From Nitrospira sp. (GTDB lineage: Bacteria > Nitrospirota > Nitrospiria > Nitrospirales > Nitrospiraceae), in contig CP092079.1 in NCBI GenBank assembly GCA_022226955.1, forward strand, positions 1,209,053 to 1,273,052: 64,000 nucleotides of DNA. The letters run 5' to 3'. Below, piece by piece: positions 1 through 64,000 of this stretch. The translations under genes were made by a program, and so were the position numbers. Below the pieces are notes generated by a model. It was not told the DNA's origin, searched no databases, and saw only the letters and a list, made by a program, of their open reading frames with translations. Within the stretch, counting starts at the first letter, position 1; each line of letters starts with the position of its first letter.

Positions 1-1326
1 TCGGCCAAGAAAGACCAGCCCAGCGAGGTGTTTGTCAGACTCTCGGCCCCACCGGCCCATAACATCGAACGCCCGCTCGACAATGGCTACTTTCTGCTGC
101 TGGGGATGGCCGCGGCAAGTGGAACCGACCCCGTCCAAACCGGATACGACATCTGGAGTGAAGCCGCGGCGAGACCGACGGAACAGGGTTACGACTTAGA
201 CAAACCGGGCCGCACAGAGCTTCGCCTGCCGGTGGCCTATGACCGCGTCGTTCCCGAATGGCAGACCGCAGATCCGCTGGCTGAATTTCAAAACAAAGAC
301 GCGTCGTTTCGGTCGTCGGCGCCCCTCTACGCGCCGCTCACCGCGCGATACCAGCAGTTTCTACGAATGAAATTTGAAGACTGGGGATACGGGCAGACTG
401 GCGTTCCCCGCATCGAAGAGCTCATGGGGGCTCATCGCCTGTTTGTGGCAATCGGATTCAGCGAACAGGTCGGAACCGGTCTGGATCGGCTCGCTCTCGA
501 CCTTGCCAAGTGGCGGAGCGTTCTACGGGAAGCCCGGACTCTCCCAGTGAAAATATTGGCAGCCGTAATCATTGAAGACGATGTCGCCCTTCTGTCGCGC
601 ATACTGAGTCACAACACCGTCGATACGCATGTGCTGACGCACGGTCTTCATTTACTCCAGCCTCTGGCTCCCGCCGAATACTCGCTCCGCTGGCCGATTC
701 AAAATGAATTCATGATGGGCTATCACCGCAGCCGAGCGGACCTCGCGCACAGCCCCCGGCCACCGGAAGCCGGCTCCCCAGTTCAAGCAACCGTCGCGAC
801 CTTGGCACATCTGCCGCCCCATGCGTTTCAAAAGGTGACACACCCCAGGAGCCTGACAGGATTTGGATTTGCTTCATCCGGCCAGCGCACCTGGGAGGCC
901 TACGCAAGCTACTACGACGCCACCATCAAAGCGGCTGAGACCATTCATAGTCCGCTTCCACGCTTGCAGGATATCGCGAAGCAATCGCAACGAACGTTCC
1001 TAGAACGGCTGGCCGACCCGATGGAGTTCGAGCCACAATGGGAACCATTCAGCCAGCGCCTGGTCGAAACGGATGCGCGGCTGCGCTTGGTCTCGCTGCA
1101 AATCCTCATGCGAAAACCTACCGCCACCGTCACCATCTCGACCAGGCTGGCAGAAGTCGGCTCGATCTACTTCGATCCCTTCACCGGACTCCCTATGTTG
1201 TGGAGCCCAACGCAAAAGAAACTCTACAGTGTTGGGAAAGACCGGCTCGACGACGGAGGAGATTCGAGTTTCGATATTAGCGTGCCGCTGCCACCTGCCT
1301 TCGCCGCCTCTTCACTGGCCTCGTAG
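1..1326 (+). CDS. Conserved hypothetical protein, 5' truncated by window edge
   Basis: The reading frame is open from the first base (tcg gcc aag) to the TAG at 1324-1326, about 441 codons, so the true start lies outside the window. The GTG at 28 is only an internal codon. I do not recognise a family. The visible part has no signal peptide or membrane segment. It reads as a soluble protein with mixed helix/strand content and several Trp/Tyr/Pro-rich stretches. The next gene faces it from the opposite strand, so it ends a plus-strand unit. Function unknown; that it is coding is supported by length and even codon use. Confidence 0.75.
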   Translation, partial: SAKKDQPSEVFVRLSAPPAHNIERPLDNGYFLLLGMAAASGTDPVQTGYDIWSEAAARPTEQGYDLDKPGRTELRLPVAYDRVVPEWQTADPLAEFQNKDASFRSSAPLYAPLTARYQQFLRMKFEDWGYGQTGVPRIEELMGAHRLFVAIGFSEQVGTGLDRLALDLAKWRSVLREARTLPVKILAAVIIEDDVALLSRILSHNTVDTHVLTHGLHLLQPLAPAEYSLRWPIQNEFMMGYHRSRADLAHSPRPPEAGSPVQATVATLAHLPPHAFQKVTHPRSLTGFGFASSGQRTWEAYASYYDATIKAAETIHSPLPRLQDIAKQSQRTFLERLADPMEFEPQWEPFSQRLVETDARLRLVSLQILMRKPTATVTISTRLAEVGSIYFDPFTGLPMLWSPTQKKLYSVGKDRLDDGGDSSFDISVPLPPAFAASSLAS

Positions 1327-1368
1327 AGGAATACCCACGCCACTCGCAGAAACAACACCCTCACAGCC

Positions 1369-1632
1369 TTAGCGCGACTTTTGATACTTGAGCTTAAGGA
1401 CCAAGATCGCGAGCGTCAGGATAAAGGTGATGGCATTGGTCAGAATGATCGGCCATGCCATCAGATACAGGCCGTAGATCAACCACAAAAAAACTCCAGT
1501 CGTAAACGTCAACAACATCGCCAGCGACATATCGTCGGCAGACTTTGTCATCCACGTTCGCTGCAATTGCGGCAAAAATGCAATCGTCGTGAGTGTCCCC
1601 GCAACGAATCCGATCCAATTCGTCGTCTCCAT
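1369..1632 (-). CDS. SemiSWEET-like PQ-loop sugar transporter
   Basis: An 87-residue membrane protein with three hydrophobic segments, the size of bacterial SemiSWEETs, which dimerise to form a sugar uniporter in the inner membrane. Residues 19-27 read FLPQLQRTW, the family's PQ-loop, followed by TKSADDMS, which matches the usual T(K/R)SA.. region after it. The ATG at 1632 is chosen because it has an AGGGA Shine-Dalgarno just upstream and removes a non-homologous 21-residue extension. It stands alone between convergent/divergent neighbours. Substrate cannot be told from sequence. Confidence 0.85.
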   Translation of the reverse strand: METTNWIGFVAGTLTTIAFLPQLQRTWMTKSADDMSLAMLLTFTTGVFLWLIYGLYLMAWPIILTNAITFILTLAILVLKLKYQKSR

Positions 1633-1758
1633 CACATCCCTTTCGACAGGCTTCTCCGGACAATCTCCGTCATCTGACTCAACCCCTTGCCACACTTCAC
1701 CTTCCTGTGCTACTTTACCCGGCGATTACTTGATCGATTACTCAGAAGGAGCATTATC

Positions 1759-1950
1759 GTGGCATTCTCTTGCGATCTTTGTCAGAAGAAACCGAAATCA
1801 GGGAATAACGTCAGTCACGCGAACAACAAGACCAAGCGGGTATTCAACCCCAATATTCAGACGGTTCGCGCAGTGGTCGGCGGGGCAAACAAAAAGATTC
1901 GCGTGTGCACCCGTTGCCTCCGATCAGGACTGGTCACGAAAGCCGTCTAG
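1759..1950 (+). CDS. rpmB: 50S ribosomal protein L28 (zinc-binding form)
   Basis: A 63-residue protein of the large ribosomal subunit. The start is the GTG at 1759, preceded by AGAAGGAG with about 8 bases of spacing; upstream in-frame codons do not belong to the family. C5-x2-C8 near the N-terminus and C50-x2-C53 near the C-terminus are the paired cysteines of the zinc-containing (C+) form of L28. The basic central stretch ([11 protein letters not shown]) is typical. It is a single-gene unit here; rpmG is not next to it. Confidence 0.95.
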
Positions 1951-1998
1951 GCCCTCTTCTCCGCTCCCATTCAATCATTACGGCATCGAGAGCAGCAC

Positions 1999-2139
1999 TC
2001 ATCCTTCGCGCTCGATCAGCTTGATTGCCCGTGGGTCGTCGGCTGACAGCGAGAGCGTCTTGCTGCCGTATTTGCTCGTCAAAATGCAGCGACCACAATC
2101 AGCAAAGGTTGTCTCATCTTCAGGCCACACCCCTCCCAT
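1999..2139 (-). CDS. Small 46-residue CxxC protein
   Basis: A short frame from ATG 2139 to TGA 1999-2001. The predicted peptide contains TFADCGRCILTSKYGSKT followed by LSLSADDPRAIKLIEREG, so it has a CxxC pair and a regular amphipathic end. This is unlike the Arg/Pro/Ser-rich peptides given by spurious frames in this G+C-rich DNA. An AGAGGTG sequence lies about 11 bases before the start. It sits downstream of the tRNA-Gly terminator on the same strand. I do not recognise the family; a zinc- or metal-binding micro-protein is possible. Confidence 0.5.
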   Translation of the reverse strand: MGGVWPEDETTFADCGRCILTSKYGSKTLSLSADDPRAIKLIEREG

Positions 2140-2210
2140 ATAAAATTCACACCTCTACTCATGCGCTCTACGACAAGAGCACGAGCCTATTCCATCCAGG
2201 CATTGGCAGG

Positions 2211-2252
2211 AAAAACAAAAAAGGACTTGGAAGCGCCGCTATCCAAGTCCTT
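2211..2252 (-). terminator. Rho-independent terminator after tRNA-Gly
   Basis: A perfect 10-bp inverted repeat (2221-2230 with 2243-2252; arms AAGGACTTGG and its complement) with a 12-base loop. On the minus strand it is followed by TTTTGTTTTT (2220 down to 2211). It lies 27 bases beyond the CCA end of tRNA-Gly and would end the tyrS/tRNA transcript. Confidence 0.9.
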
Positions 2253-2278
2253 AGATTCTTACCTGTGATGTCGTAATT

Positions 2279-2353
2279 TGGAGCGGGCGATGGGATTTGA
2301 ACCCACGACAACTTGCTTGGGAAGCAAGGACTCTACCACTGAGCTACGCCCGC
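2279..2353 (-). tRNA. tRNA-Gly (anticodon CCC)
   Basis: A complete cloverleaf on the minus strand: acceptor GCGGGCG (2353-2347) pairs with CGCCCGC, with an encoded CCA at 2281-2279 and discriminator U. The anticodon stem-loop is CTTGC-TTCCCAA-GCAAG, giving anticodon CCC for GGG codons. The T arm reads GTGGG-TTCAAAT-CCCAT. It lies 52 bases downstream of tyrS on the same strand and has its own terminator at 2211-2252. Confidence 0.97.
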
Positions 2354-2405
2354 TCACTGTCGCGCATCCTACGCGGACGACGATTCCAAGTCAAGAAAGG
2401 CCGCC

Positions 2406-3617
2406 TTACTTGGCCCGTTCCACCAGGGCAAACTTGCGCCGACCTACTTTCATTTGGTACTGGCGCCCAGCATCCAATACCACCACGGCATTGGCATCGC
2501 TCTGTTTCTTCTGATCGAACTCCACGCCGCCCTGAATCACCAGCCGCCGGGCTTCGCTCTTGCTCGCCACCAAGCCCGTTTTCGCCACGAGATCGACCAG
2601 CCCGATCGACTGACCATCTTTCAAATCTTGTGGCATCAGCGCTAATCGCACATCCGGCTCATCCGGAAACTCCCGCTCGGAAAACTTGTGTTGAAAGGCC
2701 CCTCTCGCCTGCTTCCCTGCTTCTTCTCCGTGATACCGAGCCACAAGAAGTTCGGCCAGCGACTGCTTGGCTTCCATCGGATGCAGCACCTTCACTCGTT
2801 CCAAGTCTTCCGTCGTCAACAATTCATAATACCGCAGCATCAATGCGTCGCTGATCGACATGACCTTGCCGAACATGTCTTCCGGTTTATCTTCGAGCGC
2901 GATGTAGTTGCCGACGCTCTTGCTCATCTTCTTGATGCCGTCGGTCCCTTCCAACAGCGGCATGGTGATGACGACCTGCGATTCCTGCCCGAAGTCGCGT
3001 TGCAGCTCACGCCCGACCAGCAAATTGAACTTCTGATCGGTCCCACCCAGCTCCACATCCGCCTTCATCGCAACTGAATCGTAGCCTTGTACCAGCGGAT
3101 AGAGAAACTCATGGACACTGATCGGCTTTTGCTCGTGAAAGCGCTTGTGAAAATCGTCCCGCTCCATCATCCGCGCCACGCGATAATGCGCGGCCAGCTG
3201 AATCAACCCTTCCGCCGTCATCGCGCCCATCCAGGTACTGTTGAACTCGATGGTCGTCTTCTGCGGATCGAGAATCTTGAAGATCTGGCGCTGATAGGTT
3301 TTAGCGTTCTCCTGCACCTGTGCCTTGGTCAGCGCACGGCGGGTTTCCGACACGCCGGTGGGATCGCCGATCATGCCTGTGAAATCGCCGATCAAAAACA
3401 GCACCTGATGGCCGAGATCCTGAAAATGCTTCAGCTTGTGGATCAGGACTGTATGCCCGAGGTGCAGATCCGGCGCCGTCGGATCGAATCCCGCCTTCAC
3501 GCGCAGGGGGCGATTCTCTTTCAGCGAGCGGGTCAGCTTCGCCTCCAGCTCCGTACGCTGAATGACCTCCACAGTCCCTCGCAGAATCAGATCGAGCTGC
3601 CGACTTAATTCACTCAT
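2406..3617 (-). CDS. tyrS: Tyrosyl-tRNA synthetase (TyrZ-like)
   Basis: A 403-residue class Ic aminoacyl-tRNA synthetase that charges tRNA-Tyr in the cytoplasm. The class I signature is HLGH at residues 52-55 inside PDLHLGHTV, and KMSKS is at 230-234. A C-terminal S4-type RNA-binding segment occupies about residues 335-400. HLGH plus the [15 protein letters not shown] stretch point to the TyrZ subgroup rather than E. coli-type TyrS. The start codon overlaps the comEA stop as ATGA, so the two are translationally coupled. It is the last protein gene of the gcvH-lpdA-comEA-tyrS run before tRNA-Gly. Confidence 0.97.
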
Positions 3618-4072
3618 ACCGGCCCCTTCTTTCCCTCTTCCAACGAGGCAGGCTTCATCACTGTGACAAACGGCTTCAATTGCTCCAGCTTTTTCTTGCC
3701 GATCCCCTTTACCGCCCGCAGATCCTCAACCGCATGAAACCGCCCGACGGACTTCCGGTACTCCACCATCCGCTTAGCCAGCACAGGGCCAACGCCTGGA
3801 AGCTGATCGAGGTCGGCCATCGTCGCACGATTCAGATCGACCCGCCTCTGATTATTCGACACTCGGCGTGCCTCGCCCACCTCGGCAGACAGAATCGTCG
3901 AACCGGCGGCCTGAGCCGTTGTTATCACGGTGTCATCGGAAGCACCCTCGACTGCATGGGTGACCGCAGGCCGTTGTATCGTCTGAGGAACCTGCCAGCC
4001 AATCCACAAGACGACACCCGCCGTCATCGCCAACATGCTCAGCTTAATGAGGAACGACTTGAGCAGACTCAT
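3614..4072 (-). CDS. comEA: ComEA-type helix-hairpin-helix DNA-binding protein
   Basis: A 152-residue protein with one N-terminal membrane anchor (about residues 7-27), a low-complexity linker, and a C-terminal ComEA domain at about 75-140. The domain shows two helix-hairpin-helix motifs, [19 protein letters not shown] and [18 protein letters not shown], preceded by VDLNRAT. The family binds incoming double-stranded DNA on the outer face of the inner membrane and hands it to ComEC. Both ends overlap neighbours by 4 bases (lpdA upstream, tyrS downstream). The ComEC partner is at 43114-45645. Confidence 0.88.
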
Positions 4073-5490
4073 GACTTCTTTTTCATCTGGTGAATGGCGC
4101 AGCCCTCGACATCTTCGACCGCTTCGACAAACCCTTCCGCGAGCGTCGGATGGGCATGAATCATACGGGCAATCTGAGACACCGTGGCGCCGGTTTCCAT
4201 CGCCAGCGCCGCTTCGTGGATAAGATCGGCGGCATGGGCTCCCACGATATGCGCGCCGAGCAACCGGCCAGTCGCCGCATCCGTAATGACTTTGAACAAA
4301 CCCGTGATATCGCCGACGGCTTGCGCTTTGCCCAACGCCGCATAACGGAATCGCCCCACCTTGACGGCATGCTCAGGATCATGGCCGGCGGCTTGCGCCT
4401 GGTCACGCGCCTGTCGTTCGGTTAATCCAACCCGGCCGATTTCCGGCAAGGTGAAAATCCCGGCTGGAATCACGTCGTACCGAATCGTCGCTGGATGCCC
4501 CAGGATATTTTCAACCGCGATTTTCCCCTGCGCCGACGCCACATGCGCCAGCATCGCCTTGCCGACGACATCGCCGATCGCATACACGCCGGGCACATTC
4601 GTCTCCATCCGGTCATCGACAAGAATCTCGCCGCGCCGTCCCAAGACCACGCCGGCCCGCTCCGCTCCGATGTCGCGCGAGTGAAACCCTCGCCCAATCG
4701 AAACGAGGAGCATCTCCGCTTCGACCGCACTGCCGTCTTTGAGCTGCGCGGCCACCAGGCCATCGCGAATCTGCGCCTCTTGAATCGTCGTGCCCGTCCT
4801 GACATCGACACCGCGTTTTTTAAGCTCACGCGCCATCAGCACCGAAACCTCTTCATCTTCAAGCGGAAGCACGGTCGATTGCAGCTCGACCATGGTTACC
4901 TGCGTGCCCAACCCACTGAAGAGCGACGCGCACTCGCACCCCTCGACCCCAGCGCCGAGAATAATCATCCGCGGAGGAGCTGACTCCAAGTTCAGCGCCT
5001 GCTTGCTTGTAATAATGATTTTCCCGTCCACGGGAAACTGAGTGAAGTCCGGCCAAGACGATCCCGTGGCAATCACAATCGCATCCGCCTGCACCTGCCG
5101 CTGCGAGCCGTCTTGAGCCGTCACCGCAATCGTGCGCGCATCGACCAACCGGCCCCGCCCCTCAACCACATCGATCTTCCAGGCGTTAAACAACGTGGCA
5201 ATGCCTTTGACCAGCGTCGCCACCACCTTGTTCTTCCGCGCCACCATGCGCGCGAGGTCGTAGCGAGGCGGGCCGGGCAGGAGAAGGCCGAGATCGTCCG
5301 CTTTCTTGAGTTTGTCGCCGAGTTCGATGACGGAGAGGAGCGCTTTGCTGGGGATGCAGCCCCAATTCAAACAGACCCCGCCCAGCGCCTGCTGTTCGAT
5401 GACCGTGACACGCGCGCCCAATTGGGCCGCTCGAATCGCCGCCACGTACCCGCCGGGCCCGGATCCCAGAATCGCGATGTGTTTCGACAT
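4069..5490 (-). CDS. lpdA: Dihydrolipoyl dehydrogenase (E3)
   Basis: A 473-residue flavoprotein disulfide reductase that reoxidises lipoyl groups with NAD+. It has an FAD-binding GSGPGG at residues 9-14, the redox-active pair C40/C45 in GGVCLNWGCIPSK, a second Rossmann motif (ILGAGVEGCE) and the C-terminal His-Glu region IHAHPTLAE that forms the catalytic base. It directly follows gcvH (9 bases apart), so H protein is a likely partner. The enzyme could also serve 2-oxoacid dehydrogenases. No P, T or E2 genes are in the window. Confidence 0.96.
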   Translation of the reverse strand: MSKHIAILGSGPGGYVAAIRAAQLGARVTVIEQQALGGVCLNWGCIPSKALLSVIELGDKLKKADDLGLLLPGPPRYDLARMVARKNKVVATLVKGIATLFNAWKIDVVEGRGRLVDARTIAVTAQDGSQRQVQADAIVIATGSSWPDFTQFPVDGKIIITSKQALNLESAPPRMIILGAGVEGCECASLFSGLGTQVTMVELQSTVLPLEDEEVSVLMARELKKRGVDVRTGTTIQEAQIRDGLVAAQLKDGSAVEAEMLLVSIGRGFHSRDIGAERAGVVLGRRGEILVDDRMETNVPGVYAIGDVVGKAMLAHVASAQGKIAVENILGHPATIRYDVIPAGIFTLPEIGRVGLTERQARDQAQAAGHDPEHAVKVGRFRYAALGKAQAVGDITGLFKVITDAATGRLLGAHIVGAHAADLIHEAALAMETGATVSQIARMIHAHPTLAEGFVEAVEDVEGCAIHQMKKKS

Positions 5491-5499
5491 GAACCCGCG

Positions 5500-5886
5500 C
5501 TAGTGTTTCTGACTGGCCAAAAACGCTTCGTACTGCGCGGCCGTCATGAGTTGATCGACCTCGCCAGGATTCGAGAGATCGATGACCGCAATCCATCCCT
5601 TGCCGTAGGGGTCGGAATTCACGACCTCGGGATGATCCTTCAGGTCGGTATTGATCTTCGAGATTGTGCCGCTGACCGGCACATAAATAGTCGATGTGGT
5701 CTTCGTCGACTCCACTTCGCCGATCTGCTGCCCGGACGTCACTACGGCGCCGACTTTGGGCAGATCGAGAAACACAATATCCCCGAGAGCATCCTGGGCA
5801 AAATGGCTGATGCCCACCGTCGCCTGCTTGCCGTTAAGACGCACCCACTCATGTTCTTTGTGATACCGCAAATCGCTGGGAATCAT
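5500..5886 (-). CDS. gcvH: Glycine cleavage system H protein
   Basis: A 128-residue lipoyl carrier, the usual size for GcvH. The lipoylated lysine is K62 in GEVESTKTTSTIYVPVSG. The N-terminal RYHKEHEWVRL and C-terminal NSDPYGKGWIAVI blocks are family hallmarks. The residues after the lipoyl Lys (TTST) differ from the common AASD, so a GcvH-like lipoate-binding role other than glycine cleavage is not excluded. GGAG lies 8 bases before the ATG at 5886. A promoter-like element is at 5937-5966, and lpdA follows. Confidence 0.93.
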   Translation of the reverse strand: MIPSDLRYHKEHEWVRLNGKQATVGISHFAQDALGDIVFLDLPKVGAVVTSGQQIGEVESTKTTSTIYVPVSGTISKINTDLKDHPEVVNSDPYGKGWIAVIDLSNPGEVDQLMTAAQYEAFLASQKH

Positions 5887-5936
5887 AAGGAGTCTCCATG
5901 ATTTTCAATTGAAAAAACGCCCGCGGAAGACGCCGG

Positions 5937-5966
5937 ATCGTAGTGGTCAACCATGTGATTTGTCAA
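5937..5966 (-). promoter_or_regulatory. Candidate sigma-70 promoter for gcvH-lpdA-comEA-tyrS
   Basis: On the minus strand TTGACA (5966-5961), an 18-base spacer and TACGAT (5942-5937). It lies about 50 bases before the gcvH start and overlaps the stop codon of the lipoprotein gene upstream. The -35 is perfect and the -10 has 4 of 6 matches. Confidence 0.5.
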
Positions 5967-7384
5967 GGAAGACTGCCCCCGCTCGAACCGAACAGCAGAA
6001 GATTACCGCCGCCCTGTTCCTGCAAGACAGCCTCAAGCCCTTCGGTCCAGGCGACAAGTGAGTCCGTCCCCGGACCTACCACCGGCCGAACGAGCCAGAG
6101 GCGATCGGAAGATCCCGCCTGCTGCGCGAATTGCTCCAACCCCGCCGCGTTGCCTTCACCTTCCCCGAGAAAAATAAGCTCACCGCCGCTCCGCTGAAAC
6201 AAGTCGTTGAGATCCTCGCCGTACTGCTCTAATCCCATCAACGGATCGCCGACCGTCCGGTCATGCACCTCGATCAACAGACGCCCGATGGGATTGGCCG
6301 CATGAATCAATTGCCTGATCCGCACCGCCACATCGCCATAACTTCTCGCCTTCCAACCCACCCATCGCCAGTAGATCGACTCTCGATCATATTCCACAGG
6401 TTCGGCTCCTCCCGGCTCACCCAGCAATTGCCGCGGCGTGAGCGCCAGACCGAAGGCAGAAGCAAACCGCTGAAACGACCCATCCGAATAATCCTGCGCG
6501 TACCCTTGTGCCTCCCTGGCCCGCAACAGAATCCCATCGCACCCGGCCCGCAACAGCGATGCCACCAGGCCTTCAACAGCAGCTTGATACTCGAGATGCA
6601 AGGGATCGGGCCGCTTCACCGGCATGAGGTCATGACGCAGATCCACTCTCCTGGCATACGACAGGCTCACCCACTCAGGCTGGAGCAAGAGCCCTCGCCC
6701 CTGATGAACATCCAGCGCACCCCACACCGAGAGGCCCGCAAGATGTGCGGCGCCGATAAACGTCCGTACCCGATCTGGACTGCCTTCACGCCCCCCATCG
6801 GAACCAGCCGGATCCAGCAGCACCGTGGTCGCGCCGGCTTTCAGCAATGCCTGAAACCATGCGACCCAGTCTGACACCGGAGGAAGCTGCGACAAAGACA
6901 GCCCCAGCGCAACCTGGCGCCTGACGCTGCCATGAGACCCGCCTGGAATCTGCCGCAATTGATCGAGCCGATCCAATGCCTGCCGCTGAAAGCGCTGCGT
7001 CTGAGCATCCTGTCCCGGATCGCCCGTGGCCAGCGCTCGGTACTCCGCCATCGCCGCGCGATACGCTCCAGTCTCTTCATAAGAACGGCCAAGCCACCAG
7101 CGCGCTTCCTCCAGTCGAGGATCCCCAAGCACCGTCGAATCGACAACTCGCCGAAAAAAAAGCACAGCTGCGGGATAGCGCGCTTGCGCAAACGCCCGGT
7201 GAGCTTCGCGCAAGAGGCTCGCTTGCGCATCGCGCGCCGGATCGTCGTGAATCTGTTCGAGAGGAACCGACGAAGTGGAAGACGAGGTGAATCGCTGACC
7301 GCAGGCACACAACAGAGCGAGAGACAGCGCCATCGCCGCCCCTCGCATCAGTGAATGTCCGGGAGTGAAGGGCAGGGAAACCAT
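5963..7384 (-). CDS. Lipoprotein with TPR-like and glycosidase-like regions
   Basis: A 473-residue predicted lipoprotein: the N-terminus carries a signal sequence ending in ALLCAC with acylated Cys28. Residues about 40-140 look like two or three tetratricopeptide-type helix pairs (AHRAFAQARYPAAVLFFRRV and later). The rest resembles the TIM-barrel of PgaB/family-10-like glycosidases: TTVLLDPAGSD, AHLAGLSVWGALDVHQGRG, LLRAGCDGILLRARE. This suggests an envelope polysaccharide hydrolase or binder, tentatively. ATG 7384 has GGAGGG upstream and lies 19 bases after ndk; ATG 7348 is an alternative. Confidence 0.7.
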   Translation of the reverse strand: MVSLPFTPGHSLMRGAAMALSLALLCACGQRFTSSSTSSVPLEQIHDDPARDAQASLLREAHRAFAQARYPAAVLFFRRVVDSTVLGDPRLEEARWWLGRSYEETGAYRAAMAEYRALATGDPGQDAQTQRFQRQALDRLDQLRQIPGGSHGSVRRQVALGLSLSQLPPVSDWVAWFQALLKAGATTVLLDPAGSDGGREGSPDRVRTFIGAAHLAGLSVWGALDVHQGRGLLLQPEWVSLSYARRVDLRHDLMPVKRPDPLHLEYQAAVEGLVASLLRAGCDGILLRAREAQGYAQDYSDGSFQRFASAFGLALTPRQLLGEPGGAEPVEYDRESIYWRWVGWKARSYGDVAVRIRQLIHAANPIGRLLIEVHDRTVGDPLMGLEQYGEDLNDLFQRSGGELIFLGEGEGNAAGLEQFAQQAGSSDRLWLVRPVVGPGTDSLVAWTEGLEAVLQEQGGGNLLLFGSSGGSLP

Positions 7385-7403
7385 CGCCCTCCGAGAAGCC
7401 GAC

Positions 7404-7823
7404 TTAGCTGAAGATTTCCATGCCGGGGAAAAAGTAGCCGACCTCGAATGCCGCCGTTTCAGGCGAATCCGATCCGTGCACGGCATTGAATTCGATGTTG
7501 GCGCCATGCGCCTTGCGAATCGTGTTCGCGTCAGCCTTGGCGGGATCGGTCGCGCCCATCAACTCCCGATTCTTCTTAATGGCATTGTCACCCTGCAACA
7601 CGATCACAACCGCCGGACCGGACGACATAAACGTACAGAGACTGTCGAAGAACGGACGCGCCTTGTGGACGGCATAGAACCCCTCCGCCACCGGCTTCGA
7701 CATCTGCATCAGCTTCATCGCCACCGGCTTCAACCCCGCCTTCTCATAGCGGTTGATGATATCGCCGACCGCATTCTTCTTCACCGCATCAGGCTTGATA
7801 ATCGCTAACGTACGTTCGCTCAT
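7404..7823 (-). CDS. ndk: Nucleoside diphosphate kinase
   Basis: A 139-residue enzyme that moves the terminal phosphate from ATP to other (d)NDPs through a phospho-histidine. The catalytic His116 is in [10 protein letters not shown], and the N-terminal [12 protein letters not shown] block is invariant in the family. Length is normal. It has a good promoter at 7877-7905 and is probably transcribed with the downstream lipoprotein gene (19-base gap). Confidence 0.98.
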
Positions 7824-7876
7824 GGTGACTCCGATTTCTCCAGAAAGTTAAAGGATACATTGAACAGCGCTGGCGC

Positions 7877-7905
7877 ATTATAAGTGGCCAATACCGGGCT
7901 TGCAA
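7877..7905 (-). promoter_or_regulatory. Sigma-70 promoter for ndk
   Basis: TTGCAA (7905-7900), a 17-base spacer and a perfect TATAAT (7882-7877) on the minus strand. The predicted start of transcription is near 7870, leaving an untranslated leader of about 47 bases before the ndk ATG. Confidence 0.7.
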
Positions 7906-8034
7906 GGGCGGCAGAAGTACGCACGCATGAACAGAATATAGATACTCATTAGGCCGCGACCGCCCCCTCTCAGGAATGACCTTATCTCAGACCAATCCGG
8001 TTGACATCATCGACAGAACGGCTACACTGGACCC

Positions 8035-8343
8035 ATGATTCAACAAGAACTCATTGCTCGACCACGACAGATCGCGAATGAGATCGCTGCTCTCGCACGG
8101 AATGTCTTGGGACACAACATTGAGGTCATCTGGTTTGGCTCTTGGCCCAAAGGCACCGCGACGCCTCATGCCGACATCGACATTGCTATCGACGGTCCAG
8201 AAACGTTTCCCCCTGAGCAATTGGTCAAGCTCCACGCGCTCATCGATAACCTGGCAACGCTCCATGAAATCGATCTCGTCGATCTCCATACCATCGGCGG
8301 CGCGTTCAGACAGGAAATCCTGCGTCACGGAATTCGCCTATGA
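8035..8343 (+). CDS. mntA: MntA-type nucleotidyltransferase antitoxin
   Basis: A 102-residue minimal nucleotidyltransferase. G35-S36 and the D47-x-D49 pair in FGSWPKGTATPHADIDIAI make the GS...DxD active site. In characterised MNT-HEPN modules this protein AMPylates a tyrosine of its HEPN partner and so neutralises it. The stop overlaps the start of the hepT gene (ATGA), which fits this pairing. It starts a plus-strand two-gene unit facing away from ndk; no strong Shine-Dalgarno is visible. Confidence 0.88.
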   Translation: MIQQELIARPRQIANEIAALARNVLGHNIEVIWFGSWPKGTATPHADIDIAIDGPETFPPEQLVKLHALIDNLATLHEIDLVDLHTIGGAFRQEILRHGIRL

Positions 8344-8714
8344 CCGCACGGCGCGCTAGTTTCAGCCAGGCCATCGTGCGCTTCAACGAAGCCCTCAGGG
8401 CTCCTGAAACAGACCTCAGCCGCGATGCCGCCATCCAGCGATTTGAGTTTTGCTTCGAGCTGGCCTGGAAAGCCATCCAAGAACAAGCCCGGATTGAAGG
8501 GCTCGATTGTCAATCGCCGAAAGGCTGCCTCAAGCTTGCCTACAAGAACGGATGGATCGGAGATGAGTCCGGGTGGCTTGCCATGCTCGAAGACCGAAAC
8601 CGCACCGCCCACACATATGATGAAGCCCTCGCCAAAGACGTGTATCGCCGCCTCTCAGCCCATCTCCCCCTGCTGCACACGTTGGACGCATACCTGCAAA
8701 ACGCGCAAGGATAA
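8340..8714 (+). CDS. hepT: HepT-type HEPN ribonuclease toxin
   Basis: A 124-residue all-helical protein of the HI0074 / HEPN family. It carries the R-x4-H-x-Y signature as R86...H91-T-Y93 (RNRTAHTY): the Arg and His form the RNase site and the Tyr is the residue AMPylated by MntA in known systems. The motif is intact, so an active toxin is likely. It overlaps mntA by 4 bases. Older annotation would call it a nucleotidyltransferase substrate-binding protein. Confidence 0.88.
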   Translation: MTARRASFSQAIVRFNEALRAPETDLSRDAAIQRFEFCFELAWKAIQEQARIEGLDCQSPKGCLKLAYKNGWIGDESGWLAMLEDRNRTAHTYDEALAKDVYRRLSAHLPLLHTLDAYLQNAQG

Positions 8715-9060
8715 GCCAGCGTGCAAGGTCCACAATGTGATTTTGATGCCCTCTGCTACCTGGCAAGCCATTCTCAACAACTACACATCCTTGACCTTAC
8801 ATCAGGAAAGACACCCCCACCAAGCCTATCCGAACCGCGCAGGCCCCGTACCTGAACCAGCCACGTCAACGCCTCTGACTGGAGCACGGCAAAGACCTCT
8901 CCGAATTCATGCGTGCCGAACCAGCGCACCGTCACCTGTTCCAACTAAAACTCGATATCCTCAATTACAAAAGATTCCCGGTACATTTTATGCCTCTCAA
9001 TTGAATTGCTCGCTATGCGACAAGCGCCACGGCTTCGCAAACTGTATCCCATGAACATCT
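8715..9060. other. Gene-free stretch with degenerate repeat
   Basis: 346 bases between the convergent hepT and vapC. No intact gene is seen on either strand. The part from 8851 to 8989 is one copy of a diverged repeat described separately; the rest holds nothing I can name. Confidence 0.6.
8851..8989 (-). repeat. Diverged ~140-bp repeat, copy 1
   Basis: About two thirds to three quarters of the bases match 9929-10065 by eye, with shared blocks TCCAGTCAG, GGTCTTT, CATGAA and the end block AAAATGTACCGGGA (minus strand). Translated on the minus strand the middle reads VRWFGTHEFGEVFAVLQSEA, so it may be the rest of a gene, but a stop interrupts it. It lies just downstream of vapC. Confidence 0.6.
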
Positions 9061-9474
9061 TCACAACGATGACTTGGCAGGCGATGTATGAGACACGAGT
9101 ATTTGAGGAATCTTGATGAAGTGGGCATCCGTAGTCACCACCGTCAAGCCGTACTGCATGGCCGAGGCGGCAATCCACATATCGTTGGTGGGAATCGGTG
9201 TTCCGGCCGTCCATAGACCGTTCAGAATCACCGCATATCGCTCCGCCGTGTCTTCATCCACGGGCACAATCGAAACTCTCGATGATGCCAAGACCTGCTT
9301 CAACCGCTCTTCATTTTTCTGCCTGGCTCGCCCCCGCAAGAATCCAACCCGTAACTCCCCCAACACCACGGGGTTGAGAAAGATTGCCTCCGCCGTCTGA
9401 ATCGCCTCTTTCACCGCAATATCGCCGCGCATAAATGCAGAGTAGGCCGAGGTGTCGAGTAAGATCCGGCTCAC
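9061..9474 (-). CDS. vapC: VapC-type PIN-domain toxin
   Basis: A 137-residue PIN-domain RNase. The acidic residues of the Mg2+ site are D7 (ILLDTSAYSAF), E40 (PVVLGELRVGF), D98 (IPTNDMWIAASA) and D116 (VTTDAHF). The GTG at 9474 is chosen as start because it overlaps the vapB stop (GTGA) and has GGAGGA seven bases upstream. The order antitoxin then toxin and the overlap are typical of VapBC, in which the toxin cleaves specific tRNA or rRNA. All catalytic residues are present. Confidence 0.9.
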   Translation of the reverse strand: MSRILLDTSAYSAFMRGDIAVKEAIQTAEAIFLNPVVLGELRVGFLRGRARQKNEERLKQVLASSRVSIVPVDEDTAERYAVILNGLWTAGTPIPTNDMWIAASAMQYGLTVVTTDAHFIKIPQILVSHTSPAKSSL

Positions 9475-9728
9475 TTCCACTCCTCCGGATCGATGGCGCG
9501 CTGCCGGGCAAGCGTCTTTTCGAATGCTTCGGCCTCCTGCTTGCTCCATGATCCGGCCAGGGCGTCCAGATCATGATACCGACGCACCGGCCGTGCCTCC
9601 GATTCGCCGAGGTGATCCTGCAAAAGACTGATCACCACCTTATTGACGCTCACGCCCTTTTTCTTCGCCCGCTGACGGATTGTGCGATCCAGCGAAGCTG
9701 GAAGATTTCTCAATGTGACCGCTTTCAT
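9471..9728 (-). CDS. vapB: VapB-type ribbon-helix-helix antitoxin
   Basis: An 85-residue protein starting at ATG 9728 (GGGAGGG upstream). The N-terminal KAVTLRNLPASLDRTIRQRA followed by KKKGVSVNKVVISLL is a ribbon-helix-helix DNA-binding fold of the FitA/VapB kind; the rest is the toxin-binding tail. It would repress its own operon through the palindrome at 9740-9757, 12 bases upstream of the start. Confidence 0.88.
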   Translation of the reverse strand: MKAVTLRNLPASLDRTIRQRAKKKGVSVNKVVISLLQDHLGESEARPVRRYHDLDALAGSWSKQEAEAFEKTLARQRAIDPEEWK

Positions 9729-9739
9729 AGTCCCTCCCC

Positions 9740-9757
9740 ATGCATCGAAGGATGCAT
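9740..9757. promoter_or_regulatory. Candidate VapB operator palindrome
   Basis: ATGCATC-GAAG-GATGCAT, a perfect inverted repeat with 7-bp arms just upstream of vapB. A third half-site-like GATGCA follows at 9764-9769. Position and symmetry fit autoregulation by the RHH antitoxin. Confidence 0.6.
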
Positions 9758-9851
9758 CATCACGATGCAAGAGTAGCAACGCTTCGTTCGGCTGTCAATC
9801 ACGCATCGGGAAAACACTACGTCTCGGCTCAACCAGAGGGCGCTAGGATCA

Positions 9852-9879
9852 GGGGGACTCGGAGAGGTGCCTCTCCCCC
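9852..9879. other. Stem-loop upstream of vapB
   Basis: GGGGG at 9852-9856 pairs with CCCCC at 9875-9879, and inside it GAGAGG (9862-9867) pairs with CCTCTC (9870-9875 region). There is no T run on either side, so it is not a standard terminator. Apart from this and the repeat at 9929-10065, the gap 9729-10072 holds nothing I can identify. Confidence 0.35.
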
Positions 9880-9928
9880 AATCAGCACGTCGCATGACAA
9901 GGCCTAACCCTATCCAACCTTTTACACA

Positions 9929-10065
9929 CCTGAATCAGCCGCATCAAAGCCACTGACTGGATCGCAGTAAAGACCACTCCGACTTCATGCTCGCGACCAG
10001 CACATAATCACCAATTCCAATAACAGATCGGCAATCGCGATTCGAAAAGACTCCCGGTACATTTT
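9929..10065 (-). repeat. Diverged ~140-bp repeat, copy 2
   Basis: The partner of 8851-8989. On the minus strand it begins AAAATGTACCGGGAGTCTTT directly downstream of the small gene at 10073-10300. Relative to copy 1 it has small length changes that break any shared reading frame, so both copies are decayed or noncoding. Confidence 0.6.
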
Positions 10066-10072
10066 CTTTCAT

Positions 10073-10300
10073 TCACGCATGGCCAGGATCTGGCACGAAC
10101 GCTAATGCGACACTGGTATCGGCCTCCAACTCAGACGGTGAGGTGGGCCCAGCTTGCACAAGATCCCGCTTCAGCAAGATTGTACGCACTAACCAGCCAC
10201 CAAACACTTGAGCGCGCTCGGTTCGCACCCATGTACCAACATTCGGTGGTGCCGGAGCGATTTGATTCACTAGTTCAATTGGCTGCCACTGTAAAGGCAT
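10073..10300 (-). CDS. Small hypothetical protein (GGWLVR / FVPDP type)
   Basis: A 75-residue protein with GTWVRTERAQVFGGWLVRT near the middle and ALAFVPDPGHA at the C-terminus. Short proteins with a GGWLVR block and a terminal FVPDP-x-H motif are common among uncharacterised bacterial ORFs, which is why I believe it is real. The ATG at 10300 has AAGGGGAG just upstream. The last residue after His is Ala where relatives usually continue with Trp, so the end may be trimmed. Function unknown. Confidence 0.5.
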   Translation of the reverse strand: MPLQWQPIELVNQIAPAPPNVGTWVRTERAQVFGGWLVRTILLKRDLVQAGPTSPSELEADTSVALAFVPDPGHA

Positions 10301-10394
10301 GACTCCCCTTAGTCACAACACATCACATTTATCTAGCCAAGCATGACTGCCCGGTACAACACCGAGCGATCGCAACCTCACGTTCACTCAGCGC

Positions 10395-10952
10395 TTACTT
10401 CGAAACCACGCTCGACTTAGTAACCTTTGGCGCTTCTTCAATTGCTTTGAGCATGAGAGTGTTCGCCTGGCTTTGATCAATCTTGCCCGCCCCTGCCATC
10501 ATGCAGATATGAAACAAGGCTACATTTAGAAATGAGGCAGCTTCATTCCGTTCACTAAGCTTCGTCACCGTATCCAACACCTTTTGCTTTTGCTCCAGAC
10601 TTGCATCATCCGCAAGCTTCCCCAGGTCCAGCTTGATCTCCCCCTCATAACTCCGCGCCTTGGCCACATCGGCAGATGCCATACAAGCTCCAGTAACCTC
10701 GACAGGAAGACGCTTAACCTCCCCCTCTTTCTTGTCCGGATCTTGACCGTCCTTATGAAATACATAGGCGGCGTTGTTATTGGGATTCCAGACATAGATC
10801 TTGTCAGCCTGATCCTTACCACTGTCCAGCGAGGCATAACTAATGTGTGGCTTGTCCGATCCCCATTTAAGTTCCCAGGCAGACATGCCGCATCCACTGA
10901 GCACAAGTGTTATTGCCACTAGGGCGCCTTGAAACAGACGATACACCACCAT
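10395..10952 (-). CDS. Hypothetical lipoprotein
   Basis: A 185-residue predicted lipoprotein with signal sequence and lipobox ending LVLSGC, acylated Cys21. The mature part is charged, with about 60 residues of strand-rich sequence (KPHISYASLD, KIYVWNPNNNAAYVFHKDG) then helices. GGAGGT lies 7 bases before the ATG. No family recognised. It is on the same strand as the methyltransferase at 11070-12008, 117 bases downstream of it. Base composition is lower in G+C than the housekeeping genes. Confidence 0.75.
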   Translation of the reverse strand: MVVYRLFQGALVAITLVLSGCGMSAWELKWGSDKPHISYASLDSGKDQADKIYVWNPNNNAAYVFHKDGQDPDKKEGEVKRLPVEVTGACMASADVAKARSYEGEIKLDLGKLADDASLEQKQKVLDTVTKLSERNEAASFLNVALFHICMMAGAGKIDQSQANTLMLKAIEEAPKVTKSSVVSK

Positions 10953-10971
10953 ACAAGTACCTCCATGTTAC

Positions 10972-10985
10972 CCTGCTAGTGCAGG
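10972..10985. promoter_or_regulatory. Short palindrome upstream of lipoprotein gene
   Basis: CCTGC-TAGT-GCAGG, 5-bp arms, about 20 bases before the ATG of the lipoprotein gene at 10952. It could be an operator or chance. Confidence 0.25.
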
Positions 10986-11069
10986 CCAATAAAAACCCAC
11001 GCCTCTCTACTGAATCTCAAAAAGCCAGAACGAATTCCCTGAACATTTCACTCCTCTATTTTCCAATCA

Positions 11070-12008
11070 TCAGCCACGGTCGAGCTGAGGAAACACTAGG
11101 GAGCACGCCTCATCACAAAAAACCCGCTTGGTGCACATGACCTCTTCAGAAATGTCCACACACAGCCGTCTCATATCTGCTTCGTCGCGGTAAATTAGAC
11201 TCCAATCCATAAACGTTTCCATATATCCAGCGTCCTGTATTCCCGTCCTAAAGTTGGCCACCAGAAGACGACCGCCAGGACGAAGCATTCTGAACATACG
11301 CTCTATAAGTCTCTTAGCTAGCGCATCTCCGAGATAGTCGAACAAGCCGGCGGAATAGATATAATCGAACCTCTGTCTTCCCAGATCACCCCCGAACAAG
11401 AGCTTGATAGAGCCCGTTAACGTCTCAACTCTAAAATTCGAGAAGTGTTGATTCACCACCTCAATACTGAGAGGGTCTTGGTCTAATCCCACAAATCGCC
11501 CTATGCGCTTGCTTTGCAAGGAACTGCATTGATGCAACTCCCTTAAATGCCCACAGGCGACTGATAGGATGTGCGCACCGGAAATACGATCACACGTACG
11601 GTCAATCTCACTAGCTAACAGACCACATCGGGACCGGACTGCTGCAGGGGCACATCTCTCGACAGTGTAGGAGAAAACCCTCTCCCCTAGTTGAGATACA
11701 GGTGAGGTTACGATCCCATTCCAGGATCGTTCATAAATCATATCCAACAGCTCTGCATCACCCTGATAGCCACGCGGCTGACGAAAAGCTCTCTCTGTAA
11801 GAGGATCCTGATGTACCAATGCGCATAAGCTATGCGCCCGACAAGACTCAATTGCCGATCTCCACACCTCAGGAGATTGCTGTTCCCGTAACGATTGGAG
11901 GGCAAGAGCGAGAGTTCCGACTGCTCTGGGCACATCTGGAGAGGAGCAACGCAATTGATCTGCAGTCTCATCCAACAACATCTGCAGTTCACAAACCAGG
12001 CTTCTCAT
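11070..12008 (-). CDS. SAM-dependent methyltransferase, possibly PhcB-like
   Basis: A 312-residue protein. The C-terminal half is a class I SAM methyltransferase: motif I as HILSVACGHLRELH, then GLDQDPLSI for the acidic loop, FDYIYSAGLFDYL and a post-motif RMLRPGGRLLVANF. The N-terminal half is helical and includes FRQPRGYQGDAELLDMIYE, a block seen in proteins annotated as 3-hydroxy fatty acid methyl ester (PhcB-like) synthases. That family link is from memory and uncertain. It lies 81 bases downstream of a fatty-acid desaturase. GAGGGG is 6 bases before the ATG. The DNA is clearly poorer in G+C than its surroundings. Confidence 0.7.
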   Translation of the reverse strand: MRSLVCELQMLLDETADQLRCSSPDVPRAVGTLALALQSLREQQSPEVWRSAIESCRAHSLCALVHQDPLTERAFRQPRGYQGDAELLDMIYERSWNGIVTSPVSQLGERVFSYTVERCAPAAVRSRCGLLASEIDRTCDRISGAHILSVACGHLRELHQCSSLQSKRIGRFVGLDQDPLSIEVVNQHFSNFRVETLTGSIKLLFGGDLGRQRFDYIYSAGLFDYLGDALAKRLIERMFRMLRPGGRLLVANFRTGIQDAGYMETFMDWSLIYRDEADMRRLCVDISEEVMCTKRVFCDEACSLVFPQLDRG

Positions 12009-12089
12009 TAAGTACCCCTCTAAACCTTCTACTTCACATCCAGATCATCCGCACAAACTCATCTAAATCTTGAGTTTCCTTGAAACAAC

Positions 12090-13208
12090 TCAATTCATAG
12101 CGCAGGAAGTCTTAACAAGTGCATCTGGTCCAGCAGACTTTCCATCAAGGAACAAGGATGGCTTGCCCGACCAATCTAGCCATTGCCCGCATTGATAGTC
12201 ATAGAGCCGACAAGCAGCCATGACCTGGCGAATGCTGGCCAAACTTACGTCATGGGTAATCACTTGAGAAGGGAAAGCGGTGGCCAGGAAATGCTGAGCT
12301 CTTTTCAGATTATATAGCGGTATACGAGGAGCGATATGGTGTGCGGGATGTTCCAATATATTTAGCAGTAGAGCGCCGAGCCAGCGTGGACAGACAACAT
12401 GAACTGTGTCGGGCAGTCGATCACAGAAGGCGCCACGTTCTTCAGCTTGCTGAAGCCATCTTACGCGTGGATGTGTATGATGGAGGTAGATGACCATCCC
12501 CATCGCTAGATTCCAGGTCAAGAAAGGCACAAGGAGCCCCAGCACAACTAAGCCCACGGACTCTTGCCCATTGGTGCCCTGCTGAAAAATTGCCAGCACC
12601 TCGAAGACAAGAAATCCTGCCACCAAAAGGCGATCCATAGCGGCTTTTAGTCGTGGTAACTGACCTCGCTCATCTGCTCCTGGCATAACCAGATGCCGCC
12701 ACCAAATTTCGATCAGGTAGTAGGCTCCTACCCCCCAGAAAGATCGATAGAACTTCTCGAGAGCACGCCTGAACGGAGAAAGAGATTGAAACTCTTCATA
12801 TGAGTACGGAGTCCAGACATAGTCCTTCCCCTTCAGATTGGTGAAGCCATGATGCAGTCTATTGTGCCCAAGCTCCCAGAATGTGAACGGGGTTAACGAG
12901 GGAAGCATCGCAAGTCGACCAACGATCTGATTAACAATACTGCTCGACGTGAAACTTGCGTGACATGCGTCATGGCCAATAATGAATAAGACCGCAATCA
13001 ATAGACTATTGAGAGCACACCAGACAGCCATAGCACCCACAGGCCATCGAGTTGGCCCTAGAAGGAAAATAGAAGTCATGTACAGCACGAATGGAGGAAC
13101 AAAAATAGCTAATGCTTTTCCTGTCGACCGCTCGAACACATCGACCGGCAAACTAGCCCTCACATCTTCCATTGACTGGGACAACTTAGTCTTCAAAACC
13201 CACCACAC
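12090..13208 (-). CDS. Membrane fatty acid desaturase
   Basis: A 372-residue integral membrane di-iron desaturase. Three histidine boxes are visible: HDACH (about residue 100), HNRLHH (about 135) and a C-terminal HPAHH (about 300), with an extra LHHTHP stretch. Four or more hydrophobic segments surround them. The layout is that of acyl-lipid delta-12/omega-type desaturases. The start is uncertain: GTG 13208 gives the full frame, ATG 13172 is possible, and neither has a good Shine-Dalgarno. It precedes the methyltransferase on the same strand and follows a small luxR gene. G+C is low. Confidence 0.88.
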   Translation of the reverse strand: MWWVLKTKLSQSMEDVRASLPVDVFERSTGKALAIFVPPFVLYMTSIFLLGPTRWPVGAMAVWCALNSLLIAVLFIIGHDACHASFTSSSIVNQIVGRLAMLPSLTPFTFWELGHNRLHHGFTNLKGKDYVWTPYSYEEFQSLSPFRRALEKFYRSFWGVGAYYLIEIWWRHLVMPGADERGQLPRLKAAMDRLLVAGFLVFEVLAIFQQGTNGQESVGLVVLGLLVPFLTWNLAMGMVIYLHHTHPRVRWLQQAEERGAFCDRLPDTVHVVCPRWLGALLLNILEHPAHHIAPRIPLYNLKRAQHFLATAFPSQVITHDVSLASIRQVMAACRLYDYQCGQWLDWSGKPSLFLDGKSAGPDALVKTSCAMN

Positions 13209-13329
13209 GCCACTGAGGGGAAGAAACAGTGATTGCCACTACCTGACATTTCCTCTACCTCATTCGCCATCCTACGTTCAGTGTCCGCCATTTGGCTGAC
13301 ATGCTATGGAATCGTTCGCGTTCGTGTTT

Positions 13330-13650
13330 CTACTCATTGTCTTTCCGCATGATCTCCAAGTACACTCTCGCTGCCAGCTCGCCTCTGGACCGGACGCCGA
13401 GTTTTTTGAAGATCCGTTCCAAATGCGTTTGAATCGTCCGAGCACTGACGTGGAGTTGCGATGCAACTTCTTTGTTCGTTAATCCCCGCGCCACCAGCCC
13501 CGCGACCTCCGCTTCACGAGCGGTTACGCCCTCCAACAGCACCGGCACGGCATCGACTCCACCAATCGCTTGCAGCAGTGGCGTCCCGTTCGTGGATTGC
13601 GCACTCACGTCATCCAACATCCGTTTTCTGGCTCCAATTGCACAATTCAT
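13330..13650 (-). CDS. Small LuxR/GerE-type regulator
   Basis: A 106-residue protein that is mostly a C-terminal GerE helix-turn-helix (about residues 42-98): VTAREAEVAGLVARGLTNKE then VASQLHVSARTIQTHLERIF. The first 40 residues form no known sensor or receiver domain, so it may be a single-domain regulator or respond by oligomerisation. It is read away from the two larger luxR genes, across a 145-base region with a palindrome and an AG repeat. The desaturase gene lies 121 bases downstream. Confidence 0.85.
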   Translation of the reverse strand: MNCAIGARKRMLDDVSAQSTNGTPLLQAIGGVDAVPVLLEGVTAREAEVAGLVARGLTNKEVASQLHVSARTIQTHLERIFKKLGVRSRGELAARVYLEIMRKDNE

Positions 13651-13691
13651 ATCCGGGCGCTCTTCTAGCAGACCGAGGAAGTCCGGAGAAA

Positions 13692-13707
13692 TACGCCACC
13701 TGGCGTA
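13692..13707. promoter_or_regulatory. Candidate LuxR-type operator palindrome
   Basis: TACGCCA-CC-TGGCGTA, a perfect 16-bp palindrome with 7-bp arms between the divergent luxR genes. The same heptamer TACGCCA occurs again at 13759-13765. Position and repetition suggest a binding site for one of the LuxR proteins. Confidence 0.55.
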
Positions 13708-13729
13708 CAGCGAAACACCTAGAAAATTT

Positions 13730-13749
13730 AGAGAGAGAGAGAGAGAGAG
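13730..13749 (+). repeat. (AG)10 dinucleotide microsatellite
   Basis: Ten perfect AG units in the divergent luxR intergenic region, ending 46 bases before the ATG at 13796. Such tracts change length by slippage, so promoter spacing or the leader could vary between cells. Confidence 0.95.
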
Positions 13750-13795
13750 CAGATTTCATACGCCACTGTGCGGACAATGAAACGGCAGAGGCGCA

Positions 13796-14887
13796 ATGAT
13801 GGAACGGCTGACCAGCAAACAGCTACGGCAGGTCTCAGAGTTTCTACGCCAGCTTTATCAACTGCGTACGCACGAGGAATTTACCAGTCACCTGATCGCC
13901 GCGTTGCCAACGATTACGGAAGGAGAGTTCACCTCCTACAATGAATATCCAGCGGATGGCAAAGCCATTGTCTACAAATCTGACCAACTCCCCTACTGCC
14001 CCGATCCATCACATTATGCGACGGTGCTTCAGACTCACCTCCAGGAGCATCCCGTCGTCACACATTGGCGCACCACACAAGAGGAGTCTGCGCAGATCAT
14101 TTCTGATTTCGTCCAGCCCAGCCAATTTCGCGCGACGACGCTATACAACGAATTCTACAAACCGCTCAAAATGTCCTACCTCCTCTTCATGGGGCTCAAG
14201 GCCGACAACAAAAGGCTACTATCGATCAGTCGGCATCGTCACGACAGAGAGTTTCGCGAGTCCGACAAAACGGTCTTCAATGCCATTCGACCCCATCTCC
14301 AACAAGCGCTGAAAAACGCGTTAACCGTGACTCATCTGCACGACCAACTGGCCGCCATGGATCTGGCCATGGAAGCCGGACATCGTGCGATGCTCTCGGT
14401 GTCCGCCGACGGGCGCATCCACGTGGCCGCGCCTTATGCCCACGCGCTGCTCGCGCAATACGGCATGGGGCTGAAACACGGCGCGGATTGGCTGCCGCCA
14501 GTGTTGCGAGCCTGGCTGCGCCGCCAGATCAGACACCTCACCACGACTGACGACGTCGCCCCTTCGATCGCACCGCTGACGGTCACTGGCCAAGCAGGGA
14601 CGCTGACGATCCGATTAATTCCCAAGGGATCGCAGTATCTACTGACATTGAAGGAAGATCGCTCACCGACGCCGCCGAACCTTCGCCATCTGGGGGTGAG
14701 CGCCAGGGAAACGGAAATCCTCGGCTGGGTCGTCCAGGGCAAGACAAATCCGGAGATCGGCATCATCCTCGGCATCAGCCGCCGCACGGTGCAAAAGCAT
14801 TTGGAGCGCATCTATCTGAAACTTGGCGTCGAAAATCGACATGCCGCGATCAGTCTCGCGCTCTCTTCCATGCCAGGTGGTGCCTAA
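13796..14887 (+). CDS. LuxR-family regulator, tandem copy 1
   Basis: A 363-residue regulator. The C-terminal GerE domain (about 300-358) reads LGVSARETEILGWVVQGKTN then ISRRTVQKHLERIYLKLGVE. The N-terminal 170 residues look like a GAF-like sensor region, with FRATTLYNEFYKPLKMSYLL in the centre; no AHL-binding signature (W..Y...Y...D) is evident. It is a close paralogue of the next gene, 3 bases downstream. Two ATGs (13796, 13799) are possible, both after AGAGG. The cognate signal is unknown. Confidence 0.88.
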   Translation: MMERLTSKQLRQVSEFLRQLYQLRTHEEFTSHLIAALPTITEGEFTSYNEYPADGKAIVYKSDQLPYCPDPSHYATVLQTHLQEHPVVTHWRTTQEESAQIISDFVQPSQFRATTLYNEFYKPLKMSYLLFMGLKADNKRLLSISRHRHDREFRESDKTVFNAIRPHLQQALKNALTVTHLHDQLAAMDLAMEAGHRAMLSVSADGRIHVAAPYAHALLAQYGMGLKHGADWLPPVLRAWLRRQIRHLTTTDDVAPSIAPLTVTGQAGTLTIRLIPKGSQYLLTLKEDRSPTPPNLRHLGVSARETEILGWVVQGKTNPEIGIILGISRRTVQKHLERIYLKLGVENRHAAISLALSSMPGGA

Positions 14888-14890
14888 CAG

Positions 14891-15997
14891 ATGGAACATC
14901 TGACTTCCCATGACTGCCGCCGTGTGCTTCGATTCCTGCACCAGCTCTATGAGGTTCGTCCACACGCGGAGTTCATCACCGACTTGGTCGCCGCACTTCC
15001 TACCGTTATCGCGACGGACGTGAGCAGTTACAACGAAGTCGATTCCGCCCAGCGATTTGCCGCGTACCTTGGATGGCCGCCGGACCACCCGGACATTCCC
15101 GACGCCCAAGAGATTCTTGGACGTTATGCGCACCAAAGCCCGCTGGTCACTTTTGCCGAACGCGCAACAACCATCGAGGCGCATAAGATGACCGACTTCG
15201 TTACTCAACGGTCGTTTCGCGCCACCGACCTTTTCAACGAGTTCTATCGCCCCCTGCAGCTCCCCTACAATATGGGTGTGAAGCTCACCAGAAGCGCCGA
15301 TCCGCTGATCGCTGTCAGCCTGCTTCGTTCGCGCCGGGACTTCTCGTCACGCGACATTGCGCTCCTCGACGTCCTGAGCCCGCATCTTGTCCAAGCCTAC
15401 CGAAATGCCACGGCAGTGACTCGGCTGCACTGCCGGCTGGATGTGGGACACCATGCTCTCGCGGTTCATCATGAAGGCCTCGTATCCATTACGCGGGATA
15501 GACGCATTTGTTTTTCCACTCCCTTAGGCGAGCGCCTGATGGCGAGATATGACAATGATCCTGCCCGCGATCAAAATCATCTCCCCCCACGTCTGGCTCG
15601 ATGGGTTCGCCGGGAATTGGCCCACCGTCACACTGAGGATTTTCTTCACCGGCCAAGCTTGGCTTTCCGGATCACCGGCTCATCCGGAGTCCTGACAGCG
15701 AGACTCGTACAACATCACGAGCAGTTCCTTATCCTACTTGAAGAAACACCACACACCTCCACGCATCGATACTGCGCGATGTGGGGACTCACGGCCCGCG
15801 AATCAGAGATTCTTGAGTGGGTCGTTCAAGGCAAGACGAATCCGGAGATCGGCATGATCCTCGGCATCAGCCACCGCACCGTGCAAAAACATCTGGAGCG
15901 GATCTACATCAGACTTGGAGTCGAGAATCGGCATGCAGCCATGGCTGTGGCACTGGAAGTACTGCAGCGGGATAGAAATGGAAAGAGCTACGACTGA
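14891..15997 (+). CDS. LuxR-family regulator, tandem copy 2
   Basis: A 368-residue paralogue of the preceding gene with the same architecture: N-terminal GAF-like region with FRATDLFNEFYRPLQLPYN, and a C-terminal GerE domain with LTARESEILEWVVQGKTNPE and ISHRTVQKHLERIYIRLGVE. The DNA-binding helices of the two copies are nearly identical, whereas the sensor halves differ, which suggests shared targets but different inputs. Its last 10 bases overlap the displaced mtnA fragment on the other strand. Confidence 0.88.
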   Translation: MEHLTSHDCRRVLRFLHQLYEVRPHAEFITDLVAALPTVIATDVSSYNEVDSAQRFAAYLGWPPDHPDIPDAQEILGRYAHQSPLVTFAERATTIEAHKMTDFVTQRSFRATDLFNEFYRPLQLPYNMGVKLTRSADPLIAVSLLRSRRDFSSRDIALLDVLSPHLVQAYRNATAVTRLHCRLDVGHHALAVHHEGLVSITRDRRICFSTPLGERLMARYDNDPARDQNHLPPRLARWVRRELAHRHTEDFLHRPSLAFRITGSSGVLTARLVQHHEQFLILLEETPHTSTHRYCAMWGLTARESEILEWVVQGKTNPEIGMILGISHRTVQKHLERIYIRLGVENRHAAMAVALEVLQRDRNGKSYD

Positions 15998-16087
15998 AAC
16001 CGCCCGGCCAGTTCACCGGGCTTGAACACGCCGCGTTCGGCGATGATGCCGGTGATCAACTCGGCTGGGGTCACGTCGAAAGGAGGG
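15988..16087 (-). pseudogene. Displaced 3' fragment of mtnA
   Basis: The minus strand encodes [20 protein letters not shown] plus PGELAGRFQS and a TAG. This matches the last 30 residues of MtnA ([20 protein letters not shown] and on), followed by a different C-terminal tail. DNA identity with 16905-16971 is high over 67 bases (16018-16084), with only a handful of differences. There is no N-terminal part. It lies downstream of mtnA, separated from it by the two-gene nucleotidyltransferase cassette. Confidence 0.85.
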
Positions 16088-16106
16088 GAATCGGATAGGA
16101 GAAACG

Positions 16107-16661
16107 CTATGGGGTCACGATTCGAAACCGGAATTGCTCCCACTCCTCCGACAGACCTGCCCGATTCGCCAATGTCGCAACAGCCGTCAGCGCACCGGCA
16201 TCCGGCGCCTGCGCCGCGCAAATCTGTTTAGCATCGAGTACATCGCGCGGCCCTCCGGCATAGAGTTTCAGCAACACCAATGACTCCCATGCCACAACAG
16301 GCACCACACAACCCAAGACAGTCACCTCCTGCATCCGTTCAAACACAACCGCGGAGAGCCGTCGGGGCAGAAAGATCAATTGAACGGGAATCGTCCGTTC
16401 ACGCATGCCGCTAGAAGCCGTAATCACTCCGAGCAACGGATCACCCAGGTCTCCCGCTCGATAGGTCCCACGAAGAACCTCCGCCAGCGATTGCGGCGAT
16501 CCGGCTTGCAGCGCGACGGCAAAGTCGATGTCCCGAGTTGCTCGCGGCTCTGCCCACACCGAAACGGCAAGCCCGCCGATCAGCGCAAATTGTTCGAGAA
16601 GGCCCTGAGTGCGAGCCTTCGCGAGTCGCTCAACTATGTCGTGGAGGGCTTCTTGGAACAT
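16107..16661 (-). CDS. AbiEii-like nucleotidyltransferase
   Basis: A 184-residue protein with a nucleotidyltransferase core: FALIGGLAVSVWAEPRATRD supplies the GG and D44-x-D46 follows in DIDFAVAL. Proteins of this kind are found as AbiEii/AbiGii-type toxins or as partners in type IV-like toxin-antitoxin pairs. The C-terminal half (VAWESLVLLKLYAGGPRDVL and on) is usual for the group. It overlaps the 64-residue gene upstream by 28 bases, and both sit between two copies of the mtnA 3' end. Role as toxin is inferred. Confidence 0.75.
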   Translation of the reverse strand: MFQEALHDIVERLAKARTQGLLEQFALIGGLAVSVWAEPRATRDIDFAVALQAGSPQSLAEVLRGTYRAGDLGDPLLGVITASSGMRERTIPVQLIFLPRRLSAVVFERMQEVTVLGCVVPVVAWESLVLLKLYAGGPRDVLDAKQICAAQAPDAGALTAVATLANRAGLSEEWEQFRFRIVTP

Positions 16662-16828
16662 GCTTCTCGCAGGTGCCAGCAGGCATCGGACAGCTCAATC
16701 GCCAAGATGAGACGCTCCTCCGGCGACAGCTTGAGCACAGCCGCATGCCGCTCCGATTCCAGTTGCTTGCCGAGGGGACTGTGCCGCCTGGTTTGCTCCA
16801 GCACTTCATATGACGGAGGCGGTTTCAT
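16634..16828 (-). CDS. Small partner of the nucleotidyltransferase
   Basis: A 64-residue helical, charged protein (LSPEERLILAIELSDACWHL in the centre). Its end overlaps the start of the AbiEii-like gene by 28 bases in another frame, a sign of coupled translation. Size and position would fit an antitoxin, but it has no recognisable DNA-binding motif. Only a weak Shine-Dalgarno is visible at ATG 16828. Confidence 0.6.
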   Translation of the reverse strand: MKPPPSYEVLEQTRRHSPLGKQLESERHAAVLKLSPEERLILAIELSDACWHLREACSKKPSTT

Positions 16829-16877
16829 GATGGCCTATTCTACACGGACCGGCGACAGAGGCCAATCCTGCCAGCAA

Positions 16878-17906
16878 TTACCGAAATCGTGTGCTGATAT
16901 CTGTGGGCTTAAACACGCCGCGTTCGGTGATGATGCCGGTGATTAGCTCGGCTGGGGTCACGTCGAAGGCGGGATTGTAGACGGCGACGCCGGCCGGTGC
17001 GACCGGATGGCTCCCGTGTATGGTTGTGACTTCGAGAGAATTGCGCTGCTCGATAGGAATGTCCGCGCCGGTCTTGGTTTTCAAATCGATGGTGGAATAG
17101 GGCGCGGCCACGTAAAAAGGAATGCCGTGGGCCTTCGCGAGTACCGCGACTGAATAAGTGCCGATCTTATTCGCCACGTCGCCGTTGGCGGCGATCCGGT
17201 CGGCGCCGACGACGCAAAGCTGGATTTTCCCCTGCCGCATGAGCGAGCCGGCCATATTGTCGGTAATCAACGTGACAGGAATCTTGTCCTGCATCAGTTC
17301 CCAAGCCGTCAGCCTAGCGCCTTGCAACACCGGCCTGGTTTCATCCGCAATCACTTGAATCTTCTTCCCCTGCTCCCACGCGGCACGGATGACCCCGAGG
17401 GCAGTCCCATATCCCGCCGTCGCCAGCGCACCGGCGTTGCAATGAGTCAATACGGTCTGCCCGTTCGCGATCAGCTCCGCGCCATGCCTGCCCATGGATT
17501 TGCAGAGCGCAATATCCTCATCAAGAATGGCTTGAGCCTCTGCCAGCAATGCGGCTTTCGCGGCAGGGACCGCCAGCACGCTCAAGGACGCCAGTTTCTT
17601 TTTCATGCGATCGATCGCCCAAAACAGATTGACCGCGGTCGGCCTGGTGGCGGCCAGATGGTCGCAGATCGGCACGAGCGCTTGCACAAACGCAGGGAAC
17701 TCCGTCGCCGAAACCGCCTGTGCGCCAAGCGCCACACCCAGCGCGGCCGTCACCCCGATTGCCGGGGCTCCACGGACTTTCAATTCGCGAATCGCATCGG
17801 CCACCGCCCGATAGTCCTTGCAGTCGAGAAACTCGACATGCTCGGGCAACCGGCTCTGGTCGAGCAAACGCACGGCGCCATTGTTCCATTCGACGGTAGG
17901 GACCAT
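16878..17906 (-). CDS. mtnA: S-methyl-5-thioribose-1-phosphate isomerase
   Basis: A 342-residue enzyme of the methionine salvage pathway that converts methylthioribose-1-P to methylthioribulose-1-P. The active-site pair is C156 ([10 protein letters not shown]) and D236 ([20 protein letters not shown]). Length is normal. It is the last gene of the long polysaccharide operon strand, 40 bases after the WecA-like gene, and may be co-transcribed with it. The final 22 codons lie in DNA also present as a displaced copy at 15988-16087. Confidence 0.95.
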
Positions 17907-17946
17907 GGAGAGATCTTCTAGCGGGATTGAGACGAGAGTGCAAGCC

Positions 17947-19119
17947 CTACCGGCGGCGACCGCTGACTTCCAGCAGCGTAATCATCGCCACGATCAACCC
18001 GGCCTGGGCGAGCAGAAAGACGGCTTCTTGAAGGCCGGCATGACGGAGCGCCATTGCGGAAAGCCCCAGGCAAATCGTGAGCAGGAAAATCATCGCGACG
18101 CTGGCCTGACGGGACCCCAACGCGCGCTCTAAGCGGTGATGCAGGTGGTCTTTCCCCACATAATCCAGCCACTCTTTCACGGAATGCACCTTCCCGGTGA
18201 CCACCCGCTCGACAGTAATGTGAACCATGTCGTAGATCAGCACGCCGAAGATCAGCAACGGATTGCTGAAGGAGACGAGCGGACTCGAATCGGCCCAATT
18301 CCCCTTCACCGCCAAGCAGGCCAGCGTGAAGCCGAGAAAAGTCGAACCGCCATCGCCGAGGAAGATCTTGGCCGGCCGAGTGCCTCTGAAATTATAGGGA
18401 AAGAACCCGGCGCAGGCGCCGATGACGGCCAGCGCGAGCCACCCTAACCCCGGCTGGTTGGTCTCGAACGCCACCAGTCCCATAAACCCCGCCATGAGGA
18501 TCGCCAACCCGGTAGCCAAGCCGTCCATGCCGTCGAAGAAATTAAACGCGTTCGTAATGCCGACGATCCAGAGCAAGGTCAGCAGCATATTCGCCGCATC
18601 CCCGGCGACGCCTGCTGGAAAGAGCGTGAGCACTTTACCCGACGCGATGACCATCCCGGCCGCCACCAGCTGCACGACAAGTTTCGAGGACGCCGGCAAT
18701 TCGCGGATATCGTCGATGACCCCGACCAGCAGCAGCAGCGATCCCGCCAGCATAATCGCCGTCATCCAGTCCGGCAAGATCGAATTCATCAGCACGGACC
18801 CGACAAAGCCCGCATACACCGCCACGCCTCCGAGCCGGGGCGTCGGATGCGCATGAATTTTTCGCTCGGTCGGAATATCGACAAGATTCCAGCGATGGCT
18901 AATCTGCGTCATCACCGGCGTGAGGGCGTAACTCCCGAGAAAGGCCAGCAGCAGCACATAGAGCCAGCGCAGCCCCTCCAGCTGAAACGAATCGCGAACC
19001 GCCGGCACCGCCAGCACAACCGCTCCGATCAACGACGCAATCATCGCCGGCGTCATCCATTTCCATGGACGCGCGTTGACGGAAACCGGCAGATCCCTCT
19101 CGATTACTTGCGTTGCCAT
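17947..19119 (-). CDS. WecA-like undecaprenyl-phosphate sugar-1-P transferase
   Basis: A 390-residue multi-pass inner-membrane enzyme of the MraY/WecA family that starts lipid-linked oligosaccharides by moving a HexNAc-1-phosphate to undecaprenyl phosphate. Family blocks: [63 protein letters not shown] and GKDHLHHRL. About ten hydrophobic segments. ATG 19119 has GAGGGACG upstream and overlaps the DegT gene by 16 bases. It is probably the initiating transferase of the polysaccharide made by this operon. Confidence 0.93.
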
Positions 19120-20189
19120 TCGTCCCTCATTGCCAGACATACCTGAGCGGCTTCGTCGTCGGTCATTGCCGGATAGAGCGGAAGCGAGAGCGCCTCGCGT
19201 TCCGCCGCCTCGCTGGCGGGAAATCCATCGAGGCCGAGATACCGATGCAGCGATCGAAACACCGGCTTCCGGCATTGCACCCCCTGCCGCTCCAATCGCT
19301 CCAGACACGCACTCAGTTCATCTAAACCCGGCCGCCTCTGTGAGCGCCGCACAACAAACCGATAATAGACATGCGACCGTCCAGCCGGCACAGCCGGCAA
19401 GATCGCAGTCGTCTCGGCCAGCGCATCGCGATACTGTCGAGCCAGGCTCACACGTCGTTCTAAGAATTCCGGAAGCCGGTCCAATTGGGCCAGGCCAACA
19501 GCCGCTTGCAAATCCGTCATCTTGAGATTACTCGCCAGCGGATTCAGCGAAGTCGCGCCATCATACTCACGCAAGACCCGAGCCCGCTCAAGCAACGCCG
19601 GATCGCTCGACAGCACCATGCCGCCTTCGCCAGCGCACAACAACTTATTGGCATAAAACGAACAGACCGTCAGCATACCCACCGAGCCGACCGCCTGCCC
19701 CTGCTCCAGAGCCCCCAAGGTCTGCGCGCAATCTTCAATCAGCGGCACGCCCAATTGCGCGAGCGCGGTCAAATCGGCCGGCAATCCGAACAGATGCGGC
19801 ACAATGATCGCGCGAGTCTTGGGCGTGATCGCCGCCCGCGCGGCATCGGCACTCATCTGAAATGTCTCCGGCTCAATATCCACCAACCGTGCCTGAGCGC
19901 CCACACGCTGCACGGCCTGCCAGGGCGCCGCGCACACATAGCTGGGCAGAATCACCTCATCGCCGGGGCCGATGCCCAACACGCACAATGCGACTTCCAG
20001 CGCCATCGTTCCAGAATTGACCGCCACACCGCCGGCCACACCGAGATAGTCGGCCATGCCCTGCTCGAACCGCTCGACCACCGCCCCTTGCGCGAGATGG
20101 CCGGACTGCAAGACCTCCGTGACCGCACGGATCTCCTGCTGGCCGATGGAGGGGCGAGAATGGGGAATCATGGCCGTGCCGATCATCAT
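19104..20189 (-). CDS. DegT/DnrJ/EryC1/StrS sugar aminotransferase
   Basis: A 361-residue PLP enzyme that aminates a keto sugar nucleotide. The PLP lysine is K182 in CSFYANKLLCAGEGG; the substrate/cofactor loop VNSGTMALEVAL and VPHLFGLPADL plus IEDCAQTLGA are typical. It overlaps the PIG-L gene by 4 bases and the WecA-like gene by 16 bases. The acceptor sugar is not deducible, and no nucleotide-sugar dehydratase is in the window, so the keto sugar must be made elsewhere. Confidence 0.92.
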   Translation of the reverse strand: MMIGTAMIPHSRPSIGQQEIRAVTEVLQSGHLAQGAVVERFEQGMADYLGVAGGVAVNSGTMALEVALCVLGIGPGDEVILPSYVCAAPWQAVQRVGAQARLVDIEPETFQMSADAARAAITPKTRAIIVPHLFGLPADLTALAQLGVPLIEDCAQTLGALEQGQAVGSVGMLTVCSFYANKLLCAGEGGMVLSSDPALLERARVLREYDGATSLNPLASNLKMTDLQAAVGLAQLDRLPEFLERRVSLARQYRDALAETTAILPAVPAGRSHVYYRFVVRRSQRRPGLDELSACLERLERQGVQCRKPVFRSLHRYLGLDGFPASEAAEREALSLPLYPAMTDDEAAQVCLAMRDEWQRK

Positions 20190-20830
20190 GCTCCGATGTT
20201 AATAAACAATCGCAACGGAAGAAACCCTTCTGCGTTTTTCACCCGGCCCTGAATGCCGCGAAAATGCGCCGACGACCGAATCACATCCACAATGCTCAGC
20301 GCTTCGATATTCGTCTTCCTGACCTGCGACGCATGGGCCTCGATAGCCGCAATCTTTTCTTCGAGCACCTGATCGATGTCGACAAACACCGTCGGCGCGA
20401 AGTTTTGCGTCGTGGGGCCTTCGTAGAACAGCACGTTCTTCGTGTAGCGTGTCGCCGACACCGCCGCCATGGCCAGATGACGGTGATCCTGATGCGTGTC
20501 GTCGTGATAATGCACAAAGATGAAATGCGGATCGACTTCCTTGACGACCGCCTCGATGGACTGGATCAGCTCCCGCCCCATCGGCACCGCCGTATCCTGA
20601 TAGCCGCCCCAAAAAATCCGCTCGGCACGAAGCTGCTTGGCCGCCTGGTCCTGCTCGAACCTTCGAAGCTCCCCGGCGCCGCCCTGCTCGCCTTCCGTCA
20701 TCACCATCAGAAACACCCGATGGCCGTTCTGGGCATATTTCACCAGCGCGCCGCCGCACCCGGCCTCGATGTCGTCCGGATGGGCGCCAATCGCGAGAAT
20801 CCGCATCGCCTCTGTCCCGTCGAATGTCAT
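20186..20830 (-). CDS. PIG-L (LmbE) family deacetylase
   Basis: A 214-residue zinc-dependent N-deacetylase. The metal motif AHPDDIE is at residues 16-22, and HYHDDTHQDH supplies the second half of the site. The family removes acetyl groups from GlcNAc-containing lipids or sugars. ATG 20830 is chosen: GAGGAGG precedes it by 6 bases and it starts 17 bases after the WbqC gene. With the aminotransferase it suggests the polysaccharide carries a free or re-acylated amino sugar. Confidence 0.9.
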   Translation of the reverse strand: MTFDGTEAMRILAIGAHPDDIEAGCGGALVKYAQNGHRVFLMVMTEGEQGGAGELRRFEQDQAAKQLRAERIFWGGYQDTAVPMGRELIQSIEAVVKEVDPHFIFVHYHDDTHQDHRHLAMAAVSATRYTKNVLFYEGPTTQNFAPTVFVDIDQVLEEKIAAIEAHASQVRKTNIEALSIVDVIRSSAHFRGIQGRVKNAEGFLPLRLFINIGA

Positions 20831-20846
20831 AGCCGCCTCCTCATCG

Positions 20847-21560
20847 TCATCGCGACGACACCGTGGCCCGATCGTTTCCGACCCGGTTGCCACGCAACTG
20901 ACTCAATGCCTCTGGCCCCTGGCAGAACAACAAATCGATGGCCGATAAATTCGGCTCGAATGGCTCATACGCCTGCCAGTAGACCGGATGGTGAAATTCC
21001 TGCATCTCCAATTCCACGCCGGAGGCCTCGAACCGCGGCTGATCCATATAGCCCTCCGCGCCGGGCCCCGCGAGATACTGTGTCGCGCCGACGGCCCTGC
21101 AGAGATCGATCAGACGATCCGTCGGCTCTTCGCGCGCCGTCAGCTCGGAGGCGCAGCGCAGGGGCGTCGCGATGCCATAGGCCTGTAGTAACCACCGGAT
21201 CACCGCCAGATTCAGATCGGATAGCTTCGACCAGGGTTGCGCGTAGATCTCCCGCAACTCCGGCAGATACCGGTCGCGGAAGGGCGCCCGCGCATAGTGC
21301 ATCTCCAGCGCCCGCAGATGCGGCTCCCGCCAGGCCGCCGCTGGATTGATCGCCACCTCCTGCACAAGCTGACCGAAGCGATGCAGCACCGGCACCGTCA
21401 GCCATTGCCACCCCTCCGCCGTTCGGATGCGATTGCGGTTCTGCCATTCGTTCTTCTTGAACTGCACCGTGTCCAAGACGACAAACACATCGGCGCGGTC
21501 GATCTTGTCGAGATAGCCCAGCCAGGGCAGAAACTGCGGTTGATGAATCGTCACCCGCAT
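20847..21560 (-). CDS. WbqC family protein
   Basis: A 237-residue protein beginning MRVTIHQPQFLPWLGYLDK, the diagnostic start of the WbqC family, with FKKNEWQNRNRIRT and YLAGPGAEGYMD further on. WbqC proteins occur in O-antigen and capsule loci; their reaction is not established, and acyl transfer to an amino sugar has been suggested. ATG 21560 begins 2 bases after the PHP gene's stop. Its place between PHP and PIG-L supports a role in modifying an amino sugar. Confidence 0.9.
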   Translation of the reverse strand: MRVTIHQPQFLPWLGYLDKIDRADVFVVLDTVQFKKNEWQNRNRIRTAEGWQWLTVPVLHRFGQLVQEVAINPAAAWREPHLRALEMHYARAPFRDRYLPELREIYAQPWSKLSDLNLAVIRWLLQAYGIATPLRCASELTAREEPTDRLIDLCRAVGATQYLAGPGAEGYMDQPRFEASGVELEMQEFHHPVYWQAYEPFEPNLSAIDLLFCQGPEALSQLRGNRVGNDRATVSSR

Positions 21561-21562
21561 GG

Positions 21563-23092
21563 CTAGCCACGCTCCTTCGCCGGAACATCCACGTAAATGG
21601 GATTGGTCAATAATTCGCCGCTCTGCCCAATGACTTCTACCCGATAATACGCGCCGTCTTCCGGTACCACCTGCGCATCCGCCACTTGGTACTGCACCGG
21701 CGTCTCGGCTTTCATCGCGCCGACGATCCCCCCCGACCGAATCAGACGCAACGTGATCGGATGGGCCTGCCCGTCGCGCGCAGAGATCCGAACTGTGGCA
21801 ACCGCGTGCGAGCCAGACGGCACAATCAGGCGCTCTCCGATACCGGCCACAACTTGATCGCAGTCGCATCCCACGGTGAACTCATCCAATGTCAGCATCA
21901 CGCCATGGTCCCCTTCGGCTGTCGCATAGGCATGCCCCGATGCGATAGCCTCCAGTACACCAACCGCCGACCGCTCCTTCGCAAACACCGTTGTCACCAC
22001 CCGGTCGAGATCTTTCCTATTATCGGCCAGCCCGTGAAACGCAATCTCGCCGACCATCGCCGGCACCGCATGCGGCTCCGTATTGCGATGCGCCTGAATC
22101 GTCCGATCCCATAGGCCACCGGCGGTTTGGATGGTCCTCGTATCCTGATAGAGGCCGCCGAATCCGGCATACCCGCTGGTCAATGCGAGCGCTTCGGGAT
22201 GGGCATCGGTCCGCACAGTCACCGCTCCCAAGGGGCCGAAGGCATGCGATTGCAGATCCCGCGCTTCCGTCATCGACCACACCGTCACCGCGCCGCGTTG
22301 CCTCGCGGCATCCAGGAGCGCTTGATAGGGTCGATAGCCCAGCTGCGACTCGTATGAACTGAACGGGGGTGTCCCAAGCGGCCAGGCATTCACCAGCGTC
22401 GCCACGGCCAGCACAAGGCACAACGCGGCGCCAATCCGGCGCGCGATACGGACTGGTTCACGCCGCCCCGCGACTATCTGACGGCGGGACATCCAGAGGA
22501 ATAGCGCCGGAATGACCAGGAGCAGCAGCGCAACATTCACCAAGCTGGCCCCATCGACCGTGAAGGAGGCCGGGTTTCCGCGAGCGGGTAGCGCGCGATA
22601 ATCCTCCGGCTTTGTCAGGCCCAACACCAGCAGATTACGCTGGGCGTCGTGCATCGTTAGATCGCCGCGCCATAATGAGCCGGTCCAGTAGTAATAGGGC
22701 GCGACCTCGACTCCAGGCACGATCACTAGTTGCGGATGGCGCGCCTGCACCGAGTGGATCTCATCGAGATAGCGTTCAACCCCATAAGAGAGGACCGAGG
22801 GAAAACTGACGGTCTTTTTCAACAGGCCAGGAAGCGGCTGAAGGCCGTACTCATATTCCAGCGAGAAATTATCGGAGAGCACGATGGCATCCAATCCCTG
22901 CTGCTCCGCTCGTGCCGCCAGCGCCTCCAAGCTCAAGGTGCCGGTGCTGGCCGTGCTGTGGACATGGATCGCGACACGGAGCGGCACACGTCCTTCCGCG
23001 GCCGACACCGGCGGCGAACAGACCAGTCCGGACAGCACAAGACTCGCCCAGGCTGTACCATTCACCGCGATGCGCCATACGGAATTACGCAT
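21563..23092 (-). CDS. Membrane PHP-domain protein with split barrel
   Basis: A 509-residue protein. Residues 1-32 are a signal sequence or anchor. A PHP phosphoesterase-like N-terminal half follows (RVAIHVHSTAS with H43/H45, GLDAIVLSDNF, VIVPGVEVAPYYYW). Two hydrophobic segments (about 183-200 and 220-240) come in the middle, then what look like the remaining PHP strands (GAVTVWSMTEARDL, VMVGEIAFHGL-like) and a C-terminal beta domain. A barrel split by membrane helices is unusual. ATG 23092 overlaps the glycosyltransferase stop by 8 bases; the upstream TTG is less likely. Perhaps a periplasmic-face phosphatase or hydrolase. Confidence 0.8.
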   Translation of the reverse strand: MRNSVWRIAVNGTAWASLVLSGLVCSPPVSAAEGRVPLRVAIHVHSTASTGTLSLEALAARAEQQGLDAIVLSDNFSLEYEYGLQPLPGLLKKTVSFPSVLSYGVERYLDEIHSVQARHPQLVIVPGVEVAPYYYWTGSLWRGDLTMHDAQRNLLVLGLTKPEDYRALPARGNPASFTVDGASLVNVALLLLVIPALFLWMSRRQIVAGRREPVRIARRIGAALCLVLAVATLVNAWPLGTPPFSSYESQLGYRPYQALLDAARQRGAVTVWSMTEARDLQSHAFGPLGAVTVRTDAHPEALALTSGYAGFGGLYQDTRTIQTAGGLWDRTIQAHRNTEPHAVPAMVGEIAFHGLADNRKDLDRVVTTVFAKERSAVGVLEAIASGHAYATAEGDHGVMLTLDEFTVGCDCDQVVAGIGERLIVPSGSHAVATVRISARDGQAHPITLRLIRSGGIVGAMKAETPVQYQVADAQVVPEDGAYYRVEVIGQSGELLTNPIYVDVPAKERG

Positions 23093-24266
23093 GCGACACT
23101 CTTCGATATAGCGATTCAACTGCTTCAACCATCGCTTTCACTCCGAACTCATTTCCAATTGTGCGAGAGGCGTTCCGACCGAGCCTCTCGGCCAACTGAG
23201 AATCGGTGAGGATCCGGCGCAGCGCCTCGCTCAGCGCCCGGCCATCCCCTGCTGGCACCAGCAATCCATTTTCGTCATGCCGCACGATGGCGGGAATTCC
23301 GCCGACCCAGCTGGCCACGACCGGCAGACCCGCCGCCATCGCTTCGATCAAGGCGCGGCCCATTCCCTCATTCAGTGAGGGAAACACGAAATAGTCCATG
23401 CCGGCCAGGCACCGCTCAACATCGTCCCGATGGCCGATCAGATGGACTCGGCCCTGAAGGCCCAGCGAATCGGCCTGGGCCAGCAAGGCATCGCGCTGCC
23501 CGCCGCTGCCCACAATCACGACATGCAGGCGAGGGAACTCGTCTTTGAGAAGCCCCGCTGCTTCGACCAGCACTCGATGGCCTTTAATATCCGTCAACCA
23601 TCCGATCGACCCCACAATGGTCGCATCGGCGGGACACTCGAATTCCAGGGGAATCTGTCTGCCATGGACTCGCGCACGCCGATACCGCTCCACATCGATC
23701 CCGCTGGGAATGACGGCAAACCGGTCGGCACGGCCGACGCCACGCTCAAGATGATCGTCCCGCTCCGCAGCGGTCAGCGCCACCAGCGCCGTGGTCACAT
23801 GGCACAGGATGCGTTCAATCTGCACAAATACCCGTGATTTCCAGCGACTGAAGTGTCCGTAAAATACATGCCCATGCGGCGTATGCACGACGACTGGAAC
23901 ACCCGCGAACCAGGCTGCGATACGCCCCAACACGCCGGCTTTCGACGTATGCGTATGCACAAGCGCCGGACGCAGCGCGCGCAACATACCGACCAATGCC
24001 ACCAGCGCGCGCGCATCCTGCCACGGACTGATCGGCCGCACGAGCGACGGCACCAGCCGGTACGCAATCTGTTCCTTGTCCAAGCGGCGGCACTGCGCGT
24101 CCGTCGCCGCCATGCCGCCCTGCGCATCCCACGATCCGGGATGGCCGGCAATCACCACCGGCTCGTACTGCGTCCGGTCATGCCCCAATACCGTCAGCAT
24201 CGTGTTTTCCGCCGACCCTCCGTGATCGAGTCTCGTAATAATGTGAACTACCGTGCGAGGTGCCAT
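23085..24266 (-). CDS. Family 4 glycosyltransferase
   Basis: A 393-residue GT-B enzyme. The N-terminal VVHIITRLDHGGSAENTML with the glycine-rich acceptor loop, VHTHTSKAGVLGR and the donor-site block NEGMGRALIEAMAAGLPVVA (E-x7-E) are those of GT4. GSIGWLTDIKGH starts the C-terminal domain. Cytoplasmic or membrane-associated; sugar specificity unknown. ATG 24266 is chosen because it follows the previous gene by 8 bases and the upstream extension is unrelated. Confidence 0.92.
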   Translation of the reverse strand: MAPRTVVHIITRLDHGGSAENTMLTVLGHDRTQYEPVVIAGHPGSWDAQGGMAATDAQCRRLDKEQIAYRLVPSLVRPISPWQDARALVALVGMLRALRPALVHTHTSKAGVLGRIAAWFAGVPVVVHTPHGHVFYGHFSRWKSRVFVQIERILCHVTTALVALTAAERDDHLERGVGRADRFAVIPSGIDVERYRRARVHGRQIPLEFECPADATIVGSIGWLTDIKGHRVLVEAAGLLKDEFPRLHVVIVGSGGQRDALLAQADSLGLQGRVHLIGHRDDVERCLAGMDYFVFPSLNEGMGRALIEAMAAGLPVVASWVGGIPAIVRHDENGLLVPAGDGRALSEALRRILTDSQLAERLGRNASRTIGNEFGVKAMVEAVESLYRRVSHA

Positions 24267-24274
24267 ACGACGTC

Positions 24275-25498
24275 CTAGGCTGCCTTCCGATCCGGCAGCT
24301 TCTTCGCAGAGAGCTGGATCAAATCCGCGCAATGCCGCACCCAGTTATACCGGCGCTCGACCAGACTGCGCCCTTTTTTCGACAAGCGCTCCCGCTCCAC
24401 CGGTTCCTCAATGCGCGTGAGGACTCGTCCCAGCGCATCGGCAAACGAGCGGCTATCCGCCCCGCTCGCAACCAAAATGGGATCGATCTGATTCAACACT
24501 TCCGGAATCGCGCCCACCGGTGTGCCGACAACGGGCGTGCCGCAGGCCAGCGCCTCCACCGTCACAAGCCCAAACCCTTCAAGTTGCGCGGTCGGCATCA
24601 ACACCAGATCAGCCGCCTGGTAGTAGGCCGCCAGCCGTTCCTCGGGAATGAATCCCGCCAATCGAACGGCCTGCTCCAGTTGCCGCTGCCGAATCATCGC
24701 TTCCAGCCTGGTCCGCAACGGCCCTTCGCCTCCGATGACCAGCAGGCAGCGTTCACCGGCCCGGTCCATTTCCGACAGGGCATCCACCAGCATCTCCAAC
24801 CCCATTCGCGGGACCAGATTACGGACGGTAAACAGAATCGTCCGCTGCTCCGGCAACCTCAGCGCACGCCGCGCGTCCCGGCGATTGCCATGCGGACGAA
24901 ACAGACTCAGGTCCGCCGCTCCCGGTATCAGGACAATCCGCTCGGGTGCAAGGCCATGCACTGCCAGCACCCGCTGCCGCATGAACTCGCTTAAGACGAC
25001 AATACGATGGCAACGCCTCATCGCCAGCCACTCAATTCCCCGGCGCGCCCAGGCATTGATCCACCGACGCAGTTCCGGCAACCAGGACACCGCCGGCGCC
25101 GTTCGGCTGAGATACTCTTCATGCGCCAGAGAATGGCAGACATAGATCCACTCGGCTGCCGCATTCCGCCGAAGATACAGCGGACCCAAACCGGTGAGCG
25201 CTTGATGAATAATCGCCAGGTCATAGGAGGTCTTGTGGGTCAATCGGTCGAACAATCGCAGCGCTCCCTGCACGGTCGATTGCACAAACCTCCACTCATT
25301 TACCTTCGACACCGGAAACCGCCACTCGTTCGCGCCGCCGATGGTAGCCTCCACAGAAGCCTCCTCGCCCGCCGCCCTGGTCAGCACATCCACCTGATGC
25401 CCCGCCGCAACGAGGCCAAGCGCCTGCTGCCGCAAGACCCGCTCCGCGCCGCCGATCACCCGTTCAGCCGAAACTTCGGCTAAGAGCAACACTCTCAC
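24275..25498 (-). CDS. Family 4 glycosyltransferase
   Basis: A 407-residue GT-B enzyme with N-terminal RVLLLAEVSAERVIGGAERV, central ILFTVRNLVPRMGLEMLVDA and donor-site EGFGLVTVEALACGTPVVGT (E-x7-E). It overlaps the asparagine-synthetase-like gene by 4 bases, indicating tight coupling in the polysaccharide operon. Specificity cannot be read from the sequence. Confidence 0.93.
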   Translation of the reverse strand: MRVLLLAEVSAERVIGGAERVLRQQALGLVAAGHQVDVLTRAAGEEASVEATIGGANEWRFPVSKVNEWRFVQSTVQGALRLFDRLTHKTSYDLAIIHQALTGLGPLYLRRNAAAEWIYVCHSLAHEEYLSRTAPAVSWLPELRRWINAWARRGIEWLAMRRCHRIVVLSEFMRQRVLAVHGLAPERIVLIPGAADLSLFRPHGNRRDARRALRLPEQRTILFTVRNLVPRMGLEMLVDALSEMDRAGERCLLVIGGEGPLRTRLEAMIRQRQLEQAVRLAGFIPEERLAAYYQAADLVLMPTAQLEGFGLVTVEALACGTPVVGTPVGAIPEVLNQIDPILVASGADSRSFADALGRVLTRIEEPVERERLSKKGRSLVERRYNWVRHCADLIQLSAKKLPDRKAA

Positions 25499-27432
25499 AA
25501 CGCCTCCATAGCCACGGCCGGTTCAACGACAGGATGCGACGCCCGCTCATGCCACAACTCCAGCACCATCAAGGCATAGAGCTGGTCCGCGCAATTTCTT
25601 CTTCCGCTCCGATGTTCTTCCATCAGCCACCGCACGTACTGAGGCGTCACATACCCACGGCGGCGGATGGCAGCATCCGACAACAGATCCTGCGCCATTT
25701 CACGCAGATCCTCGCGCAGCCAGCGGGCCAGCGGAATCATGAACCCCTGCTTCGGACCGTCGAGAATGGCGGCCGGCACCAACCCGCGCAGCGCGGACCG
25801 CATGAAACCTTTGAGCTGCCAGCCTGTCAGCCGGAGCGATGGAGAAATTCTCAACGCGCAAGCCAGCAGCAGGTGATCGCAAAACGGCACGCGCAGTTCC
25901 AATGAATGGGCCATGCTCATCCGGTCGCCCATGCGCAGCAGATCGTCAGGAAGATACGTTTGAAGATCGAGGCCCATCGCGCGATCCATCGGGTTGCCCG
26001 ACGGCCATTGCTCGAACAACGTCGAAGGCTTGCCTGGGAAATACCCGTGAGGCAACGCCGCTTTCATAGCCTCGCTCCAGATGCCGCCTTCCCACTCAGC
26101 CGGAATGAACGTCGTCCAGCGGCGATATTGCTCGGCCAGCGACCGATGGCCATGCTCCACAAATCGCTTCACCCGTCCAAGATGATCGCGTCCCGTTCCA
26201 CGCTCGCGACAGACCTCTGAGACGGAGGCAGCCAGCCATGCGCGCATCGCGCGAGGCAACGCTTGATAGGAAGACGCCAGCCGGAGCCCGAGATACCGGG
26301 GATAGCCGCCGAAGAGTTCATCGCCGCCGATACCGGACAACGCCACCATGACAGACCGGCGCGCTACCTCCGACAGAAGATAGGTTGGGATCGCCGATGA
26401 GTCGGCAAAGGGCTCGCCCATGCCCTCGACGACCCGCGGGAGAAGCGTGCGGATATCGGGTTGTAAGATGGCTTCGGTATGATCGGTTCCGAAATGCGTG
26501 GCCAAGAAGCGGGCCTGGGCCAGCTCATTGTAGGACTGATCCTCGGGATGTTCATAGCCGATGGTAAAGGTCTTTACCGGCCCCCGTTCCTGCATCATTG
26601 CCAGCACAGCGGCGGAATCCATCCCTCCGGACAGAAACAATCCCACCGGCACATCGCTTACCAGATGCGTATGCACCGTGTCGCGAAAGACCTCGACAAA
26701 TTGTTCCTTCGCCTCTTCAGCCGTACTCCACAGCGTTGACGGCAAACTGTCTTCGACTCGATAGTACCGAATGACCTCGATGCGCCCCTGTCCAACTCGC
26801 AGGGCTTCGCCAGGCCTGAGTTGGTAGACGCCCTCGTAGAGCGTATCGGGTCCCGGAACATACAGAGCGGTCAGATAGTCGGCAATGGCTTGCGGACGAA
26901 TACGCGCATCGGGTAGCGCTTCCAGCAAGGACGGTAACTCGGATGAAAAGACAACCTCAGTCCCAGACGCTCCCGTTCCAGGACGAATCGCGTAGTAGAG
27001 CGGCTTGATTCCCAACCGGTCGCGGACCAACAGCGCTTCCTGCCGGTCCCGATCCCAAATCGCGAAGGCAAACATGCCCCTGAGGCGCGAGAGGCCTTCG
27101 ATCCCCTCCTGCTCATAGAGATGCACCAGCACTTCGGTGTCGCAACGCGACGCAAACCGGTGGCCGAGGTCCATCAATTCCTGGCGCAACGCGCGATAGT
27201 TATAAATTTCCCCGTTCAGCGCCGCCCAGACCGACCCATCTTCGTTCTGCGCCGGCTGCCGGCCCCCGAGCGGATCGATCACGCGCAAACGGCGAGCCCC
27301 GAGCGCGACGCCGCTCTCCCGATGGAGCCCCTGTTCGTCCGGCCCCCGATGGACCAGGCGGCGGAGCATGCGGGAGACCCGCGCCTCTTCACGCGGTCCG
27401 ACCGTACCGACGATGCCGCAGATTCCACACAT
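25495..27432 (-). CDS. asnB: Asparagine synthetase-like amidotransferase
   Basis: A 645-residue two-domain enzyme. After start-Met removal Cys2 (MCGICGIVG) is the glutaminase nucleophile, and GPDEQGLHRE and LNGEIYNYRALRQEL belong to the class II glutaminase domain (1-200). The synthetase domain has the PP-loop LSGGMDSAAVLAMM. Copies within exopolysaccharide operons are thought to amidate sugar carboxyl groups or act on the polymer, so asparagine may not be the product. ATG 27432 is fixed by the need for Cys at position 2. No exosortase gene is seen. Confidence 0.92.
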   Translation of the reverse strand: MCGICGIVGTVGPREEARVSRMLRRLVHRGPDEQGLHRESGVALGARRLRVIDPLGGRQPAQNEDGSVWAALNGEIYNYRALRQELMDLGHRFASRCDTEVLVHLYEQEGIEGLSRLRGMFAFAIWDRDRQEALLVRDRLGIKPLYYAIRPGTGASGTEVVFSSELPSLLEALPDARIRPQAIADYLTALYVPGPDTLYEGVYQLRPGEALRVGQGRIEVIRYYRVEDSLPSTLWSTAEEAKEQFVEVFRDTVHTHLVSDVPVGLFLSGGMDSAAVLAMMQERGPVKTFTIGYEHPEDQSYNELAQARFLATHFGTDHTEAILQPDIRTLLPRVVEGMGEPFADSSAIPTYLLSEVARRSVMVALSGIGGDELFGGYPRYLGLRLASSYQALPRAMRAWLAASVSEVCRERGTGRDHLGRVKRFVEHGHRSLAEQYRRWTTFIPAEWEGGIWSEAMKAALPHGYFPGKPSTLFEQWPSGNPMDRAMGLDLQTYLPDDLLRMGDRMSMAHSLELRVPFCDHLLLACALRISPSLRLTGWQLKGFMRSALRGLVPAAILDGPKQGFMIPLARWLREDLREMAQDLLSDAAIRRRGYVTPQYVRWLMEEHRSGRRNCADQLYALMVLELWHERASHPVVEPAVAMEAL

Positions 27433-27436
27433 CCGG

Positions 27437-27694
27437 TTACTTCTCTTTCCCTTCGACCGCCATCCGTTCGTGCCGCTCCAATTCTTCCCGTTCCCGCTCA
27501 TGCCTGGGTGACACCGCTTGCGGCGGAACGTCCACCGGTTCATACCTCAGGTACTTGGCCTCTCCAACGGATGTCAGCAACAGACGCAGGCCCAGCGCCG
27601 CCCCGGCGCCCAACACACAGACGAACAGCACGATGCCCCACAGCCTCAATCGCCGCTTCCACTGGCGGCGGCGCTGCCAGTTCGGCGCGCTCAC
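27437..27694 (-). CDS. Small single-span membrane protein
   Basis: An 85-residue protein: basic N-terminus, one membrane segment (about residues 19-40), then a charged tail with SPRHEREREELERHERM. The start overlaps the methyltransferase stop (ATGA) and the stop is 4 bases before asnB, so it is a true member of the operon. No family recognised; an accessory subunit of a membrane complex is possible. Confidence 0.75.
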   Translation of the reverse strand: MSAPNWQRRRQWKRRLRLWGIVLFVCVLGAGAALGLRLLLTSVGEAKYLRYEPVDVPPQAVSPRHEREREELERHERMAVEGKEK

Positions 27695-28578
27695 AAGACA
27701 ACATCCTTTCGCCGGGCGATTAATTCAAACGACGGGGCCCAGACCAAACGACCGGCGCTCAGCCAATAGGCCAGCGTCGCTCCCAACGACAGCCCGCCGC
27801 CGACCAATCGCCACTTCAACCGGCGCCCCCAGGAATGAGCGCTCGTCACTGGGCCGAGACTCGGAGTGGAATTGCGCAGAGAAAGCACGTCAAAACCGCT
27901 GCGCTCGACAAACGTCCGCAAGGCAGCCGGCGAATAGCTGAACAGATGAAACGCCTGGTCGGACTGCGCGCCGCACCAACGCACCGACGTTTGCACGGCA
28001 TGATGAAACAGCCCGTTCGAGACTCGTATGGCAAGAATCCCTTGCGATGTCATTCGGCGAGTCATGGCGTTAAGCATCGCGGACGGGTCGGCGACCTGTT
28101 CCATCACATTCACCAGCGTGACGACATCGAATCGGTCTGCGGCCGATTGACCGAGCTCTTCCGGCGACATTACCTCATAGCCCTTCGCCCGAGCCCGCGC
28201 CGCCGCTCCTCGAGACACTTCAACTCCGCTGCATGTCCACCCGGCTTCTCGGCAGAGCGTCATGAAGGCTCCATCGCCGCAGCCGATATCGAGCAGCCGG
28301 CCCGGAGGCTGGCGCCACTCCAACAGATGCGCCAGCACACTGGCAAAGACCGGCTGCCGATCGTCGGAACTTTCCGCGGCGCCATACGACCCGTCATAAT
28401 TCTCCCGATAATATTCCTCCACCTCGGTAGAGGACGGACGAGGATTGAGAAAGACCAGCCCGCAAGCAGGGCATGCGACATACCGCCTCGTCGAAGTATG
28501 AAAGGCTTCGATGAGACCAGCCTCTCGCCCACAAAGGCACGACACCGCTTCCATCTCAAGAAGCATCACAGAACTCAT
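27691..28578 (-). CDS. SAM methyltransferase with N-terminal zinc ribbon
   Basis: A 295-residue protein. C14/C16 and CPACGLVFLNPRPS make a zinc-ribbon-like head, then EYYRENYDG, then a class I methyltransferase with motif I LLDIGCGDGAFM and VVTLVNVMEQVADP. This head-plus-methyltransferase form is common in surface polysaccharide loci, where it methylates sugars. A hydrophobic C-terminal stretch (about 255-280) may tether it to the membrane. It overlaps both neighbours by 4 bases. Confidence 0.9.
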   Translation of the reverse strand: MSSVMLLEMEAVSCLCGREAGLIEAFHTSTRRYVACPACGLVFLNPRPSSTEVEEYYRENYDGSYGAAESSDDRQPVFASVLAHLLEWRQPPGRLLDIGCGDGAFMTLCREAGWTCSGVEVSRGAAARARAKGYEVMSPEELGQSAADRFDVVTLVNVMEQVADPSAMLNAMTRRMTSQGILAIRVSNGLFHHAVQTSVRWCGAQSDQAFHLFSYSPAALRTFVERSGFDVLSLRNSTPSLGPVTSAHSWGRRLKWRLVGGGLSLGATLAYWLSAGRLVWAPSFELIARRKDVVL

Positions 28579-29732
28579 GCAACCTTCCTGCTCCGCACGG
28601 ATATATCGAATCCTTCCGCTCGCAAGGCCGCATGGAAAGCCGCGACCGTCTTCTCCACCATTCGGTCTGCGGTAAACCGTTCATGCACCACCGTCCGTCC
28701 GGCGCGCCCCAGTTGCATAGCCCGCTCCGGATTGTCCAACAGGAACCGGATCGCTCCCGCCAACCCGGCGACGTCGCGAGGCTTAACCAAAAAGCCGGTC
28801 TCCAGATGTTCGATTACCTCGGGCACACCGTTGACACTCGTTGCAATGACGGGCTTTCCCATCGCCAGCGCTTCGAGAACGACAAACGGAAATCCCTCGG
28901 AGTGCGACGGCAACACAACCAAATCCGCCGCCGCATAGAAATCCATCACATCGTCTCGGGACCCGACAAACCGGCACAGGGACGACACACCTCGGATCGC
29001 TGCCAGCGCCTCCAGACTCTCCCGCAATTCGCCATCGCCCACGCACAAGCAACACAAATCAGGCCAGCGATCCTGCAGCAGCGTCAACGACTCAATGAGG
29101 TCACGATGTCCTTTCTGCTCGGTCAACCTGGCAACGACCACCAACAATGGCTGATCGGACAGCCCGAGTTCACGCCGTATCTTGGTTTGATCGACCGGTT
29201 TCTGAAACAGCCGCCGGTCGACGCCGTTGTGAACCGTTTCCGCCAACCCGGCTGCCCCAGGATTGTCTTGGACCACGTCGCGGCGAATCGCGTCCGATAC
29301 GCAGATAATCCGCTTCACCCACGGCAACGTGACCCGGAGTGCGGCGGAGTATACCCAACGCTTGAATCTGTTCGTTTCATAGTCAGCCAGCGAGTTATGC
29401 ACCGTGGAAATAACGACCGGCACTCCCGCCAGCCAGCCGGCCACACGTCCATAGAAATTCGCCCGTGCGCCGTGGGTTTGAAGCACGGTCACGTTTTCTT
29501 GGACAAGCAGACGGATCAGCCGTATCAACGCAAAGGGATTTAACAGCGGCTCCAAATGCACCACTCGCGCATCCATCCCTTTGGCCCGCATGCGTCCGAC
29601 AAACGAACCGGGCTCCGGGCAAATCAGGATCGATCTAAAGCGCGAAGGATCGAGCCGTTCGCAGAGCAATTCCAGATAACGCTCACCGCCGCCATAGGAG
29701 GCCGACCCGGCTAGTTCCGCGACTACGATCAT
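28575..29732 (-). CDS. Family 4 glycosyltransferase
   Basis: A 385-residue GT-B enzyme: MIVVAELAGSASYGGGERYL at the N-terminus, VTVLQTHGARANFYGR, the second-domain entry LLVVVARLTEQKGHRDLIES and donor site EGFPFVVLEALAMGKPVIAT. ATG 29732 overlaps the upstream methyltransferase stop (ATGA). The 58 codons further upstream belong to another frame and are excluded. Confidence 0.93.
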   Translation of the reverse strand: MIVVAELAGSASYGGGERYLELLCERLDPSRFRSILICPEPGSFVGRMRAKGMDARVVHLEPLLNPFALIRLIRLLVQENVTVLQTHGARANFYGRVAGWLAGVPVVISTVHNSLADYETNRFKRWVYSAALRVTLPWVKRIICVSDAIRRDVVQDNPGAAGLAETVHNGVDRRLFQKPVDQTKIRRELGLSDQPLLVVVARLTEQKGHRDLIESLTLLQDRWPDLCCLCVGDGELRESLEALAAIRGVSSLCRFVGSRDDVMDFYAAADLVVLPSHSEGFPFVVLEALAMGKPVIATSVNGVPEVIEHLETGFLVKPRDVAGLAGAIRFLLDNPERAMQLGRAGRTVVHERFTADRMVEKTVAAFHAALRAEGFDISVRSRKVA

Positions 29733-30532
29733 GCCGTCGCACCTTGTCGTTTGACTCCAAGAATCATTGTTCCATTCCCCCGTTTCGGCAGAAACATGAT
29801 TTCGCATGCGACGGCAAGAACAACCGCCGGCAAGAGCAATAACCCAATGCCTTTGATGCCGCGCGCCTCGCCGCGTGAAAACAGTTCTTTGAGCAACGCC
29901 ACCCATCGGCCAAAAGTAGGACGAGCATCCAGCACGTCCATAGATCGCCGTTCCAACGCCTGTTTCAATTGCGCGACAGCAAATCCCTCATGCACATGAT
30001 CGTCTCCGGATCGATGCGCGCGAAACTGGTTCAGCGTTTCCGCGTCACTAGTGCGAAACCAGGATTGCTGATCGAGACTGGGCACATGAATAAACAGCCG
30101 TCCGCCTACCCGTAGCGCTTTCACCAATCGATCCAGCATCCCATCGAACTCGTCGATATGCTCCAGCACATCGATGGAGTAGACCATGTCGTACTCATCC
30201 ACCACCGCAAGCCGCGCGAGATCCGATTCAATCACCGACACATTGGCCTGAGACCGAGCGCTCTTCACATCGGGACTCACATGCAAATCCCATCCGACAA
30301 AGGAGCAGTGCGGATAACGACCCGCCAACATCGTCGTCAACTGCGCCTCTGGGCCACAGCCTGCGTCCAGCACAACCCGTTTCCCTTGACGCAGATACGC
30401 GGCCACCTTCCATTGCAGATACAGTCCTTTAATCACCAAACCGGCGTGAACCCCTCCCAGCCACCGGTGAGCGAGCGGGCTCGCCACGGAACGATAGACG
30501 CGGTCGAGAGCGGACACCATCATCTGTGCCAT
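29729..30532 (-). CDS. Class I SAM methyltransferase
   Basis: A 267-residue enzyme with motif I VVLDAGCGPEAQL, the acidic loop FVGWDLHVSP, VYSIDVLEHIDEFDGML for motif II and ALRVGGRLFIHVPS. The C-terminus has a hydrophobic segment (LLLLPAVVLAVACEIMF) that could anchor it to the membrane. It likely methylates a sugar or lipid-linked intermediate. An 88-base gap separates it from the next upstream gene, one of the few breaks in this operon. Confidence 0.88.
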   Translation of the reverse strand: MAQMMVSALDRVYRSVASPLAHRWLGGVHAGLVIKGLYLQWKVAAYLRQGKRVVLDAGCGPEAQLTTMLAGRYPHCSFVGWDLHVSPDVKSARSQANVSVIESDLARLAVVDEYDMVYSIDVLEHIDEFDGMLDRLVKALRVGGRLFIHVPSLDQQSWFRTSDAETLNQFRAHRSGDDHVHEGFAVAQLKQALERRSMDVLDARPTFGRWVALLKELFSRGEARGIKGIGLLLLPAVVLAVACEIMFLPKRGNGTMILGVKRQGATA

Positions 30533-30619
30533 ACCTCCATTGTCAGAGCACCCACTTGCCTGCTCATGACTTCCATCTCACGATCAACCCTGGATCTTCT
30601 GATATGGAAGTTCATCGGC

Positions 30620-31279
30620 TTACGCTCTCCGTCCAATCAACAACAACGTATCGCACAACCAAGTAAAACCCATGGCAGCCAGCGACTCATAGCGCTGGCG
30701 CAAGCCGGTTACAGTCACGACTTCGAATCCTTCGCGAACCGCAAGCGCCTTCAACAAGGCGGCATTGAAGGAATGGAAATGCCGCTCGTCCGCCGTCACC
30801 GACGGCACACCTCCGCGCAGGGCTTCTAACCGAAACCGCCAGAAGGCCACATTCGGCACCGTAATCAACACCTGGCCGCCCGGCCTGAGCACCCGATGAA
30901 ATTCCGCCATGACTTGCCCCGGTTCAATCACATGCTCAATGACCTCACTGGCAACGACCAAATCGAGACTGCCATCGGACTCCGGCAAGCGCTCGACATT
31001 GAGGTCCACCGCATATTGCCGATCCAGCCCTTGCGCGCGAGCTAGCGCCGCCTCGGAGAGATCGCACCCATGCACGACGACATGGGGCAAGACCCGCTTG
31101 ATCTCCCTGGCCAACCGGCCGTCCCCGCATCCCACATCCAGCAATCGGCCTGGCGCAAGCGCGGCCACATGCCGACCGATCTGGCCGTACCGCCGGACTC
31201 CTTCGAATGCGCCCGCCTCGGCCTTCCAGCCATTCCATTCCAGATCGTACCGTTCACGCTGACTCAGAGTCTGCGACAT
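30620..31279 (-). CDS. Class I SAM methyltransferase
   Basis: A 219-residue enzyme with motif I LLDVGCGDGRLAREI, HGCDLSEAAL, LVVASEVIEHVIEPGQVMAE and VLRPGGQVLITVPN, the Methyltransf_11/23 pattern. No membrane segment is visible. It lies 6 bases downstream of the GT2 gene. Substrate unknown. Confidence 0.9.
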   Translation of the reverse strand: MSQTLSQRERYDLEWNGWKAEAGAFEGVRRYGQIGRHVAALAPGRLLDVGCGDGRLAREIKRVLPHVVVHGCDLSEAALARAQGLDRQYAVDLNVERLPESDGSLDLVVASEVIEHVIEPGQVMAEFHRVLRPGGQVLITVPNVAFWRFRLEALRGGVPSVTADERHFHSFNAALLKALAVREGFEVVTVTGLRQRYESLAAMGFTWLCDTLLLIGRRA

Positions 31280-31285
31280 CGCTTC

Positions 31286-32230
31286 TTATCCTCGCAGTCC
31301 AACCGGGCACAACGGCGCATGATTGGTTTCGTCATGTCCCAGCCAAACCCGTCGCAACATGGCCTTCAGTGTCTCCATCCGCTGTCGCCGATCGGCCGCA
31401 TGAGAACAGGCCGCCGCCAGCAACTTCCGCCCAACTCCCAGAGCGATCCAGGCCTTCATCAACAAGCGTCTCGGCTGCGCGAAATGCTTTTCCACATAGC
31501 AAATGCGGCTGAGTTCCCATTGCACATTCAACCGAGCCCGGCTCGTGAGGCTGCTCCGGCCGAGAAGATGCACGACCTCGGCATCGGCCACATGCCGTAC
31601 CCGGTACCCGAGTTGCCAGACACGGCGGCACAGATCGACGTCTTCGAAATACATAAAGAACCGTTCATCCAACCCGCCCAACCGGTCGAACACCGCTTTG
31701 CGGATCATGAAACAGGCGCCGTTCGCCCAGTCGACATCCTGCGACCGCATCAGATCCATCGGTGAGGAGGCCCCAGCCAGCCGCTTCATGAGCGCGGGCA
31801 CATGCTCCGAATGACGGAGATGATCGCGTATCGATGGAAATGGAAAGCAAGATCGCAAGGCCTGGCCCCGCTCATTGCGTTGTAGGCAACTCACCGCCCC
31901 GATATCCAGGTGCTGCTCCAGACAGGCCGCCATCGCCCGCAACGTACCGGCCTGCATTACCGTGTCGCTGTTCAGCAACAAAAGATATCGCCCAGAACTC
32001 ACAGCGGCCGCCTGGTTGCAGGCCTTCGCAAATCCGGCATTCTCGGCGTTCGCGATCACCGTCACGCGGGGACACCGCTTCCGAACCGCATCCGCGCTCC
32101 CATCGCGCGACGCGTTATCCACCACGATCACTTCGTACTTCACATCAGCGGTCTTGTCTTGCACCGATTGCAGACAAACCAGCAGCAACTCCCGCGTGTT
32201 ATAGCTGATGATGGCGATCGACAGATCCAT
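31286..32230 (-). CDS. Family 2 glycosyltransferase (rhamnosyltransferase-like)
   Basis: A 314-residue GT-A enzyme: LSIAIISYNTRELLLVCLQS at the N-terminus, VIVVDNASRDGS, LLLLNSDTVMQAGTLRAM holding the metal-binding acidic motif, WANGACFMIRKAVFDRLGGL and DERFFMYFEDVDLCRR. This pattern is typical of WbbL/rhamnosyltransferase-type GT2 proteins. It is the only GT-A enzyme in the operon. Confidence 0.93.
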   Translation of the reverse strand: MDLSIAIISYNTRELLLVCLQSVQDKTADVKYEVIVVDNASRDGSADAVRKRCPRVTVIANAENAGFAKACNQAAAVSSGRYLLLLNSDTVMQAGTLRAMAACLEQHLDIGAVSCLQRNERGQALRSCFPFPSIRDHLRHSEHVPALMKRLAGASSPMDLMRSQDVDWANGACFMIRKAVFDRLGGLDERFFMYFEDVDLCRRVWQLGYRVRHVADAEVVHLLGRSSLTSRARLNVQWELSRICYVEKHFAQPRRLLMKAWIALGVGRKLLAAACSHAADRRQRMETLKAMLRRVWLGHDETNHAPLCPVGLRG

Positions 32231-32239
32231 GGTTTCCCA

Positions 32240-33289
32240 CTACCGCTGTTTCACCGCGCTGATCATCACTTCGTTGCCCGCCCACCGCCAGAAAGGCAGC
32301 AGTCCTCGCTCCAGCTGCTGTAGTCCCCGAGCAACCGGGCCGGCATAGCCGAGCTGCCGATTGTCTCGCGCATGCCCCTCGCGTCTGATCCGCAAGCTCT
32401 TTTCGTAATTCACATGGGAGAGGAACGACCGCGTCAGCATCCGCTCGACGCGGAACCCCGCCTGCTCCACGCAGTCTCGCAAGGTGTCCGGGGTAAAGAG
32501 CCAGAGATGCCGGGGCGGATCCAGCGCCATCCAGTGATCGGCGAAAAACCGGCTCATGAGGCCCGCCACATTCGGCGTCGTCAACACGAGCCGCCCGTCG
32601 TCTTGCAACACGCGATGGCACTGCCGCAAATGGCTGACCGGGTCGGGCACATGCTCGATGGCATGCACCATCGTCACCATCGCCATGCTTCGATCTGCGA
32701 TGCCGGCGGTTTCCAATGTACCGACTTTCACCGGAACGCCGTAACTCTCCCATGCGATCCTGGCCGCCAACGGAGAGAGATCGATCCCCAAGACCTGCCA
32801 CCCCAGCGCTTTCATGGCGGCAAGATACCCGCCAGCCCCGCAGCCGATGTCCAGCAATGTCCCACCTTCCACAAAGGAAGGGCACAACTCATCGCGGCCG
32901 TACCGCGCTCGGTCTTGCAGCATGGGCACGTGCCCGAGCACACGCCCGGCCATCGGTGCCCACCATTCCTGTCGCTTGAAGCGGGTATACCCGAACACTT
33001 CGCTCAAGATCATCTCCCGCATGGCATCGCGCAGACCGGACACCGGTCGGGCGAAGCCTTCTCCGGTCGTCGCGCCTTCGTGCGGTTCATAGTCTTCCGG
33101 ATAGCATTTCGAGATATCCTCCACCACCGGGCGGGGGCTCTGCCAGACCAATCCGCAGGCGGCACAGCGGGCAAAACCGAACTCGCCTTCGACAGAGTAG
33201 AGCCGGTCGTGCAACCCCTGAAACAACGGCGCACCGGTCGTGCCGCACAGCAGGCAATTCGTGATGAGTTCGGTCGTTACCGCCGGCAT
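32240..33289 (-). CDS. SAM methyltransferase with N-terminal zinc ribbon
   Basis: A 349-residue protein related in plan to the gene at 27691-28578: zinc-ribbon head NCLLCGTTGAP plus ARCAACGLVWQSPRP, then KCYPEDYEPH, a helical insert, and a class I methyltransferase (LLDIGCGAGGYLAAM, VTMVHAIEHVPDPVSHLRQC, DDGRLVLTTPN). Probably a sugar methylase of the surface polysaccharide. It is 9 bases upstream of the GT2 gene. Confidence 0.9.
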   Translation of the reverse strand: MPAVTTELITNCLLCGTTGAPLFQGLHDRLYSVEGEFGFARCAACGLVWQSPRPVVEDISKCYPEDYEPHEGATTGEGFARPVSGLRDAMREMILSEVFGYTRFKRQEWWAPMAGRVLGHVPMLQDRARYGRDELCPSFVEGGTLLDIGCGAGGYLAAMKALGWQVLGIDLSPLAARIAWESYGVPVKVGTLETAGIADRSMAMVTMVHAIEHVPDPVSHLRQCHRVLQDDGRLVLTTPNVAGLMSRFFADHWMALDPPRHLWLFTPDTLRDCVEQAGFRVERMLTRSFLSHVNYEKSLRIRREGHARDNRQLGYAGPVARGLQQLERGLLPFWRWAGNEVMISAVKQR

Positions 33290-33322
33290 ATCGCCTTTCT
33301 CGCCACCAGGTCAGTCACGCGC

Positions 33323-34816
33323 TTATGCGCCCCACAACGCGCGCAAGCGAAGAGACTCGCGCGACCACACATGCCAGCCATAGACGCTCATGCCGGCCAA
33401 CCCGCACAAGGCACCCAGCCATTGCGCCAGCCACATCGACGGCACGGCCTGGCTCAGCGCGACGCCGCACCCGACGAGCGCCACCATCCCTCCGGCCCAT
33501 CGCAACGGCTCAAATGCCGGCATCGCCTCGCGCCCCAGAACCTGGACAGTAGCCCGAAGATGCAGCCCCAATCCCACCAGAAAGGCCAGTGTCAACGCCC
33601 ATGCCGCTCCAACCAGCCCCCAGGCCATCGTGAAAGGAATGACCAAGGGCACATAGCAGGCGCACATGACCGCCCAGGCTTTTGTTTGAAGATCCGGCCG
33701 GTTGGCGCCACAATGAAACGCCGCCATCACGCTGCAAAAGGCCGCCGCAATAGCGAACAGACAGAGCACCCGCAACGGCTCGATTGCCGCCGACCAGGTT
33801 GCCCCGAACAAAAACGGGACTAGGTAGGGTGCCAGGATGGCGACCGCCATTGCGGTCGGCACGACGACCATACCGGTCACGCTCATCTGAAGGCTCAAGG
33901 CCCGCAACACGCCGGGACGGTCGTTCTGCATCAACGCATACGTCGGCAGGCTGATCTGGGAAATCATGCTCATCGCCCGGATGCCAATCATGGTCGGGAT
34001 CGCCATCGCCAACTGATATTGCCCGAGTCCTTCGACTCCCTGTAATCGTCCTACGACGAAATCGCTTCCGCTCATGACCGTAAAGATAAACCAGGCCGTG
34101 GCATTCTGGTACCGTCCATAGCTCCACAAGCTCCGCAACGCCGTGCGATCCAACGACCAGCGGATGCGGCAGGGCGCAATCCGGAAGGAGAGGAGCGAAC
34201 CGAAGAGAAACGCGACCAACTGACCTCCCAACAACGCCCAGGCACTTTGCCACCACCAGGCCAGGCCGACGGTCACCGTGAATTCAACCAGACGCCGGCT
34301 GAGATCGAACGATACTCGCCGCCGCAAGTCCAGCTGTTTCAGCAAGACGAACAACGCCGGGCTGTGCAGCGACTGCAGCAGCGCCCCCACGGCATGGACG
34401 CGGAGAAAGAAGCCTAGCTCGGGAATCTGCATGGCGCCGGCAATGATATCCGCCGACCCAAAAATGACGATGGTCAGCACACTTCCCCGAATCACCGACA
34501 AAGTCCAGGCCACGCGCAAATCTTCATCCGTCACGGTCGACTTGGCGATCACCGCCGCCTCAAGCCCCAGTTCCGAGAACATCTGAGCCGCCAACAAGAC
34601 AGCCGCGGAAGCCGCCATCAATCCAAAATCGCCCGGCACCAGCAGTCGCGTTAAAACAATCAGCTGGAGAAAGGCGATGCCCTTGTCCACGGCAAATCCG
34701 GTCATGGCCCAGCCGCCGGCATGCAGCACTCGATGACGGATGCGGATGCCGCCCGAGGCGGCGGCAACCTCAGGCTCTCCTGGTCTGATCCGCACCTCAT
34801 TCGAACGCGCTGTCAT
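33323..34816 (-). CDS. Wzx/WzxC-type polysaccharide flippase
   Basis: A 497-residue inner-membrane protein with about 14 hydrophobic segments, of the MOP (polysaccharide transport) superfamily. GWAMTGFAVDKGIAFLQLIV then LTRLLVPGDFGLMAASAAVL is the usual WzxC-like start. It would move undecaprenyl-linked repeat units to the periplasm. ATG 34816 overlaps the upstream stop by one base (TGATG). Its place amid GT genes supports a Wzx-dependent pathway. Confidence 0.92.
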   Translation of the reverse strand: MTARSNEVRIRPGEPEVAAASGGIRIRHRVLHAGGWAMTGFAVDKGIAFLQLIVLTRLLVPGDFGLMAASAAVLLAAQMFSELGLEAAVIAKSTVTDEDLRVAWTLSVIRGSVLTIVIFGSADIIAGAMQIPELGFFLRVHAVGALLQSLHSPALFVLLKQLDLRRRVSFDLSRRLVEFTVTVGLAWWWQSAWALLGGQLVAFLFGSLLSFRIAPCRIRWSLDRTALRSLWSYGRYQNATAWFIFTVMSGSDFVVGRLQGVEGLGQYQLAMAIPTMIGIRAMSMISQISLPTYALMQNDRPGVLRALSLQMSVTGMVVVPTAMAVAILAPYLVPFLFGATWSAAIEPLRVLCLFAIAAAFCSVMAAFHCGANRPDLQTKAWAVMCACYVPLVIPFTMAWGLVGAAWALTLAFLVGLGLHLRATVQVLGREAMPAFEPLRWAGGMVALVGCGVALSQAVPSMWLAQWLGALCGLAGMSVYGWHVWSRESLRLRALWGA

Positions 34817-36012
34817 CACGCACACACTCGTTCGCGCACTGGTTCAGCGGGAAGAATGCCGAAGGCTCGCTCCAATTCAACGGCTCTCGCCTCCCAGGTA
34901 TGAGCCTCCAAAACCGCCGCGCGCCCAGCCTGCCCCATCTTGCGCGCTACCGCTGGGTGTGCGACGAGATAGCACAAGGCCTTCGCCAAGGCGACGACAT
35001 CGTCACTCTTCACCGATACCCCGGCGCCCAGTTGCTCTACGAAATCCCCATACCCCTCTCCCGCCGTCGCCACCACCGGCCTCGCGCAAGCCAGATATTC
35101 CCAGAGCTTCATGGAATCGCCCGGATAGAAGCGCACAGCACGGTGCAACACGACGCAACAATCGCTCGCGCCGATCCACCAAGGCACCTCGTCAAATTCC
35201 ACACGTCCCACGAACGACACAACTTCATCCAGCCCTCGTTGCCGCACCAACACCTCAAGCGCCGACTTAGTTTGACCATCGCCGACTAAAAGCAGCATGG
35301 CTGTCGGGCATTCGCGCCGGACCAACGCCATTGCTTCCACGAGCGTATCCAGCCCATGCCACGGAAAGAATCCTCCGAGAAATCCGATATAAGGCCGATT
35401 GGGGTGCAGCCCCAAGCGACGGCGAGCCTCAGCCTTGTCGCGCGGCACACACACAGCAGGATTAACTCCGTTTCGAATCACATGACAGCGCGACGGCTCA
35501 ATCTCCCACTCCTGTTGCATCCATTGTGGAATCTCCCGACACACACTGACGACGGCCTGCGCCCGTTGCGCCGACAGACGCAACGCCCCTTGCACCAGAC
35601 CACGAATCGGCGCGCGCCCCCACAGACCGGTTAATTCCTCAGCCGGCAATCCATTCACAAACAACACATACGGACAGCCCATCGCGCGCGCGCACCACAG
35701 CGGAGCCACCTGGCCAGGCGAATCAAACCACAGCATCGCATCCGGCTTTTCCCGTCGCATAGCTCGTAACAACGCCACGGCCGAGCCCATGAAATACAGC
35801 AGCGGTCTCAGGACCGGCAGGCGCACCACGCTGACCCATATCAGGCGCACCCCTTCTAACAGGAAACTCTCGCATGCCCCGGGCTTTGGTTTCGGCGCAA
35901 CCACCCGCACTGCGTGGCCTCGCGCTGCCAGGACACGCACAAACTCCACCACCTGGCGACTCCCGCCGCCGGCGACTGTCAATTCTTCATCGCAATAGAC
36001 CAGAATATTCAT
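34816..36012 (-). CDS. Family 4 glycosyltransferase
   Basis: A 398-residue GT-B enzyme: MNILVYCDEELTVAGGGSRQ, then YIGFLGGFFPWHGLDTLVEA for the C-terminal domain entry and VVLHRAVRFYPGDSMKLWEY with LACARPVVATAGEG at the donor site. The first Glu of E-x7-E is replaced (DSMKLWEY pattern), as in WbuB-like GT4 enzymes. The stop overlaps the flippase start. Confidence 0.92.
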   Translation of the reverse strand: MNILVYCDEELTVAGGGSRQVVEFVRVLAARGHAVRVVAPKPKPGACESFLLEGVRLIWVSVVRLPVLRPLLYFMGSAVALLRAMRREKPDAMLWFDSPGQVAPLWCARAMGCPYVLFVNGLPAEELTGLWGRAPIRGLVQGALRLSAQRAQAVVSVCREIPQWMQQEWEIEPSRCHVIRNGVNPAVCVPRDKAEARRRLGLHPNRPYIGFLGGFFPWHGLDTLVEAMALVRRECPTAMLLLVGDGQTKSALEVLVRQRGLDEVVSFVGRVEFDEVPWWIGASDCCVVLHRAVRFYPGDSMKLWEYLACARPVVATAGEGYGDFVEQLGAGVSVKSDDVVALAKALCYLVAHPAVARKMGQAGRAAVLEAHTWEARAVELERAFGILPAEPVRERVCA

Positions 36013-36079
36013 ATCGCTCTAGTAGACGGCCCTATGATCGGTCATACCCTTTCTCTGCGACAACCGGCTATCGTTCGAC

Positions 36080-37282
36080 TCACGCGCGCTCCCCCGCATT
36101 GGGAGCAATACCTTGTTCGTGCTTCTGGCGATGAGCCATCGCCTGCCCAACGAGATCGCGCAACCCGCGCACGATCGCCTCCCACCCAAACCGTGCTTCG
36201 ACAAACATTCGTCCATCGGCGCCCAATCGGCGAGAGATATCGGGGCGGTTCAGCAAGGTCAAAACGGCATCCGCTAGGGATTCCGCACGGTCTGGCTCGA
36301 CCAAAACGACTCCGTTGGATTCCGCAAACAACGCGGTGACCGAAGGGATCGCACTGGCGACCACCGGCTTCCCGCAGGCCAAATAGTCGAATATTTTGAC
36401 CGGCGATGTCTCTCCCCGCCCCCCGCAAAACGGCGCCACACACACATCCATGGCGCCGATCAACGCCGGGACTCGCTCATAGGGAACTCGGCCGGTCCAG
36501 GTAATCAGGCCGGAGAGCCTTTGCCGCTCAGCCTGCTCGCGAAGGGCCATAGCCTGTTCACCATCACCGACCATCACAAGCCTCATGGACGGTCGCTTCG
36601 CATGCAGACGTTCAAAGGCCTCAAGCAACGTCACCAATCCTTGGTACTGATAGAAGCTCCCGACGAATCCGACGTACTCACAGGCCGGATCCAATCCAGC
36701 CGCCCGCACGCATCGAACCCTCTCCCGCGGATGAAATAAGGCCAGATCAGACCCGCTCGGCAACAACGCGATACGATCGTCCGCGACTCCGTATTCTGTC
36801 CGCACCAGCTGCCGCAATCCTTCCGTCAGCACAACGACACGATCGCACCGGCGAAGCGCGAACGAAGCCAGCGCATGGGTCAAACGGCCACGCCATCCAC
36901 CAGCGCCCCAGGGAGGAACCGGCTCGCCGTTCACTTCGCAAATACAGGCTGCGCCAAAGAGGCGCGCCAGCAACAACGGATGCGGACTTTCCGTCCAACG
37001 GTAGTACACCACCGCCGGCCGCTGACGAAGGCCACGCCAGAGTCCTGAGAAGAAGGCTCGAACCGCATAGCTGATTGGGCGGATGACCGCGCCAGGCACC
37101 ATGGCAATCGGAACTGTGCGGAACCGACGAGGGATCAACGCCGACCGATAGCGCGGAGCAAACACGGTCACGGTCTCGCCGACGGCAGTTAACGCATCGG
37201 CAAGCGCCCAGACCCGCACTAAACCGACCGGGTCATTCGGCGCATCCGGCTCATGCCAGTAACAACAGACCCACCAGTTCAT
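36080..37282 (-). CDS. Family 4 glycosyltransferase
   Basis: A 400-residue GT-B enzyme similar in plan to its downstream neighbour: NWWVCCYWHEPDAPNDPVGL start, YVGFVGSFYQYQGLVTLLEA and FCGGRGETSPVKIFDYLACG at the donor site, where PVKIFDYL replaces the classic E-x7-E start. The start overlaps the O-antigen ligase-like gene by 4 bases; 67 bases separate it from the next GT. Confidence 0.92.
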   Translation of the reverse strand: MNWWVCCYWHEPDAPNDPVGLVRVWALADALTAVGETVTVFAPRYRSALIPRRFRTVPIAMVPGAVIRPISYAVRAFFSGLWRGLRQRPAVVYYRWTESPHPLLLARLFGAACICEVNGEPVPPWGAGGWRGRLTHALASFALRRCDRVVVLTEGLRQLVRTEYGVADDRIALLPSGSDLALFHPRERVRCVRAAGLDPACEYVGFVGSFYQYQGLVTLLEAFERLHAKRPSMRLVMVGDGEQAMALREQAERQRLSGLITWTGRVPYERVPALIGAMDVCVAPFCGGRGETSPVKIFDYLACGKPVVASAIPSVTALFAESNGVVLVEPDRAESLADAVLTLLNRPDISRRLGADGRMFVEARFGWEAIVRGLRDLVGQAMAHRQKHEQGIAPNAGERA

Positions 37283-38661
37283 GCAGGCCTCGGTTCACCG
37301 ACAACCGGGGGTTCGGCATTCGACAGTTTCGGCAGGACCATCACCAGTCCCACACACAGCCAGAAAGGCTCCATGATTCGAATAATAATGAACGTGTTTG
37401 CTCCTACGGCATGCGCCAGCATCGCAACAAGACCAAGCCAGACACCTAAGGCCAATCCCTTCGCAAACGGATCGTCTTCCGCGGCATAAATCCTTCGCGT
37501 GTTCATCCACAATCGTGCCGTAATAGCGATGAATGCCAGAAGACCGACCAACCCTGTCTCGCCGATAATCTTGACGTACTGCGCATCGGCCCAAGCATAG
37601 CCGGTCACTCCGCGGCCAAGGATCGGATTGTGCACCCAATCCTGCAGCACATAGGCCCAGGACCGCAGCCGCTCCGACGTCGACGAATCCAGCCCCACCT
37701 GGCCGACGTGAATTTCCCCGCCGTACTGGCGGCCAAAGAACGTTTCGCTGATACGAGTCTTCACGTTGTCCGGAGCAAAGAGCGGTAAGAGCGCCACCGC
37801 CAGCAACAGCGGAACCATGACCCGCGGCTTTCTCCATTGAGACGCGCCAATCGCCAGCACGAGAACCGCTCCGGCCAGGTACGAGGAACGCGAGAGTGTG
37901 GCCATCACAGCCAGCAGGCCGCATCCGCCCAAAACCAGCAGCGCCACGCGGATCGGGCCGGCCTTCAGGTGAATCAACAGCCCGGCCACGATGGCGAGTA
38001 GAAACACCAGATAGCCGCCCAGCGTATTCGGTTCGCCGATCTCCCCTTCGAAAGGCGCCGTGGCCCGCTGCCCACTCGGAATTTGGTAGATGGCATAGAG
38101 GCTGATGATGAAGCCCGTCACGAGCAACGCGACGACAAGTCCCACGACCTGCTGCTTGGACCTGACATGATTCACCACCATGAAGTACACAAAAAAGTAT
38201 TCGAAGTATTTCAACACAAAGAAGAGGCCCGTCATCGGCCGTACGCGACCGGCCAAAACCCCCATCAGCGTCGCAACGACGCATACGACCATATAAGCCG
38301 CGATCGGACGATTCAGTGGCGTGTCGCGAAACAGCGCCAACTCGCGATACACCGCCGTCTTGACCAGCCACCCGAATCCGATAATGACCAGCAAAATGTC
38401 GTCGAGCCGCACCGACAATTCACGAGCGCCGACGCCGTGTCCCTCTACTCGTCCCACAGCAATTTCTGGAGACAGCAGCATGGAGAAGATCAGCAGATAC
38501 AGCGCGGTGGGCACCGAGATGAACGCGACGAGGACGAGAAAGAACCCGAGGGTCGCTTGAAGTCCGATGGCCGGAGTGGTCAAGGTCAACCCAAGCGCAA
38601 GCATTGCGGCCAATGCCGCAACGACAATTCCCTCATTCGATTTCACCGTTGCGTAATACAC
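37279..38661 (-). CDS. O-antigen ligase/polymerase (WaaL/Wzy-like)
   Basis: A 460-residue membrane protein with about 11 hydrophobic segments and the Wzy_C-type periplasmic loop: ATLSRSSYLAGAVLVLAIGA then, after a soluble stretch, LRSWAYVLQDWVHNPILGRG and YVKIIGETGLVGLLAFIAIT. The family either polymerises repeat units or ligates them to a lipid core. With a Wzc-type co-polymerase directly downstream, polymerase is the likelier role. Confidence 0.88.
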   Translation of the reverse strand: MYYATVKSNEGIVVAALAAMLALGLTLTTPAIGLQATLGFFLVLVAFISVPTALYLLIFSMLLSPEIAVGRVEGHGVGARELSVRLDDILLVIIGFGWLVKTAVYRELALFRDTPLNRPIAAYMVVCVVATLMGVLAGRVRPMTGLFFVLKYFEYFFVYFMVVNHVRSKQQVVGLVVALLVTGFIISLYAIYQIPSGQRATAPFEGEIGEPNTLGGYLVFLLAIVAGLLIHLKAGPIRVALLVLGGCGLLAVMATLSRSSYLAGAVLVLAIGASQWRKPRVMVPLLLAVALLPLFAPDNVKTRISETFFGRQYGGEIHVGQVGLDSSTSERLRSWAYVLQDWVHNPILGRGVTGYAWADAQYVKIIGETGLVGLLAFIAITARLWMNTRRIYAAEDDPFAKGLALGVWLGLVAMLAHAVGANTFIIIRIMEPFWLCVGLVMVLPKLSNAEPPVVGEPRPA

Positions 38662-38685
38662 GATCCCGACAGTCCCCTCTCACGC

Positions 38686-40824
38686 TTACCGGTATTCGTA
38701 GCGATACAACCCATATTCAGGCGTCACTTCCGATTTCACATTGGTCAGCACCACGCCCATGATATTTGCCTGGGCATGATCCAGCAGGAATTTGGCCCGC
38801 TTCAACGCATTCCGGCCGATCCTCCCGACTTGATAGACGAGAATCGTTCCATCGACGCGCGAACTGAATGCCACCGCATCGGTCACCGGCAAAATCGGCG
38901 GCGTATCGAACAGCACCATGTCGTAGTCCTGCTGCATTTCATCGACCAGCGCTTTGATCTTATTTAAGTTCAAAAACTCATTCGGATTGCCCGACTCCGA
39001 TCCGCTGGTAAGCACGTGCAGATTATCCAGCCCAGGCGTATTCATCATGCGGTCCGCCCCGATCGGCCCAAGCATGAGATCCGACGCGGACCGCACATAG
39101 GACCGCCAGGAGGTCGTCCCAACCAAGGCATCGACCAAACCAGGCTCGCGATCCAGTCCCAGGCGTTGATGCACGATCGGTTTTCGGAGATCCGCATCGA
39201 CTAGCAGAACGCGCTGGCCCTCTTGCGCCATCGTAATCGCCAAATTGATAACCGACGTGCTCTTTCCTTCGCCGAGCCCCGCGCTGGTGAAGAGGATCGT
39301 CTTCACCTTTCGATCCATACTGGCAAATTGAATATTCGTGCGCAGTGACCGGAGGCTTTCGGAGAGCACGGACTTCGGATCGACCAGGCAAATCAGCCGG
39401 GACAGACTTTCCACGGTCGCAGGCGGCGTCGAGGCCGGCAACGCGGCCTTCGCCTGTTCCACCAGTTCACGATGGTCGAACTGCGGAATGATGCCCAGGA
39501 CAGGCACCTTGAGGAATTCCTCGACCCCTTCAATTGTGCCGATCGAGGTATCGAACGATTCCCTGGCAAACGCCAGGACGACGCCCATGAACAACCCCAT
39601 CAGCGAGCTGACCATAATGTTCAACAGCATATTGGAGGCGTTCACTGCCGTCATGGGGGTAATGGCTGGCGCAATGATGGTCACTTCTTCGATCTGCCCT
39701 GCACTCTTGATCAACAGTTCCTGATGTTTCACTTTCAGCGACTCGAGAAGATCCGCGTTGACCTTCACCTCGCGCTCCAGCCGGCTCATCTGAATGGCGG
39801 CCTTGGGGAACGCCATGTAGCGATCCCGGTACAAGCGAATCTGTTGATCCATGGCCAGGCCACGCTCGCCCAGCGTTTTTTGCTTGGAGCGCAACTCCCG
39901 CACCATTTCAGCCTTCACTCCCGCAATTTTCTGCGAGATCTCCTTCACGACGGGATGGCTCTCCGTATAGTTGATCAACAGCGCTGTGCGCTCCTGTCCG
40001 AGGTCCAGGAGGCGCTGATTGAGAGCCGTCAATTGCGCGTACTGTTCTTCGGTAAAGATGCGAACATTGTCCTGCGCCAGCGTGCCGTCATTCCGGCTCA
40101 ACACCGCAATCTGCCGCTCTGTCTCGCCTCGATTGCGCAGCACGGCATTGTGCTGTTCCTCCAGCTTGGTAAAGGTATCGAGCGCGGCCTTCGCCTCATC
40201 GGTGAGAAAGACTTGGCCTTCGCGCTCCTTGAACTCCCGCAAGGCCTCTTCGGCATCGGCCAGCTTTCCTTCCAACTCACGCAGCTGCTCTTCGACAAAT
40301 CGGCGAGACCCCATCACCAATCGATTGCGCGCGGCGATATTTTCCTGGCGATAGGATTCAGCCGTGAGGTTCGCCATCCGTTCGGCAACCCTGGCCTCGC
40401 CCGCGGCCGCCGTAATCCGAATAATGTTGGTCTCCCCTTCGCGCTGGGTCTTCACCCGCTGGCTAAAATCGTAGATCAGGTTGAGATGCTCCGCCGATCG
40501 CTTTTGCTCAGGGGTCAGATCGCCCGGCACGACACCCAGCTCCACGGCCACTCGCTCCATGACGGGAAAACTGCGGATAAACTCCGATTGAGTGACCAAG
40601 TCATTAGCGTTGGAGAATGACATCGACTCCAGCAATTGCTGCACGACCGTCGTCGAATGATCGAATTTGACCCGCGCCGAGGCTTCATAGACAGGCGGCG
40701 GTTGTAATAATTGGGAAAAAACGACCGTGAATCCGACGACCAAAGCGGTCGCCAGAACGATCAGGTATTTCCGCTTTTTTATGATCAGCCAGTAGTCGAT
40801 TACATTCAGTTCATATTGTGCCAT
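38686..40824 (-). CDS. Wzc-type chain-length regulator/tyrosine autokinase
   Basis: A 712-residue fused polysaccharide co-polymerase. A membrane segment at about 20-40, a long periplasmic coiled coil at 170-380 and a second membrane segment at 397-420 form the Wzz part. The cytoplasmic BY-kinase follows: Walker A SAGLGEGKST (514-523), Walker A' LLVDADLRKP and Walker B MVLFDTPP. The C-terminus YGLYRYEYR supplies a short tyrosine cluster for autophosphorylation. Such proteins control polymer length with Wza and Wzy. Confidence 0.95.
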   Translation of the reverse strand: MAQYELNVIDYWLIIKKRKYLIVLATALVVGFTVVFSQLLQPPPVYEASARVKFDHSTTVVQQLLESMSFSNANDLVTQSEFIRSFPVMERVAVELGVVPGDLTPEQKRSAEHLNLIYDFSQRVKTQREGETNIIRITAAAGEARVAERMANLTAESYRQENIAARNRLVMGSRRFVEEQLRELEGKLADAEEALREFKEREGQVFLTDEAKAALDTFTKLEEQHNAVLRNRGETERQIAVLSRNDGTLAQDNVRIFTEEQYAQLTALNQRLLDLGQERTALLINYTESHPVVKEISQKIAGVKAEMVRELRSKQKTLGERGLAMDQQIRLYRDRYMAFPKAAIQMSRLEREVKVNADLLESLKVKHQELLIKSAGQIEEVTIIAPAITPMTAVNASNMLLNIMVSSLMGLFMGVVLAFARESFDTSIGTIEGVEEFLKVPVLGIIPQFDHRELVEQAKAALPASTPPATVESLSRLICLVDPKSVLSESLRSLRTNIQFASMDRKVKTILFTSAGLGEGKSTSVINLAITMAQEGQRVLLVDADLRKPIVHQRLGLDREPGLVDALVGTTSWRSYVRSASDLMLGPIGADRMMNTPGLDNLHVLTSGSESGNPNEFLNLNKIKALVDEMQQDYDMVLFDTPPILPVTDAVAFSSRVDGTILVYQVGRIGRNALKRAKFLLDHAQANIMGVVLTNVKSEVTPEYGLYRYEYR

Positions 40825-40842
40825 CGAACGCTCGTCTCCTTG

Positions 40843-41640
40843 CTATCGCAACGTGGCTGTCGGGAAGAACGCTGGGATCAGGTATGCTGGGTAGAAGGGG
40901 GCAATCGCCACTTGTATGATCGGCATGATTTTCTTGGCGGCCTCTGAGGCATCGCCCAAATGCTCTCGCGGGACGAAGATCACATCGTTTTCTTCCAGCG
41001 CGACATTTCTCGACAGATCGCCGTAGGTAAAGGTTCTGGCCAAATCGGCCGTTACGATGTAGGGACGATCCAGCGATCCTCGGACAATGCGAATTTCCTC
41101 CAGCAACGCCGTTTCGTTATAGTTCTCCACCGCCGCCAACGCCTGCAGGACCGTCATATCTCTCGGCATCGGCACGGCTCCAGGCTTCCGGACGTCGCCG
41201 AAAACAAATACTCGTTTAATCTTGAGCGACTTTTTTTTCAGCACGACCTGCACTCTGGGATTGCGCATGTAGGGAATGACCTGTTCTTGAATGCGGGCTT
41301 CCGCTTGCTGCGCCGTCAAACCGCCAACCGCCACTTCAAGGAAGGACGCGCCGATCATCCCGTTCTCCCGCACCACACTCATGAATTTTTCTTCTCCAGC
41401 CCCTCGGCGAATCACAATGTCCAGCGTATCGCCGGACTCGATGGGCGTTTCCGCCGTCGGCACCGCTTCATCCGCATATACATCGCCTTTCGGCATCGGA
41501 GGCAACGATTGAGCCGCTGGGCTAATCGCAGACGGCGGAAGCGACGACTGCGCAGGATTCCGGCATCCCGGCATCGCCATCACTCCGACGCTCAGACAAA
41601 GCAAGCTCCATTTCACCGACTTGTGCATAGATATTCTCAT
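40843..41640 (-). CDS. Wza-type outer-membrane polysaccharide export lipoprotein
   Basis: A 265-residue protein with a lipoprotein signal ending MAMPGC (Cys26), a Poly_export domain (ESGDTLDIVIRRGAGEEKFM then VRENGMIGASFLEVAVGGL) and an SLBB-like repeat (RVFVFGDVRKPGAVPMPRDM). The C-terminal IQVAIAPFYPAYLIPAFFPT is a hydrophobic/aromatic stretch that may be the outer-membrane helix. It is shorter than E. coli Wza (one SLBB). AGAGGA precedes the ATG. The Wzc partner lies 18 bases downstream. Confidence 0.92.
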   Translation of the reverse strand: MRISMHKSVKWSLLCLSVGVMAMPGCRNPAQSSLPPSAISPAAQSLPPMPKGDVYADEAVPTAETPIESGDTLDIVIRRGAGEEKFMSVVRENGMIGASFLEVAVGGLTAQQAEARIQEQVIPYMRNPRVQVVLKKKSLKIKRVFVFGDVRKPGAVPMPRDMTVLQALAAVENYNETALLEEIRIVRGSLDRPYIVTADLARTFTYGDLSRNVALEENDVIFVPREHLGDASEAAKKIMPIIQVAIAPFYPAYLIPAFFPTATLR

Positions 41641-41657
41641 GAGTCCTCTTGCCCTCC

Positions 41658-42671
41658 TTACGCGGCCTGCATCGCCGGCAAGACCTCAACAATGTGCGTC
41701 GCCGTTTCATGACTCAAATCGAGTGGAACCGTATCGCCGGTTGCCAGGCCTTCATGATTCCGCTGAACACGGAGCACCGGCCGGAGCGGGAATCTCGAAT
41801 TCACCTTGGACACCACGCCAATATGACCATCGTTCAACCGAACGACCGTCCCGACCGGGTAGAGCGACAGCTGATCGACCACGGTTTTGAGCAGACGCGG
41901 TTGAAAGGCCTGTTTGTGCTGAACCAGCAAGCTTCGAAGCGCCTGATGCGGCACTATCTGCGTGCGATACGGACGCGGACTGATCATGGCATCGAGCACA
42001 TCGGCCAATCCGACGATTTGCGCGACTTCACCGATCTCTCCGCCCTTCAGCCGGCAGGGATAGCCGCTGCCATCCCATCGTTCATGCTCTTGAGCGATTG
42101 CCGTTGCCAGCCAGTGAAACGATTCGCCCATCTCGGCCGCCACACGGCGCCCTTGCTCGGGATGCGCATGGATTTCAGCCCACTCGTCTGCGCTCAACGA
42201 ACCGGGTTTCTCACGAATCTCTTGCGGAACCAGCCACATGCCCAGATCGTGCAGCAATCCAGCCAAGGCCAGACGTGCCAGCGCCACGGAATCGTAGTGC
42301 AGCCCTTGCCCAATCTTCACACTGAGGATCGCCACATGAATCGCATTCGCAATCTGATAGGCTCCGCGATCTCCCTGCATCGTGCGGAGAATCAGATCGT
42401 CGTTTACGGCGAGTAGCGCGACGAGCTCTTCGGCCAATCGGTGGCACCAGTCGATGGCGATCCTGCGATTTGTACGGGCTGCTTCTTCGATCGCCATCAT
42501 TTCTTTCTGTGTCCGCCCATACCAATCCGCACAGGCATCCACCTCTCTGAGAGGCACGGCCTGCGCATCGCAAGAACTCTTCGAATCGGAGAACGGCCCG
42601 GGGAGTAGTTGCCCGGCGGCATCCTTCCGAGGTTCTGGAGCTTGCTCACGAACTAAATCTGAAAGCCTCAT
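41658..42671 (-). CDS. HD-GYP domain protein with altered metal site
   Basis: A 337-residue protein with an HD-GYP domain at about 105-270: LLHDLGMWLVP (H141-D142), HAHPEQGRRVA and EHERWDGSGYP (196-205). In active c-di-GMP phosphodiesterases the first block is HDxGK and the second HHExxDGxGYP. Here Lys is Met145 and the first His of HHE is Glu195. It may thus be a c-di-GMP sensor or a weakly active enzyme. It precedes wza by 17 bases and probably controls polymer production. Confidence 0.88.
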   Translation of the reverse strand: MRLSDLVREQAPEPRKDAAGQLLPGPFSDSKSSCDAQAVPLREVDACADWYGRTQKEMMAIEEAARTNRRIAIDWCHRLAEELVALLAVNDDLILRTMQGDRGAYQIANAIHVAILSVKIGQGLHYDSVALARLALAGLLHDLGMWLVPQEIREKPGSLSADEWAEIHAHPEQGRRVAAEMGESFHWLATAIAQEHERWDGSGYPCRLKGGEIGEVAQIVGLADVLDAMISPRPYRTQIVPHQALRSLLVQHKQAFQPRLLKTVVDQLSLYPVGTVVRLNDGHIGVVSKVNSRFPLRPVLRVQRNHEGLATGDTVPLDLSHETATHIVEVLPAMQAA

Positions 42672-42698
42672 ACCGACATTCCTTGCGCACGTGGCAAA

Positions 42699-42881
42699 CT
42701 AGGACGACTTACCCAACATCCGCCGGCCGTTGGCGACTAACTTCAACTCCGGTTTTTTCAACTCACGCTCTAACATCGCCCGAATAAAGCCGCTGGTCGT
42801 ATACCCTTGCGATTTCAAAGCATCCAGCTGTTCCTTCAGCTCAAGCGGCAGTTGAATGACGATGCGAACAAGATTAGCCAT
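42699..42881 (-). CDS. Ribbon-helix-helix regulator
   Basis: A 60-residue protein: NLVRIVIQLPLELKEQLDAL is the beta strand and first helix, and KSQGYTTSGFIRAMLERELK the second helix of a CopG/Arc-type RHH fold. The tail (LKLVANGRRMLGKSS) is basic. No toxin gene is next to it, so it is not obviously half of a TA pair. It is the first gene of the polysaccharide operon strand, 27 bases before the HD-GYP gene, with a palindrome 51 bases upstream of its ATG. GAGGAG lies about 10 bases before the start. Confidence 0.8.
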   Translation of the reverse strand: MANLVRIVIQLPLELKEQLDALKSQGYTTSGFIRAMLERELKKPELKLVANGRRMLGKSS

Positions 42882-42931
42882 GATGGTCGTACTCCTCAGA
42901 TCAAAGATTCCCAGGGCATAAATGTCTGCAC

Positions 42932-42951
42932 ATGCTATGCCTTGATAGCAT
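42932..42951. promoter_or_regulatory. Candidate operator for the RHH protein
   Basis: ATGCTAT-GCCTTG-ATAGCAT, perfect 7-bp arms. On the minus strand a -10-like TATTAT (42961-42956) lies 5 bases before it, so the palindrome would span the transcription start. No good -35 is seen. Confidence 0.5.
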
Positions 42952-42960
42952 TGTGATAAT

Positions 42961-43090
42961 AGTGAGTAAACTCGCGGACTTGCGATGGGATATCTCAGCC
43001 TTGTGGACAGGAATGAACATAAACGACCATTCCCACACCATCAATGTACGGAATTGGCTAAGATTCACTCGACGCTGGAGTGAGTAAACT
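42961..43090 (+). repeat. Pair of 12-bp direct repeats AGTGAGTAAACT
   Basis: AGTGAGTAAACT occurs at 42961-42972 and again at 43079-43090, 118 bases apart, within the gene-free stretch between comEC and the RHH gene. The second copy is also part of an inverted TCACTC/GAGTGA pair (43066-43084 region). They could be binding sites for a further regulator. Confidence 0.5.
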
Positions 43091-43113
43091 ATGTAGGTGG
43101 AAAATCTGACTGA

Positions 43114-45645
43114 TTAGAATTCCTGCGTCTGAAGCCGTACTCGATGCCAGTTGCGCCACTCGCACTCCCAAAGGCACTCTCGCAGCGCCACTGGCTGCAA
43201 CATCATCTCGCGCATGTTTTGTATCTGGATATCTGATGTCGAGAGACGCCCTGTCACGATGACCGCTCCATCCCGATCGGTTCTAACCACTTCGCTCCCA
43301 ACCGCGGAATAGGCTTCGACCACGTCAGCAGCAGGATGTCCATAAGAATTATGCCGGCCGACCGAGAATACCGCATAGCGAGGCCGAACCAATCCGATCC
43401 AGTGCCGGTCCAACGAACTGCGCGCGCCGTGATGAGGGACTTTGAGCACCGTCACCGGATCTTGGCCCATCGCCGTCAGACAACGAAGCCCGTCTGTTTC
43501 GATATCGCCGGCAAACAACATCCTGTGCTGTCCACAGGTCAATTGCACAACGACGGACTCGTTATTGAGGACTGTTCCGCTTAGACTCCGAACGGATGTC
43601 TCTCGATCTCGCGCCCCGCTCGGATTCAGCACCATGAGCCGGCAGCGCCCTTCTCGAACAACATCCTCTCCTCGCGTCGCGACATGAGGCTGGACAGTTC
43701 GCACTGCCACGGCCTCACGCAATTCTTTGAACAGCGGTTCAGGTCGCTCAATGCCCGTATGCCAAAACTCTCTGACTTCGAGATGGCGAATGATCCAGGG
43801 AAGTCCACCGACATGATCCTGTTGCGGATGCGTGGCAATGATATGGTCCAGCTTCCGAATTCCCTGATTCAGCAGAAATGGCGCAACGACGCTGCGCCCC
43901 ATGTCAAACCGTTCGTACCTTCTCCCACCGTCGATCAACACCGTTTTTCCATCTGGCAATTGCAAGACCGCACTGTCTCCCTGCCCGACATCGAGAAACG
44001 TGACTCGCCAGCGATCGCCGTCCGTGATCGGAGTACCAGACAATACCCAGCCGCCCAACGCCAGCGCGACAAGCACGGTCCCAATAGCCCGATGATGCCG
44101 AAACCGTAGAGCGCCAACTACCAAACACAGGCCTAGATAACAGACGAGCATGCTCCCCAAAGGAGGAGCAGGCACACGCCAGTCGCTTCCTGGAATCGTC
44201 GCACACCAATGCAACGCATTCACCATCCACTCCAGTAGATGCTCTTGAATCGATGCAAGCGGAAGGTCTCCAGTAGTCTGCACAAGCGCCACACATGCGG
44301 ATAACAGCCCGAGCGGAACGAGGATCATTCCTGTAAAGGGAACGGCGACCAAATTGGTGGCCAAACCCAGCCAGGGCACTTGATTGAAATACCAAGCCAC
44401 AAGCGGGGTTGTTGCCAGCGTTACCGCTGCGCCCACAATCACTGCCTCTCGAACATGACGCCCCCAGATCTCCCGCTTTGTGAGAGCTGGTTCATCAGAA
44501 TTATTCCGGCAAGACAATGCCGCCACGCCCCAGACGATGGCCAGCACCGATAGAAACGACAGTTGGAACGAAATATCTCCAATCGCACGCGGATCGTGCA
44601 AAAGAATTACGAGCGCCGCTCCAGCCAAGGCATGCAGCAGGTGACGCTCAGACCCAATCCACAAAGCAACTAGCCCCACGCAAATCATCATCCAGGCCCG
44701 CATGGTCGCGAGTTCAGCGCCGGCAAGGAGCGCATAGAACGTGACCACCAGCCATGTACAGATGATTGCCAGACGAGTCGGCGTGACAAATCTCGACATT
44801 CTCAACAGTATTGCAGATGGAACAGCGATAAATCCCCGGCGAGCCGCTCCAAACACGACGACTGCAATCAGGCCTAAATGCGACCCTGAGATTGAAAGCA
44901 AGTGGATTGTTCCCGTCGTCATAAACCATTCTTGCAAATCCTCTTGGACATATCCCCGCTCTCCGATCACGATCCCGAGAAACAGACCGCGAGCCGGCTG
45001 AGTCAGCGAGCCAATCGCTTTCTCTCGAATAACGCCTCTCCAGCGATCGATGCGCCCCCAACTGTTCCACCACCAGTTCGACTCGCGTGCAAACGAAAGC
45101 CGGCGAACGGCGTCAAATCCAGTAACTGTTCCCACGGCCTCGATGCCTTGCCGCTCAACATACACGGCATAATCGAACCCTCTTGGATTAAGGGATCCCG
45201 CAGGAACACGCAACCTTGTTCGAAACACGATTCTATCGCCTGCCCATACAGCATCGCCTGGGTCTCGCCACGTCAGCTTGATCCTGCGCACAAGCGGCAC
45301 GTCATCGGAACTTGCACTCAGGTCAACGATCATTGTCAGGCGAGATGGAGCATGTTGTACAAGGCCAATGATTCTCCCCGTATAGGTCGTATTCGATTCT
45401 GCCGAGAGATCCTTTGGAGGATGGCCTATTATCGGCGGCGTCACCCACGTCCAATAGATCACTCCCAGACAAAAGGCCGCACACCACTTAACACTATTCA
45501 CGTGATCGATCGCTCCGGCGCGTTCAACGACCGAGAGGACGAATATGAATACAAGTAAAACGAAGAGTATGCTGACGGGAAAGAATGGGAGGAACGAACC
45601 GGCGACAAGCCCGGTGAGAAAGGCGGCACAAAGGGATGGCAGCAT
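43114..45645 (-). CDS. comEC: ComEC/Rec2 DNA uptake channel
   Basis: An 843-residue protein with all three ComEC parts: an N-terminal DUF4131/OB-like region (about 25-190), the competence membrane domain with about ten hydrophobic segments (LLSISGSHLGLIAVVVFGAA is the hallmark), and a C-terminal metallo-beta-lactamase-like domain starting VTFLDVGQGDSAVLQLPDG with IIATHPQQDHVGGLPW, VLKVPHHGARSS and VFSVGRHNSYGHP. It would carry single-stranded DNA across the inner membrane. It follows glmM by 26 bases. ComEA is at 3614-4072. Confidence 0.95.
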   Translation of the reverse strand: MLPSLCAAFLTGLVAGSFLPFFPVSILFVLLVFIFVLSVVERAGAIDHVNSVKWCAAFCLGVIYWTWVTPPIIGHPPKDLSAESNTTYTGRIIGLVQHAPSRLTMIVDLSASSDDVPLVRRIKLTWRDPGDAVWAGDRIVFRTRLRVPAGSLNPRGFDYAVYVERQGIEAVGTVTGFDAVRRLSFARESNWWWNSWGRIDRWRGVIREKAIGSLTQPARGLFLGIVIGERGYVQEDLQEWFMTTGTIHLLSISGSHLGLIAVVVFGAARRGFIAVPSAILLRMSRFVTPTRLAIICTWLVVTFYALLAGAELATMRAWMMICVGLVALWIGSERHLLHALAGAALVILLHDPRAIGDISFQLSFLSVLAIVWGVAALSCRNNSDEPALTKREIWGRHVREAVIVGAAVTLATTPLVAWYFNQVPWLGLATNLVAVPFTGMILVPLGLLSACVALVQTTGDLPLASIQEHLLEWMVNALHWCATIPGSDWRVPAPPLGSMLVCYLGLCLVVGALRFRHHRAIGTVLVALALGGWVLSGTPITDGDRWRVTFLDVGQGDSAVLQLPDGKTVLIDGGRRYERFDMGRSVVAPFLLNQGIRKLDHIIATHPQQDHVGGLPWIIRHLEVREFWHTGIERPEPLFKELREAVAVRTVQPHVATRGEDVVREGRCRLMVLNPSGARDRETSVRSLSGTVLNNESVVVQLTCGQHRMLFAGDIETDGLRCLTAMGQDPVTVLKVPHHGARSSLDRHWIGLVRPRYAVFSVGRHNSYGHPAADVVEAYSAVGSEVVRTDRDGAVIVTGRLSTSDIQIQNMREMMLQPVALRECLWECEWRNWHRVRLQTQEF

Positions 45646-45671
45646 GAGCCTTCCCTGCGATGGAACCGCTA

Positions 45672-47021
45672 CTACGTGAGATGCGTGCGCACAAGACGCG
45701 CGAGATCTTCCGCCACTTCTTTGATCACCGCGTCCCGCTCGCCTTCGACCATGATTCGAAGGAGCGGTTCGGTTCCAGAATAGCGCACCAAAACGCGACC
45801 GTTTCCGTTCAACCGGCGCTCGCCTTCACGAATCGCCCGGTCGATATCCGGCACTGTTTCCAACTTCGGTTTCTGCTTAACCGTAATATTAAGCAGAATT
45901 TGCGGAACGGCGGACATCGTCTGCGCCAATTCTGACAGCGGCTTCCCCGTCCGCTTCATCAAGGAGATCATTTGGAGCGCGGAGATTAAACCATCGCCCG
46001 TCGTATTATGATCCAAGAAGATGAAATGCCCGGACTGTTCGCCACCGAAGTTGTAACCTTCGGCAAGCATGCGCTCGAGGAGGTAGCGGTCCCCCACGGG
46101 AGTTCGAAGCAACTTAACGCCTGCTTTGGCCATGCATAGCTCAAGTCCGAAATTGCTCATGACCGTCCCGACCAGCGTTTGCTTGGCCAGCAATCCATTC
46201 TGATGCAGATCGAGCCCCAAGGCCGCCATCACATGATCGCCGTCAACGATTGTCCCCTGCTCGCACACAAAGATCGCTCGATCGGCATCCCCGTCAAGTG
46301 CGATCCCGATGTCTGCCTTGTGACGGCGCACGGCTTCCTGCAGTTGATCGGGATGCACCGCCCCGCACCCGGCATTGATATTCATGCCATTGGGCTCGCA
46401 CCCAATCACCTCAACCTTCGCTCCAAGCTCTCGCAAGACCTTCGGCGCCAGCTTATAAGCCGCTCCGTTGGCGCAATCGACAACCAACTTGATTCCCTGG
46501 AAGTCCATCTCGCGAGGCAGAGACCGCTTGGCAAATTCAATATAGCGCCCCTCCGCATCATCGATACGAAACGCCTTGCCGATTAAATCCGCCGTGGGAC
46601 GCAGATGGCTGATCTCGTTTGAGACAATTAAGTCCTCAATGCGGGCTTCCATATCATCCGGCAATTTAAAGCCGTTGCTCGAAAAGAACTTAATACCGTT
46701 GTCTTGATACGCATTGTGCGACGCCGATATCACGACCCCGGCATCCGCGCGAAGACTCCTGGTCAAAAAGGCAATGGCCGGCGTCGGCATCGGCCCCACC
46801 AACAGCACATCCACGCCCATGGAACAGATGCCGGCCGTGAGTGCGGACTCCAGCATATAGCCGGAGATGCGCGTATCCTTCCCAATCACGATTTGATGGC
46901 GGCCAGCCCGTCGCATAAACAAATGGGCGGCCGCGCGGCCCAGTTGCATCGCCGTTTCACTTGTCATGGGCTCCAGATTGGCCACCCCTCGAATCCCGTC
47001 AGTCCCAAATAATTTACGCAT
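45672..47021 (-). CDS. glmM: Phosphoglucosamine mutase
   Basis: A 449-residue enzyme that converts glucosamine-6-P to glucosamine-1-P for UDP-GlcNAc. [12 protein letters not shown] at the start, phosphoserine S101 in [16 protein letters not shown], the metal loop [18 protein letters not shown] and [12 protein letters not shown] are all present. ATG 47021 (AGGAAG upstream) overlaps the folP stop by 8 bases. UDP-GlcNAc made here also feeds the polysaccharide operon. Confidence 0.97.
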
Positions 47022-47901
47022 AATCTTCCTGTTTTGAAGCAAGAGCCGCCGCACGAATCGCTGCGGCAACCATCACGACATCCTTCATACTCGCCACATC
47101 GTGCACGCGAACGATCGACGCGCCACGATCCACCGCCAGCGCAACGGCCGCCGCGGTCCCCCACTCCCGATCCCGCACTGAACGATCGAGAATTTTCCCG
47201 AGAAATGCTTTTCGCGAGACTCCCACCAACATAGGGCAGCCAAGTTGATCGAATGAGGACAAGCGGTTCAAGAGATCCAAGTTATGTACCAGCAGCTTAC
47301 CAAAACCGAACCCCGGATCAAGCACGATCTGGCTTTTCGCAATCCCGGCTCCTTCTGCAGCGGCGATCCGCTCGAGAAAGAACATCCGCACATCGTCTGC
47401 TACGTTATCATACCTAGGATTTTTCTGCATCGTCGCCGGCATGCCCTGCATATGCATCATCACGACCCCGGCGCCATACTGCGCTACCACGGCTGCCATA
47501 TTGGGGTCGAAACGCATCGCAGTCACATCATTCACAATCGAAGCGCCCATATTGAGCGCTTCCCGAGCCACCCGCGACTTCATCGTATCCACAGAAATAG
47601 GCACAGCCGTCCGCTTCGCCACCTCATGCAAAACAGGCAGTACGCGATCCATCTCCTCCTGTTCGCCGACTGGCGCCGCCCCAGGCCTCGTCGACTCAGC
47701 GCCCAAATCGAGAATATTCGCACCCTGTTCAACGAGCCTCATTGCTTGATCGACCGCTTGATCGACCGTCGCATAGCACCCCCCATCCGAAAAGGAATCC
47801 GGAGTGATGTTGACAATACCCATCAGGAGCGGACAGTCCAGGATTGGAATCAGCCGTCCCTTCGCAAGCAAGGTATAGTTTTTCACCAAAGCCCTCCGCA
47901 T
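47014..47901 (-). CDS. folP: Dihydropteroate synthase
   Basis: A 295-residue folate enzyme that joins p-aminobenzoate to hydroxymethyl-dihydropterin diphosphate. [14 protein letters not shown] (28-41), [33 protein letters not shown] and GVSRKAFLG are the family blocks. The frame is open further upstream, but that DNA encodes no conserved residues; ATG 47901 is the best start though no clear Shine-Dalgarno is seen. It follows ftsH and overlaps glmM, the usual ftsH-folP-glmM order. Confidence 0.95.
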
Positions 47902-48012
47902 GTGCGCTGACCGCACTACGCCCCGATATATACAGAGAATCAAACACTCAGACTGCGAAAGACGACAGACCACGACCGGCTGTTGTACCCACGGCGTCCA
48001 TCGAGTGACCGA

Positions 48013-48048
48013 TGCCGCGCTTCCGGTGCCAAAACAGGAAGCGCGGCA
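48013..48048. other. Strong hairpin between ftsH and folP
   Basis: A perfect 12-bp inverted repeat (48013-48024 with 48037-48048; arm TGCCGCGCTTCC) around a 12-base loop, 17 bases after the ftsH stop. No T run follows on either strand, so it is more likely a processing/stability or attenuation element than an intrinsic terminator. Confidence 0.6.
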
Positions 48049-48064
48049 GGATGGTTGAAGCAGA

Positions 48065-49876
48065 TTAGGCAGGAACGGTCTGAGAGGAAGACTGCAACAG
48101 AATCGCATCGATTTCTGGTGCATCGAGTACTTCTTTTTCAAGCAACGCTTCAGCCAAGGCCTTCAAACTGACCATATTTTCAGTCAGAATCCGCTTGGCC
48201 CGCTCATAATTTTCTGTCACAAGACGTCTGATCTCAAGATCGATATCCAGCGCGATTTGATCGCTAAAGTCCCGCTTCGTAGCAATCTCACGACCCAGGA
48301 AAATTTCTTCTTCCTTCCGTCCGAACGTCAAAGGACCAAGCTTCTCGCTCATTCCCCACTCGCAGACCATCTTTCTCGCCAGGTCCGTCGCCCGTTCGAT
48401 ATCGTTTCCGGCTCCAGTGGTGACATGATTGAGAACCAGCTCTTCAGCGACGCGCCCTCCCATCAAAATGGCGAGGTTGTTGTACAGAAAATCTTTGGAG
48501 TAATTGTGCCGGTCATCGGTCGGCAACTGCATCGTGACGCCCAAAGCTCGCCCGCGCGGAATGATCGTGACTTTATGAACCGGGTCCGTACCAGGCAAGA
48601 GCTTTGCCATCAATGCATGGCCAGCCTCATGGTAGGCCGTTGTACGCTTTTCTTCGTCCGTGAGCATCATGCTTTTGCGCTCAGCGCCCATCAAGACCTT
48701 GTCTTTGGCCATTTCAAAATCGACGACCTCAACCTCTTTCTTATTCTGGCGCGCCGCCCATAGAGCGGCTTCATTCACAAGATTCTCCAGGTCCGCACCG
48801 GAAAAACCTGGCGTCCCACGGGCAATCTTTTCCAATTCAACATTGGCCGCCACCGGCACCTTCTTCGTGTGCACTTTCAGAATTTCAGAACGGCCCCTCA
48901 GATCAGGACGATTCACCACGACCTGCCGGTCAAAGCGGCCAGGCCGCAACAACGCGGGATCCAGCACATCCGGTCGATTGGTGGCCGCAATCAGAATCAC
49001 CCCTTCCGTCGTATCGAACCCGTCCATTTCAACCAATAGCTGATTCAGCGTCTGCTCGCGTTCATCGTGTCCGCCGCCTAAACCTGCGCCGCGCAACCGT
49101 CCGACTGCATCGATTTCATCAATAAAAATGATACAAGGGGCATGCTTCTTCCCCTGTTCGAACAAGTCGCGTACGCGTGACGCACCGACCCCCACAAACA
49201 TTTCGACGAAATCTGAGCCGCTGATGCTAAAGAAGGGGACCCCTGCCTCGCCGGCAATGGCCTTAGCCAGCAACGTCTTTCCGGTTCCAGGAGGACCAAC
49301 GATCAAAACACCCTTCGGAATTCTTCCACCAAGCTTTTGAAATTTACGCGGATCTCTGAGGAACTCGATGATTTCCAAAACTTCTTCCTTGGCCTCTTCA
49401 ACCCCCGCTACATCGGAAAAAGTAACCTTCTTTCTATCTTCCGTCAGCATCCGCGCCCGACTCTTCCCAAATGACAGCGCTTTATTCCCCCCGACTTGCA
49501 TCTGGCGCATCAGGAAGAACCAGAGTCCCAGGAACAAAATGAACGGCCCCCATGTCACCAGGAACGTGATGTACCACGGACTTTCTTCCGGCGGCTTCAC
49601 CTCGATCTGCACATCCTTCTCGCGTAATACCTTCACCAGGTCTGGATAATCCGGCGAAAATGTTCTAATTCTGGTCTTGTCTTTCAAGACCGCGCTAATA
49701 TGATTTCCTTTAATAATGGCCTTTTCAATGTCGCCCTTATCAATCTTGGCCATGAAATCGCTGAATATCACATCTTCTTCGGGCGCGTGAGTCGGCACGC
49801 TGAACAGGTTGAACAGCAAAATCATAAACAAGCCGACGACCACCCAAAAGAGCAGGTTCTTCACCCTGGAATTCAT
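48065..49876 (-). CDS. ftsH: ATP-dependent zinc metalloprotease FtsH
   Basis: A 603-residue inner-membrane AAA+ protease that degrades membrane and unstable proteins. Two membrane segments (about 7-26 and 103-123) flank a periplasmic domain. Then come Walker A GPPGTGKT (194-201), Walker B FIDEID (251-256), the second region of homology with [20 protein letters not shown], and the M41 zinc site HEAGH (416-420). The C-terminus is short. It lies 112 bases after hpt. Confidence 0.98.
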
Positions 49877-49988
49877 CCAGATCTCCTTCGTGGAAACGTT
49901 AAATCAGAGGAAAACGCATTGCATAACGCCACTGAATGTGAGTGATGTTAACACAGGGGCGACAAAAGTGACAATATCGAGTCCAAAC

Positions 49989-50528
49989 TTACGTCTCTTC
50001 TTCCGTGAGATCCAAAACTGCTAGATACGGCAAATTTCGATATTGTTGCTGATAGTCCAGTCCGTACCCGACCACATAATGATTCGGAATCTTGAAACCC
50101 TCGTAATCAACCTGCACCACAACTTGCCGGCGGTCCGGTTTGCTTAACAACGTGCAGACCTTCAGCGAACGCGGTTTCTTTTTCGCGAACGTCTTCAGCA
50201 AATACTGAACCGTCAACCCCGAATCGACAATATCCTCGACCAGCAACACATCCTTGCCCTTTATCGATTCGGTGAGATCGGTAACGAGCTTTACCTTGCC
50301 CGACGTCTTGGTCTTGCTGCCGTAACTGGAGACCACGATGAAGTCGATGTGAATTGGAATCCGGATGGCGCGAGCCAGGTCCGCGTAAAAGGCATAGGCT
50401 CCCTTGAGCACCCCCACCAATACCAAGTCTTTACCCGCGTAGTCGGCGCTAATCTGCTTGCCCAATTCCCGGATACGGGTCCGCATCTGTTCCTGCGTCA
50501 CAATCGGCCGGCCAAATACACGCTTCAT
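49989..50528 (-). CDS. hpt: Hypoxanthine phosphoribosyltransferase
   Basis: A 179-residue purine salvage enzyme. The PRPP-binding motif is VLLVEDIVDSGLTVQYLL; KGAYAFYADLARAI and FIVVSSYGSKTKTSGKV are also typical. ATG 50528 starts one base after the tilS stop, the common tilS-hpt-ftsH order. The only Shine-Dalgarno-like run (GGAGGGAG) is rather far upstream, about 13 bases, inside the tilS end. Confidence 0.95.
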   Translation of the reverse strand: MKRVFGRPIVTQEQMRTRIRELGKQISADYAGKDLVLVGVLKGAYAFYADLARAIRIPIHIDFIVVSSYGSKTKTSGKVKLVTDLTESIKGKDVLLVEDIVDSGLTVQYLLKTFAKKKPRSLKVCTLLSKPDRRQVVVQVDYEGFKIPNHYVVGYGLDYQQQYRNLPYLAVLDLTEEET

Positions 50529-50529
50529 G

Positions 50530-52002
50530 CTAATGCACTCCCTCCGCACCCGACATCTCATCCATACTGACGACCACACATCGGCGTGTATGGTCATTCA
50601 CTTGAAACCGCTCGTCCGGCCGAAATCCCAACACCCCCACAATCCCCTGAGGAGAATCCAGAATCGGAATTTCCCTACGCCGAGACAGGGGAACCTTGAG
50701 ATCCATAAAATAGTCCTGAAGTTTTTTCGACCGACCCTTCATGCCCGACGGAATAAAGCGATCCCCGGCCTTCCATGATCGGATGTGCAACGGATACGAC
50801 AGCAGGTCCGCATCGACGATCATTCGCCATCCCGAGGGCGCCGCCAATCGATGCGCCGCTTCACGCGTCTCTTCTTGTACTCGAATTCGCCGCTTCGTAC
50901 CAGCCCATTCGACAATGGAAGGGATCTGTACCGAAAACTGCTGGACGACCGTCTGGGACTCCCGCGGACAGGCACTGACGTGAGCCGGCTGCAAGCGTAG
51001 CGCATTCGGAATCACTCGAACCTGTACATTACCGGCGCAATGCAGCCCCCCCGCTCCCGTGAGCCAGAATAACCGGCGTACCGCCTCTACCGTCGCGAAA
51101 CTAGGAGCCCGCAGGCTTGAATGCATGCGGCGAAAGACCTCGCGCAAGAGCCTGCGTTGCAACGCCAGCGGTTGGGCCTGAAAACCTTGCCGATCAATGG
51201 CGTACCCCGCACCATCTGGCTGAACCAGCACTCCATACAAACCGACCGTCAGCTCCTCCAGATACCGATCGTCCTCACGGCAGATATCACCCATTCGGCA
51301 CAACGCATCGACAGCGGCTGGTGCGATTTGGTTCAGGACGGGAAGCAGCTGGTGACGGATGCGGTTCCGCGCATAGATCGGTTTCGCATTACTGGAATCC
51401 TGCCGATACGCTTGCCCTGTCGCATTCAGAAAATCCAGCACCTTCTGGCGCCTGATCTCATACAAGGGGCGAATAATCATTCCGTCGCGTTGAGCCGGCA
51501 TACCAGCTAGCCCCGCGATCCCAGCTCCGCGCAACATCCAAAGCAAGATCGTTTCAGCCTGATCGTCGGCTGTATGGCCAACGGCAATGCGATCCGCACC
51601 GACGTCTTCGGCCAGCTTCGCCATAGCACGATAGCGCACATCGCGCGCCTGAGCCTGAAGGGAAACCCGTGGCTGGCGAGTCCGAGCATCCAATGACACG
51701 CAGCGAAGCGGCACATTTAGCGACGCGCATAGCGCCGCCGCAAACGCCTGATCCTCATCGGACTCCTGCCCGCGAAGACCGTAATTGAAATGAACCGCCG
51801 TCAGTCGCAAACGCCAACGAGGGATCAGACGATGGAGAAGTATCAACAGCGCCACAGAGTCAGGCCCCCCGGATAGGGCAACGAGCAGATGATGCCCAGG
51901 CTCAAACAACCCGCGCGCACGCACCGTCTTGACGACCCGGTGCAATACCGGAGGCCAGGCCCTCCGCGACACACGTTGTTCGACCATGGCCATACTCGCC
52001 AT
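50530..52002 (-). CDS. tilS: tRNA(Ile)-lysidine synthetase
   Basis: A 490-residue enzyme that changes C34 of tRNA-Ile(CAU) to lysidine with ATP. The PP-loop SGGPDS is at 44-49, followed by HFNYGLRGQESDEDQ, and GHTADDQAETILLWMLRGAG. The C-terminal TilS domain with FIPSGMKGRSKKLQDYFMDL is complete. The start overlaps the ribF stop by one base (TAATG); ATG 51993 is a possible alternative. Confidence 0.96.
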   Translation of the reverse strand: MASMAMVEQRVSRRAWPPVLHRVVKTVRARGLFEPGHHLLVALSGGPDSVALLILLHRLIPRWRLRLTAVHFNYGLRGQESDEDQAFAAALCASLNVPLRCVSLDARTRQPRVSLQAQARDVRYRAMAKLAEDVGADRIAVGHTADDQAETILLWMLRGAGIAGLAGMPAQRDGMIIRPLYEIRRQKVLDFLNATGQAYRQDSSNAKPIYARNRIRHQLLPVLNQIAPAAVDALCRMGDICREDDRYLEELTVGLYGVLVQPDGAGYAIDRQGFQAQPLALQRRLLREVFRRMHSSLRAPSFATVEAVRRLFWLTGAGGLHCAGNVQVRVIPNALRLQPAHVSACPRESQTVVQQFSVQIPSIVEWAGTKRRIRVQEETREAAHRLAAPSGWRMIVDADLLSYPLHIRSWKAGDRFIPSGMKGRSKKLQDYFMDLKVPLSRRREIPILDSPQGIVGVLGFRPDERFQVNDHTRRCVVVSMDEMSGAEGVH

Positions 52003-52949
52003 TATCCTGCCGACAGCGCACTGCGATGTTCTTGTAAAATTGCTTTGGCCCGTTCCACATCGACCGCGATCTGACGGCTCAGATCGGCTCCGCTGGGAAA
52101 CTTGGTATCGCCGCGCAGCCGCTGAAGAAACTGCACTTCAATAGACTCTCCATACAGATCCTGTTGCTCGTCCAGCAAATGGACTTCCATTAGCCGCTCG
52201 CCGACATCGAACGTCGGCCGCGATCCGATATAGGCCACGGAGTCGAACCGTCGTTGATTCCAGACGGTCACCGTCGCATACACTCCATTCGGCGGGACCA
52301 CTCGCTCAACCGGCAACCGCACGTTCGCCGTTGGCCAGCCTAACTCCTGTCCCCGCTGCGCGCCAGGCATGACGACTCCCCTTATCGCATACTGCCGTCC
52401 CAGCAACCGGGCCGCGAGATCGACCTGTCCCTCTTGCACCAATTTACGCACCCGTGTGGAGCTGACGATGCCACCGTCGGCAAGCACCGGCGAGACAGGC
52501 GTCACGGAACAGCCGAATCGTTTCCCCATCACCGTTAACGAAGCGATATTGCCCGTGCGCCCCTTGCCGAACACAAAGTGCTGCCCGACAAAAATCTGCC
52601 GCACGCGCAACCCGCGATACAACACCGTTTCGACAAAGGTCTCCGGCGAAAGACTTGCGAACGCTGGATCGAACTCAAGCACAACGACTTCATCCACCCC
52701 CGCATCCTCGAAGCGTTGCAACTTTTCGTCAGGGCTCGTGAGAAACTTCAAGTCGACGTGGGGAGCGAGGATCTTGACCGGATGGGGATCGAACGTCAGC
52801 ACCAGCGCCGTGCCTTCCATCCGGCGCGCCGTCTCCACGACCGTCTGCAGCAGCGAGCGATGGCCGAGATGATGGCCATCGAAATTGCCGACCGTCGCCA
52901 CGGGATAGGCCCGCGCACCGCCGCCTGAGTATCCGCGTGTCACCTTCAT
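52002..52949 (-). CDS. ribF: Bifunctional riboflavin kinase/FAD synthetase
   Basis: A 315-residue enzyme giving FMN then FAD. The N-terminal nucleotidyltransferase has ATVGNFDGHHLGHRSLL, TFDPHPVKIL and GGIVSSTRVRKLV; the C-terminal kinase has GQELGWPTANVRLP, PPNGVYATVTVW and EVHLLD. ATG 52949 lies 7 bases after hemB; the Shine-Dalgarno is weak (GAGC). Flavins made here serve, among others, lpdA. Confidence 0.96.
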   Translation of the reverse strand: MKVTRGYSGGGARAYPVATVGNFDGHHLGHRSLLQTVVETARRMEGTALVLTFDPHPVKILAPHVDLKFLTSPDEKLQRFEDAGVDEVVVLEFDPAFASLSPETFVETVLYRGLRVRQIFVGQHFVFGKGRTGNIASLTVMGKRFGCSVTPVSPVLADGGIVSSTRVRKLVQEGQVDLAARLLGRQYAIRGVVMPGAQRGQELGWPTANVRLPVERVVPPNGVYATVTVWNQRRFDSVAYIGSRPTFDVGERLMEVHLLDEQQDLYGESIEVQFLQRLRGDTKFPSGADLSRQIAVDVERAKAILQEHRSALSAG

Positions 52950-52956
52950 GCCAAGC

Positions 52957-53928
52957 TCAACGCAACTGCCTGACGGCATCCTTGGCGAAGTAGGTCAAAA
53001 TGAGATCGGCTCCGGCCCGCCGGATCGAGAGCAGCGATTCCATCATGGCGCGCGTTTCATCCAGCCAGCCGGCGCGCCCCGCGGCCTTAATCATGCTGTA
53101 CTCGCCGCTGACTTGATACGCCGCAATGGGAAGCAACGTCCGCGCGCGCGCCTGCGCAATAATATCCAGATAGGGCATGGCCGGTTTCACCATGACGATA
53201 TCGGCCCCTTCCTCCACGTCCGAATCGATTTCGCGTAACGCTTCACGCCCGTTAGCCGGATCCATCTGATACGATTGGCGGTCGCCGAACTGCGGACTCG
53301 AATACGCGGCATCCCGAAAGGGAGCATAGAAACAAGACGAGAATTTTGCCGCGTAGGCCATGATCGGCAGTTCAGGAAAACCCGCTTGATCGAGCTCCGC
53401 GCGAATCGCCGCCACTCGTCCATCCATCATATCGGAAGGGGCGACCATGTCGGCGCCGGCTTCGGCATGCGTCCGGGCCATCGTCCGCAGACATTCCAGC
53501 GTTTCATCGTTGAGAATCTTGCCGTCTTTCACGATGCCGCAATGGCCATGATCCGTATATTCATCAATGCACACATCCGTAATCACGGCCAGACCCGGCA
53601 CCTGATCCTTCACCGCCTTAATCGCCCGCTGGACGATCCCGTTCGGATCATATCCCGATGTCCCCCGATCATCCTTCTTCGCGGGAATGCCGAACAGGAT
53701 AATCGCGGGAATGCCAAGCGACTGAACCTCCGCGGCCTCCTTCACCAACAGATCGACCGACAGCCGGAACTGGCCAGGCATCGACCCGATTTCCTCGCGC
53801 CGGCCCTGCCCCTCGACGACAAACAAGGGATAAATAAAATCGGCCGGAGACAGCACGGTTTCCCGCACCATCCGTCGAAAAGCATCCTGTTGCCGCAGCC
53901 GCCGAAGCCGCTGGATCGGAAATGCCAT
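52957..53928 (-). CDS. hemB: Delta-aminolevulinic acid dehydratase (porphobilinogen synthase)
   Basis: A 323-residue enzyme that joins two aminolevulinates to porphobilinogen. The Schiff-base lysines are K195 (MAYAAKFSS) and K248 ([12 protein letters not shown]). The metal loop reads [15 protein letters not shown]120 and C130 of the zinc triad are present, but the middle cysteine is D122. It is thus intermediate between the Zn (CxCx7C) and Mg (Asp) types. It lies between the CBS gene and ribF in a haem-biosynthesis run. Confidence 0.96.
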
Positions 53929-53934
53929 GCCGTC

Positions 53935-54327
53935 CTACTTTCGTGGCAAATTAGTCAGAAAGACCACCAGGTCGCGAACCGAAATGACCCCGACCAGCTT
54001 CCCCTCGTGCGTCACGCCCAAATGGCGCACATGCGCCTGCGCCATCAGATCATTGGCATCCAGCAACGTCTTGTTCTCTTCAATCGTCAGGATCGGAGCC
54101 GACATGATCTGCTCCACCGTCGCCTTGGTCGCATCCGACCCTGACGCCACCACGCGGCGCATCATATCCGTGTCGGTCACGATGCCGATAATTTCTTTAT
54201 CGTTAGTAATAAACAAGCTGCCGATCCCGCGATCGCGCATAATCCGCGCCGCCGTCTGGGCATCGGTGTCGCGAGCCACGGTGACAAACTTCTCTCGAGG
54301 AATCATGAACGATTTCACTGGAACCAT
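53935..54327 (-). CDS. CBS-domain pair protein
   Basis: A 130-residue protein made only of two CBS motifs (about 8-62 and 73-126): ARIMRDRGIGSLFITNDKEI then IGIVTDTDMMRRVV, and ANDLMAQAHVRHLGVTHEGK then LVGVISVRDLVVF. Such Bateman modules bind adenine nucleotides. It lies between cobA-hemD and hemB, 6 bases from hemB, so it may tune tetrapyrrole synthesis by energy state, though this is inference. Confidence 0.9.
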   Translation of the reverse strand: MVPVKSFMIPREKFVTVARDTDAQTAARIMRDRGIGSLFITNDKEIIGIVTDTDMMRRVVASGSDATKATVEQIMSAPILTIEENKTLLDANDLMAQAHVRHLGVTHEGKLVGVISVRDLVVFLTNLPRK

Positions 54328-54372
54328 TGGATACCCCTCCCTGTTACTGTGTATCGGCCCGTCATCGCACCG

Positions 54373-55938
54373 CTACGGCGCCGTCGCCGCAGCCACCGGC
54401 ACGCTCTTTCCAAAATATCCTGCCATCGCCTCGACCAACGCCGGAATCGTATTCTCGCTGGGCATGACCGCAACTGAAAACCCCGCATCCCGCGCGGTCT
54501 GCGCCGTGATCGGTCCAATACAGGCGATGGCAACCGATTGTACCAGGACTCGGGCTTGCGCTTCACCCCCGACCAACTCAATAAAATTTCTGACCGTCGA
54601 CGAACTGGTAAAAGTCACCGCATCGATCTCACGGTCCACTAACAACTGTTTCCAGCTCTCGACGGAGGTTCCCGGAGCCACCGTGCGATAGACCGACACG
54701 ACATCGACCGCCGCGCCACGAACCCGCAACTCCTCCGGCAACAGCTCGCGGGCAACTTCGGCTCGCGGAATGAGAATCCGAGCTCGTGACAGATCCGACT
54801 CGGCCAATGTCTTCAGCACTCCCTCCGCCTGATACTCAGCCGGGATTACATCGGCCTTGAGGCCATACACCGCTAGTTCTTCGGCCGTGCGAGGCCCGAT
54901 GCAGCAAATGCGTCGCCCAGCAAAGCTGCGCGCATCATATCCACATATTTTCAGCCGTTTCATAAACTGCGCGACGCCATTGACGCTGGTAAAAATCACC
55001 CAATCATAGTGACCCAGCGCGTCAATCGCCCGATCGACCGGCGCCCAATCTTTTGGCTCCACAATTTGAATCGTGGCGCCTTCGATCGGCTCGGCGCCGG
55101 CAGCGGCCAGCAAGCCGGCCAGCTCTCCCGCTTGCTCTTTCGCGCGCGTCATCAACACACGCTTCCCAAACAGCGGCCGCCGCTCAAACCAATTTAACTG
55201 CGCTCGCAGCTTGACCACTTCGCCCACCACCACGACCGTTGGCGGCTCCAGCTTCGCCTGCTGCGCCTTCTCCACGATATCGGCCAGCGTCCCCACCACG
55301 GTGCGTTGCGCCGCTCTGGTTCCCCATCGAATCAGCGCTACTGGAGTAGTCGAGGGGCGCCCTTCGCCGATCAAATTGGAAACGATGGATGGAAGATTTT
55401 TCATCCCCATCAAAAAGACTAAGGTCCCATGACTGCTTGCTAGCCTTGGCCATTCCAATGCCGTTGTGCTCTTGTCCGGATCTTCGTGTCCCGTGACAAA
55501 TGTGACTGTGGACGCCATCGTCCGATGCGTCACAGGAATTCCTGCATAGGCCGGAGCGGCCACCGCTGCCGTCACGCCGGGCACCACTTCAAAATAGATC
55601 CCAGCAGCTGCCAGCGCTTCCGCTTCTTCACCCCCGCGACCGAATACGAACGGATCGCCGCCCTTCAATCGAACGACGATCTCTCCCCGCTGAGCCCGCT
55701 CGATGAGCATGCGGTTAGTGGTTTCTTGGGGTTGGTATTGTCCACGCCCACGCCGGCCCACATAGATGCGCTCTGCCTGAAGCGGAGCGTGAGACAGCAA
55801 CGCAGAATTCGCCAGATAGTCGTACAGCACGACGTCGGCTTGCTCCAGGCATTCCTTCCCCCGCAAGGTCAGGAGCTTCGGATCGCCTGGCCCGGCCCCG
55901 ACCAGATACACTCTGCCTATTCGTGGCTTATCTGCCAT
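54373..55938 (-). CDS. cobA-hemD: Fused uroporphyrinogen-III methyltransferase/synthase
   Basis: A 521-residue fusion. Residues 1-255 are SUMT (CobA): VYLVGAGPGDPKLLTLRG, VVRLKGGDPFVFGRGGEEAE, VVPGVTAAVAAPAYAGIPVT and FLMGMKNLP. From about 265 it is HemD: VLMTRAKEQAGELAGLLAAA, VIFTSVNGVAQFM and AVTFTSSSTVRNF. The protein closes the uroporphyrinogen III ring and starts the branch to siroheme, B12 and haem d1. It overlaps hemC by one base. Confidence 0.95.
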   Translation of the reverse strand: MADKPRIGRVYLVGAGPGDPKLLTLRGKECLEQADVVLYDYLANSALLSHAPLQAERIYVGRRGRGQYQPQETTNRMLIERAQRGEIVVRLKGGDPFVFGRGGEEAEALAAAGIYFEVVPGVTAAVAAPAYAGIPVTHRTMASTVTFVTGHEDPDKSTTALEWPRLASSHGTLVFLMGMKNLPSIVSNLIGEGRPSTTPVALIRWGTRAAQRTVVGTLADIVEKAQQAKLEPPTVVVVGEVVKLRAQLNWFERRPLFGKRVLMTRAKEQAGELAGLLAAAGAEPIEGATIQIVEPKDWAPVDRAIDALGHYDWVIFTSVNGVAQFMKRLKICGYDARSFAGRRICCIGPRTAEELAVYGLKADVIPAEYQAEGVLKTLAESDLSRARILIPRAEVARELLPEELRVRGAAVDVVSVYRTVAPGTSVESWKQLLVDREIDAVTFTSSSTVRNFIELVGGEAQARVLVQSVAIACIGPITAQTARDAGFSVAVMPSENTIPALVEAMAGYFGKSVPVAAATAP

Positions 55939-56885
55939 CAGGCCCTTCCATAAATCTCGCCCAGAATCTTGTCCGCCCCTCGCGCAAGTAGCCGTTCCGC
56001 CAGCGCGGTCCCCAAGGCTTGCGCCTCTGCCCTTGTCCCCTGCACGGCATCTCGAATGACGGTCTTACCGTCCACACTCGCCACCAGGCCCTCCAGGTGC
56101 ACCTGATCATTCGTCAGTGACGCATAGGCCGCAATCGGCACCTGGCAACCGCCTTCCAATCGATGCAACAACGCTCGCTCCGCCGTCACCGCGACCTGCG
56201 TCGGCGGATGGGTCAGCCGGCTCAGAATAGAGCGCACAAACTGGTCGTTCGACCGCCCCTCAATTCCTAGCGCCCCTTGCCCGATAGCGGGAAGACAGAG
56301 GTGTGGATCGAGATACTCCGTAATTTCCTCCGTCCATCCCAAACGCCGCAGCCCGGCAGCGGCCAAGATAATCGCATCGAACTGGCCGTCTTTGAGTTTC
56401 TTCAACCGGGTATCGAGATTTCCCCGAAGCATCTCGATCCGAAGATCCGGTCGCGCGTGCAGAAACTGCGATTGCCGGCGCAAGCTGCTCGATCCGATAC
56501 GAGCGCCGAGTGGCAATTCCTGAAAGCGGCATCCCGTGCGGCTGATCAGCGCATCCCGCGCATCTTCTCGCGGAGGCACACAGAGAATTTCCAGCCCGTC
56601 CGGCAACTGCGTCGGAACATCCTTCATGCTATGCACGGCAAAGTCGATCTCGCCGCTTAACAGGGCTTCTTCGATTTCCTTAACGAACAGGCCCTTCCCG
56701 CCAATCTTGGCGAGCGGCACATCGACGATCTTGTCGCCAGAGGTTTGAATCCGGGTAAGCGTTACCCTAACTTCTGGTGCAATGGCCTCCACCTGCCGCT
56801 GAAACCACTCGCTTTGCTGCAAGGCCAGCTTACTCGCTCTGGTGCCTAGAACCAGCGTGGTTCGTGCGTCCGTTGGTATCGACAC
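55938..56885 (-). CDS. hemC: Hydroxymethylbilane synthase
   Basis: A 315-residue enzyme that polymerises four porphobilinogens. LVLGTRASKLALQQ at the start, IDFAVHSMKDVPTQ, GSSSLRRQSQ and the dipyrromethane-cofactor Cys247 in LEGGCQVPIAAY are present. I choose GTG 56885: AGGAG lies 8 bases upstream and it starts 22 bases after hemA. An ATG at 56963 would overlap hemA by 56 bases and add unconserved residues. Confidence 0.94.
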   Translation of the reverse strand: MSIPTDARTTLVLGTRASKLALQQSEWFQRQVEAIAPEVRVTLTRIQTSGDKIVDVPLAKIGGKGLFVKEIEEALLSGEIDFAVHSMKDVPTQLPDGLEILCVPPREDARDALISRTGCRFQELPLGARIGSSSLRRQSQFLHARPDLRIEMLRGNLDTRLKKLKDGQFDAIILAAAGLRRLGWTEEITEYLDPHLCLPAIGQGALGIEGRSNDQFVRSILSRLTHPPTQVAVTAERALLHRLEGGCQVPIAAYASLTNDQVHLEGLVASVDGKTVIRDAVQGTRAEAQALGTALAERLLARGADKILGEIYGRA

Positions 56886-56907
56886 AGGGCTCACTCCTAC
56901 AAAAGGT

Positions 56908-58299
56908 CTACGGTTGTTTCCGACTGACTGTCCGAGATGGGACTTGCTCAATAAGCGGCTCACTCGTATCGTGGGCTAAACAGGATGATGATGGTTCGAC
57001 CGCCGACTCTCCACGCAGATCCGGCGGCGGAGCCGCCTCAAGACTGTAAAATCTCCGCGCCGCTTCGACAAACGCCGCTCCGCTCGACGAATTCACCTCG
57101 GATTTCAGCGTCACCATCGTTCCGTGAATCATCTTATTCACAATCGACGCGGCTAACCCCTCGATCAGCTCCCGATCCTGCGCCGGAAGATGGGCGAGCC
57201 GTCCCAAGGTTTTACCCAACTCGCTGCGCTTAATCTCATCTGCGCGCTGCTTCAATGCGACAATCGTCGGCGTCACTTCCAGCGATTTCATCCACTCGCG
57301 TAACACACCGACTTCTTCCACCACCAACTGCTCCGCTTTATCGGCTTCCTGCAAACGTTCGGCGCGATTTTTCTCCACCCGCTGCTTCAGATCGTCGATA
57401 TCGAACAGAAACGCATTGTCGACATGCCGCACAGCTGGATCGATATTGCGCGGGACCGAGATGTCGATGAGAAACATCGGCCGGTTCATTCGCGCCGTCA
57501 CCGCCCGCTGCACATCGTCGGCGCTGATCAGATAGTGTGACGCGCCGGTCGAGACCAGCACGATATCGGCCGACGCCATATCGTCTTTGTATTGCTCGAA
57601 CGGCACCGCCGTTCCACCGAAGGTCTCGGCCAAGTCCACGGCATGCTGCGGGGTCCTGGTGGTAATCCGCACCTGGCCGACTCCCTGCGCAATCAGGTGT
57701 TGCGCGGCCAGCTTGGCCATTTCTCCGGCTCCGACCAGCAAGACCGTTCTCTGCCCGAGGTCAGAAAAAATCTTCTTGGCGAGCTCGACTGCCGCATAGC
57801 TAACCGACACGGCCATCTCGGCAATCTTGGTTTCGGTCCGCACACGCTTGGCGACGGAAATAGCTTTCTTGACGACCTTGTTCATGACGAGCCCGGTCGT
57901 CTTATGCGACAGCGCCGACTCAAAGGCGTCTTTCAACTGCCCAAGGATCTGAGATTCCCCCACGATCATCGAGTCAAGACTCGCTGCCACGCGAAATAAA
58001 TGTGTGATGGCTCGATCGTCGGCATGCCAATACAAGTGCGGCGTCAGCTGTTCGGAGGAAAGGGAGAGGTGGGTATCGGCCAAAAACTCCTGGATCCGTC
58101 CATACCCCTGCTCGATATCGTCGACAACAGAATAGACTTCAACGCGATTGCATGTAGAGAGAAGAATGCCTTCTTTCACGCCGGAATAAGACGTCAATCG
58201 GGTGAGCGCCTCACCCATCCGGCTCCCCGGCACCGCCAGCTTCTCGCGAATTTCAACCGGCGCCGTCTTGTGGCTCAGTCCAACTACGATTACATGCAT
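56908..58299 (-). CDS. hemA: Glutamyl-tRNA reductase
   Basis: A 463-residue enzyme for the first committed step of C5 haem synthesis. The nucleophile is C50 in LLSTCNRVEVY. Other blocks: VGLSHKTAPVEIREKL, GESQILGQLKDAF, the NADPH domain VLLVGAGEMAKLAAQHL, and FLIDISVPRNIDP. The last 45 residues after the dimerisation helices are unconserved. It begins one base after the ccsA/hemX gene, a common pairing. Confidence 0.97.
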   Translation of the reverse strand: MHVIVVGLSHKTAPVEIREKLAVPGSRMGEALTRLTSYSGVKEGILLSTCNRVEVYSVVDDIEQGYGRIQEFLADTHLSLSSEQLTPHLYWHADDRAITHLFRVAASLDSMIVGESQILGQLKDAFESALSHKTTGLVMNKVVKKAISVAKRVRTETKIAEMAVSVSYAAVELAKKIFSDLGQRTVLLVGAGEMAKLAAQHLIAQGVGQVRITTRTPQHAVDLAETFGGTAVPFEQYKDDMASADIVLVSTGASHYLISADDVQRAVTARMNRPMFLIDISVPRNIDPAVRHVDNAFLFDIDDLKQRVEKNRAERLQEADKAEQLVVEEVGVLREWMKSLEVTPTIVALKQRADEIKRSELGKTLGRLAHLPAQDRELIEGLAASIVNKMIHGTMVTLKSEVNSSSGAAFVEAARRFYSLEAAPPPDLRGESAVEPSSSCLAHDTSEPLIEQVPSRTVSRKQP

Positions 58300-58300
58300 C

Positions 58301-59104
58301 TTACGACACCGTCCCGTAGCTCTTGAGAACCACGCCGATCAGCGTCAAAATGACGCCGGCAAACCCGATCACCGTTAAGTAAGCCGCCCGTTTCGCGCGC
58401 CACCCCACAGTCAGACGTCCAAGAAGCACGACAAAATAGAAGAGCCAGGTTACCAAGGCCCACGTCTGCTCGGGATTCCAGCTCACATAGGCACCCTTGG
58501 CAAACTCCGCAGAGATAGCACCGGTGATGATTCCAAGCGTCAATAGCGGAAACCCGAGGATGATGGATTGCTGGTTCAGATGGTCGAGAAAATCCAGCGC
58601 CGGCAGCTTGCTATACAACACATTGAACCGTTTCGACTTGAGAAGCCCATCTTGGATGAGATACATCACTCCCGCAACAAACGCGACGGCAAACCCCACA
58701 GTTCCCAGCATACTCAAGGTCACGTGCAACCAGAGCGTTCGAAACATGGGTTGCAAGGTAGGAGCGGTGTCAGGCAGTGCGGCAGCTGAAATAAGAGAGA
58801 CCAACGCGAGCGGAACAATGAACGAGCCCAGCACATGGATTCGATGGCGAAACTCGACGGCCAGAAAGACCAGGATCAGCATCCAGGAAAAAAAAGACAG
58901 TGCCTCATGGACGCTGGGAGGGGCCTCTGCAGAACTCCCCACCATTCGCGCAACGAGCGCGACCGTGTGTGCGACAAATCCTGCCGCTGTAATGCCGAGA
59001 GAAACTTTCGAAAGCGCTTCCGAGCGTCGCAGTAGATACGCAAGAAATGAAATGGTCGCGGCGAAGTACAACCCCATCGTCACCATGAAGCAGACTACGG
59101 CCAT
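58301..59104 (-). CDS. CcsA/HemX-type cytochrome c assembly protein
   Basis: A 267-residue membrane protein with eight predicted spans. The tryptophan-rich haem-handling motif reads YVSWNPEQTWALVTWLFYF, with VHEALSFFSWMLIL and LHVTLSMLGTVGFAVAFVAG flanking. Proteins of this size next to hemA are HemX/CcsA-like and act in cytochrome c maturation or HemA control. ATG 59104 has AGGGAA 8 bases upstream. It is the first gene of the minus-strand haem run with a good promoter at 59163-59192. Confidence 0.9.
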   Translation of the reverse strand: MAVVCFMVTMGLYFAATISFLAYLLRRSEALSKVSLGITAAGFVAHTVALVARMVGSSAEAPPSVHEALSFFSWMLILVFLAVEFRHRIHVLGSFIVPLALVSLISAAALPDTAPTLQPMFRTLWLHVTLSMLGTVGFAVAFVAGVMYLIQDGLLKSKRFNVLYSKLPALDFLDHLNQQSIILGFPLLTLGIITGAISAEFAKGAYVSWNPEQTWALVTWLFYFVVLLGRLTVGWRAKRAAYLTVIGFAGVILTLIGVVLKSYGTVS

Positions 59105-59162
59105 ACGGGCATTCCCTCTCACACAACAGACAACGAATCGTATCTTGCGGGATTAAAAGAGA

Positions 59163-59192
59163 ATTATAGCGATGCGGCGAGAACAGAGTCAA
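59163..59192 (-). promoter_or_regulatory. Sigma-70 promoter for the ccsA-hemA run
   Basis: TTGACT (59192-59187), an 18-base spacer and TATAAT (59168-59163) on the minus strand. Transcription would begin near 59156, 52 bases before the ATG at 59104. It overlaps the start of the divergent RsmI-like gene. Confidence 0.7.
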
Positions 59193-59939
59193 CAAAGTGA
59201 ACCAGTGGAATGCGGCACTCGCCAGAGAAAAAACGCAGGAGGTTCACTCTATCTCATTGGAGTCCCGATTGGACATCCAGACGACATCACACTTCGCGCT
59301 CTTGCCACGCTCGGCAAGGTCGACATTGTGGCGACTGAAGATCCGCGCGCAACGCAGGCTCTCCTGCGCCACCACCGCCTAACCGCCAGGCTCACCAGCT
59401 ATGGACCGACAAAAATCAAAGAAAAAGTGGCGGTCCTGATCGATCGATTGCAACAGGGAACATCCGTCGCGTTGCTGGCCGATTGCGGCTCACCCGTGAT
59501 CTCTGACCCGGGAAGCCTTCTGGTCGCCGCAGCACACCAACAATCCATTCCCGTCTTTTCTATTCCCGGCCCATCGGCTGTAACCGCTGCAATCGCGGCA
59601 TCGGGATTTTCCGCCGAGGCGTTTCATTTTTATGGAGACATCCAGACATCCACCCGAGTGAGCAAAAACAGACTCGCAATTATTCTGACCCATGCAGAGC
59701 CAATCATCATCTTCTGCCAGGCCGAATCATGCCTGGCACTTCTAGCGGCCATCGCCAAGACCGCTCCGCGCCGCCTGATCGCGCTTGTCTGCGACCTTAC
59801 ATTACAGGAAGAGATCGTCCTCAGAGGAACAGCCCACCACGTCTCAGAGTTATTGAAACGAAGGCCCCTGCCACGAGCAATCACAATTATCGTGAGTGAG
59901 AAAAAACAGAAGGCGGGCGGGAAAACCAGGAAACCCTGA
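59172..59939 (+). CDS. RsmI-like tetrapyrrole-methylase-fold methyltransferase
   Basis: A 255-residue protein of the RsmI family, which 2'-O-methylates C1402 of 16S rRNA. It keeps LYLIGVPIGHPDDITLRAL, the ATEDPRATQALLRHH block (usually AEDTR..), LADCGSPVISDPG and IPGPSAVTAAIAASGF. However the region after GF reads SAEAFHFYGDIQ in place of the usual P...F.GFLP, and DCGSP replaces DAGTP. It may be a diverged RsmI or a paralogue. The start is uncertain; no clear Shine-Dalgarno precedes ATG 59172, which lies inside the divergent promoter. Confidence 0.8.
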   Translation: MRREQSQQSEPVECGTRQRKNAGGSLYLIGVPIGHPDDITLRALATLGKVDIVATEDPRATQALLRHHRLTARLTSYGPTKIKEKVAVLIDRLQQGTSVALLADCGSPVISDPGSLLVAAAHQQSIPVFSIPGPSAVTAAIAASGFSAEAFHFYGDIQTSTRVSKNRLAIILTHAEPIIIFCQAESCLALLAAIAKTAPRRLIALVCDLTLQEEIVLRGTAHHVSELLKRRPLPRAITIIVSEKKQKAGGKTRKP

Positions 59940-59945
59940 ACGAAG

Positions 59946-60221
59946 CTAATCGGTCTCTTCTCGTCTAATGAGCACGCGGTATGACGCACCGACACGATCC
60001 TGCGCAAGAACGGTGTGCCCCTCGTTTTCCACACTGCGCGGGACATTCTTGATAGGATCTCCATCATCGAGTAACACCGACAACACCTGCCCCTGCTCCA
60101 TCGTTTCCAACTTCAATTTTGTTTTCACAAAATTATACGGACAGATGACTCCGCGAAGATCGATTTCAATATCTGACGGAATCCCCTGCTGCACGTTTCC
60201 CGCATCTCCATTACTATTCAT
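59946..60221 (-). CDS. TusA-family sulfur carrier-like protein
   Basis: A 91-residue protein: IEIDLRGVICPYNFVKTKLK, then LETMEQGQVLSVLLDDGDPI and KNVPRSVENEGH, the TusA/SirA fold. The persulfide Cys27 is in CPYN, while canonical TusA has CPxP, so the second proline is missing. TusA-like proteins carry sulfane sulfur for tRNA thiolation or other sulfur transfer. ATG 60221 follows GAGG. It is convergent with the RsmI-like gene, 6 bases from its end. Confidence 0.85.
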   Translation of the reverse strand: MNSNGDAGNVQQGIPSDIEIDLRGVICPYNFVKTKLKLETMEQGQVLSVLLDDGDPIKNVPRSVENEGHTVLAQDRVGASYRVLIRREETD

Positions 60222-60330
60222 CCTCAAACCTCGCCGATCAATACCGAATGAACGTTGTAAGCCGATGAGCAATCCACGTTATCAGTAACGCCCCAAGACA
60301 ACAAGCGCCACGCTGCTCAACACTGAGAAT

Positions 60331-60361
60331 AAAAAAAAGGGGCAGCCGAAGCTGCCCCTTT
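60331..60361 (-). terminator. Rho-independent terminator with UUCG tetraloop
   Basis: On the minus strand AAAGGGGCAGC-TTCG-GCTGCCCCTTT is followed by a run of T (60338-60331). The C(UUCG)G loop closing a G+C-rich stem and eight T residues make a textbook strong terminator for the gene at 60388-61158. Confidence 0.95.
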
Positions 60362-60387
60362 CCAAAAACAAGCGGCCTAACTTAGAT

Positions 60388-61158
60388 CTAGTTCAAGCCC
60401 TTCACGAGGTTCGGCTTGCTGTAGTCTGCTCCGCCGTAATCAGAGCGGCTCGGCACCTTGGTCTCAGGAGCCACCGTCTGATAGCCCCATCCTGGCTGCG
60501 GTTCGCAATTCCAGCAAGGAGCGGCGCCGGTGAACTCGCTGATCCCGGTATCAACCGTTCCGGTAGCCTTACCTGGGAACACAGCCCCAGCCACACCACC
60601 AGTCATGCTGCCGCTGTTGGTCTCGATTGCACGCTCAGTTGAAGGATTCGGGCGCTGGCCCAATCCACCAAATCCTGCGAGCTTCTCGTTGCCACGAAGC
60701 ACGGAGATTTCGCGAACAAGCTTCTTACCAATACCAAACTGCTGGGCATTGCTCGTGGCTTCGACGACCTGCAAGGTCACATCGTCGCCGGAATTGATAG
60801 TCCTCATCTGGTCCATGTTGGTCTTGTCGTCAAGAAACACGATGAGAGCATTCATTGAACCTGAACCAGCGCGTCCTTCGTCATGCGAGCTTCCACCTGT
60901 TTCCAGGAACAACTTCCCGGCAGGAATATCGATGGCTAATACGCGGCCATAAATAGTTTCTGGGAGAGACAGCCGGTCAAGAAACGAACTGCGATCAAAA
61001 GCTTGAACGCGGTTGGCGCTTCCAGAAATGTCGCCGACTCCTGTCCCGACGCCCATGGAAGAACCCATGGAGTTTTGCTGCAGACGCTCTTGAGCTCCTA
61101 CAACACCCACGGAGCCGACAAAAAGAATTGTGGCTCCCAGTGCCAACACCTTACGCAT
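60388..61158 (-). CDS. Secreted protein of unknown function, highly expressed
   Basis: A 256-residue protein with a cleavable signal peptide (about 1-22, ending VVGA). After a Ser/Gly/Met-rich stretch comes a compact region (ETIYGRVLAIDIPAGKLFLE, VFLDDKTNMDQM, DDVTLQVVEATSNAQQFG) that resembles a small beta-barrel, then a long low-complexity tail with CWNCEPQPGWGYQ. No family recognised. AAGGAGG six bases before the ATG, a near-consensus promoter (61255-61283) and a UUCG terminator show a strongly expressed single gene. Confidence 0.85.
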   Translation of the reverse strand: MRKVLALGATILFVGSVGVVGAQERLQQNSMGSSMGVGTGVGDISGSANRVQAFDRSSFLDRLSLPETIYGRVLAIDIPAGKLFLETGGSSHDEGRAGSGSMNALIVFLDDKTNMDQMRTINSGDDVTLQVVEATSNAQQFGIGKKLVREISVLRGNEKLAGFGGLGQRPNPSTERAIETNSGSMTGGVAGAVFPGKATGTVDTGISEFTGAAPCWNCEPQPGWGYQTVAPETKVPSRSDYGGADYSKPNLVKGLN

Positions 61159-61254
61159 GTGCTGCCTCCTTGTGAGAAAAATAATGTGTGGAGATGATGA
61201 ACAACAGAATTCCTTGAGTGATTACGTACATGAGACCATTCTAATGACCGCGGA

Positions 61255-61283
61255 ACTATAGGCCAATAGGGGAACCCTGTCAA
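61255..61283 (-). promoter_or_regulatory. Near-consensus sigma-70 promoter
   Basis: TTGACA (61283-61278), a 17-base spacer and TATAGT (61260-61255) on the minus strand. Transcription would start near 61248 and leave a leader of about 90 bases before the secreted protein gene. Confidence 0.85.
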
Positions 61284-61355
61284 GAGGGTTTTCTACTATA
61301 AATTGGGTGGTGCCTAGAATACGTACTACCATGGCATGTGTCATCCATGAATTTA

Positions 61356-61442
61356 TGGTGCCCAGAGGGAGGGTCGAACTCCCACTCTCTTACGAGAACC
61401 GGATTTTGAGTCCGGCGCGTCTGCCAGTTCCGCCATCCGGGC
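61356..61442 (-). tRNA. tRNA-Leu (anticodon CAA)
   Basis: An 87-base tRNA on the minus strand. Acceptor GCCCGGA (61442-61436), anticodon stem-loop CCGGA-CTCAAAA-TCCGG giving CAA for UUG codons, a long class II variable arm (TTCTCGTAAGAGAGT region), T arm GGGAG-TTCGACC-CTCCC and encoded CCA at 61358-61356. No clear terminator follows. Confidence 0.97.
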
Positions 61443-61482
61443 ACAGAGTACATTTCACAAGAACTAATCTAAATGCGCTCCT

Positions 61483-61511
61483 CTTCTAACATGAAGCTCA
61501 CAGAGGGTCAA
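61483..61511 (-). promoter_or_regulatory. Candidate promoter for tRNA-Leu
   Basis: TTGACC (61511-61506), a 17-base spacer and TAGAAG (61488-61483) on the minus strand, about 40 bases before the tRNA 5' end. Confidence 0.4.
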
Positions 61512-61652
61512 TCGGCACTGCCTCTTTTCTTCGGAAGAATACGTCTGCTAGAATACCGCTGCGCGCCGGGGACAATTGAAGCTTCAAAATTTCAGCATAC
61601 CCTAAGGCCGCCTAACATCGTAATATAAACTCGACAAAGGAGCATGGCAGAT

Positions 61653-61934
61653 ATGGCAGAGGTTGCGTGCGTCACATGCGGACAAAATGGCGAAGCAATT
61701 ACCGCCCCCCTCTTTCTCGGCAAGCTAGAACAAGAAATCAAAGCAAAGGTTTGCACCGCCTGCTGGAAGAAGTGGGAAGGCATGCGGGTGATGGTAATCA
61801 ATGAATATCAGGTCAACCTTGGCGATGAAAGCGGGCGAGAGCTTGTTCGCAAACAGATGAAGGCCTTCTTAAAGCTGGAAGGTCAAGCCGACACCTCGAA
61901 AATTGCCGAAAACTTCCGCCCGGAAGGCACCTAG
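61653..61934 (+). CDS. YggX-like Fe(II)-trafficking protein with Cys4 head
   Basis: A 93-residue protein. The C-terminal two thirds match the YggX pattern: W38/W41, MVINEYQVNLGDESGRELVR and KQMKAFLKLEG. The N-terminus has C6-x2-C9 and C34-x2-C37, a likely zinc or iron site; classical YggX has only one cysteine. YggX protects iron-sulfur proteins from oxidative damage. ATG 61653 is preferred to 61644 because AAAGGAG lies 10 bases from it but only 1 base from the first ATG. Confidence 0.82.
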   Translation: MAEVACVTCGQNGEAITAPLFLGKLEQEIKAKVCTACWKKWEGMRVMVINEYQVNLGDESGRELVRKQMKAFLKLEGQADTSKIAENFRPEGT

Positions 61935-62042
61935 GCCGCCCGCCAACCTGCATTGATTCTGGTGGCGCGACCGACTGCATTTCTCTGTCAGAACAGAGGC
62001 CGGCAGCATCTCACAAAATCCCCTGTCTTGTCGCCGACTTCG

Positions 62043-62072
62043 TTGACAGGCACTTTTTGAAAATGCTACAGT
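62043..62072 (+). promoter_or_regulatory. Candidate sigma-70 promoter for the nuclease/ribosomal run
   Basis: TTGACA (62043-62048), an 18-base spacer and TACAGT (62067-62072), about 58 bases before the ATG at 62131. It could drive both DUF151 genes and rplM-rpsI. Confidence 0.5.
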
Positions 62073-62130
62073 CCTCCATTCTTCATCTGTCTTCCACGAT
62101 CACTTATTTGGATGAACGGTCGAATTTGTC

Positions 62131-62586
62131 ATGATTACGCAAATGCAGGTCAAGGGATTGATGTTCGATCCCTACAACAACGCCTATATCGTCGTTCTCC
62201 GAGATGAAGATGAAGCGGAGATGCTGCCGATCTGGGTTGGGAAATCAGAGGCGAGCGCCATCAGCCTTGCGCTGGAACATGTGGCGCCACCTCGTCCAAT
62301 GACACACGATTTCATGAAGTCCTTTCTAGATGCCTACAATGCTAAAGTGATTAGCGTGGTCATTACGGACTTGAATGAACATACATACTTTGCCAAGATT
62401 CATCTGATGTACGAAGATTCGGAATACGCCGTCGACTCTCGCCCCAGCGATGCGATCGCGCTGGCGATCCGGTCGGAAGCGCCTATTTTCGCCAACGAGT
62501 CGGTCATCCGAAAGCAAAGCTCGGAAGAACTCGAGCAATGGTTAGAAAATCTCAAGCCGGAAGATTTCGGCAAACTGGATTCCTGA
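62131..62586 (+). CDS. Bifunctional nuclease (DUF151), copy 1
   Basis: A 151-residue protein of the BFN/DUF151 family. VVLRDEDEAEMLPIWVGKSE, ASAISLALEHVAPPRPMTHD and YAVDSRPSDAIALAIRSEAP are the family blocks, with a helical C-terminal tail. Plant and mycobacterial relatives have reported RNase/DNase or transcription antitermination-related roles; the biochemical role in bacteria is not settled. It begins a plus-strand run and is followed after 13 bases by a paralogue. Confidence 0.9.
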   Translation: MITQMQVKGLMFDPYNNAYIVVLRDEDEAEMLPIWVGKSEASAISLALEHVAPPRPMTHDFMKSFLDAYNAKVISVVITDLNEHTYFAKIHLMYEDSEYAVDSRPSDAIALAIRSEAPIFANESVIRKQSSEELEQWLENLKPEDFGKLDS

Positions 62587-62599
62587 CGCAACTGTGACC

Positions 62600-63085
62600 A
62601 TGAGCGACTCCATACTCTCAAACAATTCCGACCTCATTCCACTATCGGTAAGCCGTGTCGTTGAAGACGCCAATACAGATACCAGGATTCTCGTCTTGAC
62701 CAGAATCGACGATCAAGACACCTTCACGATTTGGATCGGCGCCCCCGAAGGCGACTCGATTCGCCGCGCCTTGGATTCGGCCACGCCCCCCCGGCCGATG
62801 AGCCACGATTTAATCAAGAGCTTCGGCGAACACTTCGGCATTGCAACTAAACGAGTTGTCCTGACCGATGTGAAAAGCAGCACGTATTACGCTACCATTT
62901 TTCTAGAGAACAACGGAGTGGAGCGGTCGATCGATGCCCGGCCCAGCGATGCCATCGCCCTGGCCCTTCGAACGCACGCACCGATCTATACCACTCAGGA
63001 CGTGTGGAAACGGCGCAGCGGGCAACACCTAGATGCCTGGCTCGCGAAGCTCGATACCAAAGATATCGACACACAAGAAGTCTAG
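62600..63085 (+). CDS. Bifunctional nuclease (DUF151), copy 2
   Basis: A 161-residue paralogue of the previous gene with the same blocks: ILVLTRIDDQDTFTIWIGAP, ALDSATPPRPMSHDLIKSFG and SIDARPSDAIALALRTHAPI. It lacks the acidic loop of copy 1 and has a longer N-terminus. ATG 62600 is preferred to GTG 62594. The two genes look like an old tandem duplication. rplM follows after 40 bases. Confidence 0.88.
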   Translation: MSDSILSNNSDLIPLSVSRVVEDANTDTRILVLTRIDDQDTFTIWIGAPEGDSIRRALDSATPPRPMSHDLIKSFGEHFGIATKRVVLTDVKSSTYYATIFLENNGVERSIDARPSDAIALALRTHAPIYTTQDVWKRRSGQHLDAWLAKLDTKDIDTQEV

Positions 63086-63125
63086 GATGTTTGGTTTGAC
63101 TAATTGCGAGGAGTAGAAGACCGCC

Positions 63126-63554
63126 ATGACGACTTATCTTGAAAAACCGGCCAATGTAAAAGAACAGTGGCACCTTGTGAACGCCGAAGGGAAAACCCTG
63201 GGACGCCTGGCGGCTAAAGTCGCCGGCATTCTCCGCGGCAAACATCGTCCAACCTTCACGCCAAACGTGGACATGGGCGATCACGTCGTGATCATTAACG
63301 CTGAAAAAATCCATTTGACCGGCAACAAGATGCAGGACAAGCTCTACCGGCATCATTCCGGCTACCCCGGCGGACTTAAAACCACCGATGCGCAGCACCT
63401 GTTCAAGAAAGATCCGACTGAATTATTGGTGCGCGCCATTGAGGGCATGCTTCCCAAGAATCCGCTCGGCAACGGCATGGCAAAAAAACTCCGCGTCTAT
63501 GTCGGATCGAATCATCCGCATCAGGCACAACACCCGGAACCCCTTTCCCTGTAG
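63126..63554 (+). CDS. rplM: 50S ribosomal protein L13
   Basis: A 142-residue ribosomal protein. [39 protein letters not shown] and the signature [12 protein letters not shown] are present, with [17 protein letters not shown] near the end. GAGGAG lies about 12 bases before the ATG. It is followed by rpsI after 29 bases, the universal bacterial pair. Confidence 0.98.
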
Positions 63555-63583
63555 CCCTTAGAATTTAGAAGGAGACGAGTCCT

Positions 63584-63979
63584 ATGGCAGCCGTGACACA
63601 GTACGCAACAGGTCGCAGAAAATGTGCCGTAGCCAGAGCCTGGGTAACCGGGACGGCCACCGGTGAAATTACCGTGAACGATAAGCCGCTGGAGAAGGCC
63701 TTTCCCCGCCTTACCCTCCGGCAAATCATCCAGCTTCCCCTTGAAATGGCTGGACTCACCGGCAAGTATTCGATTAACGCGACGGTCTATGGAGGCGGCC
63801 CGACCGGCCAGGCCGGCGCACTCCGTCACGCCATTGCACGCGCACTCGTCGTCTTGAGCCCCACCGTACGGACCCCGCTCAAGAAAGAAGGCCTCCTCAC
63901 GCGTGACTCTCGCGTGAAGGAACGAAAGAAATACGGACAGAAGGGTGCTCGTAAGCGCTTCCAGTACTCCAAGCGCTAA
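63584..63979 (+). CDS. rpsI: 30S ribosomal protein S9
   Basis: A 131-residue ribosomal protein. ATGRRKCAVARAWVTG at the N-terminus, GGGPTGQAGALRHAIARAL and the basic tail YGQKGARKRFQYSKR, whose last Arg reaches the P-site tRNA, are all present. AGAAGGAG lies 9 bases before the ATG. Complete; 21 bases remain to the window end. Confidence 0.98.
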   Translation: MAAVTQYATGRRKCAVARAWVTGTATGEITVNDKPLEKAFPRLTLRQIIQLPLEMAGLTGKYSINATVYGGGPTGQAGALRHAIARALVVLSPTVRTPLKKEGLLTRDSRVKERKKYGQKGARKRFQYSKR

Positions 63980-64000
63980 ACAGCGGAGCCAAAGAACGAG

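Follow-up and report, generated by a model that had tools for sequence, protein, structure and literature searches.

The perfect (AG)10 tract that separates divergent luxR genes in this Nitrospira window (the window being the whole 64-kb stretch of DNA that was analysed) is, we conclude with moderate confidence, a slippage-prone microsatellite that arose in this lineage within the leader of a long luxR gene pair, where its length would have a graded effect on expression or none and would not act as an on/off switch. Three related Nitrospira loci carry the neighboring operator and the long luxR gene without the repeat, and the repeat is placed downstream of a conserved -10-like block. Readings in which slippage switches the regulators were weighed against this explanation.

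A rare AG tract between divergent luxR genes

The tract occupies positions 13730-13749 and is 100% pure. Its exact coordinates and the gene calls on both sides confirmed the initial annotation of a perfect (AG)10 run between divergent luxR genes, and the three LuxR genes reported around it were all recovered, with one short gene on the minus strand and two long genes on the plus strand. As was also first described, the tract ends 46 bases ahead of the tandem pair (ATG at 13796); it ends 49 bases ahead of the ATGGAAC start common to the orthologs, which corresponds to the second ATG of the first long gene (13799).

Pattern searches identified (AG)10 as the sole AG run of at least 8 units in the single-contig genome of 3,635,119 bp. 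The (AG)5 pattern was found at seven other loci (one match each), (AC)6 gave no match in the genome, and the longest CG run found was approximately 14 nt; this census consisted of pattern searches for AG, AC and CG. Markov models of order 1-3 trained on the window predict between 4e-6 and 1.4e-5 AG-class runs of at least 20 nt per 3.6 Mb. The tract is far beyond chance expectation and has the pure, slippable-length repeat of an SSR contingency locus. Across the genus, 12 of 79 genomes (the source genome counted) contained an AG tract of at least 7 units, one each and at unrelated loci; tracts of this kind are thus uncommon in Nitrospira but do recur. A search of viral contigs with the flank of the tract returned no match.

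Some AG and CT tracts in other Nitrospira genomes fall within reading frames. In one of them, an outer-membrane beta-barrel ORF (PF13505; MEKLMTHRLWILSLSLLALSSQPAHS; L155:1468-2124) has a (CT)8 tract within its signal peptide (G023:C1:2594244-2594259), an arrangement that resembles known translational phase-variable surface proteins. An (AG)14 tract comes immediately after an ATG and shares the frame of a signal-peptide-like ORF (MRERERE...GNKVKFLISAFMILGFLFATQSFAG; L147:1163-1531, minus strand; G021:C45:70420-70447), where a frame switch is possible. Additionally, a GDSL-lipase-like ORF that contains a hydrophobic stretch carries a CT run at its N-terminus (L157:140-1558, minus strand; G099:C10:8945-8960).

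The short gene (13330-13650, minus strand) encodes an HTH-only LuxR protein of 106 aa. Its homology to relatives, at 77%, begins at ATG 13650, which is 79 bp beyond the tract and has the sequence AGAAGAG upstream. On the plus strand, long LuxR 1 (363 aa, 13796-14887), with a C-terminal GerE HTH, is followed after a gap of 3 bp by long LuxR 2 (368 aa, 14891-15997), which also has a GerE HTH, is 42% identical to LuxR 1 and is probably co-transcribed with it. In an AlphaFold model of LuxR 1 (mean pLDDT 82.8, pTM 0.59), the N-terminal domain resembled the ligand-binding domain of VqsR in a Foldseek comparison (TM 0.70 by target length, 4.0 A), and other quorum-sensing LuxR ligand domains were matched as well. 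Neither long protein matched the autoinducer-binding Pfam domain PF03472 (Autoind_bind). We rejected a LuxI/LuxR acyl-homoserine-lactone pair at this locus because there is no linked luxI and no PF03472 match, and the fold is only similar.

The sole luxI homolog found in the genome (PF00765, 64 bits; G000:C1:2010407-2011367) is outside the window, approximately 0.79 Mb from the locus, and adjoins another LuxR-type HTH match; the genome may produce an acyl-homoserine lactone that could be sensed by these LuxR solos. Also near the cassette are an AbiEii-like nucleotidyltransferase ORF (16107-16661; Pfam match to PF08843) and a PIN-domain toxin accompanied by a small ORF that resembles an antitoxin (9061-9779), the latter two called by inspection of their sequences.

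A conserved operator and orthologous loci

A putative LuxR-type binding site, operator A, is present at 13690-13709 as a 20-bp dyad (AATACGCCACCTGGCGTACA) with the core TACGCCACCTGGCGTA (TACGCCA-CC-TGGCGTA) at 13692-13707. The dyad has arms of 7 and was missed by an inverted-repeat scan with arms of at least 9; its perfect match occurs once in the genome. A second putative site, operator C (TGTCCGCCATTTGGCTGACA, 13282-13301), follows the 3' end of the short luxR and is bordered on its other side by a fatty-acid desaturase-like gene (12090-13208, minus strand). A degenerate operator-like sequence with 3 mismatches, site B (13759-13776), lies across the tract from operator A, at a distance of 67 bp centre to centre. 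The extended dyad pattern had five matches in the 64-kb window, at these three places and within 500 bp, with 0.29 expected. A wide operator regulon was rejected, as a genome scan at 3 mismatches returned 116 matches compared with 251 for a control pattern, per strand. The best matches that are also conserved all belong to this locus, and credible sites are therefore limited to the local ones. We infer a small autoregulated LuxR cassette with predicted operators A and C. The conserved operator beside the tract, previously unremarked, makes this cassette testable.

The position of operator C is conserved in the relatives SJ32 and G093. The site is kept in three genomes (13282-13301; L145:1747-1766; L146:5994-6013) with a different gene beyond it in each, namely the desaturase-like gene here and, in the relatives, which lack that gene at this place, a 406-aa ORF with no Pfam match in one and an outer-membrane barrel in the other. 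It looks as if the regulated gene beyond operator C has been swapped between genomes, and the desaturase-like gene is a possible local target of the cassette. In a further Nitrospira, a short LuxR-type HTH ORF likewise has an operator-like dyad (TGTACGCCATCTGGCGCATT) at its end (L218:5073-5092; G001:C241).

When 59 genomes were searched at the DNA level with the entire intergenic region, the self match alone was returned, so orthologous loci had to be identified by protein searches. These retrieved SJ32 (G076, JADLEJ010000008.1), G093 and G061, the last with the long gene alone, and the upstream regions of all three could be aligned with that of the window. The operator A dyad is kept in SJ32 and G093, and in G061 one half-site is changed to TAACGTA. 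The block that follows the dyad is also kept, with TA at the same position (ACCTAG; ACTTAT in G061). Relatives commonly, though not obligatorily, share the repeat of an SSR contingency locus; here it is absent from the orthologous site in SJ32, G093 and G061, where the longest AG runs are 6, 2 and 2 bases as opposed to 20 here. The distance from the dyad to the shared ATGGAAC start is 91 bp in the window and 64, 55 and 61 bp in the three relatives, whose upstream regions are 27-36 bp shorter.

Because the relatives have no repeat and the dyad-to-start distance is longer here, the tract is an insertion or expansion specific to the lineage of the window, and it falls in the least conserved stretch. 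The leader of SJ32 is imperfect and GA-rich (GAGAGCGGGAGAGAGACGCAGAGAG) and looks like an unexpanded precursor type. The insertion in the window is probably recent and unstable in length, with at most a tuning effect on these regulators. The initial annotation called for a comparison with related strains; in three other Nitrospira species the locus and operator were found, and the tract was missing from all three. Since these relatives retain the operator and long luxR, the unit does not require the tract, and the suggestion that it could switch a whole regulatory unit on and off is not supported.

The repeat as probable leader sequence and alternative explanations

A candidate -10 element (TAGAAA, 13720-13725, plus strand) overlaps the conserved ACCTAG block, and the relatives have TAGCTA, TAGGCA and TATACT at the same spacing. 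If this candidate is the -10, transcription of the long pair would start near 13732, inside the repeat, and the repeat would form the first bases of the leader. With its position downstream of the operator and the -10-like block, the tract probably belongs to the initially transcribed region and does not separate promoter elements. The initial annotation had noted that long dinucleotide runs in promoters are a classic basis for phase variation. The tract is indeed extreme, intergenic and adjacent to the apparent core promoter and operator, but it lies downstream of the -10-like block, and phase variation keeps a minority of the probability.

Under the leader explanation, slipped-strand mispairing most likely grew the tract between the operator and -10-like block on one side and the long luxR start codon on the other, and the tract would now occupy the transcription start and early 5' leader of the long pair. 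Its length would be expected to be unstable, and a change in length would most likely result in a graded change in expression of the pair or no change. Any effect could be exerted through leader length, initial transcribed sequence or operator-to-start spacing, and the outcome could range from silent, through graded as in uspA2 (PMC7302503), to a stronger modulation as in nadA (PMC2791445). Leader RNA structure governed by repeat number was rejected as a further route, as the predicted fold and start-site accessibility were almost unchanged for n = 8-14. Two observations count against the leader explanation. A scan for a sigma-70 consensus promoter found none, although an absent consensus would suit an activator-dependent promoter. 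The weak site B just past the tract would also be easier to reconcile with a spacing-dependent switch than with a passive leader.

The foremost alternative, which we consider unlikely, is promoter phase variation of the nadA/NadR kind, in which LuxR dimers would bind operator A and site B, the repeat number would set their spacing and helical phase, and slippage would create variants with high and with low expression of the long luxR pair. The conservation of operator A and the presence of site B across the tract are consistent with this, and there is precedent both for repressor sites that flank a repeat (PMC2791445) and for repeats between divergent genes, as in hifA/hifB (PMC2651432). Site B, however, is degenerate (3 mismatches) and has no counterpart in the relatives, which regulate the same genes without either the tract or site B.

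It may instead be that the repeat is a neutral product of slippage, without effect on expression and tolerated between functional elements. We regard this as improbable and rank it next. Its absence from relatives and its position in the least conserved stretch both agree with neutrality, as do the 11 other Nitrospira genomes in which single AG tracts of at least 7 units occur at unrelated loci, as in sporadic expansion. Against neutrality, the single such tract in 3.6 Mb is placed upstream of a regulator, and an extra 20 bp close to a transcription start would in many cases have some effect. Also unlikely is the proposal of a slippage-driven operator-spacing switch, in which the repeat number between two LuxR-type operators would set the output of the autoregulated LuxR cassette.

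Coding phase variation was rejected for the long and the short luxR alike. At every repeat number tested, the start of the long luxR is preceded by an in-frame stop, 18 nt before it and past the tract; because this stop separates the two, a frame shift of long luxR by repeat number is excluded. The conserved start of the short luxR is itself downstream of the tract. An extended short LuxR that is translated from an upstream ATG (13757-13759, minus strand) through (CT)n, and is off at n = 10, is very improbable: of the repeat numbers tested, just n = 8 and n = 11 (n = 2 mod 3) make the frame continuous with short LuxR, giving an ORF of 141/143 aa that at n = 10 ends after 49 aa, but one in three repeat numbers would open the frame by chance, the ATG and CT run are missing in orthologs, an upstream indel breaks the frame in SJ32, the similarity between the window and G093 farther upstream coincides with operator DNA, and the short LuxR has its own start at 13650, where homology begins.

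SSR phase variation is known chiefly in host-adapted bacteria, and of the 8 papers in which a full-text search found it together with Nitrospira, none was on the subject (judged by title). If true, an operator-spacing switch would make a regulator pair whose folds resemble those of quorum receptors phase-variable in an environmental chemolithoautotroph, and proof that a nitrifier switches a sensor-regulator pair would point to bet-hedging in nitrifying communities. If neutral, the tract would be of use as a microsatellite for strain typing and would warn against taking repeats in promoters for switches.

Comparison with known LuxR solos and repeat systems

The long LuxR proteins are similar to the LuxR solos VqsR, QscR and SdiA in their predicted N-terminal fold (VqsR), their C-terminal GerE HTH and the lack of a linked luxI. 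They differ in that they are tandem paralogs of approximately 362 aa with an extra sensor-like domain and no PF03472 match.

In Haemophilus influenzae, a (TA)n repeat lies in the promoter region of hifA/hifB, where length alleles have been observed and repeat length is proposed to alter the spacing between -35 and -10 (PMC2651432). The window shares with this system a dinucleotide repeat within the upstream region common to two divergent genes (PMC2651432), but here the repeat is AG rather than TA, is downstream of the putative -10, serves regulators rather than pilins and is lacking in relatives. A spacer of the hifA/hifB type is also argued against by the conserved -10-like block upstream of the tract, and the scan yielded no consensus promoter.

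For nadA of Neisseria meningitidis, which has (TAAA)n upstream of the core promoter, length-dependent expression and binding of the NadR repressor have been shown (PMC2791445). The likeness is a repeat beside operators, possibly flanked by two, whose number would alter operator spacing. The repeat here is a dinucleotide, and of the sites on its two sides operator A is strong and conserved, whereas site B is degenerate and not conserved.

The uspA2 gene of Moraxella catarrhalis has a strain-variable (AGAT)n repeat 132 bp upstream of the ORF, with a change in mRNA of approximately 3.4-fold at most (PMC7302503). UspA2 is a surface protein and the effect of its repeat was measured, whereas the genes here encode regulators. 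Both loci have a purine-rich repeat upstream of an ORF (46 bp here), and the graded mRNA response of uspA2 serves as the model for the leader explanation.
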